Origin: Zingiber officinale
Lineage: Eukaryota > Streptophyta > Magnoliopsida > Zingiberales > Zingiberaceae
Reading direction: 5' to 3'
Assembly: GCF_018446385.1 (NCBI RefSeq)
Contig: NC_055987.1
Coordinates: forward strand, 85,183,418-85,247,417
DNA length: 64,000 nt
Shown here: one piece after another, positions 1 to 64,000 of the stretch
Layout: each line of letters begins with the position of its first letter
Numbering within the stretch: the stretch's first letter is position 1
Position numbers and translations under genes: made by a program
The notes under the pieces: model-generated
Seen by the model: the letters and a program-made list of their open reading frames with translations, nothing else
What the model was told of the DNA's origin: nothing
Databases searched by the model: none

Positions 1-568
1 AATTTACTTGGTTCGGAGCATTGGTCGACTCCTACTCCAATGCATGTACTCGTCGAGTGCTTTCGTTGGACAATCATTAATAGTTCGTAAAAGATTTACA
101 AATTTGAGTACAAGAACTTTAGATAAGAAATACCGACAACAATAGAGAAAAGGAAAAAGAGCACGTTGTCGAAGAAGCTTTACAGCGTCGTAGGTGCACA
201 GCGCAGTAGAGTAGATGTCATTATTGCGTTTTGTTTCAGGACTCACCCTCCTCCGGGCACCCGGATCCCTTCTGGATGTCCGGACCGTGACATAGGCTCA
301 GCCAATCAGCATGCTCCTCGTAACGACAAGATGACGTTTTACCTTCCGGGTGCCCGGATCCCTTCCGGGTGCCCGGATCCCTTCCGGGTGCCCGGACCAC
401 CTTTCTCTAGAATATCCTTCTCCTGCAAGAAAGAGTTAGTCCGAGGTAAAAAATAATAGTTTAAACTACCCTGCAAAATTGAAGTTAGCACTATAGAAGA
501 AGAGTAGTAATTAGATTCCATCTCACCGAGACTGGAATCTAGTCAAGATCTCAACTTAGAGTTCCGAA
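1..568 (-). mobile_element. Copia-type LTR remnant, distal part
   Basis: With 7605-7924 this forms one LTR read on the minus strand, starting at 7924 (TGTTGGTGCGG) and running off the left edge. It is the target of the Gypsy insertion at 569-7604: CCGAA stands at 564-568 and again at 7605-7609. I see no credible protein; the short open frames are chance. It holds the 19-bp palindromic repeat at 342-398 and a diverged copy near 251-285. The Copia (SIRE-like) assignment is an inference from resemblance to the LTR at 47116; the internal region of this element lies outside the window. Confidence 0.55.
342..398. repeat. 19-bp tandem repeat, three copies, palindromic
   Basis: Three consecutive 19-bp units start at 342, 361 and 380. 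Each contains CCGGGTGCCCGG, a near-perfect palindrome, followed in the first two by GGATCC. A related single copy with CCGGGCACCCGG lies near 251-263. The block sits in the presumed U3 half of the minus-strand LTR. Confidence 0.85.
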
Positions 569-804
569 TGTAACGACCCGCCTTCTACTGACTGAGCTGT
601 AAGACCGGGGGTTACATTATGCTAAACTATTTTGTGCGGAAAACTGAACTAATTAAAATCTCACTCTGCTAATGACTATTACAATCTGTAACTTATATTC
701 AAAATACCTTTTCATTGATGTACATATACTAAAGAATGGGATCTAAACTCCCCATATGGACAAGGAACTAAAATCAGAGGTTTCCAGCCGGAATCATGCT
801 TCCC

Positions 805-1112
805 CAATCGATTGAGGTCGAGGCTCAATCGATTGGAACGTGTCAATCGATTCACTGATCGATTCAATAACGTTCTGTACGCAGGAAGTTCTCCCAATCG
901 ATCGGCTGATCGATTGAGAAACCTCAATCGATCAGCTGAGCGATTCAGCAGCTCACTATACGCGGAAGTCGCGTTTCAATCGATCGGCTGATCAATCGAG
1001 GACTTCTCAATCGATCAGCTGATCGATTCCACTGCTCTCTGTTCGGGGGGAATTACTTCCCAATCGATAGGCTGATCGATTGAGGACTCTGCAATCGATC
1101 GGCTGATCGATT
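805..1112. repeat. AATCGAT hairpin cluster in LTR
   Basis: An irregular array of self-complementary units, best formed as AATCGATCGGCTGATCGATT: 8-bp arms around a 4-nt loop. Perfect or near copies begin near 898, 924, 978, 1008, 1062 and 1092; single AATCGATT words precede them. Spacers between units are unrelated to one another. In element orientation the cluster is near the 3' end of the LTR. Confidence 0.85.
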
Positions 1113-1990
1113 AGGTTTCTGATTTCACTGAAATCCCACACGAACTCATACAGAACATTTCAGAATTCAACTAAAACATAAAACAATACCACTAGGCATG
1201 TTATTACTCATACCTTGCTATCTAATATCAAGACAATTAGCAGTCTAAGCATGGCATAATTCATAGTTTCACAATTCATGATACTTAACATCCCAAAAGT
1301 GTAGAAAAGCAACAACGTAAGAAAATACTAAGTTTTTAAATTTGCTAGTTCCCAAAATCTTTATTCTAGGTTCCTTCTCACACACATCTTATCGCATTGC
1401 CCTCCAGCCTCCGCTAATTCATCTTCCCTTTACCTTTATCTGCAGTATAAGGAAAAGGAAACTATAAGCTTGGGAGCTTAGTAAGAACCATCTACCTCAC
1501 AAAACATGCATTCGATGAAATCATGCTTTTAACAGATGCTATTTGAAATACATGCTGATGATCATACTGAAAATGCTAAAAAACATGGCATATGGACATG
1601 TAAGTCATGGCAATCAAATATTGAACATAAAACTAATTATTGTATCATCAAGGAAACTAAACCGATACATAAGCTAAGTCAAAACCTATGTTAGGTTAAT
1701 GCTGAAACTGAACTGTATTCACCTAACTGAGTTGTGAAGCTTTGAAAACTACTTTTATAATAGATAAAAATAATAATCATGCTGCTGATGGGTCCGGCAA
1801 CTGTACTTGCTATGTGCGCATCCCTAACTAGACCCGAGGTAGCTAGTCCCGAATCTAGTAGGGTTTACTAGGTTATCTAAACCTAGGGACGACTATGGGA
1901 GCCCAACCCAAGGACAACTGAGAGTCCAGTACAGTGCCACTGATAAAAGTAAAATACTGTTCATAACTGATTTGTCTTATCTTGCTCTTA

Positions 1991-2053
1991 CTAGGTTATC
2001 TGAACCTAGAGCTAGGTTATCTGAACCTAGAGCTAGGTTATCTGAACCTAGAG
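1991..2053. repeat. 21-bp tandem repeat, three copies
   Basis: Units begin at 1991, 2012 and 2033 and contain AGGTTATCTGAACCT, an inverted repeat with arms AGGTT and AACCT. A diverged unit occurs near 1869. The breakpoint that truncated the other LTR lies at the matching repeat near 6779, so the array may have been the recombination site. Confidence 0.85.
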
Positions 2054-2859
2054 ACGACTATAGGAGCCCACCCATTGGATCGTAGTCCCATATAAACTGA
2101 AGCAAGACTAAACATGCTATTTCAAATGCTTCTATAGCATTTAACTGAGCTATTAAAATGCCTACTGTAGCATTTAACTGTACTAGTCATTTTATCGAGC
2201 ACTTGGTATGCTCTAACTCTCCTCGAAATAATAATCATGCATATGGCTGAACTAAAAGCATAAGAATGCACGATTAACTACTTATACTGCAGGTGAGGTG
2301 TTACTTACTTCCTGCGCTAGGTTTCTTACAATTCTGATCGCTAGATTTCCGGAGAAGAAGATCTCTTCGGCGATCTTCTTGCGTCTACACCTTCTTCTCG
2401 CGGAGAGGAGCGTCCTCATATCGAAGTCGTCACCGGAAGGTGCTCCTATGACCCTAGGGATGGAACCCTAGGTTTTCTTGGGCTTGTGCGCCGAGAGGGT
2501 GAGGAAGAGAGAGGGCGGCGTCAGGTGAGGGTTTGAGGGAGAGTTGTCGATCCGAAATAATAAACTCCCACTTAAATTCTCTATTTATATTAAGTGATTA
2601 ATACAACCCAACTCGATCATAAATATAATTTCTCTCCTCTTCTTTCAGCACACCCCTACTGGGGCCCCCTGGTTTCTAAGGTCATCTATAAATCGTAGGG
2701 TCTAATAGGTCTCGGGTTCAATTCCCGCTTAGGCTATTTTACGTTTTAATTTAATTTTGCTACTTCTGATACTCCAAAAAATTCATAAAAATATTCTAAA
2801 ATTCCAGAAAAATAATAGAATATTTCTAAAATTTATTTGAGAAATTTTCGGGCGTTACA

Positions 2860-2873
2860 ATCCCCCATACCTT
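2860..2873 (-). other. Polypurine tract of the chromovirus
   Basis: On the minus strand, GGTATGGGGGAT directly abuts the 3' LTR start. This is the expected primer for plus-strand DNA synthesis and fixes the element's orientation. Confidence 0.75.
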
Positions 2874-2894
2874 ATAAAAAGTTCGTCCTCGAAC

Positions 2895-3287
2895 TTAAAA
2901 TAACTCTGGATACTTCTGTCTCATACTAGCATCTGTCTCCCAAGTTGCCTCTTCTGTTGTGTAATTTTGCCAAATGACTTTTACTAATGGTACCTCCTTG
3001 TTCCGCAATTTCTTAAGTGCTCGGTCTACTATCTGAATAGGCCAACTGTCATAGCTGAGGTCTTCGCGGACTTGCACCGACTGAGGCCCAATCACCTGGG
3101 TGGCATCTGGGATATGCTTCTTCAGTATAGAGACGTGAAATACGTTATGGATAGCTGACATCTCCTGGGGTAGCTCTAGCTCATATGCTACCTTGCCAAC
3201 TCTTCTGGTGATAAGGTATGGTCCCACATATCTGGGACTTAATTTGCCCTTCTTCCCAAAACCCATTACTCCCTTCATGGGAGCCAC
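2895..3287 (-). pseudogene. Integrase C-terminal tail and chromodomain
   Basis: A 130-residue open stretch. Its first half is the integrase C-terminal GPY-type module (KLSPRYVGPYLITRRVG, then HNVFHVSILKKH). The second half is chromodomain-like, with VKVIWQNYTTEEATWE and the end YPELF just before the polypurine tract. In chromoviruses this domain binds marked chromatin and steers integration. It is the last part of pol and was joined to the integrase frame upstream (3288-4214); that junction is broken by stops. Confidence 0.88.
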
Positions 3288-4307
3288 TCGAAGGAATACT
3301 GTATCCCCAACTGAAAACTCTAAGGGTCGGCGTCGTGTATCAGCATAGCTTTTCTGGCGGCTCTGAGCTGTCTCTATCCTCTAGCGGATCTGTTGTATGG
3401 CTGTTGTGGTATCTGCTACTAGATCTGTCTGAAGTTTTAGTTCTTTCTGTTCACCACTTTCATACCAACAGATTGGAGATCTACACCTCCGCCCATAGAG
3501 AGCCTCGTAGGGTGTCATACCGATAGTGGCCCGATAGCTATTGTTGTATGTAAATTCTGCTAAACACAGATATTTTCACCAACTTCCCTTGAAGTCTAGG
3601 GTACACGCTCGGAGCATATCTTCGAATACCTGATTTACCCGCTCCGTCTGACCATCTGTCTAAGGATGGAAAGTTGTGCTAAATTTTTACCTGGTGCCCA
3701 ATGCTGACTGTACACACTCCCAAAAGTGTGACGTGAATCTACTGTCTCTGTCTAAAATGATGCTCCGTGGGACTCCATGCAGTATGACAATCTCCTTGAG
3801 ATACAACTGAGCTAGTTGCTCCATGGAGTAGGATATCCTGATAGCTAAGAAGTGGGCTGATTTAGTCAACCTGTCGACTATTACCCAGATGGCATAAAAA
3901 CCATTCGTGGTTCTGGGTAGCCCCACTATGAAATCCATGAAAATATCCTCCCACTTCCATTCTGGAATCTGAATAGGCTGCAGAACTCCTCCTGGTCTCT
4001 GGTGTTCTGCCTTGACCCTCTGACAGGTTAGACAGGTACTGACATATCTAGCGAGGTCTCTTTTCATCCCAGGCCACCAAAAACATCTCTTTAGGTCTTG
4101 GTACATCTTGGTGGAACTAGGGTGCATCGCATAAGGAGTCCTATGAGCCTCGTCTAGGATCTTTCTCCGTAGTTCCTCCTGATCCGGAACGCACAGTCTG
4201 TCACCAAAATACAATACCCCACTATCAGATACTCTGAACTCTCCACTTTCTGATTCTGCTAACCCTTGCTTGATTTTCTGAATTTCAGGGTCCTGATCCT
4301 GAGTTGT
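3288..4307 (-). pseudogene. Integrase core, broken by stops
   Basis: The 3687-4214 stretch has an HHCC zinc-binding region (histidines in HRTPYAMH, then CLTCQ) and the start of the catalytic core (FMDFIVGLP, then [12 protein letters not shown] with the second aspartate). The frame stops at about 3661, where a glutamine CAG reads TAG, just before the region of the third acidic residue. Further stops lie near 3381 and 3566. Integrase would insert the cDNA into the genome; this copy cannot make it whole. Confidence 0.85.
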
Positions 4308-4727
4308 CTAGATGTCACCAAGCAGGGTAGATGCTAATGTCATAGTAGAGAGTTGCCCAACTATAAGTTCGAGACCGAAATCTGTAATCTCCTTTTGTAG
4401 GGATGGTGACATGGCTGCTAGGGATAGTAAGGTAGCACTGGACTTCCTGCTAAGTGCGTCTGCCACCTTATTGGCCTTTCCTGGGTGATAGAGGATGTCT
4501 ATGTCATAGTCTTTGACTAGCTCGAGCCATCTGCGCTGTCGCATATTCAGATCCTTCTGAGTGAAGAAGTACTTCAGACTCTGATGATCTGTATACACTT
4601 TGCACTGAGCTCCATACAAGTAATGTCTCCAAATTTTGAGGGCGAAGACGACTGCTGCATGTTCAAGGTCATGAGTAGGGTAGTTCCTTTCATAGTCCTT
4701 GAGTTGTCTGGAGGCATAGGCGATCAC
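4308..4727 (-). pseudogene. RNase H domain
   Basis: A 139-residue stretch typical of Ty3/Gypsy RNase [20 protein letters not shown], then [12 protein letters not shown], then [16 protein letters not shown]. It normally degrades the RNA strand during reverse transcription. A TAA near 4737 separates it from the reverse transcriptase in the same polyprotein. Confidence 0.88.
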
Positions 4728-5534
4728 CCTTCCATTTTACATCAGTACTGCTCCTAGTCCCAATTTAGAGGTATCACTGTAAATATCAAAGTTGTCTGTG
4801 TTTTCTAGCAGAGTCAGAATGGGAGCACTGGTCAATCTTCTTTTTAGCTCGATGAAGCTGTTCTCATAGTCCTCTGTCCACTAAAATTTTCTGTTCTTCC
4901 TGGTGAGAGCTATCAGTGGGGAGGCTATCCGGGAGAAATCCTCTACAAATTTTCTGTAATAGCCTGCTAATCCCAGAAAGCTTCTGATTTCGCTGGCGTT
5001 CTTAGGTCTTTTCCAGTTATTACTGGGGTCTATAATGATACCATCCTTGGAGATGATGTGACCCAGAAAGGATACCTGATCGAGACAGAATTCACATTTC
5101 GTGAACTTGGCGTACAGCTGGTTCTGCTGAAGGGGTTGTAGTACTATCTTCAGATGCTCTGCGTGTTCTTCCTGAGTTCCGGAATAGATAAGAATGTCAT
5201 CGATGAACATGATAACAAACTTATCTAAGTATTCTCTAAATACTCTGTTCATGAGGTCCATGAAAGTAGCTGGAGCATTCGTCACACCAAAGGGCATGAC
5301 TACGAACTCGTAATGTCCGTATCTGGTCCTGAAAGCTGTCTTGGGTATATCACATTCTTTAACTCTCACCTGGTGATATCCCAATCTGAGGTTTATTTTA
5401 GAGAACACTGCTGCTCCCTTTAGCTGATCAAACAGGTCATCTATCTTGGGAAGAGGATACATGTTCTTAATCGTGACTTGGTTTAGTGCCTGGTAGTCTA
5501 TACACAGGCGCATGCTCCCGTCCTTCTTCTTCAC
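4728..5534 (-). pseudogene. Reverse transcriptase domain
   Basis: The open stretch 4881-5534 contains fingers and palm of a Gypsy reverse transcriptase: [13 protein letters not shown], the catalytic FIDDILIYS and [10 protein letters not shown]. Key aspartates are present. A CAG to TAG change near 4872 splits it from the connection region. In the family it copies element RNA to DNA inside the particle. Confidence 0.9.
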
Positions 5535-6380
5535 GAACAGTACAGGCGCTCCCCATGGTGAGTGATTAGAGCGTATGAAACCCTTGTCGAGTAGCTCCAG
5601 TAGTTACTCCTGAAGTTCCTTCAGTTCCACTGGACTCATGCGGTAGGGTGCTTTAGAAATGAGATTTGTACCGGGGACGAGTTCTATCTCAAATTCAATC
5701 TCCCTGTCTAGTGCTAGACACGGTAACTCCTCAGGGAAGACTGCTGGGTAGTCACATACAACTCGGACCTCTTCTAGCTCTTGGTTCTTGTCTTGATTGG
5801 TATTGACTACATGTCCTAGGAACCCCGTACATCCTGAATCCAATAGATTCTGTGCTTTCAAAGCTGAGAGAAACTTCTTGGCTTTTCTCTTTGGTTCTCC
5901 GATGTACCCAAACTGTACTCCTGTTTCAGGTTGGAATACAACTTTCTATTTACGGCACTCTATGAAGGTACCGTACTTGATCAGAAAGTCCATTCCCAAG
6001 ATGACATCGTAGTCAGCCATATTTAGCACTATCAGATCACCAAAAAGTTCTCTGTCTGCTATAATGACTGGCACTGCTCGGAGCTAGTGCGTGGATGCCA
6101 TGATTTCTCCTGAATGTAATGTTGTCAAAAACTGACCACTAAGTGTATCTGGAGTTATTGCTAACTTTTCGGCGAATGCCCTGGATATATAAGAATGGGT
6201 TGCCCCAGTATCGAATAAGATAGTTGCACTTTGCTGTAAAATACTGATCTGACCTGTAACAACTGTTGAGGCATTCGCTACGTCCTCTCTGGTGAGTGAG
6301 TAGATCCTCGCGTTCGTCGTGGCTGAGGGGGCTTCTAGTTTGCCCTGGCTGATGTGTGGACCATCTAAAGCAGCCTGCAT
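5535..6380 (-). pseudogene. Aspartic protease and linker to RT
   Basis: ILFDTGATHSYIS at about 6196-6235 is the retropepsin active site (DTGA). Downstream come the usual FLGHVV and DREIEFEIELVPGT segments leading into RT. In-frame stops lie near 6084 and 5947 (both CAG to TAG) and near 5607 (TAA). The protease would mature the Gag-Pol polyprotein. Confidence 0.85.
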
Positions 6381-6780
6381 CTAGTGCAACTGGGCTGGTT
6401 TGTCTCCGTACTGAATCGGCTGCGGTGGGGGAAAACTGGTCTTGTTTGGGCATTGCTTAGTCATATGTCCTTCCTGGCCACGTTCGAAGCATCCTCGTGT
6501 GCCCTTGCGACAAACTCCGGGGTGGAATTTCCCACAAGTAGAACACTTGGGATAGCTAGGTTGTTTACTAGCTGGTCCTCCTTTTGGGTAACTCCCTGGT
6601 TTACGTTTGTTACTGGAGTTCCCTTTCCAGTTAGTACTGTGGCCCTGGTGTTTCTGAGTACCTGAGCCTCCTTGGCCTTTGGACTCTGAGAAGGTTTGCT
6701 TCTGATGCTTGATGTTGTTCTGGTAATGCTAGGTGATCAGAGCACTACTTACCAGTTCTTCAGTGGTTTGCGACCTATGA
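6381..6780 (-). pseudogene. 3' end of gag with zinc knuckles
   Basis: About 6445-6545 encodes two linked knuckles: CSTCGKFHPGVC, then CFERGQEGHMTKQC. In the second the usual second cysteine is arginine, so zinc binding is probably lost there. The rest of gag is missing: coding sequence runs straight into LTR sequence at about 6779. Confidence 0.8.
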
Positions 6781-7604
6781 ACCTAGAGCTAGATTATCTG
6801 AACCTAGAGGCGACTATGGGAGCCCACCCATTGGACCATATTCCCATATAAACTGAAGCAAGACTAAACATGCTATTTAAAATGCTTCTATAGCATTTAA
6901 CTGAGCTATTAAAATGCCTACTGTAGCATTTAACTGTACTAGTCATTTTATCGAGCACTTGGTGTGCTCTAACTCTTCTCGAAATAATAATCATGCATAT
7001 GGCTGAACTAAAAGCATAAAAATGCACGATTAACTACTTATACTGTAGGTGAGGGGTTACTTACTTCCTGCGCTAGGTTTCTTACAATTCTGATCGCTAG
7101 ATTTCCGGAGAAGAAGATCTCTTCGGCGATCTTCTTGCGTCTATACCTTCTTCTCGCGGTGAGGAGCATCCTCGTATCGAAGTCGTCACCGGAAGGTGCT
7201 CCTATGACCCTAGGGATGGAACCCTAGGTTTTCTAGGGCTTCTGCGCCGAGAGGGTGAGGAAGAGAGAGGGCGGCGTCGGGTGAGGGTTTGAGGGAGAGT
7301 TGTCAATCCGAAATAATAAACTCCCACTTAAATTCCCTATTTATATTAAGTGATTAATACAACCCAACTCGATCATAAATATAATTTCTCTGCTCTTCTT
7401 TCAGCACACCCCTGCTGGGGTCCCCTGGTTACTAAGGTCATCTATAAATCGTAAGGTCTAATAGGTCTCGGGTTTAATTCCCGCTTAGGCTATTTTATGT
7501 TTTTATTTAATTTTGCTACTTCTGATACTCCAAAAATACTATAAAAATATTTTAAAATAATAGAATATTTCTAAAATTTATTTGAGAAATTTTTGGACGT
7601 TACA
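6779..7604 (-). repeat. Truncated 5' LTR of the chromovirus
   Basis: It matches 2021-2859 of the other LTR and ends GGACGTTACA, followed by the CCGAA target duplication. The internal side is missing, together with the primer-binding site. The promoter part remains. Confidence 0.88.
7337..7346 (-). promoter_or_regulatory. TATA-like box of the 5' LTR
   Basis: Minus-strand ATATAAATAG, at the same place in both LTRs (2581-2590 in the other). It lies about 260 bp inside the U3 end, a normal place for an LTR promoter. No start site was measured. Confidence 0.45.
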
Positions 7605-7924
7605 CCGAAATGGTTCTAAGTTGGATCAACGCCAAAGTTTCCTACTCGGGAACGCGTCCTCACAGTCACTCTCCTCCAGTGACTTACCTTAACTCACCTG
7701 CCAGACGTCCGGTCAACCCATTGACCCATCTGGACTTCGTGCCAGCTATCATGTTAGTCCGTCGACCTAGCTAGACTTCATACTAGACATCCGGTCAGTC
7801 CGTCGACCAGTATGGACTTCTCCTACACACTTAGTTAAAGTGTTAGATCACAATGAAACTAACTTAATCTACTTTGTCATTCATCAAAATCTGGGTTAGA
7901 CCGTTAGTGCTAACCGCACCAACA
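7605..7924 (-). mobile_element. Copia-type LTR, U3 start (continues at 568)
   Basis: The proximal part of the minus-strand LTR described at 1-568. It begins at 7924 with TGTTGGTGCGG. It contains imperfect repeats of a motif with TCCGGTCA and GTCGAC, resembling the U3 repeats of the LTR at 13880. Confidence 0.5.
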
Positions 7925-8791
7925 AAATTTACACAAGAAACCAAGGAAAGAAGCTTCATTCAATAGATTTGATGGGAAAAGGGAGAAACATTAAAATGCA
8001 GATGCAAAGTAAGAAATAGTAAAGTTGCAACACAATAGTCGAGTCCATCCAGAGGGGGAAAAACAAAAAAAAAATCATCTTTTCGATGAGACTTGGCAAG
8101 GATGAACAAGTTAAAGCCAAAACGCAAAATCGATTGAAAAAATCGTAGCAACATACTCGGATCATTTAAAAATAGGTGGAAAAATCAATCCTTTGAAAAG
8201 AAAAGATTGGATAAAACCTAAAAAGCACTCAAACAAAGATTTGAACGTAGAATCATCACCTACATTATTCAAGACGAAAAATTGAACTGGCGGATCCAAA
8301 ATTAGTGCGAATACTTCCCAGCCCAACCTATTCCTTGTCTCCCTTGCTATCTCATTCCTCTAGATCTGATTGATTCCCTAGATCTGCTTCCTAGAGAGAG
8401 AACAAAATATGCTTCCTAAAGAGAGAACTGTGAAGATGAAATGGAGAAGACAAAGGCTTTGGGATCACATCGTGAAGATAAGGCTTTGGGATCACACTGG
8501 CGGAGGACTTTAGACGAAGGGTTGTGGTTTTGGGTGAATGCTTCTGGGTTAAGAGTTTTCGGCCGAAGTGTCGTGGTTTTAGGTGTATGATTTTTAGGAT
8601 TTGTGCACACGTCTCCCAATTTTTAGCACAAGTTTTGAGGGGGAAAACACAATAGGTTTGATTTCATTTATAATAGTTTATAACCATTGTCTTATTATTA
8701 CAATGACAATAATTTATACATCGTTGTTCCAAGTGTTGTAAAAATTTTCTCATTTACAATGGTTACAGTTAATTTAACCACTGCCCCAACT
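7925..8791. other. Unassigned sequence, possible DNA-transposon remnant
   Basis: I see no gene. 8470-8640 is GT-rich with short local repeats (GCTTTGGGATCACA twice). 8660-8791 has words such as CCATTGTC and ACAATGAC, related to the ACAACGG and CCGTTGTC words found after the solo LTR at 11760-11800. The two flanks may be one older DNA transposon split by that LTR. Confidence 0.3.
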
Positions 8792-8796
8792 ATTGC

Positions 8797-11672
8797 TGTC
8801 ACGCCCCGGAGAAGTACCTGTCCGAAGAAATTTCGACAGCATCTCCCCTGTACGGGTGACAATCTGAAACATTTCTACAGACACAATATACATCAGCCAC
8901 AGGCGGCTGGAATATACACACAACCACGCAGTTATATATGCAGCCTACTCGGCTGATACCACAAAAATACAACCATGCAGTTATATATAACTCTAACAGT
9001 CCACTCGGCCGTACCAAAACCCAACACAGCGAAAATCCAATAGACAACACATACAACTATAAACAAAGAATGCTAGCCGGCTAGGCTTACACCACACAAC
9101 AACACAACACTCCGGAAACAAAACTGGAACACAAAACCAAATACACATATCATAAACCAAGATAAAAATAAATAAAAATACGGAAACTAGTCTTCTAATG
9201 TGACGTGGGGACCGGCAGGTAGGATACTCCAAGCAACTCCATAACAACCCGGTACCTGAAAAAAATAGTGTCCACGGGGGTGAGTTCAACAACTCAGCGG
9301 GTAACAACTGATATGCATAATAAAGAAAATAACAACCAGCACTAATCATGCATACAATCTCCTGATACAAGAAGGATAAATGTAACTGAATAAAGCAGGA
9401 GAAAACTGTACTAACCAGAACCAAGGTATAAGTACAACAAGGTCGTCAGACCGAGAGTGTCATAAATCCTGTATGCATGTCAATCATATGCATCCATATA
9501 AATGCAACATATAAGTGCAGCAAACACAAGCAATAAATGCATCATGCATATGATGCAAATGTCATGGTCACCCCTGACGCCAGTCAGCCATCTCACACAC
9601 AATAGTGAGACCGAGTGGGTAGGACTGTGACAACCATGTACTCTGCCATCACTGCTCCTGATGAGTGACCGAGTGGACGGGATGTTGTCGGAGTACACCT
9701 ATCCTCCTACCCTAAATCATAAATGGGGGAGCTCAATGCTCTCATCTCCCGGTACACGATGACGGGGAGGAATCTCTGCCGGCTACCACGCTGCGTCACA
9801 TTACCTATGAGCGGACCAACGGAGCCAAACAGAGTCCAACCGCCTGTCGGCTACCACGCTGCTACACTAAACCAGCGGAGCCTGAGTCACCAGACCAACG
9901 GAGCCAAACAACATAACTGCCACACACCTGTCTGATATATCACTAACCCATGAGTGGTGGTGTGTACAGATACATGTAACTGGCGATGTGCTCGACAATA
10001 ATGGAGCAGACTATCGTACAACATGCAATCATGCGAGATGATGCATGACACTAAACATGGCAATATCCTGAATTGCATAGCAATATCCATATATAAATAT
10101 AAAATGTGTACCATAGGACAATGAATCAAATCAAAAGTACACAGATCAGATAAGGTATCAAAAATCCTAAGTCCTGAACATAATATATAACATGATTGTG
10201 TCACTACCTCTATAAGTATGTATAATCAGATAAGTACTAACATGATGTGCATAATAAATAAACAAACAAGCACGTAACAGATCGGATAGTGATCAACTGA
10301 AGCAAATGAGAAACACAATCATTGATATTTGTTAAAAACATTACTATGCATATCAAATGACATAAAGTCAAAGTACCCGCCTCCAATAGAAATGGTCCAA
10401 TCCGAAACAGATCCCTCGTCGAGATACTGTCTCGAATCAAAGTCCTGTAATACATAATATATAGATTTAGCTAATTACGTATAATTTAATTAGCTAAATC
10501 AAATCCTCCAACCTAGTTAGGATAATCATAATCGAATACGACTATTGATTAACCTCCTATTAAATCAACCTACTATAATTTGCATAACCAAACGAAATCT
10601 CAATTAGGGTTAGGAAACCCTAATTGCTTAACCTATTCATCTTACATACTCACCAAATCCGTGGTAGCTAATAGAACTCTAGACCGGGGAAGTCCACGGT
10701 CATAAGACGGTGGTCGCAGTTGAGTATGGCTATAGTTTAGTACTCCACTCAGCACTTGCCAGCCCGAAATCAGTAGAGCAGTAATGCTACTGATCGATCC
10801 TTCAACCCTCTGTAAATGGAGAACAACATCTGCTGATGATCTACGGTAGATATAGAACAAGAATAGATCACAAAAATCAAGATCTAAACCCTTACCTTGT
10901 TGTCACACTGCCGAATCACTACTGCTCTGAGGAGGAGGCAAGGTTCAGAGCTAGGGCACGACCTTTGCCCCTGGATGAAGCCCAACTCGTGTAGAGGTGG
11001 CTCCTTGGATCGGGAAGACCAGTACTCGTCGATAATGACCGAGGGCTAGGGCAGAGGGAAAGTGGTCCAAATCTAGGGCAAATTGAATAAATAGTGGTCG
11101 ACACTGCTCCGTTCGACCTCAGATAGTGGCGGCGCCCGGTGCGGCTCGGGAAGGAGGAGAACGAGATGTCGGCGCTAGGTCGAACCTGGTGGCCGGCACA
11201 GAGGAGGCGGCCGGCGGTATCGCGAACCCGGGAGGAGGAACTCGGCGGTCTGCGGCTCGAGAATAAGTGGCGGCGGCGCTGCTCCGAGCAGGAAGAAGAC
11301 GACCAGGAATTAGGGCACGCTGAGGTCTGTCGGGGGAGGAAAGAAGAAGGGAAGAGGAGAAGGAAACCGCCGGCGCTAGGAGGTTAGGGCACAGGGTGAG
11401 TTCGGCGAAGGAGAAGAGGAAAGGCACGCGGGGGAAAAATGAGGGAAACGACGGGGGAGAGGAGAAAAAGAAAATAAAATAAAAAAAAAAGGAAATGATT
11501 TAAAGAAAATAAATATTTCCGCGTTAAAACGGGGTAGTCTAAACAGGCTTTCCCGGGGCCCAATTTTCATCCCCGTAAACTCGTCCATACAGTTTCCGAA
11601 AAATTTCAGAAAAATTTCTAAAAATTTCGGAAAATTTCCTTATCATTATTTGTCATTTTTCGATATTTTACA
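8797..11672 (-). mobile_element. Solo Gypsy LTR (2876 bp)
   Basis: It begins TGTCACGCCCC and ends CGATATTTTACA, with a perfect duplication ATTGC on both sides (8792-8796, 11673-11677). Reversed, it begins TGTAAAATA and ends GGGGCGTGACA, like the LTRs at 36181 and 47850, so it is the same superfamily on the minus strand. There is no internal region, so it is the product of LTR-LTR recombination. The GC-rich part (11110-11460) matches the leader-like part of those LTRs; open frames in it are not genes. Confidence 0.9.
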
Positions 11673-11677
11673 ATTGC

Positions 11678-12979
11678 TAAGATAAAAAAAAAAACTCTTC
11701 AAGATAACAGTTTTGGAAAGCCTTTGTAAAATGAGTTATTATTTTAAAAAATCAATTGCATTAGACGACAACGGATAGTGTAAAACCGTTGTCTTTTATA
11801 TTGTATGTGCCTTTAAAATAACTGTTTTATTAAAAACCATTAATTTTTTTTTTACCAGAATTACAACAATTTCTCCTTAAATCATTATCTTTGTAGTGTT
11901 GTGTTTTTAGTAGTTTTGTTGTAATGCATATTGTAACCAAATAAATCTTGGTAGTCTCCATACTTTATTTTATACATTTCTATTATTAATTAGGTAGTAT
12001 GTTCTTGCTAAAAATAGAAAACAAAAGTTCTAATTTTTAATTTGTAAGCTAGTCATCTCTTTTAGCCGATCTGATCCAACAATAACAACACTTAAAGTAA
12101 AATTTATAACACTGAAATGTAGCATTTATGAAAATGTCATGTGCCAAAGTATTGGCCGATGTTATAATCCATTTATTTAGATGCTATAACTTGACATTTG
12201 TGTTGTAGTATTGTTTTTCCATTGAAGGAAATTAATACACTACAATTAGGAATAACCCATGGTTGGGTGATTAACTACAGAAGTGCTTTGTCCCGGGGCA
12301 CTCTCTTCTTAGTATTATTGTCACCCTATCTGCTCTCATTATGTTGTCTAATTTGTGTCAAAACATTCATTTGTGTTGATCATCAATTATCTTTTATTTG
12401 TTATGATAATCAATTATTTGTGTCACACGAGCAAACATAACATGAAATACCAAAAAAAAAACCAAATCTAAAAGTAGGCGCCTATGATGCGACCAAGTTT
12501 AGGTCATGTTCGACTCTGTCTGATAAGGTTCGGACTGTGTCAAGCTAGCCTAGTTTGCAAGTTAGGCTAGACCAAGCTAAGCGCATCGTGTTGGTCGGAC
12601 TATGCATCCACAAATTTGAATACTAATTGTATTTTTAACGGTGGCTATTTTAAAAAAAGACGAGTTGCTATATTATAAAATAAAATGAAAAATGCTGTCC
12701 ACCATTTTGAATAAAAACAGATAATTTGGGATATCTCATTCAACTCTAGTTGAAAATTACCACATTAATCATGAAAAATCTAAATATTACGAAAATGCCA
12801 CTATAAATACCTTTCAATTCTACCCTCATGCAACCAATTTACATTCTCATTCTTCAATTCTTAACTCATTCTCTTGTCCCTCCTCTAAACTACCATTCTC
12901 TTTATTTGTTATACTATTCTCTCCGATTTTCCTACAATACTAAAGCCATAATGACTACATTTCGTAGGAGTTTTAGTTG
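11678..12979. other. AT-rich intergenic, no gene seen
   Basis: At 11765-11800 GACAACGG and CCGTTGTC form a short inverted repeat, the possible other half of the remnant before 8791. The 80-codon frame at 12198-12440 lacks any recognisable motif. Confidence 0.35.
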
Positions 12980-13180
12980 TGCTTAGTCATCCCCAAGGTA
13001 TAACGCAGATAGTAGACGCATGATATTTCTGGTGTAATGATCGGGGGTCGATTCTCAGATACTGATAACCTGAGATTTATTCTACCATGTGCCTATAGCC
13101 TGTGTACATGCTTGCACCTCTTTCCATATCCATGGGACCGGTACTAGGGGCTGCTAAAGTAACAGATCTACCTATTTTTT
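12980..13180 (+). mobile_element. Possible tRNA-derived SINE
   Basis: ATAACGCAGATAGTAGACGC resembles a Pol III A box. About 40 bp on, GGGGTCGATTCTCAG resembles a B box. The unit ends near a T-run (13174-13180). Similarity to plant SINEs is by eye. Confidence 0.4.
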
Positions 13181-13185
13181 TAATT

Positions 13186-13280
13186 GTGCTTAGTTGTCCC
13201 TCCGACTATGATATAGTGGAATGACGTTAAGTTGTCATCTAGATATATATTCATGATTCGATCCCCAATAATAATATATT
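13186..13280 (+). mobile_element. Second, partial SINE-like unit
   Basis: It repeats the GTGCTTAGT opening of the unit before it and has a B-box-like GATTCGATCCCC near 13255-13266. No clear 3' end. Confidence 0.3.
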
Positions 13281-13879
13281 TGTAGGAATCTTTTCCTCAA
13301 ATGGAGTACGTAATAATGAGATATTGGACTTCAAGACTGTTTGTCATAAGAACTTCTTGATTTATCCTGACAATTAATAAAAATTTATGCGAAATCATAT
13401 CCGTCGTCTCAGATTCAATATTATTTAATTTAATATATTTTTTTTAATTGTGCTTAGCTCATCAAGTCAATCAATTAGAGTCTCACATATACTTCATGAG
13501 ATAAATGGCTTTTTAACTGCTGTATATGGCTATGTTAACCGTGTAGGGTGTCCGCCTTTTACGATAAATGGGCTTAATTTCTTCCCATGCCCATTTGATA
13601 GTTTAGAAAATTACAAAGAGGTAGGTTAATCATACTGGATCGGTGAAAAAAAACATGTATTGATTTACCTTATTTAAAGTATTATTGCTCATGATATATT
13701 AATAATTTCTATGTTTGCAGTAAAGTTCGAGTCTTAGTTTAGTGTAGATAAGAATATTTTAAATACGTAGGGTTGGGAGATTATTGGTCTAATCATTTTT
13801 TATTAAAGTTGATCTGTTTGATAAGTTTGAGTAGATTTAAATTTGAATTTCGATATTTAAACAATATATTATTGGACAA
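13281..13879. other. AT-rich intergenic, nothing recognised
   Basis: No gene or complete repeat seen. A third TTAATTGTGCTTAG word occurs near 13445, possibly another SINE fragment. Confidence 0.3.
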
Positions 13880-14353
13880 TAGGTGAGAAGAAGTCAAGTT
13901 AAGGTTGATCATATACTTGATTAGGAAACTCTTAACTGGAGGTTAGGTAAAAGTAAAGTTCTAACTCAAAGGTTAGACAAAGGAAAGTCCAAGTCAGTTA
14001 AGGAGAATCACACGTTGGTAAAGGAAAGTCCAAGTAGATCTAGAAAGACTGTGCGTTGGTAAAGGATAAGTCCTACCTGCAGTTAGACAAAGGAAAGTCC
14101 AAGTGGGTATGGAAGAACCACACGTTGGCAAGAGAAAAGTCCAAATTACGGTTAGACAAGAAGAAAATTCAAGTGGATCAAGGAGGATCACATTTGGTGA
14201 TCGAAAATCCAACAAAAAGTTGACAAAATCTAAGTGGGTCAAAGGTTGACCAGATATTTGGTGGAAAAGTCCCAACAAAGTCACGATTGACCTAATGTTG
14301 GGCAAGAAAATTCTAGACTTGGATTAAACAAGTTAGGGTTAGCAAATCGATTG
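13880..14353 (+). mobile_element. Copia-type LTR, left part
   Basis: Imperfect 45-55 bp repeats built on GGTTAGACAAAGGAAAGTCC and CACACGTTGG, the style of the U3 start of SIRE-like LTRs. It continues at 20935 after the inserted solo LTR (TSD GATTG at 14349-14353 and 20935-20939). The outer start is not clear. Confidence 0.5.
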
Positions 14354-16229
14354 TGTTGGGTCTTTCGGGCCGCGAAAACCGCTTTTTCGCGTCGCGGAAA
14401 CCCCGAAACCCCCGTCACCGGATCCATGTGAAGTAAAAATAAAAACAAAATTTACGAGTACTAGTTTCTTAGACTTAGTTCTAAACTAGATTTACAAGGA
14501 GAAAACCTTTTACTCTTGATGCGTGCCCTTTACGAATCCCGCTCGTCCAAGGAAATGCCAGATCTCGAGATCGTCAAGCGTACGATCCTCTAGAAGTATC
14601 CACACGAACAAATGGGTGGAGAAAAACTAAACAAAGGTGTGCGAGCACCCTTGATCAGTCACGGTAAGAGGAGGAGAGGGAGAGCAAGAAGAGAGAGCTA
14701 GGAAGAAGATGATGGAATAATGCTTTGAATGAAAAATGAATTCCCTTCATTCACAAAAGTGGCCGGCCACACATGTGTAACTCCTTCTCATTTAATGTGG
14801 CCGGCCACATTAAATTGAAAGGGAATTTGTAACCTCCATTAGGTGGCACACACATGTGCTAAACATGATGATGTGGCACATCATCATTGACCACTTAATG
14901 TCAACTCACAAGTGAGGTGGCAAATAGTCAAGTCAAACTTGACTCTTCCTCTTCCTCTCAAGTCAAGTCAAACTTGACTTAATCTCTCTCATGGTTGATC
15001 TAATCCAACCATTTAATTCAAGCCAATTTAATATAATGAATATAATTCATTTAATTAAATTGATTCAATGAGTCATAATCTAAATTAGACTCATTAAACA
15101 CATGAATCAATTTGAGTCCAACTCAATTAGCCCAATTATGATTACTCTTAATCTAATTTGATTCATCACATGAATATAATACTCTTGGTTCATCATATGA
15201 ACCTAATCTCCATCTAATTGTCCTTAGTGTGTGACCCTATAGGTTTTTGTAACGTTGGTAATGCCCCTAAACCCATTTAGGAGCATAAGTAATGAGCGGT
15301 ATTTAGAAACACATCATTACTACCCAAGTTACAAGAATGTTGAGATCCAACATCACCTTGTGACTACTAATTGTGACTCCTCACAATATATGACAAGTGT
15401 CCTTCTATCCTAGACATCTAAATTGATCAATGTGAGGCATAGACCGTGTCATCCTCTGACCAATCTAAATCTTGAACTCCAAGTAGACTCACTAAATCAA
15501 ATGAGCTCAATATCTCATATTGACTCATTTGGGCATGGTCATGCACTTCGTGGTCTCACTCTATCAAGAATATCGATGTCTCTCACGTCATATAGGAGGG
15601 ATAGATCTCATCTACATCACTCACATCCCTCTACATAATTCGTTACATACCTAGTAATCGCCTTTATAGTCCACCCAGTTACGGGTGACGTTTGACGAAA
15701 CCAAAGTACATAACTCCTTATGTAGGGATCCATGGTGACTTCAGGTCTAAGGACTAGTAGTCATACTAATAGCCACATGAGAAAGTATATGACACTCCTA
15801 TAACGATCCATGATACTTTTGTTGGAGCAATCCCAATGGTCCGTGCGACCATGTGTTTTGGTGTTTGGGCAAAGGGTTTAAGTTAGGTTCACCCTTGTAT
15901 TTGATATGTGTATTTGAGTTGTGCAGGTATGCAGGATACACATGTGACTCAGGTTGATGGCTTCGGGTCTGGTGAAGGATGGAGCATCTGAGGGACCATG
16001 GACAAGGCAGCGAGGACAAGGGCTGAGGGAAGCGACTTCGAGGCATACGCGAAGGATGGCATTGGGGACGAGCCGCGGGCTTGAATGCATCCGAGGGACG
16101 AGAGCCAAAGGAAGTAGGCTTGAAGGTAAAAGGTCAAAGCTGCAAAGGAAGCATCAAGTGAGTCATAAGGGTGAGGGTACGAGTGCACGAGAGATTGTAC
16201 TCGGAGTAAAATCCTAGTTTTTAGGGTTT

Positions 16230-16284
16230 TACTGTAGCAGTACTGTAGCGCTACTGTAGTAGTACTGTAGCGCTACTGTAGCAG
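16230..16284 (+). repeat. 11-bp repeat, five copies, in U3
   Basis: TACTGTAGNNN occurs five times at exactly 11-bp spacing (16230, 16241, 16252, 16263, 16274), alternating CAG, CGC and TAG endings so that GTAGCGCTAC palindromes form. It ends about 125 bp before the TATA box. The 3' LTR has none of it. Confidence 0.9.
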
Positions 16285-16353
16285 CGAACAGAATGTCTCT
16301 GTTCGTATGGAATCGAGCCGTTGGGATGTAACGGTCGAATTTCCACTGAGGGC

Positions 16354-16384
16354 AGTCGACTGCATGTTTTGGCAGTCGACTGGT
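16354..16384 (+). repeat. Paired AGTCGACT palindromes before the TATA box
   Basis: GGCAGTCGACTGC and GGCAGTCGACTGG are linked by ATGTTTT. The pair ends about 25 bp before the TATA box. The 3' LTR keeps only a damaged single copy (GCAGTCTACTGC). Confidence 0.85.
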
Positions 16385-16409
16385 AGGCGGGGTTTTCCAA
16401 CCCGTGGCC

Positions 16410-16416
16410 TATAAAA
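16410..16416 (+). promoter_or_regulatory. TATA box of the 5' LTR
   Basis: CCTATAAAACC, conserved at 20141-20147 in the 3' LTR; position and context suit the LTR promoter. Confidence 0.6.
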
Positions 16417-16820
16417 CCAAAGCTTGGGAGCTTGGTTTGAGTTGACGAAATTAGTGGTGGGTAACCTCTAATTAGTAGTCAACTAGTGCCCTAGCAATCC
16501 AAGTGTTCTTGATCGAGTTGTGGCGAGGTTTCTCCACCGACAAGGAGGATTGTGCTAGCCGGAGTTTGCCGGGGAGTAATCCACCGAAGGATCGGGATCG
16601 TCCACCTTATGGACAGCCGTGGAGTAGGAGCCCTAATCTCCGAACCACGTTAAACGGACGTGTATTGGTTTGCATTTCATTTCTTGTCTTCGTTTTAGTT
16701 TAGCTTGTTTGTTTTGTTTGTATTTCCGCTGCGCAAGCTAATAATAGTGTAGGAAGCAAGGATTTGGGGGTGCCGTCTATCCAACCCCCCTTCAAGCCGG
16801 CCGTCCGATCCCCAAACAAG

Positions 16821-16832
16821 TGGTATCAGAGC
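16821..16832 (+). other. Primer-binding site (initiator tRNA-Met)
   Basis: TGGTATCAGAGC, two bases after the LTR end, the standard plant PBS complementary to the 3' end of initiator methionine tRNA. Confidence 0.9.
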
Positions 16833-16873
16833 GAAGGCCGCTCTCCGTCGGACTAACCGCCGAGGAAGCAAAG

Positions 16874-18517
16874 ATGACCGGCTTGATAGATCCGCCAAAG
16901 TTCGAAGGAGGAAGCTTATGGGATATCACCTTTTGGATGGTGAAGATGAAGAACTTCTTCGAGACGGATTGGGACACAATAATGGTGGTGGAAGAGCCAT
17001 TTGAAGTCCCTAAAGATAAGAAGGGAAAAAGGCTCCGACCACGACATTGGACGGAAGAGCAAACCACACGATCGGAGGCAAATTCAAAGGTAATATCTAT
17101 ATTGATTGATATTTTGCCTAATCATGTGATAAATGGTGTAGGTGAGTATAAGAACGCCCACGAGTTGTGGAGCAAGGTGAAGATGGTTCTACAAGAAGAA
17201 CCTAAACCTACACAAGAGGACGAAGAACCCATTGAGATGGGTCTAGTTGCTCAAGTTGAAGAGGAGCAAACGGAAGTTGAGTCATGCTCAACTTCCAAGG
17301 AGGAGAAGGAGGATGAAGAAGCATCGTCAACATCCTCAAGGGTTGAAGAAGAATCCAAGACGGAGGAAGATGAGATCTTGGAGGTCAACCTAGTGAGCAC
17401 CTCCACCGAAGCAAAGTCAAAGGACCATATCATTTGCTTCGGTTACAATGAGAAGGGACACTACAAGAGTAGGTGTCCATTGGGTAAGAAGAAGGTAACT
17501 CCTAAACTCAATCAAGTTATTTTGAATACTAACATGGGTTGTAGGAATGAAGAAGTCCAAAGGAGGAGAATGTGCATTACATGCTTCACGTGTGGGGAGA
17601 AGGGCCACTACCACACAAAATGCCCCAAGAAGTGGGAAATCAAGAAGCTTGCGCATCTAAAGAAATGGGAGAAGAAGAGGAGCTCAAATCAAGGGGGAGC
17701 TTCAAGGGTAAGGGAGGTATACCCTAATTTGAAATGTAATTCAAATTCAAATTCTTATCTTCCCATGCATGCTAGGAGAAATAATGATTATCATTATGTA
17801 GCAATGGAAAATTTTGGATTTAGATATCATGATAGGAGTAGGGTAAATGTGGATCATAACCCTAGGAAATCTATGCATGATAAATTTAGAAATGATAGAC
17901 CTAAGGAGACCCAAGGCATTAATCCCAAGAAGGGGAGACACATGCCTAGAAAGGGTAGGTCTAGGAATGTCCATGGTGGACATGTTGACTCTAGGGTTAG
18001 GAACCTAGAGAGGGAGAATCAAGCTTTGAAGTTAAAGCTTGATAATTTGGAGAAATTCCTTAAGAGATTCACTATTGGATCTAAAGGATTAAATATGGTG
18101 TTGGGTAGTCAAAGACCCAATAATGATAGATCGGGTTTGGGATACCAATCTAGTCCCTCCAAGGTCAAAAGGAGACCATGTGCTAGGGTGGCACATGATC
18201 ATGGCAAGAGAGAGTCCTCCAAAGCTAAGGGAAAGTCTTATGCTAGGGTTGCATATGACTATAGCAAGGAGAAGCCAATAAATGGCAAGGGAAAACCATT
18301 TAATGGTAAGGAGAAATTAACCAAGGACAAAGTGTCCAAGGTTAAGAAAGTTAGATTTGTAGGCCAAGTTTCACCGGGGGTGGACCGATGTGGCCTAGCC
18401 ATTGTGGATGAGTCACCTAGGGAGGTGACTAAGGTTAAGAGCTCTAGGGGGAGCTCAAAGAGTCAATTTGGGACCCATGGCCAATGGATCTCAAGGGGGT
18501 TTTACTTGGGAGTCTAG
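16874..18517 (+). CDS. Gag polyprotein of the gag-only element (547 aa)
   Basis: An uninterrupted frame from the first ATG after the PBS; an upstream GTG in frame overlaps the PBS and is unlikely. The N-terminal part (PPKFEGGSLWDITFWMVKMK) is a Copia-type Gag start. An acidic Glu/Ser-rich stretch follows at residues 115-180. Two CCHC knuckles, CFGYNEKGHYKSRC and CFTCGEKGHYHTKC, come next; the first has tyrosine for its second cysteine. Then a basic region, a short coiled-coil-like segment (NLERENQALKLKLDNLEKFL) and repeated KGK-rich units. Gag would form the particle and bind RNA. There is no pol downstream, so the stop is the natural end. The intact frame in a non-autonomous element suggests Gag is useful in cis. 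Confidence 0.85.
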   Translation: MTGLIDPPKFEGGSLWDITFWMVKMKNFFETDWDTIMVVEEPFEVPKDKKGKRLRPRHWTEEQTTRSEANSKVISILIDILPNHVINGVGEYKNAHELWSKVKMVLQEEPKPTQEDEEPIEMGLVAQVEEEQTEVESCSTSKEEKEDEEASSTSSRVEEESKTEEDEILEVNLVSTSTEAKSKDHIICFGYNEKGHYKSRCPLGKKKVTPKLNQVILNTNMGCRNEEVQRRRMCITCFTCGEKGHYHTKCPKKWEIKKLAHLKKWEKKRSSNQGGASRVREVYPNLKCNSNSNSYLPMHARRNNDYHYVAMENFGFRYHDRSRVNVDHNPRKSMHDKFRNDRPKETQGINPKKGRHMPRKGRSRNVHGGHVDSRVRNLERENQALKLKLDNLEKFLKRFTIGSKGLNMVLGSQRPNNDRSGLGYQSSPSKVKRRPCARVAHDHGKRESSKAKGKSYARVAYDYSKEKPINGKGKPFNGKEKLTKDKVSKVKKVRFVGQVSPGVDRCGLAIVDESPREVTKVKSSRGSSKSQFGTHGQWISRGFYLGV

Positions 18518-19544
18518 ATAAGCCATGGAATGTGCCAAGTGGTTTGGAGACGGACTTGAGTCTCAAACCTAGGGTTTTGGCACAATTAGTTTATGTTTCA
18601 TGCAAGAAATATGACAATTGGGGTCATATAGCATGAAAATTGATTTTGGATGTATAAATGCCATATAAACCAATGCTAGGGATGCATTGTGGGTTAATAT
18701 AGACAAATACATCAAGAGGAAGCCAAAACTAGGACTTTAGGTCAAGGTTCAATTGAACTTTTTAGCTAGTTTTGAGTTTTGTGTCAATCTTGGGATTGGT
18801 GATAGATACATTTTTGAATGTATTTTTCCCAAGTAGACATAAAACAGACCTCTCCACAAAATTTGGAGATTTTTGGAGGTCTGTGGAATTATTGTGCATT
18901 TCTGAAATTGGGTGAAATCTTGAAAAGGTGCGATCGACTACTAGTTTTAGCGATCGCATCATTGCTAAAGTTGCAATGATCGCTAAGCATTCTGTCGCTC
19001 ACCAGATGTGACCGCACTTCTTGCGATCGATACGATCTGAAATTGTTTTCGATGGATTTTGACCAAGTCAACTCATACAAGTGTATGAAATCCATGGGGG
19101 ATAAACACACGAGTTTAGGGTCAATTGGAATGACAAGTTTTCAACAATTGGGATATTGTTGGAGGACCTTTTGGATGTTAGGCAAAGGGGGAGAAGTAAG
19201 GTTTAGTTGGGAAAACCTGAAAGTGCCTTTGCATAGGGGGAGCCTTGGGATAGGTTCTTAAAAAGCCCGTTGTAAAAATCCTAGCTCATGGGGAGCGTAG
19301 GTGTAGGGGGAGCCTTGGGATAGGTTCCAATGCATGATGCACCATTCGGCGGTTGCCAAGTGTGTAACCTTGGCAACGTAAGTCCATTCGGCGTTGTAAG
19401 TCCAAGTGTGTAGCCTTGGCATCGTAAGACCAATTCGGCGGAGTAAGTCCAAGTGTGTAGCCTTGGCATCGTAAGTCCATTGTATGTATTAGCATGTTTA
19501 TTTGCTATTTGTTTTCCCTAACTTAAACGTATTGCCAAACACCA
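18518..19544 (+). other. Non-coding 3' region of the gag-only element
   Basis: No pol similarity. 18928-19035 holds GCGATCG-type palindromes (TTTTAGCGATCGCATC) like those in the 3' LTR. The phrase GGGGGAGCCTTGGGATAGGT occurs twice (about 19237 and 19305). Confidence 0.6.
19340..19490 (+). repeat. Imperfect tandem repeat before the polypurine tract
   Basis: Units built on AAGTCCAAGTGTGTAGCCTT and GGCATCGTAAGTCCATT recur about three times with small changes (GGCAACG for GGCATCG, CATTCGGCG linkers). Confidence 0.75.
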
Positions 19545-19557
19545 AAAAGGGGGAGAT
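19545..19557 (+). other. Polypurine tract
   Basis: AAAAAGGGGGAGAT immediately before the 3' LTR. Confidence 0.85.
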
Positions 19558-20548
19558 TGTTGGAGCAATCCCAATGGTCCGTGCGACCATGTGTTTTGGT
19601 GTTTGGGCAAAGGGTTTAAGTTAGGTTCACCCTTGTATTTGATATGTGTATTTGAGTTGTGCAGGTATGCAGGATACACATGTGACTCAGGTTGATGGCT
19701 TCAGGTCTGGTGAAGGATGGAGTATCTGAGGGACCATGGACAAGGCAGCGAGGACAAGGGCCGAGGGAAGCGACTTCGAGGCATACGCGAAGAATGGCAT
19801 TGGGGACGAGCCGTGGGCTTGAATGCATCCTAGGGACGAGAGCCAAAGGAAGTAGGCTTGAAGGTAAAAGGTCAAAGCTGCAAAGGAAGCATCAAGTGAG
19901 TCATAAGGGTGAGGGTACGAGTGCACGAGAGATTGTACTCGGAGTAAAATCCTAGTTTTTAGGGTTTCTACCGTAGCAAGATCTTAGTGATCATTGCATG
20001 TTTTAGCGATCGGTAGTGCGATCGGCCGATCGCGCAGAATGTCTGTCAGATGGAATCGAGCCGTTGGGATGTAACGGTCAAATTTCCACAGAGGGCAGTC
20101 TACTGCATGATTGGTAGGCGGGGTTTTCCAACCCGTGGCCTATAAAACCAAAGCTTGGGAGCTTGGTTTGAGTTGACGAAATTAGTGGTGGGTAACCTCT
20201 AATTAGTAGTCAACTAGTGCCCTAGCAATCCAAGTGTTCTTGATCGAGTTGTGGCGAGGTTTCTCCACCGACAAGGAGGATTGTGCTAGCCGGAGTTTGC
20301 CGGGGAGTAATCCACCGAAGGATCGGGATCGTCCACCTTACGGACAGCCGTGGAGTAGGAGCCCTAATCTCCGAACCACGTTAAACGGACGTGTATTGGT
20401 TTGCATTTCATTTCTTGTCTTCGTTTTAGTTTAGCTTGTTTGTTTTGTTTGTATTTCCGCTGCGCAAGCTAATAATAGTGTAGGAAGCAAGGATTTGGGG
20501 GTGCCGTCTATCCAACCCCCCTTCAAGCCGGCCATCCGATCCCCAACA
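19558..20548 (+). repeat. 3' LTR of the gag-only element
   Basis: It matches 15820-16818 except for the cassette. In place of the 11-bp array it has TAGTGATCATTGC, ATGTTTTAGCGATCGG and the perfect 16-bp palindrome GCGATCGGCCGATCGC (20018-20033). It ends CCCCAACA, followed by the target duplication. Confidence 0.92.
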
Positions 20549-20934
20549 ACTTTCTCATGGCGGCTCATTCAGCATACATTCTCCAATGCATACCCATGTG
20601 TCAACTTGATATCTCTATATCCATGACTTGTGAGATCAAGTCATCGAGTTGACCTACATGCTAGTCTTATTGCATTAACATTGTCCCTGAATGTTAATAC
20701 TCGACTAGGAATGATTAAGAGTAGTGTTCCCTATATCATCTCACTATCGATTCAACCAATCGATTGATATAGGTAAGAACCTTCTACTTAAGGACGCTAT
20801 TATACTTAGTTTATTTGGCACCAATACAAGTAAGTATAATAACCAAAAATAAATGCCTTTATTTATATAAGAATATGATACAACAAGTCCATAATACAAT
20901 CATCAAATGATTGACTCTAGAGCTCTAACTAACA

Positions 20935-21834
20935 GATTGGTCCTAAGCTAATCAGTTAGGAGGTTCTTGCGAGAACACATAAAGGACCCGAATCGATTGA
21001 TAAATCGATTAGGGCCGCTCCAATCGATTAGGATGGATTTCTAATCGATTGGGAGCTTCATGAAGAGAAATCGCAAAAACAATGGCTGAATCGATTAACC
21101 TAATCGATTCAGCCACATCTAATCGATTGCGTCAATCAATTAGACAATGTTTTTATTGCGAGAAAGAGAATCGATTGAGGCAATCAATTAAGACCATGCT
21201 AATCGATTGCGATAATCGATTAAGGTCTTTCGTGAGAGAACAGAGAGTTTGGGAATTGATTGGGTAATCGATTAAGACTTTCTGAATCGATTGAGATGAC
21301 TCACCAATCGACTGGGGTTCGAAAAAAGAGTTGTTTTACAGGTTGTTGGATGGTTGAATGACATGACAATATATTAGATAGGGAAAAGCCTAATCGATTA
21401 GAGGCGTTGAGTGAACCCTAGAAAAGGGTTTTCGTGAGGGTTTAAAGGAAATCTCTCTCGCACACTCTCTGCCAGTCTTAAGCCCTTGGAAGACAAGTAT
21501 TACTATACTTTCTAATGATCAAGAGACATCTGCAAGATACAAGAGATCAAGCAATGTGTTTATTGTATTATGTATTTATTTCTTTGTTGTATTTTTTTAT
21601 TGTGAGCTTGTACGAGGTTTCGACACCTTCGGATTATTTCTGAGAATGAGTGTTTTTCATAATAGAGTGTATGCACTGTGTGGATCTTTAGATTAATCAC
21701 CTCAAGGAGGTGGATACCAAGTAAATACGGGTATTAGCATTGCTTCGAGTTTTTCTGATATAACAAATCAATAAGACGAAGCTATTGGAGCTAATCATCC
21801 CCCCCTCTCCCCCAGCTCCCAGAGTCTCCTAACA
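20935..21834 (+). mobile_element. Copia-type LTR, right part
   Basis: It continues from 14353. It carries the AATCGATT cluster, then GAGCTTGTACGAGGTTTCGACACC and AATCACCTCAAGGAGGTGG, and probably ends at CTCCTAACA (21834). No PBS follows, so internal sequence is missing or the LTR is solo. Confidence 0.5.
20991..21399. repeat. AATCGATT cluster, 13 perfect copies
   Basis: By my count 13 perfect AATCGATT palindromes lie in about 410 bp, plus near copies (AATCAATT, AATCGACT). Spacing is irregular and flanks are unrelated, so it is not a simple tandem array. Chance expectation is far below one. Confidence 0.85.
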
Positions 21835-21954
21835 AGAAGAAGAGACCCTTGAAGTATGATGCATTGGAGAGGTATGTATACATGAAAAAAATGAATCAAG
21901 TAATATCGAATTTGGGACGACTGATTTGATTCTACAAAAGTTTCACATCGGTCG

Positions 21955-22130
21955 CTAGGATAAATAGGAAAGTACTCGGGCCGAGCGGCCTAGAAACCTA
22001 GTATCACATGGTTGCACATCCCATTTGGATGAAAAATCCTTATAAATATGTCATAGCTGAGAATCAAACTGTGGATACATGGGTAATAACTCGATTCCTT
22101 TCCGCTGCATCGCAGCCCCGATGACAGGTA
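21955..22130 (-). mobile_element. Possible SINE on the minus strand
   Basis: On the minus strand GCTGCGATGCAGCGG and, about 40 bp on, GTTTGATTCTCAGC resemble A and B boxes, similar to the unit at 12980. The phrase AGGTATGTATACATGAA occurs on both sides (about 21870 and 22127), a possible long flanking duplication. Confidence 0.35.
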
Positions 22131-22224
22131 TGTATACATGAAGAACTGACTATATGTGGAGAAAGACCTACAAGATCAAGATGGAATCTCAACATTACTC
22201 AAATCTTAATAAAGCCTATTTGAG

Positions 22225-22420
22225 TCAATGGGGTGTTGTCACATGAGGTCTTGGAGTCGAAACTCGATATCTCTGAGCATGCCTTCCCTTATTTCTTGCC
22301 ACTTGTACTAATGGTTAGTAGTCACCTATGATTTACCTCCTTCGTATTGATCTAAGGACGAATTGACGGGAGCATTAGGACGAGAGAATTACCTTTTACC
22401 ACATATTTAAGTAATATAAT
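22225..22420 (+). mobile_element. tRNA-derived SINE
   Basis: GGTGTTGTCACATGAGGTC followed by the B-box-like GGAGTCGAAACTC (22253-22265), then a body with GCCACTTGTACTAATGGTTAG and GTCACCTATGATTTACCTCC. The Copia element at 22435 inserted just after its 3' end. Confidence 0.5.
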
Positions 22421-22434
22421 ACGACCAATCCAAG

Positions 22435-22837
22435 TGTTGGGCGTTATACTTGGCAGACGAAAGGGTTCGTCCCTTTCGCTGCTGCAAACGCCAGGGAGAC
22501 GAAGGGGCGTCCTTTCCCCTTCGTCTTCCTTAGCCTTCTTATAAGAGGCGTCCAAGTGCAGATCGAGAGAGAGAGAGCTTTTAGCGAGGTGATCAGGGAG
22601 CATCGAGAGATCGTGGGAGAGCAAAGGGAGAGCATTCGGCTGGGATTTGGTTCGTGAACTTTGAAGCACTTTCCGGTTGCTCCGTGATCGTGCTTCCGAC
22701 AGCGGCAACCTCTTCGTCGACCGCCGGCGTCTTCGGTTGCGGTTCTTCGGGAGATCACTGTGAGTGTTTATAATTACCGCATCGTTTTATTTTATCTTTG
22801 TATTGTTTTAGTTTTCATGCTCTCAAAACTACCAACA
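22435..22837 (+). repeat. 5' LTR of the Copia element
   Basis: TGTTGGGCGTTATAC to AAAACTACCAACA. A TATA-like TATAAGAG lies at 22540-22547. A strong splice-donor word GTGAGT starts at 22760. Confidence 0.95.
22540..22547 (+). promoter_or_regulatory. TATA-like box
   Basis: CTTATAAGAGG, about 105 bp into the LTR, repeated in the 3' LTR; a plausible promoter giving a short U3. Confidence 0.45.
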
Positions 22838-22838
22838 A

Positions 22839-22850
22839 TGGTATCAGAGC
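22839..22850 (+). other. Primer-binding site (initiator tRNA-Met)
   Basis: TGGTATCAGAGC one base after the LTR. Confidence 0.92.
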
Positions 22851-22951
22851 ATGTATAGTTTTGACAGTATGGAAATCGACGCGAAAAAGCTCGCGTTTTT
22901 TCTTCTTCTGTCGCGAAGAAGAAGATGAACAGTAACACTGTTCATCGATTG

Positions 22952-23211
22952 AATCGATTGATTAATCGATTCAAAATCGCGAACAGTGCACAATTTTTGT
23001 TTGTTTTAATCGTTTGTTCAATCGATTCAAATATTTGAATCGATTGATAAAGAATTGAATCGATTCAATTGATGACACAGTGCCTTACTGAATCGATTCA
23101 CGAATCGATTAAAGAAAAAAAAATGCATGAACAGTGTCATTTTACGAAGCACAGTGAGTTACGTTTATTTTCTTGCACTTGAATCGATTCAAGAGCAGGC
23201 ATGAATCGATT
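22952..23211. repeat. AATCGATT cluster, nine perfect copies, in the leader
   Basis: Nine perfect AATCGATT by my count, most as TTGAATCGATTC, interspersed with GAACAGTG/CACTGT words. Unlike the clusters at 805 and 20991, this one lies in transcribed leader RNA downstream of the PBS. Confidence 0.85.
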
Positions 23212-24027
23212 CAAGAAGAAAAAAAAGGAAAACATAAACAGTACTTTTGATCAAGCACTGTAACAAAAAACGTGAAAAAAAAAATGCATGCATGTTTTTT
23301 TTTCTTTCTTCTTCACGTACATGCACAGTAGAGATTAATTAAATATATTTATTAATTAAATAAATACATAAGAAATGTATTATTGATTAATAAATAAATA
23401 TATTTAATTAATTTATGGTTCAATTTATCAAAAATGGAACCAGACCAACTTGTCCAATCAAACCCCGGTCTGGTTTAAATTATTAGTTAATTTAAGCAGA
23501 CCAATTTGATTCAATAATATATAAAGCTGGTTCAAATTATTTGTTGGTTTAACCAGCTCAGTTTATTATTGAATTAATAAGGGTGATCTTGACTACAGAA
23601 GTTGGGCTGATCAAATATGACCGGATTAGTTTCGTTGTGTCAAAATTTGATCAGAAACATTAGATTTGTTCTAATGATTCAGACTTAATCCAATGGGCAT
23701 TGGATAAATCAAACGGACCTGAGTTTGATTAATAAGTCTGTGATTGACTCAAATGAGCTTAAACGAAAACAGAACATAGGTCCAATTAGATTAGTTCTAA
23801 TGAGGACAATAGATTAAGCTTAAGATTCGGATTCATGATCAACCAATCCAATGTGTCAGTCACATGAGACTCCCCAAAATAAGGAAATTTGTTTTTCTTA
23901 ATTGCTTGTGTATACTGTATATTTTGTTCTATATGTAGGAATTGAATTTGACCGGTTTTGTACTGGTCAGTCGGTTTTGTACTGACATCATGTTTTTCAA
24001 TTCCAGATACAAAGAACGATATACACG

Positions 24028-24690
24028 ATGACTGGTCGCTATGAACGACAACATGAGCTGTGGGAGGAGATCAAAAAGCTAGAATATGACCCGGATCACG
24101 GAGTCGGTAGGCTTATTGGTCAGCTCGATTGGTTGTTCTGGAATCTCGAGCAAGAAGGGTATCCAGTTCAGGAAACAGAAAGAAGATTTTCTCTGGTTTA
24201 TTCATTATCGGAACATCTGAGGCAGATAGCATTCCAACTTTGGGATGATTCTGATGGGCACATCTCATACTCAGAGATGTGCAGACAACTACTTCATCTG
24301 CAATGGGGTCCTGATGAATCTGAAGAGGATCCAGAAATGGAGTCTGAAGATTTAGAGGAGGATCCAAATCCTATAGAATCTGAAGATGATCCTGAAATGA
24401 ACCTTGAAGAATTTGAAGAGGATCCAGAAATGGATCCTGAAGATTCTGAGGAAGATCCAGAGATTGATTCCGAGGACGATCCAGAGATGGATCCTGAGGA
24501 AGATCTAGAGATGGATCCCGAAGGATCAGAGGAGGATCCTCAGGAGTGTGTAGAAGATCCAGAGATGGATCTGATGGATACATCTGAGGCTGATCCACCT
24601 ATCATAGAATCTAGGATGAACGGGATGCAATTACCCACTGCTCTAGCATTTATCCTAGTGGGAGTAGTGCTAGCTTATCTAGTTTATTAG
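24028..24690 (+). CDS. Extra ORF: Gag-like, acidic, tail-anchored protein (220 aa)
   Basis: An intact frame between leader and gag, same strand. Residues 26-92 align with residues about 132-197 of this element's Gag with one gap: matching hydrophobic spacing, GY at 44-45, SL at 59-60. So it resembles the capsid C-terminal region. Residues 95-190 are an acidic repeat of EEDPEMDPE-like units. Residues 203-220 (PTALAFILVGVVLAYLVY) are hydrophobic and reach the C-terminus, as in tail-anchored membrane proteins; there is no signal peptide. It is not in gag's frame (384 nt separate them). Role unknown; particle docking to a membrane or a copy-number control decoy are inferences. A captured host gene is the less likely alternative. 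Confidence 0.85.
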   Translation: MTGRYERQHELWEEIKKLEYDPDHGVGRLIGQLDWLFWNLEQEGYPVQETERRFSLVYSLSEHLRQIAFQLWDDSDGHISYSEMCRQLLHLQWGPDESEEDPEMESEDLEEDPNPIESEDDPEMNLEEFEEDPEMDPEDSEEDPEIDSEDDPEMDPEEDLEMDPEGSEEDPQECVEDPEMDLMDTSEADPPIIESRMNGMQLPTALAFILVGVVLAYLVY

Positions 24691-25074
24691 TGTTCTGTTT
24701 GCTGTCGTTATGTACGAGCAGTGTTAGCTCGTTTAGATTTTGAGTCATGTAATAATTTCTGTTGTTTTGTACGAACAGAATTATATAATAAAAGTTATGT
24801 TATATGTTAACTAACTTGGAAATGATTAGTTCATTTCATGATATGATTAGTTCATATAAATATGATTCGTTCATATAAAATGATTTGTTCATTAGTTGGG
24901 ATATGTGTAATATAATTGATCAGTGTTGATTAGATTAGAACATACAAATGATGAGTGGAAACAATGTTATCACTTGATTTTGTAAACTAACTCTAATTTA
25001 CACTGAGTCAATAAATAGTTGCACATATATGAATTACACTGAAATAATAAATAATTTGTTTATTTATGTAGATC

Positions 25075-25915
25075 ATGACAACTAAAAACATCATAGCTGA
25101 ACTCAATAGGGGTGAGAAATTATATGGGGATAACTACAAAATCTGGCACCTCAAGATACAATATGTTCTTGAGGAACAAGAAGTTCTTGAGGCTGTAAAC
25201 CAAATCATGGAGGAACCGGTTGATGGTTCCACAGCACAGCACAGACGTGACCTTGATGCCTATAAGGCATGGAAAAGGAAGGACTCCATTGCTAAGGGTA
25301 TATTGATTAGTTCAATGGTGGATGACCTGGTATTTGAGTATGAGCCATTACCATCGGCTCATGCCGTCTGGGTAGCCCTTAGAGAGAAGTACAGTGGAGT
25401 CAGTCTGAGTAAGCTCCGTCAGCTAACTATCAAGTTTGATAGTTGTAAGAAGCGCTCGAATGTTACCATGGCCCAACATCTCAGGGAGATGGGTAACATG
25501 ATTCGAGAGCTGAAGACTGCAGGTTATACGTTGACCGATGAATAGCAGGTTCAGGCAGTTATCCGTTCCCTTCCTGATTCTTGGGAAACGATGAAACAGA
25601 ACCTGACCCATAGTGAGAGTATCAAGACTTTCACTGATGTCTCACGCCATGTGGAACTTGAGGCGGAGAGGATTGAATCCGCAAGGATTTCGAGTCAAGC
25701 TTTTGTAGCTGAAGGTTCTGGTTCCAAGAATAAGAACAAGTTGTTCAAGAAAGGAAAGGGGAAAGGAAAGGAGATTAATGTTGTTGCTGCGAAAAACCAA
25801 ATCAAGAAGAAAGGAAAGAAAAATGGACAAAAACCTAGGAGCAAGTTGACATGCTTCAACTGTGGCAAGAAGGGTCATTTTGCTCGGGATTGTACTGAGC
25901 CTAAAAAGGTAAAAA
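25075..25915 (+). pseudogene. Gag of the Copia element, one premature stop
   Basis: It starts MTTKNIIAELNRGEKLYGDN at an ATG 3 nt after the 3' splice-site-like TTTATTTATGTAG. It is a Copia Gag (UBN2-type) with YKIWHLKIQYVLEE, the capsid region and a CCHC knuckle CFNCGKKGHFARDC at 25852-25893. A TAG at 25543-25545 interrupts the frame after residue 156, where CAG would continue it; the frame is otherwise open to the knuckle and beyond. Gag would build the particle. Confidence 0.9.
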
Positions 25916-27042
25916 CAATTTTGTCTTCTTTCCACGAGCAATATGTTGCAAGTACAGTGTTGTTAGCTGATTCGTATCCTTTGTGGATTGTAGATTCAGG
26001 AGCAACGAATCACGTAGCTCGTGATCGAGCTACATATGTGGAGTACCGTCGGGTACCAGCTGACAACCAATGGATATATGTAGGAAACAATGCAAGAATA
26101 GAAGTCAAAGGAATTGGCACTTGCAAGCTCAACCTACGTGGTGGAGGCACCTTGTTTCTACATGATGTCTTGTACGCTCCTGAGATTCGACGGAATCTGG
26201 TTTCCGTCATTTGTCTTCTAGATTTAGGTTACAATGTAAATTTTTATAGCCGTTGTGTGGAACTTTGAATTAACTCTGTGTTAATTGGATATGGTTATGT
26301 AACAAATGGTTTTATGGTTCTTGATGTAGAACCAAATAATAATAGTTGTTTTTCAAACATTGCTCTTACTAGTAATGCTGATGTAAATGATGAAATTTGG
26401 CATACTAGATTGGGACATATAGGACAAGAACGAATGAATAGATTAGCTAAGGAGAGCCTCTTAGGTACTCATGCTAAGATTAACTTGTCTATATGTGAGC
26501 ATTGTCTTATTGGAAAGACGACTAGGAAACTATTTGGTAAGGATATTAGGGTTGAATCACCATTGCAATTAATTCATTCGGATATTTGTGGTCCAATGAA
26601 TGTGAAGGTTAGAAATGGGAGTTCTTATTTCATTCCATTTATCGATGACTTCACACGTTTTAGTCATGTGTATTTGATTTCTCACAAATCTGAAGCATTA
26701 GATTACTTTATTCATTACATGAACGCAGTTGAGAATCAATTGGAACGTAAGGTTAAAACCTTGCGCACTGACCGTGGAGGAGAATATTTGTCTGATCAGT
26801 TCAAGACAATGTGTAATGAAAAAGGGATTATTAGACAACTAACTATCCCTGGAACTCCACAGCAAAATGGGGTTGCTGAAAGAAGAAATAGGACTCTTCT
26901 TGAAATGGTTAGGTCTATGATGGCGCAGGCTAATTTACCAATCTCCTATTGGGGAGATGCATTATTAGTTGCGACCTATATACTTAACAAAGTGCCTTCA
27001 AAACCAGTTCCATCTACCCCACATGAACGTTGGCGGATCTGA
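25916..27042 (+). pseudogene. Protease and integrase of the Copia element
   Basis: In frame with gag. WIVDSGATNHVARD (DSGA, 25993-26004) is the Copia protease site. A TGA at 26266-26268 breaks the frame. Next come the integrase zinc region (WHTRLGH, then CEHCLIGKT) and core with HSDICGP, RTDRGGEY and NGVAERRNRTLLE, so all three catalytic acidic residues are present. The frame ends at 27042 through a frameshift near 27035. Confidence 0.9.
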
Positions 27043-29049
27043 GTAATCTGAGACCTTGGGGGTCAGCTGCCTACGTTCATGATAAGACTCACGAATATGG
27101 AAAACTAGGACCCAGAGGTAAGAAGTGTATCTTTATAAGGTACTCTGAGACCTCTAAGGGTTATGTTTTTATTGGTGAGCGACAAGATGGAACCATCTCT
27201 GAGATAGAGTCAAGAGATGCTACTTTTCTAGAAACTGAGTTCCCAACACGAGGTGAAGTTGATAAGACAATTCCTTTATATGAGATAGAGGAGGAGGATA
27301 ATGTTCCTTTATCAACAAATCAGGAGATGCCTGAATCTAGTCAACCGAGTGGGAGTAATTTGCCACTGAATGAGTCAGTTTCTCAACAGTCAAACCTTCG
27401 AAGAAGTAATCGTCAGATTATTCCTCGGAGAAGGTTTGATATTGAGAATGAGGCATTAATGGTTCTCCCAGTTGACGATGAGGAACCTCGAACAGTTGAG
27501 GAAGCTATGAGCAGCTCAGTCAGAAAAGAATGGAAAGTTGCAATGGATGAAGAAATGGAGTCAATGAGAAAGAATCAAGTTTGGGATTTAGTCGATCTTC
27601 CTCCGGGCCGAAGGGCTATTGGGAATAAGTGGATTCTCAAAGTAAAGAGGAAAGCAGATGGATCGATTAATCGATACAAAGCTCGATTGGTTGCAAAAGG
27701 ATATACCCAAATGGAGGGTATTGACTTTGAAGAGACATTCTCCCCAGTTGTGAAGTTTGTGTCAATACGTGTCATCCTAGCTATAGTAGCACACTATGAC
27801 ATGAAATTACATCAGATGGATGTAAAAACGACTTTCCTTAATGGTAATCTTGACGAAGAAATCTATATGGTACAACCAGAAGGTTATATTGCTGAAGGCC
27901 AAGAGAAAAGAGTATGTAGACTTCGGAAGTCTATATATGGGCTAAAGCAAGCGTCAAGACAATGGAACATAAGATTTAATGAAGTAATATTATCTTATGG
28001 TTTCGAAATGATCAATGAAGATCATTGTGTTTACCTAAGAAAGGAAAAAAGGAAAGCTTGTCATTTTATCATTATATGTTGATGATATGCTAATAGCTGG
28101 AAGTGACATAAAGAGTGTGATAGAAGTTAAAAGTTGGCTTTCATCACAATTTGACATAATAGATATGGGAGAAGCAGAGTACATCTTAGGAGTGAAGATC
28201 GTTAGAGACCGATCAAAGAGGCTTTTGGGTTTGTCTCAAGAAGCTTATATCACTAAGATGCTGCAACACTTCAATATGTCAGATTGTAATATTGAACAGA
28301 CGCCTATTGCAAAAGGTACTGTTTTGAGCAAAAGTATGTATCTCAAGACTCCTGAGGAAATAGCCGAAATGAAGAAGAAACCATATGCCAGTGCTATTGG
28401 TAGTTTGATGTACACTATGTTGTGTACTCGTCCCGATATAAGTTATGTTGTTGGCTTAGTTAGTCGTTTCCAGTCAAACCCAGGATCGAGACACTGGAAA
28501 GCGGTGAAGAGGATATTTAGATATCTTAAAGGAACAGCTGATTATTGCCTCTGTTTCCAAGGATCATATATGAGCCTAAGTGGCTACTCAGATGAAGATT
28601 GGGCAGGGGACCTTGATGACAGAAAATCCACATCTAGCTATGTCTTCTTGCTGAATGATGGCGCCATCTCATGGAACAGCAAGAAGCAGGCTTGTGTAGC
28701 CTTGTCGACAATGGAAGCTGAGTATGTGGCTTGTGCAGCGGCTGTGCAAGAGGCTGTTTGGCTAAGAAGGTTCCTGAAGCATCTGAGAATTGCTGAGGAT
28801 AGTGGGAGTCCTGTTACAGTGTACTGTAACTGTCAAGCTGCAATAGCTTTTTCCAAGGATCCCAAATATCACAGCAAAGGCAAGCATATAGAAATTAAGT
28901 ATAATTTTGTAAGGGATATTGTTGACAAGAAAAAGATTATTCTTGAGTACATCCCTACACGGAATATGCTTGCTGATCCTTTTACTAAGCCATTGACTAA
29001 AGAGTCATTTCATGGGTATATGAAGTCTTTGGGACTTCGGAGAATGTAA
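27030..29049 (+). pseudogene. Reverse transcriptase and RNase H of the Copia element
   Basis: The first stretch (27030-28082) runs from the integrase tail (LRPWGSAAYVH) into RT: NKWILKVKRKADGSINRYKA, RLVAKGYTQ, QMDVKTTFLNGNLDEEIYM. A frameshift near 28065 falls just before the catalytic YVDDM (28075-28089). The second stretch (28087-29049) has the RT end and RNase H (GYSDEDWAGDLDDRKSTS, STMEAEYVA) and ends naturally in SLGLRRM. Frame damage means no working polymerase from this copy. Confidence 0.9.
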
Positions 29050-30293
29050 CAATTGTAAAGACATTTTGATAAATGAAAATTTCCATGATCTATTCAGTGT
29101 ATATGTCTTGGTTACATTCGAATAAAAGTCTCGATAAGCATGTTGGCAGATTGGGATTGGTCCACTCACATGGACAATCATCTCTATTTGTTGAGTACGA
29201 ATAGAGGTAAGACCGTTGCTTATGGGACAACTTTTGTAGCTGTGAATAGAGACATACCCATAAGTTAAGGTCGCCTTGATATTTGTGTCAAGATGAGATC
29301 ATTTGTGTAATGATTAGAGTAAATGCACCCACCATTTACTAAATCTGCTTGAAGCCAGATTAGAATTCATATGTTGAATTCAGGATTAGACATTAGGAAT
29401 GTCTAGATCATAATCTGTACGATGTTAAAATTAGGATAAACATGCGCTCTTTTTGGTAAAGAGAATAACATCGTAGCATGTGATTCATACCACATGTGCT
29501 ATGGCGACAAGAAGGGTTGTAGGAGAATGGATCCCTGCTTTTCTACTATGTGAGACCCTTGAGATTATAAGTTAATCTCGATTTTACCCTAAGTGACTAT
29601 TTAGCTGTCTACTTGAAGTTCTGATCAGTGTCTGCTACTTTAGCATGTTTCCTATTGGCTATGGATGATTCGGTCTATGGAGCATAACTAGGAAAGCAAC
29701 TGATTAGAGTGAATGGATTCTAGCTAAAAAGGAAGATTAAGATTTATTTACATCTGCGACATTTATTCACTGGTACCGGTTACATTTTTAGTTCAGTACA
29801 TAAAATGTAATTGTGAATAATTTGTTTGATTGGAGGTGTTGAACATGCTCTTGACATATGGTCAATATGAGGGATTAGAGATGTTCATGATGATATAAAT
29901 AATTTAATCTGGGGTAAAGGCAAGCCATTTATGTCTTTGATTCGTTCTATGGACATTTATGTCTCTGACTTGTTCTATGGAGCAGCTAAGTAAGGTGTGA
30001 CAATCTTCTTAGCAATTGAATGCTCACTGTGCTTGCTGTCGCACGAACCATTTTCCCTAATGTATGGAATGGATGTTCTGATCTGGTCTTTGTGACTTGA
30101 TCCTCATAAAGTCTGTGTGACTTATTTGGTCTTTGTGACTAAATTTTGCTCTGGTCTTCGTGACTTGATCCTCATAAAGTCTTCGTGACTTATTTGGTCT
30201 TTGTGACAAATTTCGCTCCGGTCTTCGTGACTTGATCACCTTGTAGTCTATGTGACAGACATAGTCTATGTGACCATATGGATTGACTTGAAC
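29050..30293 (+). other. Non-coding 3' region of the Copia element
   Basis: No open frame of interest; the reverse-strand frames are chance. It ends with the repeat at 30084-30280. Confidence 0.6.
30084..30280 (+). repeat. 67-69 bp tandem repeat of GTCTTYGTGACTT words
   Basis: Copies start at 30084, 30153 and 30220; the last is partial. Each is itself made of three GGTCTTTGTGACTT-like words separated by GATCCTCATAAA and ATTT(T)GCTC. It lies just before the polypurine tract. Confidence 0.85.
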
Positions 30294-30303
30294 GAGTGGG
30301 AGA
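30294..30303 (+). other. Polypurine tract
   Basis: GAGTGGGAGA immediately before the 3' LTR. Confidence 0.8.
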
Positions 30304-30706
30304 TGTTGGGCGTTATACTTGGCAGACGAAAGGGTTCGTCCCTTTCGCTGCTGCAAACGCCAGGGAGACGAAGGGGCGTCCTTTCCCCTTCGTCTTCCTT
30401 AGCCTTCTTATAAGAGGCGTCCAAGTGCAGATCGAGAGAGAGAGAGCTTTTAGCGAGGTGATCAGGGAGCATCGAGAGATCGTGGGAGAGCAAAGGGAGA
30501 GCATTCGGCTGGGATTTGGTTCGTGAACGTTGAAGCACTTTCCGGTTGCTCCGTGGTCGTGCTTCCGACAGCGGCAACCTCTTCGTCGACCGCCCGCGTC
30601 TTCGGTTGCGGTTCTTCGGGAGATCACTGTGAGTGTTTATAATTACCGCATCGTTTTATTTTATCTTTGTATTATTTTAGTTTTCATGCTCTCAAAACTA
30701 CCAACA
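30304..30706 (+). repeat. 3' LTR of the Copia element
   Basis: Same length as the 5' LTR with about four substitutions, for example GAACTTTGAAG against GAACGTTGAAG. Confidence 0.95.
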
Positions 30707-30711
30707 CCAAG

Positions 30712-31363
30712 TACATCTGAACCAAGGTCAAAACTTGTGCATGATTTATTAATTAACATTCTTTTGCCTGTGAATAAAGATGATGTTCTGTAACTAAAAT
30801 CAATAACCAACATAGTGTTCCTTCGACAGGGGAGATAAATTACATCAATTGCCTCGATAGATAGAGATAATCATTACTTCAGAGAGATGAAGTTAGATAG
30901 CATTAATGAGTTGAACTTGTTGAGTTTGATTAAACGATTATAAATTTCATATCTTTATAATTAAACAAATCCTTGAGAATATCATGAATCAAAAGAACTA
31001 TTTTTTTTTCTTTGTGATGTAATTCAATTAACTTTGCAATGAATTTTTAAGAAAATGAAATAAGGAAAATCATGGCAAGAAGCTAATATATTAACATAAT
31101 AAAATATCCTAACTGTAGTGAAAAAAGAACGAAACTAAAATTTTATAGTGAGCAATATAATTGCTGAAAATATAAGAGTTATACGGTCTTCAAACTAGTA
31201 TTCTAGTTTCATAAACTTAGGAATTCATTTGTATAAATATATAGATAGAGATAAATGTACATTACACATCATACATATATTAATGTCTATAAAATTATTT
31301 ATACAAAGTTCAAGAGATAACAAAAAAGATGCAAATTACACATGCTTACATACATAAAACAAA
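30712..31363. other. AT-rich spacer between Copia element and WAK-like gene
   Basis: No gene seen. It would contain the 3' untranslated region of the minus-strand kinase gene. Confidence 0.4.
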
Positions 31364-32589
31364 TTACCTAGCACAATTTTGTGACCACATGAGCTCCTTC
31401 TCATAGCTATAATTCCTAGAATTTCCTTGACTTATGTGATTCATCAATTCTGAGGAAGATTGAGATGACATAGTGAGTAAACATTCAATTTCCTCGTTGC
31501 CTTCTGGTATACAATCTCCTTTCCTTTTCATTCTAGTCTTTCTCATACTTTGCAATTTATACTCAACTTCCTTCATTGAAGGCCTTTTTGCACCTTTCAA
31601 ACTCAAGCATGTTTCTATCAAACTACTTATTTCAAGAAACTCTGGCTCTGTCCCTTCTTGCAAAACACGTTCTTCTACCAAATCAAACAATGTGTTCTCT
31701 CTTTTTGCTTGAAAGAAATTCATTGCTAGATTTTGTTGTGACTCAATATTAGTTGAGTATATAGGCTTCTTTCCTGTTAAAAGTTCAAGAAGAATAATTC
31801 CAAAGCTATAGACATCACTTTTCTCTGTCAACTGACTAGTTTGATAATACTCCAGATCCAAGTACCCAAAGGTACCGTGTATGGCAGTAGTTATATGTGT
31901 TTGATCAAGAGGAATAAATCTTGATGCTCCAAAGTCTGATACCTTCGCCTTAAATGTATCATCTAAAAGAATATTTGATGACTTCACATCCCTATGGAAA
32001 ATAGATATAGAAGCCGCTGAGTGTAAATAGGCAAGTGCTCCGACAGATTCTGTGGCAATTCTAAGACGATCATCCCAGGATAATTTGGATTCACCTTGTG
32101 AAACATGAAGATGATCTGAAAGGGTCCCATTGGAGATAAATTCATAAACCAACAAAGGAACTTCAGTTTCTAAACAACATCCAAAAAGCTTAACTACGTT
32201 TCTATGATTGATTTGAGAAAGAACCGCAACCTCATTTATGAATTGATCAATCTCACTTTTTTTAACAGTTTTTGACTTTTTTATGGCAACAACTCGTTGA
32301 TATGATAGAATCCCTTTGTAAACAGTACCATGTCCTCTCCTTCCAAGTATTCGAGTTTCATCAAAATTGTTTGTTGCCTTTTCTATCTCTTCCAAAGAAA
32401 ATATAGTTGTTCTCTCATCAACATGGTCACTTGTAGAGATTAATTGTTGAAGCAGTAAACCATGATTTTGATGAAAATTCCTTTGTCTGATTTTCTTTAG
32501 ATTTCTTTGCTTCCATTTCTTTCCTACGATGACCAATGTTACACAGAGGAGCAAGAGACTTGTTCCAATGCTAGCACCAAGGATGACAC
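31364..32589 (-). CDS. WAK-like exon 4: transmembrane and kinase domains
   Basis: The exon opens with GVILGASIGTSLLLLCVTLV, the membrane segment, then a basic juxtamembrane stretch. Kinase landmarks: LGRRGHGTVYKG loop, VAIKKSK lysine, FHRDVKSSNILLDD, SDFGASR, GTFGYLDLEYY, SDVYSFGIILLELLTGKKP. Compared with the usual WAK loop the second glycine is arginine, and the usual proline in DPEY is leucine. Catalytic Lys, HRD and DFG are intact. Whether it is active is uncertain. Confidence 0.88.
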
Positions 32590-32698
32590 CTGCACAAAAT
32601 TGATTTATTACCTTTTATTTTAATTTAGTTGTACATATATATAATTATATAAATGTTAGTCTTATGTAAATAAAATGTATTTGAAACTAGGGATTTAC

Positions 32699-32848
32699 CC
32701 AATATAAGAGCATTCCTTCTGTTGGGGAGGCATGTTCCTTCGATAGGATCACCAGATGTTCCCCTAGGACATGTGCACCTGTAACTTCCTTCTGTATTTA
32801 TACAATCTCCGGTGCAAACTTTTGTAGTAGAATTACATTCATCAATAT
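32699..32848 (-). CDS. WAK-like exon 3: calcium-binding EGF domain
   Basis: 150 nt. With the preceding base it begins DIDECNSTTKVC and continues GSYRCTCPRGTSGDP, the EGF_CA pattern that precedes the membrane segment in WAKs. Acceptor ATTTTAG, donor TTGG/GTAAAT. Confidence 0.88.
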
Positions 32849-33341
32849 CTAAAATTCCATAACACTTTGTCAATACATTATACATCACATGTTTATAATA
32901 TAAATTATATATACCTAAGTTTCCATTGATAAAGTTTAAATGCCGTTTCCAGCTTTCAGAATATATTCAATTATTACAATTCTATCAGTATTTTATATAA
33001 AATAAATAAATATTATATACATATATATAAGTATTATTATTTTATATAAGTACATTAATTTGTAATATTAAATAAATAATTGAAATTATTGTATTATAAT
33101 AAGATTTTAAATAAATAAAAATGTGAACATTTTATATCATTAATCAACTATTTATTTTTATCAGTATTGTTTTATCATTAATCAGTATTTATTTTTATCA
33201 GTATCATTAATCAGTATTGATTTATTATTAATCAATAGATATAAATAATACAGCTATATACTATTTAATAATTACAATTTTTTCTTTTACATATAAAATG
33301 CATATCTTGAAAAAGTGAGAAATTAAAGATGTTTTTAGTAC

Positions 33342-33791
33342 CTTGACATCCATCAGGAAGGTAAGGATTTCCATCGTAGCCATCTTTGCATATGCATATG
33401 TACCCTTTGGCCTTTGTTTCTTACATCCAAACAAGAGCTGTTTTGATAGACACATTATCTTTTGCAGCATCCTCACAGGATTGATTGGCGATTACCCATG
33501 TCATGATTATTGTAGCATTGTAAATAGTGAAATGTGAATGCGTAGACGATAGGTGAATATAATAATGAAGAGGATCAGGATTATACTCCAGTTGCCCTTC
33601 CTTCAATGAAATTTTGTTCACTACATAATCGTCTAGAAATAGAAGAGCTGGCGGATGAAAAGTCTCATTGCATGTTAGAGCAAAGTATTCATCTCGATAA
33701 CAACCTTGTTTTAACCCGAAGGGGAAGGAAATTGTAACATTTCCACATTTGGTTCGACAATCTTTGTCAGGAGTGAATGTAAAATTTTTAT
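33342..33791 (-). pseudogene. WAK-like exon 2: second ectodomain module with frame break
   Basis: Acceptor TTAACAG before the exon, donor CAAG/GTACT. CRTKCGNVTISFPFGLKQGC is a second GUB_WAK signature, and GYICICKDGYDGNPYLPDGC is a second EGF-like end. Between them about 50 nt read in the wrong frame, with TAA at 33421-33423; the alternative frame there contains two cysteines of the expected spacing. Confidence 0.8.
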
Positions 33792-33941
33792 CTGTTAACA
33801 CATGCACTCACGAATGATTAGCTAGCTCTAATATTTAAAAATTCTATATATAAAATGATATATCATTAATTTATTTAAGTTAATTAATTAGCATGCATAT
33901 TTTACAAGAGAATATATATAGAAGGGATTTAGAATCATCAC

Positions 33942-34941
33942 CTAGTTGACAGCCATTAGGTAGGTAGGGGTTGCCGACATGATTAAAAGAACATCGACAA
34001 ATGTAACCAACGGTGGTTGCATTCAAAAATGGTGCATCGTCAAATAGGACATCATGGCATTCACTTTTGTTACTACGACAAGCATAAGTGTCGCTACTCT
34101 TTATGGCCTCTTTGCACGTTGAATGGTCATTGAAGTACCAAGCGAGAGATGCCATCATTCCAGTTGTATTCCTATTGTTTATAAATCTTTCGTAGTCATC
34201 ATCATTAATGAAGTCATTGTTGTATATGATGGCTATGACGTTGGAGTTGTTATTGTTGATCATATGTTCCACATTCTCATTGAATCGAGTTAATTGAATA
34301 GCCCATGAAAGCTGGCTATATTTTGCACTATCCAAGTAAAAGCTACAATATGTACTGTTGAACATGTGTCCCCGCTCAATAGTTGATATATTGGCAGTGA
34401 AGCATATTGTAAAGCAATTCTCCACCGAACTATTGTTAACGAGATTAACAATATTAGCAATAACACTACAACCAACCACAAGCAAAATGTTGTTGCCTGG
34501 ATATCCATATCCATATCCGTATTCATATCCATCATATCCATATAGGCTTTCCCAATCAGCTAAACGTAAGCCATAAGAGAGAGACAAATTCTTAAGATTG
34601 ATCAATGTAGTGTTGATGAATTGTTCATCTGCATTCAATGTGACATATGGCGATTCAATGTTGACAAACCCTTCTTTTGAAAAATTTCTTATTTGGATAT
34701 TGCTATCTCCTAGAAGGAGTCTTGGAGAATCCGAGTCATGTGAACAAGTAAGATTAAATCCAACACCAAAAGAACAATTATTGCCAATGCCAAAAGGATA
34801 TTCAATTTGTATATCACCACATGTGTTGGGACAATCGGAAAGGAGAGTAAAATTTTTATTTTCCATTAGCCAACTTGTAGAACCCTCCAATATTGATATC
34901 AATAAGACAATTTGTAGCAGCAATATCCTAGTGACTTCCAT
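33942..34941 (-). CDS. WAK-like exon 1: signal peptide and first ectodomain module
   Basis: I chose the ATG at 34941 because MEVTRILLLQIVLLISILEG forms a clean signal peptide; an in-frame ATG lies eight codons upstream. CPNTCGDIQIEYPFGIG (from residue 37) is the GUB_WAK signature. The end, GYICRCSFNHVGNPYLPNGC, is an EGF-like tail. Donor CTAG/GTGATG. The middle has a Tyr/Gly stretch (DGYEYGYGYGYPG) and many N-glycosylation sites. Confidence 0.85.
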
Positions 34942-35102
34942 TTTATATATGTTCCTACAAATCAACTATCAATAAAAAAAATACATAATCAATAAAAAGA
35001 GTTCAATTATTATTGATAATATATATAGGTATGCATTACTTAAAAAACAACTACTCCAAGAAAAAGTAGGATAGTTCATGTATAAATAGACAATTTTTAT
35101 TT

Positions 35103-36175
<1,073 letters not shown>

Positions 36176-36180
36176 TATAT

Positions 36181-39144
36181 TGTAAAATACGGCATTCAAA
36201 TAATATTTAAATAATAAGGTTATTTGATAAATAATTTTATTGGAAATTTTAGAAATTTTTTTGGATTTAATCGGAGCCTATAGGGTGTATTTTGAGGGGA
36301 TAAAATATATGCTTTGGAAAAAGTCTATTTGGAATACCCGGAAGTGGGAGTTGATTGAGAAATGAATTTAGGGTTTGATTTTACAAGTCCCTAAGTTATA
36401 AAAGGGAAAATTCTCCCGACCCTATTGCTTCTCCCCGTCGCCGAATCCCTTCCCTTCTCATCACCTTGCGACGCTGCCACCGCCGCGTCTCCCTCTCCCT
36501 CTCGCGAGAGCCACTCCCTGCCGGCTCTCCTCTCGTGAGTTCCCAAAGAGCCACAGTCGCCTGCTCTTTGTCCCTCACTCTCGCCGGCCTTTTATCCTCG
36601 CACAAGCACCAGCCGAACCTCTCCTCCTCTCGCGTCGCCTCGGCCCCAGCCGCCGAGTTTCTTTTCCACTCTTCTCCTCACGGATTCCCGCAACCACATC
36701 TGGTGATCTCCTCCTCACGCGAGCAGCAAGCCGCCGACCCTCTCCTTGCCGAGGTATGCTCTAATTGATCTAGCAAGTTCTCTTTAATATGTTGGTATGA
36801 GGTTTGTGAGGTGAAGACTCGATGCTTGGGAGGAGTTTATGCGTTTGTCTACTGCCCGATTGATTGAAAGTGTCGTGACTCAAGTTTTCTTCGCCGTTCT
36901 TGCTCCGATCGAATTCTTTTTCAAGATTTTACAATGGATTTGGATGGTTACAAAAAAATGATTTAGTTCAGATTTGTCTTGATGATTTGAGTTAGGGTTC
37001 ATGTTTTGGTAACCTTGGTTAGTGCGATGGTGTTGGGCTTCCTTCTTGCATAGCCGAAAGATTTGGGACAGGAGGATGGTATTTGTTTTTCGCCTCATTT
37101 GATGATGCAATTGCTGCTTCACAGATTTAATGCGTTTCATGGTGCTCAACTGTTTTGGGTAAGTGGAGTTTGATTGCAAGGTGGCTCTGTTGTGTCTTGT
37201 TGATTCCAGCTTCTGGACAGAGATCTTTCTTCTATGATTCTGGTTCTTCCTTGCGAATTAGATTTCTTGACCGATTCAGTGGTTTTCCATTGATGCCTAT
37301 TGCTTCATTATATTCTTTAGAATTTTGTTGGATTTGAGATTGTAGATCGAATACAATGATGCCCTGTTTCTTCTTCATGAGTGGATTTGGGATTTGGTCA
37401 ATTTTGGTTAGTGTGTTTTGCTTGGAATTTATTCTATGGGGCCTTGGGTTCTATCGAGTTGGATATGGTTTTGGTAGTAGATCTATAGAATGAAGCGTGA
37501 ATTCAACTGTGGTTCCTGTATATTGTGATGGCTTCGGGATCCCTTTCTCTATGGCCAGATCAATGGATTTCCAAAGTTGAGATGGGTTTTGTTGTTCGAT
37601 ATTGCTGGAGTTTTCGATTTAGATAGTGTCGTTATGAAATTAGCTAAATTGTACATCACGTGATTTGCAGGACGTTGATTGAAGACGGTTGACACGATCT
37701 GCATATAAAGGCGGGTATTTCTTGCTTTATTTTCTTTTAGTATTTTGACCTTAGTGCATGAATCATTTTGGATAAGGATTGTTTACCTTGACTCCACTCT
37801 TATTTTTCTTGTGCTTGATACTTCCACGCAATCTTTGAGAAATTCGTTCCATATCTATACAGTCTCTTGTTGTTGTCCATGATCGAGCGTATACTAGATA
37901 CCTGTCAGTTGTATCGTTGTTTATTTATACGATATGAGCACGCCGGCTTCATATCGAGCATACTGCTTCCGCTTATATACGATGATTCGCTGCATTGTTC
38001 ACATCATGTCATTGCATGCACGCCGATCCCCGCCACCGAGAGAGTGGTAGCCGGAGTCGACGCTGTCTCGTCCGTGCCGCACCGCCACGCGTAGTGGTAG
38101 GCTGAGTTCATGCAGCAGAGACCCCTTTTGTGTATCTAGTTAGCTACTCAAGACTGTCCCATCCGGCCACCGTGGGAGTGGCGGCTTTGGGTACATGTTG
38201 TCGTTGATCCGCCTCTCACCATACGGGCTCGTGGTCGAGAGGTGGGCGGGGTGACCATCCGTGCATACCTGTTATTATACCCGCTTGCCCTCGTTGTTTA
38301 CTTATGTTGTCATTGTTTACTTATGCTGCTGTGGTATATTTATGTTGCCGTTGCTTCTTGCTGTTGTTCACTTATGCTGACATGCTGTCTTATGTTAAGA
38401 TATGCTCACGTTGTAGGTGGTTAAACCTTGGTTTAGAAATTGGAAATGTTTATATACCTTACCCATTACCTCTGTAGTTATGAGCAGTACTGTAGCAGAT
38501 TAGTACCATTTTTGACTTTCTGTATCTAGCCTAGGATACGGTTCCAGGTATGAACCTTTAACATGGTTTTAGTTTCGTATCTGCTATTCTCTTATGAGAC
38601 TGTATTCCTTTTGAGTATTCTTTATTGGTTGATTATGTTCATGCACTATCTCTTTCCTTACCCGCTGAGTTCCAATACTCACCACCCCGTAAAAATGGTT
38701 TTCTTTCGTCAGGTAACAGATAGATGAGTCATGGATGCTTGGAGAGATGCCGGCTGCCAGTCCTAGGTCCCGCGTCATATTCGAAAGTTGATTTTGGTTC
38801 TGTTTCTCTTTACTTGCATTTCGTATTCGTTGGATTTGGTGTTGTGAGAACTATGTTTTGACACTTCTTGTGTGGACTTGGTATTTGTGATGTTTTGATA
38901 ACTTTGAAATTTGTGGATTTTCTCTTCGTTTTCATTCCGCTGTGCTTATTTTATCTTTTGTCCAGCCGAGTAGGCTGAGTATATTAAACTGCGTGGTTGT
39001 GTTGTTTCCATTTTCTATGGTATGTATATTCCAGCCGAGTGTGGCTGATGTATATTTTGTATGTAGTAATGTTTCAGATTGTCTCCCGTATAGGAGAGAT
39101 GCTGTCGAAATTTCTTCGGACAGGGACTCCTCTGGGGCGTGACA
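36181..39144 (+). repeat. 5' LTR of the gag-only Gypsy element (2964 bp)
   Basis: TGTAAAATACGG to GGGGCGTGACA. Nearly identical to 40984-43912 except a 28-bp piece near 37530 missing from the other copy and the divergent block 37880-38425. Open frames in the GC-rich part (36466-36768) are not genes. Confidence 0.92.
37880..38425. repeat. LTR segment that differs sharply from its partner
   Basis: Compared with 42672-43205 it has dozens of 1-6 nt indels and substitutions, while both flanks are almost identical. Repetitive words TTACTTATGTTG and CTTATGCTG occur in it. Confidence 0.7.
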
Positions 39145-39150
39145 ATTTAG

Positions 39151-39162
39151 TGGTATCAGAGC
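39151..39162 (+). other. Primer-binding site (initiator tRNA-Met)
   Basis: TGGTATCAGAGC, six bases after the LTR. Confidence 0.9.
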
Positions 39163-39382
39163 CTGGTTCTAGTCAAATGTTGTGTTTTGTGTTTTGGAAT
39201 TTCAATCTTGTTTCGATTTATGATTTTCGGTGTTCCGATTGTTTTGTTTTCCCCTTTGTAATTTGATCCTTCGATGTGACTTTCGAGTTGTGGGACCAGG
39301 CAGCGGTAAGATATCTCCGAGCTATAGGATGTAAGTGGTCTACTGCTAAATCATTTCCCTTACCTACTTATTATTAACAGGA

Positions 39383-40880
39383 ATGGCACGAAAAGGGTCG
39401 ACTGCTATGCATCACCGTGGACAAGGTCGACCTCGAAAACAACCCACGGTATCGATGGGCCCCGAACTGCTGGCCAAGAGACGGAGTTTACAGGAAACCC
39501 GAACGAGTACCACCTGTGGTACCACACCTACTACTACCGAGTGGGTGATGGATGAGCCCGAATACCCTTATTGGCCAAGTCTGTAAAGATCGAACTACTC
39601 TGTTCCACGGGGTGCTGACCTTGGGCGGCTCGTAGTCGGTTCAAGAACTGGAGGCACATTTTGGTACATGAAGTGTACGGATGAAGAGAAGGTGGAGTTG
39701 GCGGCATACCATCTTCGTGATCAGGCCGTCACTTGGTGGGACATGCAGAAGTCGATCTTTGGGGAACGGCACGCCACGTGGTCGATGTACCGGGAGGCAT
39801 TTGAGAGAGTATTTTCCTGCTACATTTTGTCTAGCCCATCGTCAGAGTTTCAACCTCAAGCAGGGCGACCGCTCCGTGATGGAGTATAATGCGAATTCAG
39901 CAGATGGCTGAATTTTGTCCTCATCTGGTGGCTCAGGATTATGATCGGATGCATCAGTTTACTCAAGGACTTGCGGCGTACATACGACTCAAGATGTCAG
40001 GATTTCCAGGTAGTTCTTATCGGGAGGTGTTAGATCGGGCATTATTCATTGAGATGACTCAGCAGCAAGTGAACCTGGAGGAAAGTAATACTAAACAAGT
40101 GACACAGAAGAAGGAAAAAAGAGGCCAGAGCTCACAGGTTACCTCTGGAGGGTCCTCTCCACCTCAGAAGACAAGGCGAACCTCGGATGGGGGTTCCCAT
40201 TCCCCTCAGCGAGATTGGAAGAATGATAGTAGAGGGACCAGATGTTTCCAGTGCGGCTCGAAAAGTCACCTCAAACCCAATTGTCCATTGGACCACTCGA
40301 TATGCTTTTATTGTAAGCTTCCGGGACATGAGAGTCGGGATTGTACTCTGAAGGCTCAGTTGGAGACTACTAAAGTTACATCTCAGGGAGATCGACCCAC
40401 CCAGCCGTGGCAGCAGAGAGGACTTCAGAGGACTCGGAGTGATTCACGTCAACCGCGACCGCCAAGCTCCCAAGGGCAGATATATTATATCCAGAGCCAG
40501 GAGGATCCAGCGATACCAGCGACCACACAGTACTCTGCCGCAGAGTCTCCTCTTCGTGCATTTCAACCCCAGCCACAGTTTCAGTACCAGCATCAGCAGC
40601 CGGTTATCGCACCTCCGAATCCACCTCAGACTGTTCCAACGATACCACCACCGAGCTCAGATGTGGGGCATGCTCATGTAGTCACACGGGAAAAGGCGCA
40701 GCGGGCCGAGGGATCGACCTTCTGAGGTAAGGTCTCAGTTTATATTTTTATTGCACCCTTATTGATAGGTACGGGTAGTTTTTATCCAGTTATATTTATA
40801 GTATATTTGAGTAGAATCGGTAGACTACCTGCGCACCGAACACATGGATTAGTAGTGTTCTTACCATTCTTGATATTTGG
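39383..40880 (+). pseudogene. Gag with protease start, frameshifted
   Basis: It starts MARKGSTAMHHRGQGRPRKQ. TAA at 39584-39586; capsid motifs (KVELAAYHLRDQAVTWWDMQ) follow in the same frame, then two frameshifts near 39815 and 39890. The longest open part, 39889-40725, has the capsid end and knuckles CFQCGSKSHLKPNC and CFYCKLPGHESRDC, then a Pro/Gln-rich stretch. A TGA follows. The protease-like remnant has GTG in place of the DTG-type site. Similarity stops near 40880, the deletion breakpoint. Confidence 0.85.
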
Positions 40881-40968
40881 TTGGAGTAGCGTATGAGTAT
40901 GTTGCATGGTTGTTATCTTTGGATGAGGAATCCCTAAGTTGGGTAGTAAATTTGGAGACCAAATTTTT

Positions 40969-40983
40969 ATTAGTGGGGGAGAA
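40969..40983 (+). other. Polypurine tract
   Basis: TTAGTGGGGGAGAA before the 3' LTR, as at 60578-60592. Confidence 0.8.
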
Positions 40984-43912
40984 TGTAAAATACGGCACTC
41001 AAATAATATTTAAATAATAAGGTTATTTGATAAATAATTTTATTGGAAATTTTAAAATTTTTTAGAAATTTTTCTAGATTTAATCGGAGCCTATAGGGTG
41101 TATTTTGAGGGGATAAAATATAGGCTTTGGAAAAGGTCTGTTTGGAATACCCGGAAGTGGGAGTTGATTGAGAAATGAATTTAGGGTTTGATTTTACAAG
41201 TCCCTAAGTTATAAAAGGGAAAATTCTCCCGACCCTATTGCTTCTCCCCGTCGCCGAATCCCTTCCCTTCTCATCACCTTGCGACGCTGCCACCGCCGCG
41301 TCTCCCTCTCCCTCTCCCTCTCGCAAGAGCCACTCCCTGCCGGCTCTCCTCTCGTGAGTTCCCAAAGAGCCACAGCCGCCTGCTCTTTGTCCCTCACTCT
41401 CGCCGGCCTTTTATCCTCGCACAAGCACCAGCCGAACCTCTCCTCCTCTCGCGTCGCCTCGGCCCCAGCCGCCGAGTTTCTTTTCCACTCTTCTCCTCAC
41501 GGATTCCCGCAACCACATCTGGTGATCTCCTCACGCGAGCAGCAAGCCGCCGACCCTCTCCTTGCCGAGGTATGCTCTAATTGATCCAGCAAGTTCTCTT
41601 TAATATGTTGGTATGAGGTTTATGAGGTGATGACTCGATGCTTGGGAGGAGTTTATGCGTTTGTCTACTGCCCGATTGATTGAAAGTGTCGTGACTCAAG
41701 TTTTCTTCGCCGTTCTTGCTCCGATCGGATTCTTTTTCAAGATTTTACAATGGATTTGGATGGTTACAAAAAAATGATTTAGTTCAGATTTGTCTTGATG
41801 ATTTGAGTTAGGGTTCATGTTTTGGTAACCTTGGTTAGTGCGATGGTGTTGGGCTTCCTTCTTGCATAGCTGAAAGATTTGGGACAGGAGGATGGTATTT
41901 GTTTTTCGCCTCATTTGATGATGCAATTGCTACTTCACAGATTTAATGCGTTTCATGGTGCTCAACTGTTTTGGGTAAGTGGAGTTTGATTGCAAGGTGG
42001 CTCTGTTGTGTCTTGTTGATTCCAGCTTCTGGGCAGAGATCTTTCTTCTATGATTCTGGTTCTTCCTTACGAATTAGATTTCTTGACCGATTCAGTGGTT
42101 TTCCATTGATGCCTATTGCTTCATTATATTCTTTAGAATTTTGTTGGATTTGAGATTGTAGATCGAATACAATGATGCCCTGTTTCTTCTTCATGAGTGG
42201 ATTTGGGATTTGGTCAATTTTGGTTAGTGTGTTTTGCTTGGAATTTATTCTATGGGGCCTTGGGTTCTATCGAGTTGGATATGGTTTTGGTAGTAGATCT
42301 ATAGAATGAAGCGTGAATTCAACTATGGTTCCTGCTCTATGGCCAGATCAATGGATTTCCAAAGTTGAGATGGGTTTTGTTGTTCGATATTGCTGGAGTT
42401 TTCGGTTTAGATAGTGTCGTTATGAAATTAGCTAAATTGTACATCACGTGATTTGCAGGACGTTGATTGAAGACGGTTGACACGATCTGCATATAAAGGC
42501 GGGTATTTCTTGCTTTATTTTCTTTTAGTATTTTGACCTTAGTGCATGAATCATTTTGGATAAGGATTGTTTACCTTGACTCCACTCTTATTTTTCTTGT
42601 GCTTGATACTTCCACGCAATCTTTGAGAAATTCGTTCCATATCTATACAGTCTCTTGTTGTTGTCCATGATCAGTAGCAGATACTAGATACCCTGTTTGT
42701 ATGCTTTCGATCGCTGTTTATTTACGCATATATCGAGTACGCCGGCTTCACGAATATAGCATACCGCTCGCTATATATACGATGACCGCTGCATTGTTCA
42801 CATCACGTCATTGCACGCACGCCGATCCCCGCCACCGAGAGTGGTAGCCGGAGTTGATGCCGCTTGTCCCGGCCGCACTCGCCACGCGTGGTAGTGGTAG
42901 TGGAGTTGCGAGCGTAGGACCCCTTCAGCGGTATCTAGTTAGCTACTCAAGAATCGCTCATCCGGTCACCGTGGAGTGGCGGCCTGGGTGGTACAATTGT
43001 TATTGATCCGCCTCTCGACCACAGGTCATGGTGCCGAGAGGTGGGCGGGTGACCATCCGTGCATACGCGTTATTATTTACGCTGTCGTTGCTTACTTATG
43101 TTGTTATTGTTTACTTATGCTGTGGTATATTTATGTTGCCGCTGTTGCTTGTTCACTTATTTGACATCTGTCTTATGTTAAGATACGCCACGTTGAGGTG
43201 GTTAAACCTGGTTTAGAAATCGAAATGTTTATATACCTTACCCATTACCTCTGTAGTTATGAGCAGATTAGTACCATTTCTGACTTTCTGTATCTAGCCT
43301 AGGATACGGTTCCAGGTATGAACCTTTAACATGGTTTTAGTTTCGTATCTGCTATTCTCTTATGAGACTGTATTCCTTTTGGGTATTCTTTATTGGTTGA
43401 TTATATTCATGCACTATCTCTTTCCTTACCCGCTGAGTTCCAATACTCACCACCCCGTAAAAATGATTTTCTTTCGCCAGGTAACAGATAAATGAGTCAT
43501 GGATGCTTGGAGAGATGCCGGCTGCCAGTTCTAGGTCCCGCGTCATATTCGAAAGTTGATTTTGGTTCTGTTTCTCTTTACTTGCATTTCGTATTCGTTG
43601 GATTTGGTGTTGTGAGAACTATGTTTTGACACTTGTTGTGTGGACTTGGTATTTGTGATGTTTTGATAACTTTGAAATTTGTGGATTTTCTCTTCGTTTT
43701 CATTCCGCTGTGCTTATTTTATCTTTTGTCCAGCCGAGTAGGCTGAGTATATTAAACTGCGTGGTTGTGTTGTTTCCATTTTCTATGGTATGTATATTCC
43801 AGTCGAGTGTGGCTGATGTATATTTTGTATGTAGTAATGTTTCAGATTGTCTCCCGTACAGGAGAGATGCTGCCGAAATTTCTTCGGACAGGGACTCCTA
43901 TGGGGCGTGACA
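40984..43912 (+). repeat. 3' LTR of the gag-only Gypsy element (2929 bp)
   Basis: TGTAAAATACGG to GGGGCGTGACA, then TATAT. Confidence 0.92.
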
Positions 43913-43917
43913 TATAT

Positions 43918-45084
43918 AAAATGAATTTTATTGATTGGAATTTGTTTCAAGAGCTTGAAATAGTTTACAAGATGGTTTATTAGTTAAATTTGTAAGATAG
44001 TTGGAAATTAAATGAGATGTGCCGAGAACTTTATTTATGTGTACTAAACAGAATCTAGCTTAGAGTAAATAATATCGGTTAATTAAGACAGAGAAGCAAA
44101 GAGAAAATACTGACCTCTGTCAAATTTTGGTAGCCAAAACTGATCACTTGATTGATTAAAGCCTCTTTCTCCAACCAAAGCACAATCATCCCGTGGGATC
44201 TAGATTGTTTATATAGAGATCGAGAGAGTCTTGTACGTGCTCCATGGACTTAACATTGATCAAAGAATAAGGATAATGCATTTTTAATTTGAATTGAATA
44301 ATATATGTCAGCATGGACTTGACTCCAAGAGATTTGTGATCAGACCAATCACTATCGTTTCAGTTAAAGAAATTAAAACATAACTTGGTAGAAATTAATT
44401 TAATTCCTTTCTTAATTTTTCATTATATCATTATTTTAATCTTCTACTTGTTATTTATTTTATTTTAATTGTATACACGCCATGTACATACATATGTGAT
44501 GTGCATGAAATTTCAAGCATATATTTTTCATTTTTCTACCGGAGAATATAATTAATAGTTCGCTGTTATTCTGAAAGTCTTCTTCTGTAGCTTTGTCTGA
44601 ATCGTGAACTAATGCAATTTAGTAAATGTGATTAAAGTTAATTGTATATTGTAATATATTTAGAGTCACTGGATTCACAACTGTTGCTCCATCAACACGT
44701 TACAGATAGGACATATAAAGAGATCTTCTTCACGTCTTCCGTAGATTGGACGTCCAACTATAATTTAGAATATGTAATTAATTAGATGGAGGACCATATG
44801 ATTAATAATGAGGTATCTGTCAATTTTAGTTCTAAAATGTTCAAGGCTCCATGCCTCCTCTATTACAAATTATTGCCATTATAAAAAATAAGTCTTCTCC
44901 AAAAAAAAAAAAAAAAAAAAAAAAAAGGGTCTTCTGCTAAATCATAACTAAAAAATTAAAACTTCAACCATGGCCGTTGAAATTAAAAGGACCCAAGAAA
45001 TTAAACATGATAGAAACTTAATTGCAATCACTTTTATTTCCATCAAATAAAAATTGAAGTACTCCATGTAAGTTGATTTTCTGT
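43918..45084. other. AT-rich intergenic; weak hint of a minus-strand first exon
   Basis: On the minus strand CTCTATATAAACAATC (about 44200-44215) is followed within 25 bp by an ATG (44194) and a short frame, then a donor-like CAGAG/GTCAGT near 44118. I do not recognise the peptide. Otherwise no gene. A 26-base A-run lies at 44901-44926. Confidence 0.3.
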
Positions 45085-45475
45085 TGACTCTTCTACTCAT
45101 TATATCTATAAATACGAAAATAAATCCTCGATTTTCCCCTAAAAACCAAAGAATACTCATCTTCAATTTTTATTTCATTTTCCACATCTCTATTTAATTA
45201 ATTATTGTCATTTGATATATATATATATATATATAATAATTAAATAGAGATGTGGAAAATAAAATATAAATTGAAGATGCCCTTGAGGGCATGCAACGTT
45301 TTAAAAATCTCTCTCTCTATATACCCTTGAGCGTATGTAACATATCAACCCTCTCTCTATATCTCAAATGATAATAATTAATAGAGATGTGGAAAATGAA
45401 ATATAAATTGAAGATGACTATTCTTTTGTGGAAAATGAAGGATTTATTTTCATATTTAATGAGAAGAAGAGTCCT
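45085..45475. repeat. Large imperfect inverted repeat (fold-back or MITE-like)
   Basis: The left arm, about 45085-45201, pairs with about 45376-45475 (GACTCTTCTACTCATT against AATGAGAAGAAGAGTC, and TTTCCACATCTCTATT against AATAGAGATGTGGAAA). A second copy of the inner arm at 45238-45280 makes a tighter hairpin around a TA run (45214-45234). Two TATACCCTTGAG-like words lie in the loop. Confidence 0.75.
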
Positions 45476-45539
45476 GCGATAAAGACTCAAGAGTCAGGCA
45501 GAAGTTTTTATTTTCATACATATCAATAATATATATTAA

Positions 45540-46875
45540 AAAATCTAGGCAATGGGGAAGTTCCGACCATCAAAATTGATCAGATGTAAGACAATATAAT
45601 GATAAGTCCCAACAAATTAAAGTAGGTTAGATACTAGGTAAAGAAAGTCCTATTAGATTGAATTCAATAGGATTGGATATTAGGGAAGATAAGAATTTAA
45701 TTTTGATAAGATTAAAATAGAAGTATCAGTCATTTTATAGAGTGTATCAATCAACTAATGAACCATAAACTTTGAAATTGAAGGTTTGAAGGGTGTTTTT
45801 GAACACCATCAGAATTTGTTACGGTGTTTCTAGTGTGCTAGAGTAGGAAAAGATTAATGAACAATACAATCGACTTTGACGATTAATGTAGCAAAGAGAA
45901 AGTTAGTTATGCAAAGGGTCATTGCACTAGGACAAATGCCCCTCTTAATTTATCCCCTTCTAGAGAGTGTGGGCCCATCCTGGAAGGACCACTAAGGTGA
46001 CTATTTCATCTTTACTCCAAAAGAGAAGGTTAGTTATTAAATCGACTGATACTGATTAGTCGAGTTGGTCAATCGACTGATGTTACTGTAACAAACAATC
46101 AACTTGATTGATGTTGATTAATAGAGTTGTTCAATTAACTGATCTTTTTGAGCAAACATAAAGTTTAAAACTCGATTTGGGACTCGAATATTAGTTGTCA
46201 ATCAGTCAATTGATGAATTTGAATAGTAGGCTGATGTCACTATAACAGTGAATAAAAGGTTTTTGAGTCGGCAATGACACTCAACTATTTAGACATCACA
46301 ATAACAATCGACTGTCTATGGTCAAATAGAGTTGTTAAGAGCCATTCTATAGATACAATGGTCGAATTCAGCAGACCAATCAACTAATGGTGAAATAGTA
46401 AATGAACATCAACCCTGACCTGAAGGCTATTAAGGGAGGGGTTTGAGGAGATTTTCAGAACCAGTTCTTAGGGGTTTTGGAGGATGATGCTGCTATATTT
46501 TCAAACCTCGTGAGGCATTCTAAACCAATAACAAATTGTTCAAAATAAAGTTTTCATTCGTAAAGTTATTTACTATCATTTGTATTTTGTTTTGTATTGC
46601 TTATAACAATAAGTGTTGTAAGAGGTTTCTCCACCTCCGAAAGATATCTGACAAGGAGAGAGCTAGTGGTAATTTTGCTAGGACAATAGGCCGTGGAGTT
46701 GGAACTGGGGGGTTCCAAACCATGTTCAATCGGTTTGTGTTGTGTTTGTTTTTATTGTTATGTGTTTATTGCGAATTGTGAATCTCTATTCATTCACTTT
46801 TGCAATGTCAATGACCTAGCATACTTGTGGTACTATCACTATGCTTTCTTCTGCTTGGATACCTTCCAGAGGTAG
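45540..46875 (+). mobile_element. Old Copia-type LTR fragment
   Basis: It has U3-style repeats (GATAAGTCCCAACAAATT and AAGAAAGTCCTATTAG), a TCGACTGAT cassette (46040-46390), and an end resembling SIRE-like LTRs (GTAAGAGGTTTCTCCACCTCC at 46618, compare 63632). No internal region identified; borders unclear. Confidence 0.45.
46040..46390. repeat. AATCGACTGAT-type palindrome cassette
   Basis: AATCGACTGAT and variants (ATTAGTCGAG, AATCAACTTGATT, AATTAACTGAT, AATCAACTAAT) recur on both strands at irregular spacing, mostly decayed. Confidence 0.6.
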
Positions 46876-47115
46876 AAAAACTCTTATATCACTTGTTCTT
46901 ATAAGAAACACAAATCAAAGACAAAGATATAAATGAAAATGAATACAATCAACTCAAACAAGTTTACACCAATGAAAATTTTGCTCTAAGTGCTTTTGGT
47001 TGCTTTGGATTACCTCGTAAAGGTGTTGAATGCAGTAGCACGTCCTCTCAAAACCTCCAAGAACCAACGTTGAAATCCTTTATGAAACCCTATCTAATAG
47101 GATTGTTGTTGTAAA
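46876..47115. other. Unassigned sequence before the SIRE-like element
   Basis: No gene recognised; possibly another LTR piece in the opposite orientation (CACCTCCAAGAACC-like words). Confidence 0.3.
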
Positions 47116-47519
47116 TGTTGATACCCCACGGTTTTGATGTGAATGACAACTAAGTTAAGTTATACCTTGTAGGATTTGATGCCTTGTGTTTAAGTGTCCA
47201 AGGACTTAGGAACATAAGAAGTCGAGCATAAGATGCAGCAAGCGAGAAGGACGACACGGGAAGAGAGCTGATAGGCTTAGTACATTTGAGGGATGAAGAG
47301 CTATAGGAGAGTACACCGATGGAGCGAGAAGAAAACACACAGTGCATCCGAGGGAGGAGATGCCAGGAGGAAGCATGCTTGAAGAGAAGGTCGGAGTTGG
47401 GTTCGGGTGAGCTCAACTCCGAACGACCAAACCATCACCCAGGCGTGTGAAGAAACAAGTGGTCAACTTGAAAGTTGACCATTCCAGGCGGCTCGGATTG
47501 ACCGAAGGTAGCCTAATAC

Positions 47520-47805
47520 TCTGAAGACTCGAGGCACTTCGATGGATCTCAGCCACCTTATATGCAAAGATGAGTAGTTGTCAATTACGAGACTTGAGGC
47601 GCCTCCGACTACTCAAGGTGCCTTCGAAGAGTTGGAGCCATTGCTACAGAGATAAGCTGTGGAGTCCAGCTCAGCACACCCAAGGCAGCTCAGGTGAAAC
47701 GAGGCACCTCCAATGCCTACAGATCAATGGAAGAATGTTGTGATGTTGATCACACTCAGCTAAACTGAGGCGCCTCCGATCAATCAAGGCACCTTCGATG
47801 TATCA
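47520..47805. repeat. GAGGCGCCTCCGA / AAGGTGCCTTCGA cassette in U3
   Basis: GAGGCGCCTCCGA twice, GAGGCACCTCC once, CAAGGTGCCTTCGA and CAAGGCACCTTCGA once each, GAGGCACTTCGA once. The two word types alternate in pairs. The block ends about 35 bp before the TATA box. Confidence 0.8.
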
Positions 47806-47836
47806 TGTCAGCAAAATGATTATTTTGACCATGGGT

Positions 47837-47845
47837 TATAAAAAG
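47837..47845 (+). promoter_or_regulatory. TATA box of the SIRE-like LTR
   Basis: GGTTATAAAAAGAG; the Gypsy insertion starts at 47850 and separates it from the rest of the LTR. Confidence 0.6.
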
Positions 47846-47849
47846 AGAT

Positions 47850-48679
47850 TGTAAAATACCGAAAAAGGGAGAATAACCATAAGAGGATTTTCAGAAATTC
47901 TTAGAAATTTTTTAGAAATTTTTCGAAGACCGTATGAAATAGGTTACGGGGATAAATATTGGGCCACGGAAAGCCTGTTTAGGCTACCCCATTTAAACGA
48001 GAAAAAGTTCAATTTTTTTAAATTTATTTTCTTTTTCTCCTTTTCCTTTTCCCTCTCTTCCCCATTTCCTTTACTCGATGTGACCCTCTCTTCATTTCGT
48101 CGGTTTCACTTCGGCTCCTTCACCTGACGGCGCCGTCACGACGATTCTCCTCCCAAGCGTACAAAAGGGTGGCCAAAGAGAAGACGGGTTCTTCTTCTCC
48201 TGATTCCAGAGACGCTGGCTCCGCTTCAACCACGGACAAGTAGCCAAGGGACAAACTTGCGCCATCTTCCTTGCTTTCCCTTCTCAATTTATCCCGTGCC
48301 CTAGCCATTACCTCGGCCAAGTCTTCTCCTTTTTCTTCTCGCGTCGCCTCTGGTCGCTACGGCCGACACCAGTCGCCGCTGCCCGTCGCCGTTCATCCAT
48401 GCGCGCAGCCGACGCCGAGGGAGTTGTTCACAGCCGCAGACACACGTTGTCACTAGGGTTGAGCCGCTGGACTTCCATCGGCCCTGAGCAGCATCTCCTC
48501 TCGTGTTCTAGCGGTGCTACTCCGATCGTCGACCGCTAGCTTTCCTCTGCCGGACTAGATTCAAGGGGGAGGAGGGTTGACAGAGACACCATCTCCATCA
48601 GAAGCTCGCAGATCGGGATTTGGGGTAAGTCATTAGCATAAAGGTTATGGATTAAAGGTTAGGGTTTAAATTCTTAGAA

Positions 48680-48741
<62 letters not shown>

Positions 48742-50652
48742 ACCTATATATATATATACATATATATATATATCTATATTGATTTCGACTTGTAGGTCAG
48801 TGGCTTCATCCAGTTTTCGGTTACACTAAGTCAACAGTGGAGAATCCAGAATTTGGGTGAGTTTTTGGATTGAGGTAGATGCATTGATGTTAGTATGAAA
48901 AGGATTATGTGGTTAGATGTTATTCATCTTGTTCGTTAGGTTTAATCCGAATGATGGATCGATTAGGGTTAAGGAAACTAACCCTAGTTGACCAAGGGAT
49001 TAAATTTAGGTAGGGTGAATGATCATGTTGATTAGGGGTTTTCCCTAATTAGGTTGGACATTTTCTTTAGCTACTTCATTTGAATTTAGCTAAATAAAAC
49101 TTAACTATACTGTATGATATATTACAAGACTCTGATTTGCAACGCGTTGCCTTGCGTGGAATTACCTTTGACACGCGTTATATTGGAGGCACCTTGACTT
49201 ACCTATTTTGATATGTCATGTTGATTTGCTTAGTAGATTTAGTAAGTAGTATTAATTATGATTATATTTGCATAGGTATGTCACTATTTGTTTCTGAGCA
49301 TGTGTTGTTTGTTACCTATTTAGCATTCATGCCCCTGTTTATTATTTATGTTATAAAGGTAGTGACATCCATGCCATGTGATATACCGGACTAGTCATTT
49401 ACCTTATCTGACCTGTGTACCTAGATCTGATTATTTGATCCATGCATTTTGGTACATACTTTTGGAGGTAGCTACGGTCAGGATTTTTCATGCTTAGTGA
49501 CATGCACCATCTCACATGATTGCATGCTGAGTGATTGACAACTCCATTATTGTTGAGCACATCGACAGTTACATGGATCTGCATACACAACCACTCATGG
49601 GTTAGTGGTTTTTATTTAGGCAGGGTGTGTTGAAGTAGGTTACTCTGTCAGTGCTCCACTGGTCTGCTCATGGGTAGTGTAATTGTAGCGTGGTAGTAGG
49701 ACAGGGATCCCTCCTCTTGATTGGCTCAGGGAGATGAGAGCATTGAGCTTCCCCACTTATGATTTGAGGTAGGAGGATAGGTGTACTCCGACAGTATCCT
49801 ATCCACTCGGTCACTCATCAGGAGCAGTGATGGCAGAGTGTACAGTTGTCACAGCCATACCCACTCGGTCTCACTATCGTGTGTGAGATGGCTGACTGGC
49901 ATCAGGGGTGACTAGGACATGTCATTGACATCATATGCATGATTGAATTTATTGCTTGTGTTTGCGCTGCACTTTATTTGCTGCATATTGGATGGATGCA
50001 TATGATTTACATGCATACAGGGACATGAGGTATTTGGTATGACGACCTTTATGTTAGGATAGGAGGCCCTGGTGAGTACAGTTTGCTTCAGCCCTTTTCT
50101 TTTTTGCATTTCCAATTTTTCTCCTGAAGACTGTGCTCCATGGTTATTGCTATTAGTTATTGTTTACTATGCATGTCAACTAGGTATCCGCTGAGAAATT
50201 GACTCACCCCGTTGATATTACCATTTCAGGTTGATGCTGTTAGGAGGTTCCAGTCGCTAGTCCTGTTATGACGGGTTTCCATTTTGGACATTGGGTTTAT
50301 TTGTTTTACCTTTTATATACTTGTGATGTATAGCTGTTGTCGTGGACTTTTAGCGAGTTTTGGACTACTGCCTTTGTTTTTTGCTGTGTTGGACTTTCTG
50401 TCATGGGTTTACGTTTTTTGTCATTGTAGTGGACTAGGTGGTTTTCAAATATAAACTGCGTGGTTGTGTCAGCTAGAGGCTGAATTATATAAACTGCATG
50501 GATTGCTTGTTATATTTTATTGTTATATGTTTCGACCATGTTGGCCGAGATTTGTGGCCCTGAGGGCCTTGTAGTGAAGTTTCATATTGTCACCCGTACA
50601 AGGGAGATACTGTCGAAATTTCTTCTGGCAGGGACTCCCCTGGGACGTGACA
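47850..50652 (+). repeat. 5' LTR of the decayed chromovirus (2803 bp)
   Basis: TGTAAAATACCG to GGGACGTGACA. Relative to the 3' LTR it lacks 69 bp (at about 48207) between two TTCCA words and has an expanded TA run at 48681-48778. Confidence 0.9.
48681..48778. repeat. (TA)n microsatellite inside the LTR
   Basis: Nearly 100 bp of TA with a few breaks; the partner LTR has only TATATATA at 61610. Confidence 0.92.
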
Positions 50653-50659
50653 ATATTTT

Positions 50660-50671
50660 TGGTATTAGAGC
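50660..50671 (+). other. Primer-binding site, one mismatch
   Basis: TGGTATTAGAGC, a C to T change from the usual plant PBS. Confidence 0.85.
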
Positions 50672-50906
50672 CAGGTTTGCGAGTCAAACTGGGTATTTTT
50701 GGATTTGTACGGATTTCTGTTATGTTCATGTTTTGGAATTCTGTTTTGGATTTGTATGGATTTCCGTCGATTTTCTCGTTTCAGAGTTCCGAGGTCATAA
50801 GGGGGATTGGATAGCGACGACACATCTCCAGACGACAAATAGGTAAAATGTTAAAATTTATGATTTTGATACTTGTAATAATATTTGAGTTATAATTTAA
50901 CAGATA

Positions 50907-52755
50907 TGAGGCGAGGTGCACGTGCTCCTATGCCGAGACGTGGTGCGGGACAACCACGCAAGATGACATTGGAATCCTTGGTAGCAGAGTCTCTAGAGAC
51001 GTCTGTTGGGATTGAGCCTGTCAGTCAGGGACAGACTCTTTATGGTGCTGCGGGCGCGTCGGGCTCCCAAACCCCGATGACTTCTTTAGAAGTACCTACC
51101 TTGGATGTACCCACCTACTCACCCCTACCATATTTACGGTACCACCAGCAGTACCACCGGCACACCTGACACCTACTCCAGTTGTGCCTACTGCGTATCC
51201 GGTACCACCGCCACCAGTGCCTACGGCGTACCCGGCACCACCGCCACCGGTGCCTACTGCAAACCCGACACCCGCACTTGCAGTAGCAGTTACTCCACCT
51301 CTGGTACCACCACCTACCGTACCTCCAGCTGCGCCCACCTATACTGATCCTACAGTACCACCAGTGGCACCTGCCCTAGCTTATGCAGCAGCACCAGGGA
51401 TACCACCCCCAACCCATCCAGCGGTACCACCAGTAGTACTATTTCCAGTGGTTCTACCAGTTCCCGCAGCAGTCCCTACTCCCCTTATAGATATAGTTAC
51501 GGCACGAGCTCGGATCCCAATTTTGGCAAAGTCGATGAAAAGTCAATTCACACTATTCTGCGGAGAGATCGATCCGAGTGTGGCCTAGTCCTGGATAGAG
51601 ACCATAGAGCGAACCTTCTTCTATATGACTTGCTCCGAGTGGGAGAAAGTAGAGCTGGCCGCTTTCCATTTACGAGACGAGGCCAATACCTGGTGGGATA
51701 CGCATCGTTCCTTTATAGGCGAGCAGAGTATCACCTGGGCGAGATTCAGAGAGGCTTTTGAGAGTCGGTACTTTCCACGGGCATATCAGATGACACACCG
51801 TCAGGATTTTCTGAGTCTTCGGCAGAACAATCGCACTGTGACGGAGTATAATGCTGAATTCAATCGGTTGGCCAAATTTTGTCCAAAACCAGTTGCTGAG
51901 GACATGTCTCGTATGCTTCAGTTTATCCAGGGACTGAATGGACATCTACAAGTAAATCTTGTCGATTTTGGGAATACGCCTTACATAGAGGCACTGGACT
52001 GAACCCTTATGATTGAGTCAGCTCACTAAAGAGTGTATCCAGACAAGAAAAGGGAGCAGACTGATCGGACATTAGGACAGATTCAGCCGCCACAGGCTAC
52101 CAGACAACAGCAGAGTGGTCGCGGTCGGGCTGGTCAGGGTACTTCTGGGGCATTTGGTCAGCCTCAGAAGTCAGGGCGATCTTCATCAGGACGTTTCCGA
52201 TCTTCTCAGCAGAATCGGAAATAGCTCGCCAACGACACTCACTACACCAGATGTGGGTCTAGAGACCACGTCACCATAACCTGCTCCCTAGGACAGTCAG
52301 TTTGCTATTTTTGCAAACTGCCCGGGCACCTGAGCCGAGATTGTTCGCTAAAGGCTCAACATATCGCTTTCGGGGTCTCTGTTCATGGAGGACGGCTCAG
52401 TCAGACAGGGACACAGCAAGGAGGGCAGAGAGCCCAATCTTCTCACCGTCAGCTGAGGACATCTCCCTCTGTAGCAGTTGCATATGACATACATGGACAA
52501 GAGCACTCTAGTGCCCTTATGGTACCACAGAGTTCTGTTGTGGGACCTCAGTATCAGCTGCAGCCTCAGCCACTAGTTCAGTACCAGTCACAGCCTTAGT
52601 CCCTAGTATAGTATCAGCCGTAGCTACAGCCACTGGTCCAGTACCAGTCACATCCCCAACCGCTGGTCCAGTATCAGTCGCAACCCACATATCCATCTCT
52701 GGCTTAGTACCCAGCACCGTCACAGTGGTAGGCTCAGACTCAGACGCAGCAGCCT
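50907..52755 (+). pseudogene. Gag of the decayed chromovirus
   Basis: It begins MRRGARAPMPRRGAGQPRK. A frameshift near 51170 is followed by a Pro/Thr/Ala-rich linker of PPPVPTAYP-like units (51184-51480), then capsid (KVELAAFHLRDEANTWWD, WARFREAFESRYFP). Stops at 51586 (CAG to TAG), 52000 (CGA to TGA), 52027 and 52222. The knuckle region has TRCGSRDH and CYFCKLPGHLSRDC (about 52240-52345). A Gln/Pro-rich region with further TAGs leads to the protease. Confidence 0.85.
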
Positions 52756-53340
52756 TTGGCAGCACTACCACCTCCACCACCGCCAGAGACTAGACGTGTT
52801 CATGCGGTTACCAGAGAGGATGCACAGCAGGCTGACGGATCTGTTTTCCGTGGTATGGTTTTACTTTATGCATTATCCGCTAATATGTTGATAGATACTA
52901 GTAGCTCACATTCTTTTACTTCCCAGGCTTTTATGAAGGACATAGGTAGACTACCTACACTTAGACCTTATCGACTGACCATCTCTCTACCATCTGGTGA
53001 TACCTTGGATGTCATTCAGGAGGTCAGAGGTTGCCCATTAGATTTTGGCAACATGATACTCATGGTTGATTTATTAGTACTGGAAATGGTCGAGTTTGAC
53101 ATTATCCTTGGCATGGATTGGCTATCTGGATATCATTCCATGGTTGATTGCCAGACGAGGGTGGTCACATTCCGACCTCCGAACCAACCCTCGTGGGATT
53201 TCACTAGCATCAAGGACGATAGCATATCGATTATTTCAGCGATTCAGGCTTAGAAGCTGCTGTCACATGGCTGTCAAGGATTTCTTTTGTCTTTAATTAA
53301 TACTGACGACATCAGTAAATCTTAGCTCTAAGATGTTCTA
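52756..53340 (+). pseudogene. Protease, active site altered
   Basis: VTREDAQQADGSVFRG opens the domain. The site reads IDTSSSHSF, so the usual DTG glycine is serine. FDIILGMDWL follows. In-frame stops lie near 53251 and 53324. Confidence 0.82.
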
Positions 53341-54390
53341 GTGGTCCGAGAGTATCCGGATGTATTTCCAGATGAGCTACCGAGCTTGCCTCCCAGAAGG
53401 CAAATGGAGTTTGCTATTGAGTTGATTCCGGGGACCGCGCCAGCATCGAAAGCTCCATATCGTATGGCGCCGAAAGAGTTGGATGAGCTAAAGGTCCAAC
53501 TCCAGGAGTTATTGGATAGGGGATTTATTCGCCCTAGTGTTTCTCCGTGGGGTTCTCTGGTATTGTTTGTCAAGAAAAAGGATGGTATTCTGAGGTTGTG
53601 CATAGATTACAAACAGCTGAATATAGTGACCGTCAGGAATAAATACCCCTTACCGTGGATCGAGGATTTGTTTGATCAGCTTAGAGGTACATTAGTATAT
53701 TCTAAAATTGATCTGCGATCTGGATATCATTAGTTGAGAGTTAAAGAATCTGATATTCAGAAGATAACATTCCGTACCAAATACGGACATTATGAATTTT
53801 TGGTAATGTCATTTGGGCTTACCAATGCTCCAGCGGTGTTTCTGGATTTGATGAACCACATCTTTCTGGAGTATCTAGATTAGTTAGTTGTTGTCTTCAT
53901 CGATGACATTTTGATCTACTCGTGTTCCGAGGAGGAGCATGCACAACATCTTCGCATAGTCTTGGAGACTCTTCAGCAACATCGTCTATATGCAAAGTTC
54001 AGCAAGTGTGCTTTTTGGCTACCCTCAGTTGGTTTTTTTGGACACGTAGTGTCTAGCTGAGGTATTTCAGTAGACCCTCAGAAGATCGAGGCTGTCACCA
54101 GCTGGGAGCAGCCTAAATCAGTTCAGGAGATCCGTAGTTTCTTGGGATTGCTGGATATTATAGACGGTTTGTTGAGGGTTTCTCTCACATTACTATACCG
54201 CTGACACGCCTGACCAGGAAAGACGTGAAGCGGAGACTAGTAATAGCACCAGTTCATGTGGTCTGAGGCTTGCGAGACTAGTTTCCAGGAGCTGAAGCGG
54301 AGACTAATAATAGCACCAGTTCTGGTTTTACCCTCTGGAGAGGACGAATTCATACTCTACACCAACGCTTCTCTACAGGATTTGAGCTCT
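53341..54390 (+). pseudogene. Reverse transcriptase of the decayed chromovirus
   Basis: [20 protein letters not shown] leads into RT ([10 protein letters not shown], then [11 protein letters not shown]). TAG at 53731 and 53881, FIDDILIYS intact near 53901-53930, TGA near 54058, a 1-nt loss near 54150. At about 54226-54320 a stretch of about 25 nt (GGAGACTAGTAATAGCACCA) is repeated 64 nt downstream with one change, an insertional duplication. Confidence 0.85.
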
Positions 54391-54392
54391 AT

Positions 54393-54720
54393 TTGATGCA
54401 GCATGACAGGGTAGTCTCCTATGCTTCTCAGCAGTTGAAGGAGCATGAGAAGAACTACCCAGTTCATGATCTGGAGCTAGCTGCCATCATCTTTACTTTG
54501 AAGATTTGGCAGCATCATCTATACGGTATTACATTTGAGATTTTTACTGATCATAAGAGTCTCAAATATATTTTCATCCAAAAGGAGCTTAATCTCTGAT
54601 AGAGGAGATGGATGGAATTCCTGAAGGATTATGATTGTACCATTAGCTACCACCTAGGGAAAGCTAATGTGGTTGCCGATGCGCTTAGCCGAAAGTCCAG
54701 AGGGACCTTAGCTTGCCACC
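54393..54720 (+). pseudogene. RNase H of the decayed chromovirus
   Basis: [20 protein letters not shown] and [11 protein letters not shown], then two adjacent stops (TGA TAG, 54598-54603), then [17 protein letters not shown]. Confidence 0.85.
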
Positions 54721-55948
54721 GAGCTTTAGTCACAGACTTAACTCATGGTTTCTCCGAGTTGGGCCTTCAGGAGCAGGGATAGACAGAGTAGGGTATTCTA
54801 GTTACCATGGTTGCTCAGTCGTCGATCAGGATGAGGATCCGAGAGGCCTAGGTTGGTGATCAACATTTATAGTCCATTGGCAGCCATATAGCTTCCGGGC
54901 AGAAGACAGTGTTCACCTGAGATGACGTAGGTATTATATATTTCCAAGGCCGCTTATGCGTACCTCCATCTCATCAGGTCAGGGAGGAGCTACTTCAGGA
55001 GGCTCATCGCTCTCGATTTGCTATACACCTAGGCGGGACCCACATGTATCGAGACTTGAGGCGTTCCTATTAGTGGAATGACATGAAGAGAGACATCGCG
55101 GAATTTGTAGCTAGATGTCTTGTCTGTCAGCAGGTGAAGGCTGACCACCAGAGACCTGCCAGATTACTTCAGTGGATTCCTATTCTGGAATGGAAATGAG
55201 AGTATATCACCATAGACTTTGTGGTGGGATTGCCTACGACACGACGAGGCCATGATGCGATTTGGGTAATCGTTGATCGATTAGCCAAATCTGCACACTT
55301 CCTGGGGATTCGGAAGACCAACTCTCTGGATCGATTGACAGAGTTGTATTGTTGAGAGATCATCAGGTTGCATGGTGTCCCATTGAGTATTATATTGAAT
55401 AGAGACCTATGGTTCACGTCACGGTTTTAGCAGAGTCTGCAGCAAGCCTTGGGCACTCAGCTCCGTTTTAGTACAACTTTCCATCCACAAACAGATGGAT
55501 AGTCAGAGCGGACTATTCAAACTCTAGAGAATTTGCTGAGGTCTTGCGTTATGGATTTTGAAGGCAGCTGGGAGGATCACCTTCCATTGGTAAAGTTCTC
55601 CTACAAAAACAGCTATCATTCGGCTATCCAGATGTCATAATTTGAAGTGTTGTATGGTAGGCCTTGTCGGACACCCACCCTCTGGAAGGAGGTTGGGGAT
55701 GCCCAGGTGCTAGGACCTCAGAGAGCTCAGCAGGAAGCAGAGTTGGTCCGCACTATTAGATGGAGGATGTCCGAGTTGCAGGACCACCAGAAGAGTTATG
55801 CTGATCGGAGACGCAGACCCTTGGAGTTCTCTACTGGCGACCATGTATTCCTGAGAGTTTCACCCACGAAATGGGTGAAGAGATTTGGCTTCCGAGGTAA
55901 GCTAGCTCCACGATGCATTGGGCCATACCAGATCTTAGAGAGGATTGG
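54721..55948 (+). pseudogene. Integrase of the decayed chromovirus
   Basis: CLVCQQVKADHQRP zinc region near 55117, IDFVVGLP, VDRLAKSAHF. The second catalytic aspartate region reads ILNRDLWFTS, with asparagine where aspartate is usual. TAG at 55499 precedes SERTIQTLE. The last open part, 55647-55964, ends at GPYQILERIG where the solo LTR entered. Confidence 0.85.
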
Positions 55949-58900
55949 TGTTGGTTGTTCCTAGGAAGATCATACCGGTTCCACTGTACAAAATTTTTTA
56001 TACAAGTGGCGAACCTTTCCTAAACAACCTATTGTGTTCTTTAGAAATTAAATTAGGAATCGCAAATGGAACTTAACATTATTGATTCCAAATTTAACTT
56101 ATCTGTTCTTAATGGTTTATACTTGGATCACAAGCGGAACTTAACACTATTGATCCAAATCAATCTATATTACAAATTTAATTAAATATTTATTTCTAAA
56201 TTGGCTTCCAGTACTACATGACGAGGCACTAGGCCTTCTTAGGTATGGGAGCATCCACCACCAACTAGACAAAGCCTTTTAAAGAAATTCAATATTTAAT
56301 TTCCTAAAATAACATTAGGTTTAACCAAAAAGAACAATCGAATCATAAATTCGAAAAAAAAAACACAACTTCGAAACAAATCTGAAACTCTAGAATCTGT
56401 TGGGTTTTTCGGGCCGCGAAAACCGCTTTTTCGCGTCACGGAAACCCTGAAACCCCAGCCACCGAATCCATACGAAGAAAAATAAATACAAAATATGAGT
56501 ACGAGTTTCTAACACTAGTTCTAAACTAGATCTACAAGGAAGAAAGGTTAAACCCTTGATGTGAAGCCCTTCGCAATCCCTCTCGTCCTCGGTTCGCCGG
56601 ATCTCGAAAGTGTCAAAGTAGACACTTCTCTATGTGTATCCACACAAGCAAGAGATGGAGAAAAACCTCTAAGGATGTGCTAGCAACCTTAGAGATCAGT
56701 AATGGAGGAGAGGGAGAGCAAGAAGAAAGCTAGAGAGGAAGAAGATGGGAGTTACCACAAAAAAATGAAAATCCACATGAAATCAAAGTGGAGATTTTAA
56801 CCTCCATGGGATACCAAGAGTCACAACTCTTGGTAACTCCCATGAGGTGGCATCTCACTTAAGTAACCATGATGATGTGGAGCATCATCATTGGTCCACT
56901 TCTTGCCAACTCACCAATGAGGTGGCAAATGGTCAAGTCAAACTTGACTCTTCATCTTCCTCTCAAGTCAAGTCAAACTTGACCACTTCTCTCCCATGGT
57001 TGATCAAATCTAACCATTGGTTCAAGTCAATTTTAATTTAATGAATCTCTATTCATTGAATTAAATTGATTCAATGAGTCTAAATCCAAATTAGACTCAT
57101 TTAACACATGAACCAAATTGAGTCCAACTCAATTAGCATAATTTGGATTACTCTTAATCCAATTTGGTTCATCACATGAACCTAATCCTTTTGGTTCATC
57201 AAATGAACCTAATCTCCATCTAATTGCCCTTTGTGTGTGACCCTATAGGTTCTTATAATGTTGGCAATGCTCCTAAACCCATTTAGAAGCATAAGTAATG
57301 AGCGGTATCTAGCAACACATCATTACTACCCAAGTTATAAGAATGTTGAGATTCAACATCACCTTGTGAATACTAATTGTGACTCCTCACAATATATGAC
57401 AAGTGTCCTTCTATCCAAGACATCTAGATTAATCAATGTGAGGCATAGACCGTGTCATCCTCTAATCAATCTAAATCTTGAACTCCAAGTGGACTCACTA
57501 AATCAAATGAGCTTAATATCTCATATTGACTCATTTGGGCATGGCCATGCACTTCGTGGTCTCACTCTATCAAGAATATCGATGTCACTCCCGTCATATA
57601 GGACGGATAGATCCCATCTACATCACTCACATCTCTTTGCATAATTCGTTACATACCCAGTAATCGCCTTTATAGTCCACCCAGTTACGGGTGACGTTTG
57701 ACGAAACCAAAGTACATAACTCCTTATGTAGAGAACCATGGTGACTTCAGGTCTAAGGACTAGTAGTCATACTAATAGCCACATGAGAAAGTATATGACA
57801 CTCATATAACGATCCATGATACTTTCTCATGGCGGGTCATTCAGTATACATTCTCTAATGCATACCCATGTGTCAACTTGATATCTCTATATCCATGACT
57901 TGTGAGATCAAGTCATCGAGTTGACCTACATGCTAGTCTTATTACATTAACATTGTCCCTGAATGTTAACACTCGATTAGGAATGATTAAGAGTAGTGTT
58001 CCCTATATCATCTCACTATCGGTTCAACTAACCGATTGATATAGGTGAGAACCTTCTACTCAAGGACGCTATTATACTTAGTTTATTTGTTACCAATACA
58101 AGTAAGTATAATAACCAAAAACAAATGCCTTTATTTATATAAGAATATGATACAATAAGTTCATAATACAATCATCAAATGATTGGCTCTAGGGCTCTAA
58201 CTAACAGAATCATATGCCTCTTGTGTTTGGAATTCATACAAAGAAAAACTAGTATGATGCGGAAAAATAATTACTAGTTATACCTTTGTTTGTAAAAAAT
58301 GACCTCTTGATCTTCTATCGTTTTCCTCTTCTAATCTCGGACGTTGTGTGGGCAATGATCTATCGAGATGAGAACCACAAAGCACCTTCTTCTCCTTTGC
58401 TAGTTTCGGCCACCACAAAATCTTCAAGGAAGAAGTGATTCGGCCACCACCACCAAGCTCCAAGGGATGCTAGAGACAAAACCTCCTTTCTCTCCTTCTT
58501 CCTCAAGCTAGATCCAGCATCCTCCTCCAAGCTCCAAGAGACAAAGAGATTCAGCCACAAGAAGAGGAAGAGAGAAAAGAATATGGCCGACCACCACCAA
58601 GGAAAAGAGGAGAAGATAAATAGAATAGAGTTGTCTCATGAAGGCACCCCTACCCCCTCTTTTATATTCCTTGGTCTTGGCAAATAAGGAAATTTTTTGC
58701 CAAATTTAAAACTCCTTATTTCCTTGCCAATGGTTATTAAGGAAATTTTTAATTAAAATTTCCTATCAACCCTCATGTGGCCAGCCACCACCATGCCTCT
58801 CAAATAAGGAAAGTTTTCGCCAAGAAATTAAAACTTCCTTATTTAATGGTTGGTTATAAAAGGAAAATTTTATAATTTAAAATTTATCTTTTAAACATGT

Positions 58901-60173
58901 GGATGATTTACAAAAAAGGAAAATTTTCGCCAAAATTAAAATCTTCATTTTAAAACTACAAATAAGGAAAGAGATTAAACTCTTCTCTTAATCTTTTGTA
59001 GAAAGCTATAAAAAACAAGATTTAAATTTTAAACTCTCTTTTTAAATCATGGCTTCCACATCAGAAAAATTTTAAAAAATAAAATCCCCTTTTAATTTTA
59101 TTTGGCCGGCCCACCTAGCTTGGTCTCCAAGCTAGGGTCGGCCACCTTAATGCACCCATGAACTAACTTTGGCCGGCCCTAGCTTGGGCTCTAAGCTAGC
59201 TTGGCCGACCCCTTTAGGATGGGTAAGAAGGTGGGTATAGGTGGCTATAGTACTCTATAATTAAGAGGCTATGATAGGGACCGAGAGGAGGAATTGGTTT
59301 TGGTCTCCCGATGAAATTAAGCATCCCGTGTTCGCCTCGAACACACAACTTAATTTCATCAACAATAATTCATTCCACTAAAGAATTATCATTGAACTAA
59401 CGCACCAATCCCAAATTACATTTTGGACTCATTCTTATTATGAGTGTGTTAGTCTTCCTGTGTTTAAGATATCGAAATGTCAACTAATTAAATGAGTTAC
59501 TGACAACTCAATTTAATTAATATTTAGTTCCGAGAGTAGTACCACTCAACCTTATCATCATGTCGGGCTAAGTCCACCTGCAGGGTTTAACATGACAATC
59601 TTTATGAGTTCCTCTTGGGGACATTATCAACCAAGATCACTAAGACACAGTTTTCTTTTATAATCAACAACACACACTATAAGTAATATCATTTCTCAAC
59701 TTATCGGGCTTATTGATTCATCGAACTAAATCTCACCCATTGATAAATTAAAGAAATAAATATTAAGTATATATACTTGTATTATATTAGGATTAAGAGT
59801 ACACACTTCTATAATAACAAAGGTCTAGTTCTTTTATGATGTTTGTATAAAAAGAACTTACCTCAAATGGTCCTACTCAATACACTCTAAGTGTACTAGT
59901 GTAATTATATAGTCAAAATAAACTAATGCCTAATTACACTACGACCTTCCAATGGTTTGTTCCTATCCATCTTGGTCGTGAGCTACTATTTATAATTTAT
60001 AAGGTGCTGATAACATGATCTTCTGTATGTGACACCACACACCATGTTATCTACAATATAAATGAATTGAACAACTACACTTAACAAATAAATGTAGATA
60101 ATTTGACCAAATGTGATTCTTTATTCAAAAATAAATGTTTACAAAAGCTAGGCTTTCAGTATAGACTCTAACA
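55949..60173. mobile_element. Solo LTR of family D, interrupted
   Basis: TGTTGGTTGTTCC to GACTCTAACA with ATTGG and ATTAG outside, a duplication with one change. Without the nested LTR it is about 2.4 kb. At 58680-58960 it has diverged repeats of AAATAAGGAAATTTT and CGCCAA words, and GGCCGGCC words at 59102-59180. Pol of the chromovirus resumes on its far side at GCAGTAGCTTATCG, confirming the insertion. Confidence 0.85.
56398..58206. mobile_element. Solo LTR of family B (1809 bp)
   Basis: TGTTGGGTTTTTCGG to CTAACTAACA, perfect GAATC duplications (56393-56397, 58207-58211). Uninterrupted copy of the LTR at 14354. It contains GGCCGCGAAAACCGC near its left end in both copies. Confidence 0.92.
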
Positions 60174-60178
60174 ATTAG

Positions 60179-60480
60179 AGCAGTAGCTTATCGTCTGGCG
60201 CTACCACCAGCTCTGGCAGGCGTTCACGATGTGTTCCATGTGTCTATGCTGAGGAGATACGTGGCTGACCCACCACATGTTCTGTCAGATATACCAGTTT
60301 CCATTCAGCCTGACGTTACCTACGAGGAGGTTCCGGTACGGATTCTGGACCAGAAAGAGCGTCAGTTGCGGAACAAGACTATCTGACTGGTTAAAGTATC
60401 ATGACAGCATCATTATGATGAGAAGTCTATCTGAGAGCTTGAGGATATGATTCGAGCACGATACCTCCATCTTTTCACTA
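60179..60480 (+). pseudogene. Integrase tail and chromodomain, continuation
   Basis: AVAYRLALPPALAGVHDVFH, then VPVRILDQKERQLRNKTI, LVKV and ARYLHLFTR, the chromodomain end as in 2895-3287, with TGA/TAG-type stops at tryptophan or glutamine positions (near 60387 and 60402). Confidence 0.82.
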
Positions 60481-60577
60481 GAGGTATGTGGGTTAATTTT
60501 TCGTTCAACATTTATACTATCTATCTGTTGTTAGTACTTACTGATGGTAGATAATGAAATTTGGGGACCAAATTTTT

Positions 60578-60592
60578 ATTAGTGGGGGAGCA
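60578..60592 (+). other. Polypurine tract
   Basis: TTAGTGGGGGAGCA before the 3' LTR. Confidence 0.8.
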
Positions 60593-63544
60593 TGTAAAAT
60601 ACTGAAAAAGGGAGTATAACCATAAGGGAATTTTCATAAATTTTTAGAAATTTTTTGGAAATTTTTCGGAGACCGTATGGTGTAGCTTACGGGGATAAAT
60701 ATTGGGCCACGGAAAGCCTATTTAGGCTACCTCATTTAAACGAGGAAAAGTCTAATTTTTTTTTATTTATTTTTTCTCTTTTTTCTTTTTCCTCTCTTCC
60801 CTGTTTCCTTTCCCCGACACTGCCCTCTCTTCATTTCGTCGATTTCACTTCGGCTCCTCCACCCGACGGCGTCGTCATGGCGATTCTCCTCCCAGGCGTA
60901 CAAAAGGGTGGCTAAAGAGAAGACGGGTTCTTCTTCTCCCGATTCCACCTTTCTTTTCCCCTCTCCACTGTCGTAGTAGCCATCGCCTCCTCTAGGGCAT
61001 CATCGCCGGATTTCCAGAGACGCTGGCTCTGCTTCAACCACGGACAAGTAGCCAAGGGACAAACTTGCGTCATCTTCCTCGTTTTCCCTTCTCAATTTAT
61101 CCCCTGCCATAGCCATTACCTCGACCAAGTATTCTCCTTTTTCTTCTCACGTCGCCTCTGGTCACCACGGCCGACACCAGTCACCTCTGGTCGCCACGCC
61201 CGACACCAGTCGCCGCTGCCCGTCGCCGTTCCTCCACGCGAGCAGCCAACGCCGAGGGAGTTATTCACAACCGCGGACACTGTCGTCACTAGGGTTAAGC
61301 CGCTAGACTTCCATCGGCCCTGAGGCAGCGTCTCCTCTCGTGTTCTAGCAGTGCTACTCCGATCACCGGCCGCTAGCTTTCCTCTACTGGACTAGGTATC
61401 ATATCGGCCACTACCAGATCTTCCTCTTTCTAATTTTTACTGCACCTCCTCACTGTGCCCTATAGCCTAATCGTGCTCTATTCAGATTCAAGGGGGAGGA
61501 GGGTTGGTAGAGACACCATCTCCATCAGAAGCTTACAGATCAGGATTTGGGGTAAGTCGTTAGCATAAAGGTTATGGATTAAAGGTTAGGGTTTAAATTC
61601 TCATAAGTATATATATTGATTTCGACTTGTAGGTCAGTGGCTTCATCCAGTTTTCGGTCACACTAACCTCATGTCAACAGTGGAGAATTCAGAATTTGGG
61701 TGAGTTTTTGTATTGAGGTGGATGCATTGATGTTAGTATGAAAAGGATTATGTGGTTAGATGTTATTCATCTTGTTCGTTAGGTTTAATCCGAATGATGG
61801 ACCGATTTAGGTTAAGGAAACTAACCCTAGTTAACCAAGGGATTAAATTTCGGTAGGGTGAATGATCATGTTGATTAGGGTTTTTCCTAATTAGGTTGGA
61901 CATTTTCTTTAGCTACTTAATTCATTTGAATTTAGCTAAATAAAACTTAACTATACTATGTGATATATTACAAAACTCTGATTTGCGACACGCTGCCTTG
62001 CGTGGGATTACCTTTGGCACGCGCTATATTGGAGGCGGGTACCTTGACTTATCTATTTTGATATGTCATGTTGATATGCTTAGTAGATTTAGCAAGTAGT
62101 AATAATTATGATTATATCTGCATCGGTATGTCACTATTTGTTTCCGTGCATGTTTTGTTTGTCACCTATTTAGCATTCATGCCCCTATTTATTATTTATG
62201 TTATAAAGGTAGTGACATACCATGCCATGAGATATACCAGACTAGTCATTTACCTTATCTGACCTATGTACCTAGATCTGATTATTTGATCCATGCATTT
62301 TGGTACATACTTTTGGAGGTAGATACGGTCAGGATTTTTCACGCTTAGTGTTATGCACCATCTCACATGATTGCATGGTGAGCGATTGATAGCTCTATTA
62401 TTATTGAGCACATCGCTAGTTACATGGATATGCACACTCAACCACTCATGGGTTAGTGGTTTTTATTCAGGCAAGGTGTGTTGTAGCAGGTTGTTCTGTC
62501 AGTGCTCCGCTGGTCCACTCATGGATAGTGTGACTGTAGCGTGGTAGCAGGATAGGGATCCCTCCTCTGGACTAGCTCAGGGAGATGAGAGCATTGAGCT
62601 CCCCCACTTTTGATTATGGGTAGGAGGATAGGTGTACTCCGACAGTATCCTGTCCACTCAGTCACTCATCAGGAGCAGTGATGGCAAAGTGCACAGTTGT
62701 CACAACCCTACCCACTTGGTCTCACCATCGTGTGTGAGATGGTTGACTGACGTCAGGGGTGACTAGGACATGTCATTGGCATCATACCCATGATTACCTT
62801 TATTACTTATGTTTACTACACTTTATTTGCTGCATATTGGATGGATTCATATTATTTACATGCATACAGGGACATGAGGTATCTGGTCTGACGACCTTTA
62901 TGTCAGGATAGGAGGCCCTGGTGAGTACAGTTTATTTCAACCCTTTTCTTTTTATATTTCTAGTTTTTGTCCAGGAGACTGTACTCCATGGTTATTGCTA
63001 TTAGCTATTGTTTACTATGCATGTCAACTAGGTATCCGCTGATAAATTGACTCACCCCGTTGATATTACCATTTCAGGTTGATGCTGTCAGGAGGTTCTA
63101 GTCGCTAGTCCCCCACTACTTGTCATGATGGGTTTCCATTTTGGACATTTGGTTTATTTGTTTTACCTTTTATATACTTGAGATGTATAGCTGTAGTCCA
63201 AAACTCGCTAAAAGTCCATGACTACAGCTATACATCTCAAGTATATAAAAATCTGACTACTGCCTTTGTTTTTCGCTATGTTGGACTTTCTATCGTGGGT
63301 TTACGTTTTTTGTCGTTGTAGTGGACTAGTTAGTTTTCAAATATAAATTGCGTGGTTGTGTCAGCCAGAGGTTGAATTATATAAACTGCATGGATTGCTT
63401 ATTATATTTTATTATTATATGTTTCGGTCGTGTTGGCCGAGGTTTGTGGCCCTGAGGGCCTTGTAGTGACGTTTTATATTGTCACCCGTACAGGGGAGAT
63501 GCTGTCAACATTTCTTCTGACAGGGACTCCCTCGGGGTGTGACA
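60593..63544 (+). repeat. 3' LTR of the decayed chromovirus (2952 bp)
   Basis: TGTAAAATACTG to CGGGGTGTGACA. It carries the 31-bp-arm hairpin at 63168-63250 that the 5' LTR lacks. Confidence 0.9.
63168..63250. repeat. Perfect hairpin from a local inversion
   Basis: Arms 63168-63198 and 63220-63250 are perfectly complementary over 31 bp around a 21-nt loop. The loop is the reverse complement of the sequence at the matching place in the other LTR (near 50345-50370). Confidence 0.9.
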
Positions 63545-63869
63545 GAGCCCTTGAGCTCAGAATTAAATACACACTTTGTGTTTCAAATTCTAATTCTGTA
63601 CTTATTTATTTTCGTGCTTTCAACTTTTGTAAGAGGCTACTTCACCTCCAACACTTTGTTTGAAGAAGGAGACATATAGTGAGCTTGCAGATTTCTTGGA
63701 CTAGCAACCCGAGGGTTGGAAACAAAGTACATCTCTTAGCCTCTTTTCAATTAATGCATTATTTATTGTTTATTAATTAATGTGTGTGTCTTTGCTAAAG
63801 AACAATAACAAAAGAATTAATTTTATTTGTAGGCTATTCATCCCCTCTAGTCGATCCATCTATCCTACA
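63545..63869 (+). repeat. SIRE-like LTR, right part
   Basis: It continues from 47849: GTAAGAGGCTACTTCACCTCC and GGCTATTCATCCCCTCTAG, ending ATCCTACA. Confidence 0.7.
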
Positions 63870-63871
63870 AG

Positions 63872-63883
63872 TAGTATTAGAGC
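63872..63883 (+). other. Primer-binding site, degenerate
   Basis: TAGTATTAGAGC, two changes from TGGTATCAGAGC, two bases after the LTR. Confidence 0.7.
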
Positions 63884-63928
63884 CCAACCACCTTAGAAGG
63901 ATTTACCGCTGTCTAATCTACTCGTAAA

Positions 63929-64000
63929 ATGGTCAGATCAAGCATCTACCCATCAAAGTTTGAAGCGGAGTTCATGGCATGGAAGGGTAAAATAGAGATC
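63929..64000 (+). CDS. Start of gag of the SIRE-like element (partial)
   Basis: ATG at 63929, then VRSSIYPSKFEAEFMAWKG, a Copia-type Gag start (the FxxxxFxxWK pattern). Open to the window edge, so intactness is unknown. Confidence 0.6.
   Translation, partial: MVRSSIYPSKFEAEFMAWKGKIEI

Follow-up and report, generated by a model that had tools for sequence, protein, structure and literature searches.

An Extra Open Reading Frame Upstream of gag in a Young Copia Element of Zingiber officinale Encodes a Polyanionic Protein with a Predicted C-Terminal Membrane Anchor

A Young Copia Element and Its gag-pol

The window analyzed here, that is, the whole 64,000-nucleotide stretch of DNA, contains a young Ty1/copia LTR retrotransposon (Table 1). 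A repeat comparison of the window delineates two LTRs with TG..CA ends and only 4 differences over 403 bp, and the sequence CCAAG is present on either flank of the element as a target duplication. The primer-binding site is presumably of the tRNA-Met type. Along the element, the Pfam families Retrotran_gag_2, rve, and RVT_2 follow one another in this order, with the integrase before the reverse transcriptase, as is characteristic of Copia. In Gag, a polybasic stretch (25723–25872) that runs up to and into the zinc knuckle has a net charge of +18 in 50 aa. As a sequence-only reading of this DNA had stated, gag-pol is broken: in-frame stop codons are found at 25543 and 26266, and the reading frame shifts at about 27040 and 28080. 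Three copies of a ~68-nt tandem repeat immediately precede the 3′ LTR (30076–30278).

Table 1. Features of the Copia element, numbered from the first nucleotide of the window. Splice-site ranks were obtained with approximate matrices; a slash marks the exon–intron boundary.
Feature	Position	Strand	Remarks
5′ LTR	22435..22837	+	403 bp, TGTTGG...CCAACA, 4 differences from the 3′ LTR
TATA-like TATAA in 5′ LTR	22540	+	
Alternative LTR donor GAG/GTGATC	22589	+	rank 2 of 135 GT sites
Candidate 5′ splice donor ACT/GTGAGT in LTR	22760..22765	+	weak, rank 13 of 135 GT sites
AT-rich leader, putative intron	22765..24006	+	31% GC
Primer-binding site TGGTATCAGAGC	22839..22850	+	directly 3′ of the 5′ LTR
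Candidate 3′ splice acceptor ttcaattccag/ATAC	24005..24006	+	rank 4 of 150 AG sites; 21 nt before the ORF ATG
Extra ORF, 220 aa	24028..24690	+	between primer-binding site and gag
N-terminal domain, residues 1–97	24028..24318	+	five predicted helices, pLDDT 63.5
Acidic EEDPEMDPE-type repeat, residues 98–192	24319..24603	+	51 D/E, 0 K/R
C-terminal hydrophobic segment, residues 202–220	24631..24687	+	predicted tail anchor, no tail after it; hydropathy only
TTGTA (24767) with AATAAA (24787), resembling a poly(A) signal	24767..24792	+	77 and 97 nt 3′ of the ORF stop codon
Candidate 3′ splice acceptor gtttatttatgtag/ATCATG	25070..25071	+	rank 2 of 150 AG sites; 3 nt before the gag ATG
Disrupted gag and first part of pol	25075..26268	+	Retrotran_gag_2, CCHC knuckle, polybasic stretch
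Integrase, reverse transcriptase, and rest of pol, in pieces	26278..29049	+	order integrase–reverse transcriptase = Copia
3′ LTR	30304..30706	+	

Layout of the Extra Open Reading Frame

The interval from the primer-binding site to gag spans 2.2 kb, and its single long ORF is intact from its ATG, as had been reported. It is read in the sense direction inside the element and upstream of gag-pol, which is the position of an eORF-5′F. No second copy of this ORF was found within the 64-kb window, and all the evidence on it given below comes from one element copy. When the stretch between the primer-binding site and gag was simulated 2000 times as a first-order Markov sequence, the longest ORF obtained was 148 aa, and none (0/2000) was as long as the real one of 220 aa. 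The sequence-only reading had also set the intact ORF against the broken gag-pol of the same copy. The contrast exists, but we reject it as evidence because the divergence of the LTRs predicts only ~3.3 substitutions in 663 nt, with a probability of ~0.84 (indels left out) that none of them is a nonsense change.

Three parts can be distinguished in the encoded protein, and the layout proposed earlier, a Gag-capsid paralogue followed by an acidic repeat and a membrane tail, is upheld for the ORF, the repeat, and the anchor-like tail but not for the Gag-capsid half. The acidic repeat is as described, its 95 residues having a net charge of −51, and Tandem Repeats Finder reports a 33-bp array of 4.8 copies (152 bp) in the ORF. 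The hydrophobic C-terminal end is likewise real: its mean Kyte–Doolittle value of 2.27 is that of the protein's top 19-residue window, the best of the other windows (starts 1–180) reaching 0.45. Among the 264 stop-to-stop ORFs of at least 60 aa in the window, three have a comparable end, the extra ORF included, and 6 of 5000 random open 19-mers reach 2.27. With a single C-terminal hydrophobic segment and no other predicted membrane segment, the predicted layout is that of a tail-anchored protein.

Is the N-Terminal Domain a Copy of the Gag Capsid?

Could the extra ORF be a piece of Gag that has been turned against the element? The yeast Ty1 protein p22 (PMC8458377, PMC4599808) offers such a model, in which the N-terminal domain would descend from the C-terminal domain of the capsid and, having diverged, would interfere with the assembly of particles. 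Both Ty1 and the present element are of the Copia type, and the five helices predicted here would make the domain all-helical, as is p18m with its helices named up to alpha5 (PMC8458377). Furthermore, the register in which the match to Gag residues 132–197 had been claimed (offset 106) is indeed among the best ungapped ones, with a score of 16–17 over 40 residues, and the GY and SL positions coincide in it.

The match itself, however, did not survive comparison with shuffled sequences, the similarity being at shuffle level. The best 40-residue ungapped score was equaled by 293 of 1000 shuffled ORFs against a 300-residue Gag stretch and by 112 of 1000 against Gag 120–210. Over windows of 20, 30, 40, and 50 residues and the two Gag stretches, between 75 and 677 of 1000 shuffles did as well, and the lowest of these eight counts, 75, was obtained with the 50-residue window against Gag 120–210. 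Similarly, gapped local alignment against three Gag stretches was matched by 223, 144, and 187 of 500 shuffles, and BLASTP against Gag 1–156, which extends up to the first stop only, gave an E value of 0.45 in a different register.

A profile comparison with gag families, named in the sequence-only reading as a check and run by us with Pfam, pointed the same way. Neither the whole extra ORF nor two pieces of its N-terminal domain matched any gag family at E ≤10 (the filters of the search drop most matches above ~0.1), whereas a 68-residue Gag stretch, with its stop written as X, was recognized as Retrotran_gag_2 at an E value of 9.6e−12; a Gag query of 70 residues, taken from the second half alone, gave no match. 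At the sequence level, paralogy of the extra ORF with Gag is accordingly rejected. The structure comparison suggested in the sequence-only reading was uninformative with single sequences: the model of the N-terminal domain has a pLDDT of 63.5, and a fold search with it returned no usable match, but the real Gag piece did even less well and failed to fold, with a pLDDT of 41.6. Searched by sequence against the PDB, this Gag piece matched the Drosophila Copia particle protein (E 4.9e−5 and 1.7e−4); a higher score on IcmE (E 3.2e−7, residues 108–155) is taken as spurious.

In addition, Ty1 p22 is a part of Gag made from an internal transcript, whereas the extra ORF has no detectable similarity to Gag and adds a repeat and an anchor. 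We regard a Gag-derived self-restriction factor as very unlikely.

Other Relatives of the N-Terminal Domain

A different origin would be the capture of a host sequence, in which the N-terminal domain came from a plant gene, perhaps one for an EF-hand protein, and was later fused to the repeat and the anchor. Residues 66–90 weakly resemble an EF-hand helix–loop–helix (Pfam EF-hand_1, E 0.022, 0.03, and 0.091 with three queries), and the predicted helix 55–74, loop, and helix 81–92 are compatible with such a motif. The score, however, is 14.7 bits at best, below the Pfam cut-off of 25.4, and the calcium loop appears by eye to be one residue short. A sequence search of the domain against the PDB gave only three matches at E ≤10, two to pentatricopeptide repeat proteins (E 0.014 and 0.092) and one to calmodulin-like protein 5 (E 0.045); since the better of the two pentatricopeptide repeat proteins outscores calmodulin-like protein 5 there, a match at the level of the EF-hand is near chance. 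Capture of a host gene thus appears unlikely.

No relatives were found in PHROGs at E ≤1, in a viral sequence collection queried with the extra ORF, gag, the reverse transcriptase, and its core, or in a prokaryotic contig collection queried with the extra ORF and the reverse transcriptase core. These empty searches are expected since the collections hold viruses and prokaryotes.

Purifying Selection on the Acidic Repeat

The internal repeat allows the ORF to be compared with itself, and we aligned its copies as DNA, ignoring codons, within the one element copy. The best alignment contains 35 mismatches, distributed 4/7/24 over codon positions 1/2/3, and gaps of 3, 9, and 3 nt. The third-position excess has a binomial p of 2.2e−5, and neutral evolution simulated without stop codons under three transition biases did not once reach 24 third-position changes in 4000 runs per bias. 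With 54 codon pairs compared (2 gap-split codons left out), the NG86 method gave a dN of 0.13, a dS of 1.48, and a ratio of 0.09, and LWL85 gave a dN of 0.11, a dS of 0.60, and a ratio of 0.18, with dS perhaps near saturation. Read in the two remaining frames, this alignment gave NG86 ratios of 1.25 and 0.97 (47 and 41 pairs, those holding a stop left out). In a non-coding control, the repeat upstream of the 3′ LTR, the mismatches were distributed 7/5/8 in one comparison, which has a 1-nt gap, and 7/5/4 in another.

A third-position excess is also seen in an overlapping second alignment of the acidic repeat (12/15/28, p 0.005, gaps of 9 and 3 nt) but not in two shorter ones (3/7/8, three gaps of 1 nt; 4/10/8). 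Because of the codon-position pattern and the frame-keeping gaps of the best alignment, we conclude that selection acted on the acidic repeat at the protein level. It was under purifying selection, with a dN/dS of 0.09–0.18, and this selection could predate the acquisition of the ORF by the element.

A Splicing Model for Expression

How might an ORF in this position be translated? With the transcription start assumed from the TATA-like site, no ATG occurs downstream of that site in 22560–22764, 26 occur in the leader (22765–24009), and none occurs between the acceptor at 24005–24006 and the ATG of the ORF. Because of the 26 leader ATGs, ribosomes scanning an unspliced RNA would hardly get to the ORF or to gag. 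The GC content is 0.56 in the LTR stretch, 0.31 in the leader, 0.44 in the ORF, 0.26 in the spacer that follows it, and 0.44 in gag; plant introns show a comparable contrast with exons (PMC3735527). A branch-like CTGAC starts ~25 nt before the first exon base at the 24005–24006 acceptor; none was detected ahead of the gag acceptor. The highest scores went to an acceptor at 23939 and a donor at 23966, both of which lie elsewhere in the leader. Together, the composition, the upstream ATGs, and the acceptor-like sites suggest that the ORF is expressed by alternative splicing from the LTR, from a donor that is weak.

In the model that we propose, joining of the ATG-free LTR exon to the 24005–24006 acceptor would yield a spliced RNA that makes the extra protein, and a further splice that uses the acceptor in front of gag would yield the Gag-Pol mRNA. 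The unspliced RNA would be the sole form keeping the primer-binding site and hence the genome; because the proposed splices remove that site, spliced RNA would serve as messenger and unspliced RNA as genome. The AATAAA at 24787, together with the TTGTA at 24767, might terminate a short RNA carrying the ORF only, but the AATAAA is a weak signal because chance alone would give 0.66 such hexamers in the DNA that separates the ORF from gag.

Alternatively, the ORF could be a cis-acting upstream ORF that throttles the translation of gag, or its coding potential could be incidental to the leader RNA. On an unspliced RNA it does lie upstream of gag, in the company of many further upstream ATGs. The codon-level selection on the repeat and the step in GC content from 31% to 44% at the ORF speak against it, and we consider this explanation improbable.

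The proposed division of RNA pools by splicing has parallels among plant Copia elements in BARE1 (PMC3735527) and EVD (PMC8892269). In both, splicing serves Gag output: that of BARE1 removes an intron of 104 nt from the end of gag, and that of EVD is coupled to a short GAG RNA, together with premature polyadenylation. Unlike in either element, the introns proposed here are in the leader, and their use would decide whether an accessory protein or Gag is made.

Several further features of the noncoding parts were observed. The 27-nt segment between the best acceptor and the best donor (23939–23965) is a possible mini-exon. The spacer between the ORF and gag contains a short tandem array (24822–24892) with a 19-bp unit in 3.7 copies. 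By eye, motifs of the AATCGATT type are dense in the leader (22930–23240) and in the DNA upstream of the element (20980–21400), and comparison of the window with itself reveals inverted matches within the leader.

Proposed Role of the Extra Protein

What could a polyanionic protein with a hydrophobic end do for a retrotransposon? In tail-anchored proteins, the presence or absence of a basic tail after the anchor bears on the choice of membrane. The anchor predicted here ends at the stop codon, and the protein would consequently be inserted post-translationally, with its remainder in the cytosol; because no basic tail follows, the membranes of the ER and secretory pathway are likelier targets than mitochondria. 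Membrane insertion is a prediction supported by this layout. As to Gag, we infer, and propose as such, that the protein binds and docks it. The acidic repeat would contact the basic nucleocapsid region of Gag, which would thereby be held or chaperoned at the membrane, or the anchored protein may keep the basic region of Gag from stray RNA. Opposite charges alone (−51 for the repeat, +18 for the Gag stretch) are no proof of binding. The idea of a membrane dock for particles, raised by the earlier reading, still stands to the extent that the charges and the hydrophobic end suggest it.

Our tentative preference, which falls short of even confidence, is that the ORF is a genuine Copia accessory gene and not a Gag copy, and that it encodes a helical domain, a polyanionic repeat, and an anchor, is expressed by splicing, and may hold Gag at the membrane. 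Retroelement accessory proteins often act in RNA silencing, in the stress response, or in nuclear entry, and a membrane-held acidic domain might belong to a regulator of this kind. Such a role draws on these general functions of accessory proteins; the analyzed sequence offers no positive evidence for it, and we give it little credence.

Comparison with Known Extra Genes

The proteins of Gag-Pol are regarded as sufficient for the transposition of LTR elements, and the extra ORFs of plant LTR elements are most frequently located downstream of pol, ahead of the 3′ LTR, as stated by Vicient and Casacuberta 2020 (PMC7264820). In Copia, an eORF-3′F is the mark of the SIRE clade according to Neumann et al. 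2019 (PMC6317226). The extra ORF described here has in common with the plant eORF-5′F and aORFs treated in these two papers that it is a sense ORF outside gag-pol with no known domain. The 2019 survey set a minimum of 250 codons and left out ORFs located in tandem repeats (three monomers or more, over 150 bp; PMC6317226). The present ORF, 220 codons long and containing 4.8 copies of a 33-bp unit over 152 bp, falls outside this rule on both counts and would have been missed; a survey with such a length threshold and repeat filter would overlook genes of this type.

The nearest parallel that we found for the position and the predicted membrane nature is sORF2 of the Drosophila MDG1 group (412, Stalker2), which likewise encodes a transmembrane protein in the sense direction upstream of gag (PMC11952523). 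In that work, sORF2 sits with capsids at soma–oocyte contacts, and a role in capsid transfer has been proposed. Could the plant protein be an envelope-like factor acting in cell-to-cell transfer in the same manner? The place upstream of gag, the sense strand, and the single transmembrane segment, predicted in our case, are common to both. The differences, however, are considerable. The elements that carry sORF2 are of the Ty3/gypsy type, and the protein, of ~70 aa, has a central membrane segment, a polybasic tail, and, in 4/6 cases, an N-myristoylation motif; its long RNAs gave no sign of splicing (PMC11952523). The extra protein is about three times as long, starts with MTGRYE and thus without an MGxxxS/T motif, and ends with its hydrophobic segment; it shows none of these sORF2/FAST-like features, as its anchor is at the extreme C-terminus with no polybasic segment after it. 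Plant cells are, moreover, walled. The chance that the protein is a transfer factor is slim.

Returning to the accessory gene that we favor, a broader form of the proposal is that a polyanionic, tail-anchored protein made from spliced RNA is conserved in a plant Copia lineage, docks the Gag particles of its own element on a cell membrane, and is a functional counterpart of the insect sORF2 with an independent origin. Judged from the sequence of a single copy, this broader form is doubtful. Extra ORFs in plant LTR elements are already known; for a membrane-targeted gene upstream of gag in plant Copia elements, as predicted here, we found no earlier description, and no plant Copia protein of such a layout was found in the literature searched, outside of which most subscription papers lie. 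If the proposal is true, some plant Copia elements actively manage the location of their particles, and a neglected question becomes testable, namely whether the particles of plant retroelements use membranes to assemble, hide, or move.

Other Features of the Window

A second LTR-like pair lies upstream of the Copia element, within 15819–16677 and 19557–20408, and its repeat pieces are 94–99% identical. Between the two repeats, a 565-aa ORF (16820–18517) contains a CCHC knuckle, and no pol was found among the ORFs of at least 90 aa. The stretch 15819–20408 looks like a gag-only, non-autonomous element. Downstream of the Copia element, a 396-aa ORF on the minus strand (31364–32554) looks, by eye and from its motifs, like a receptor-like kinase domain.
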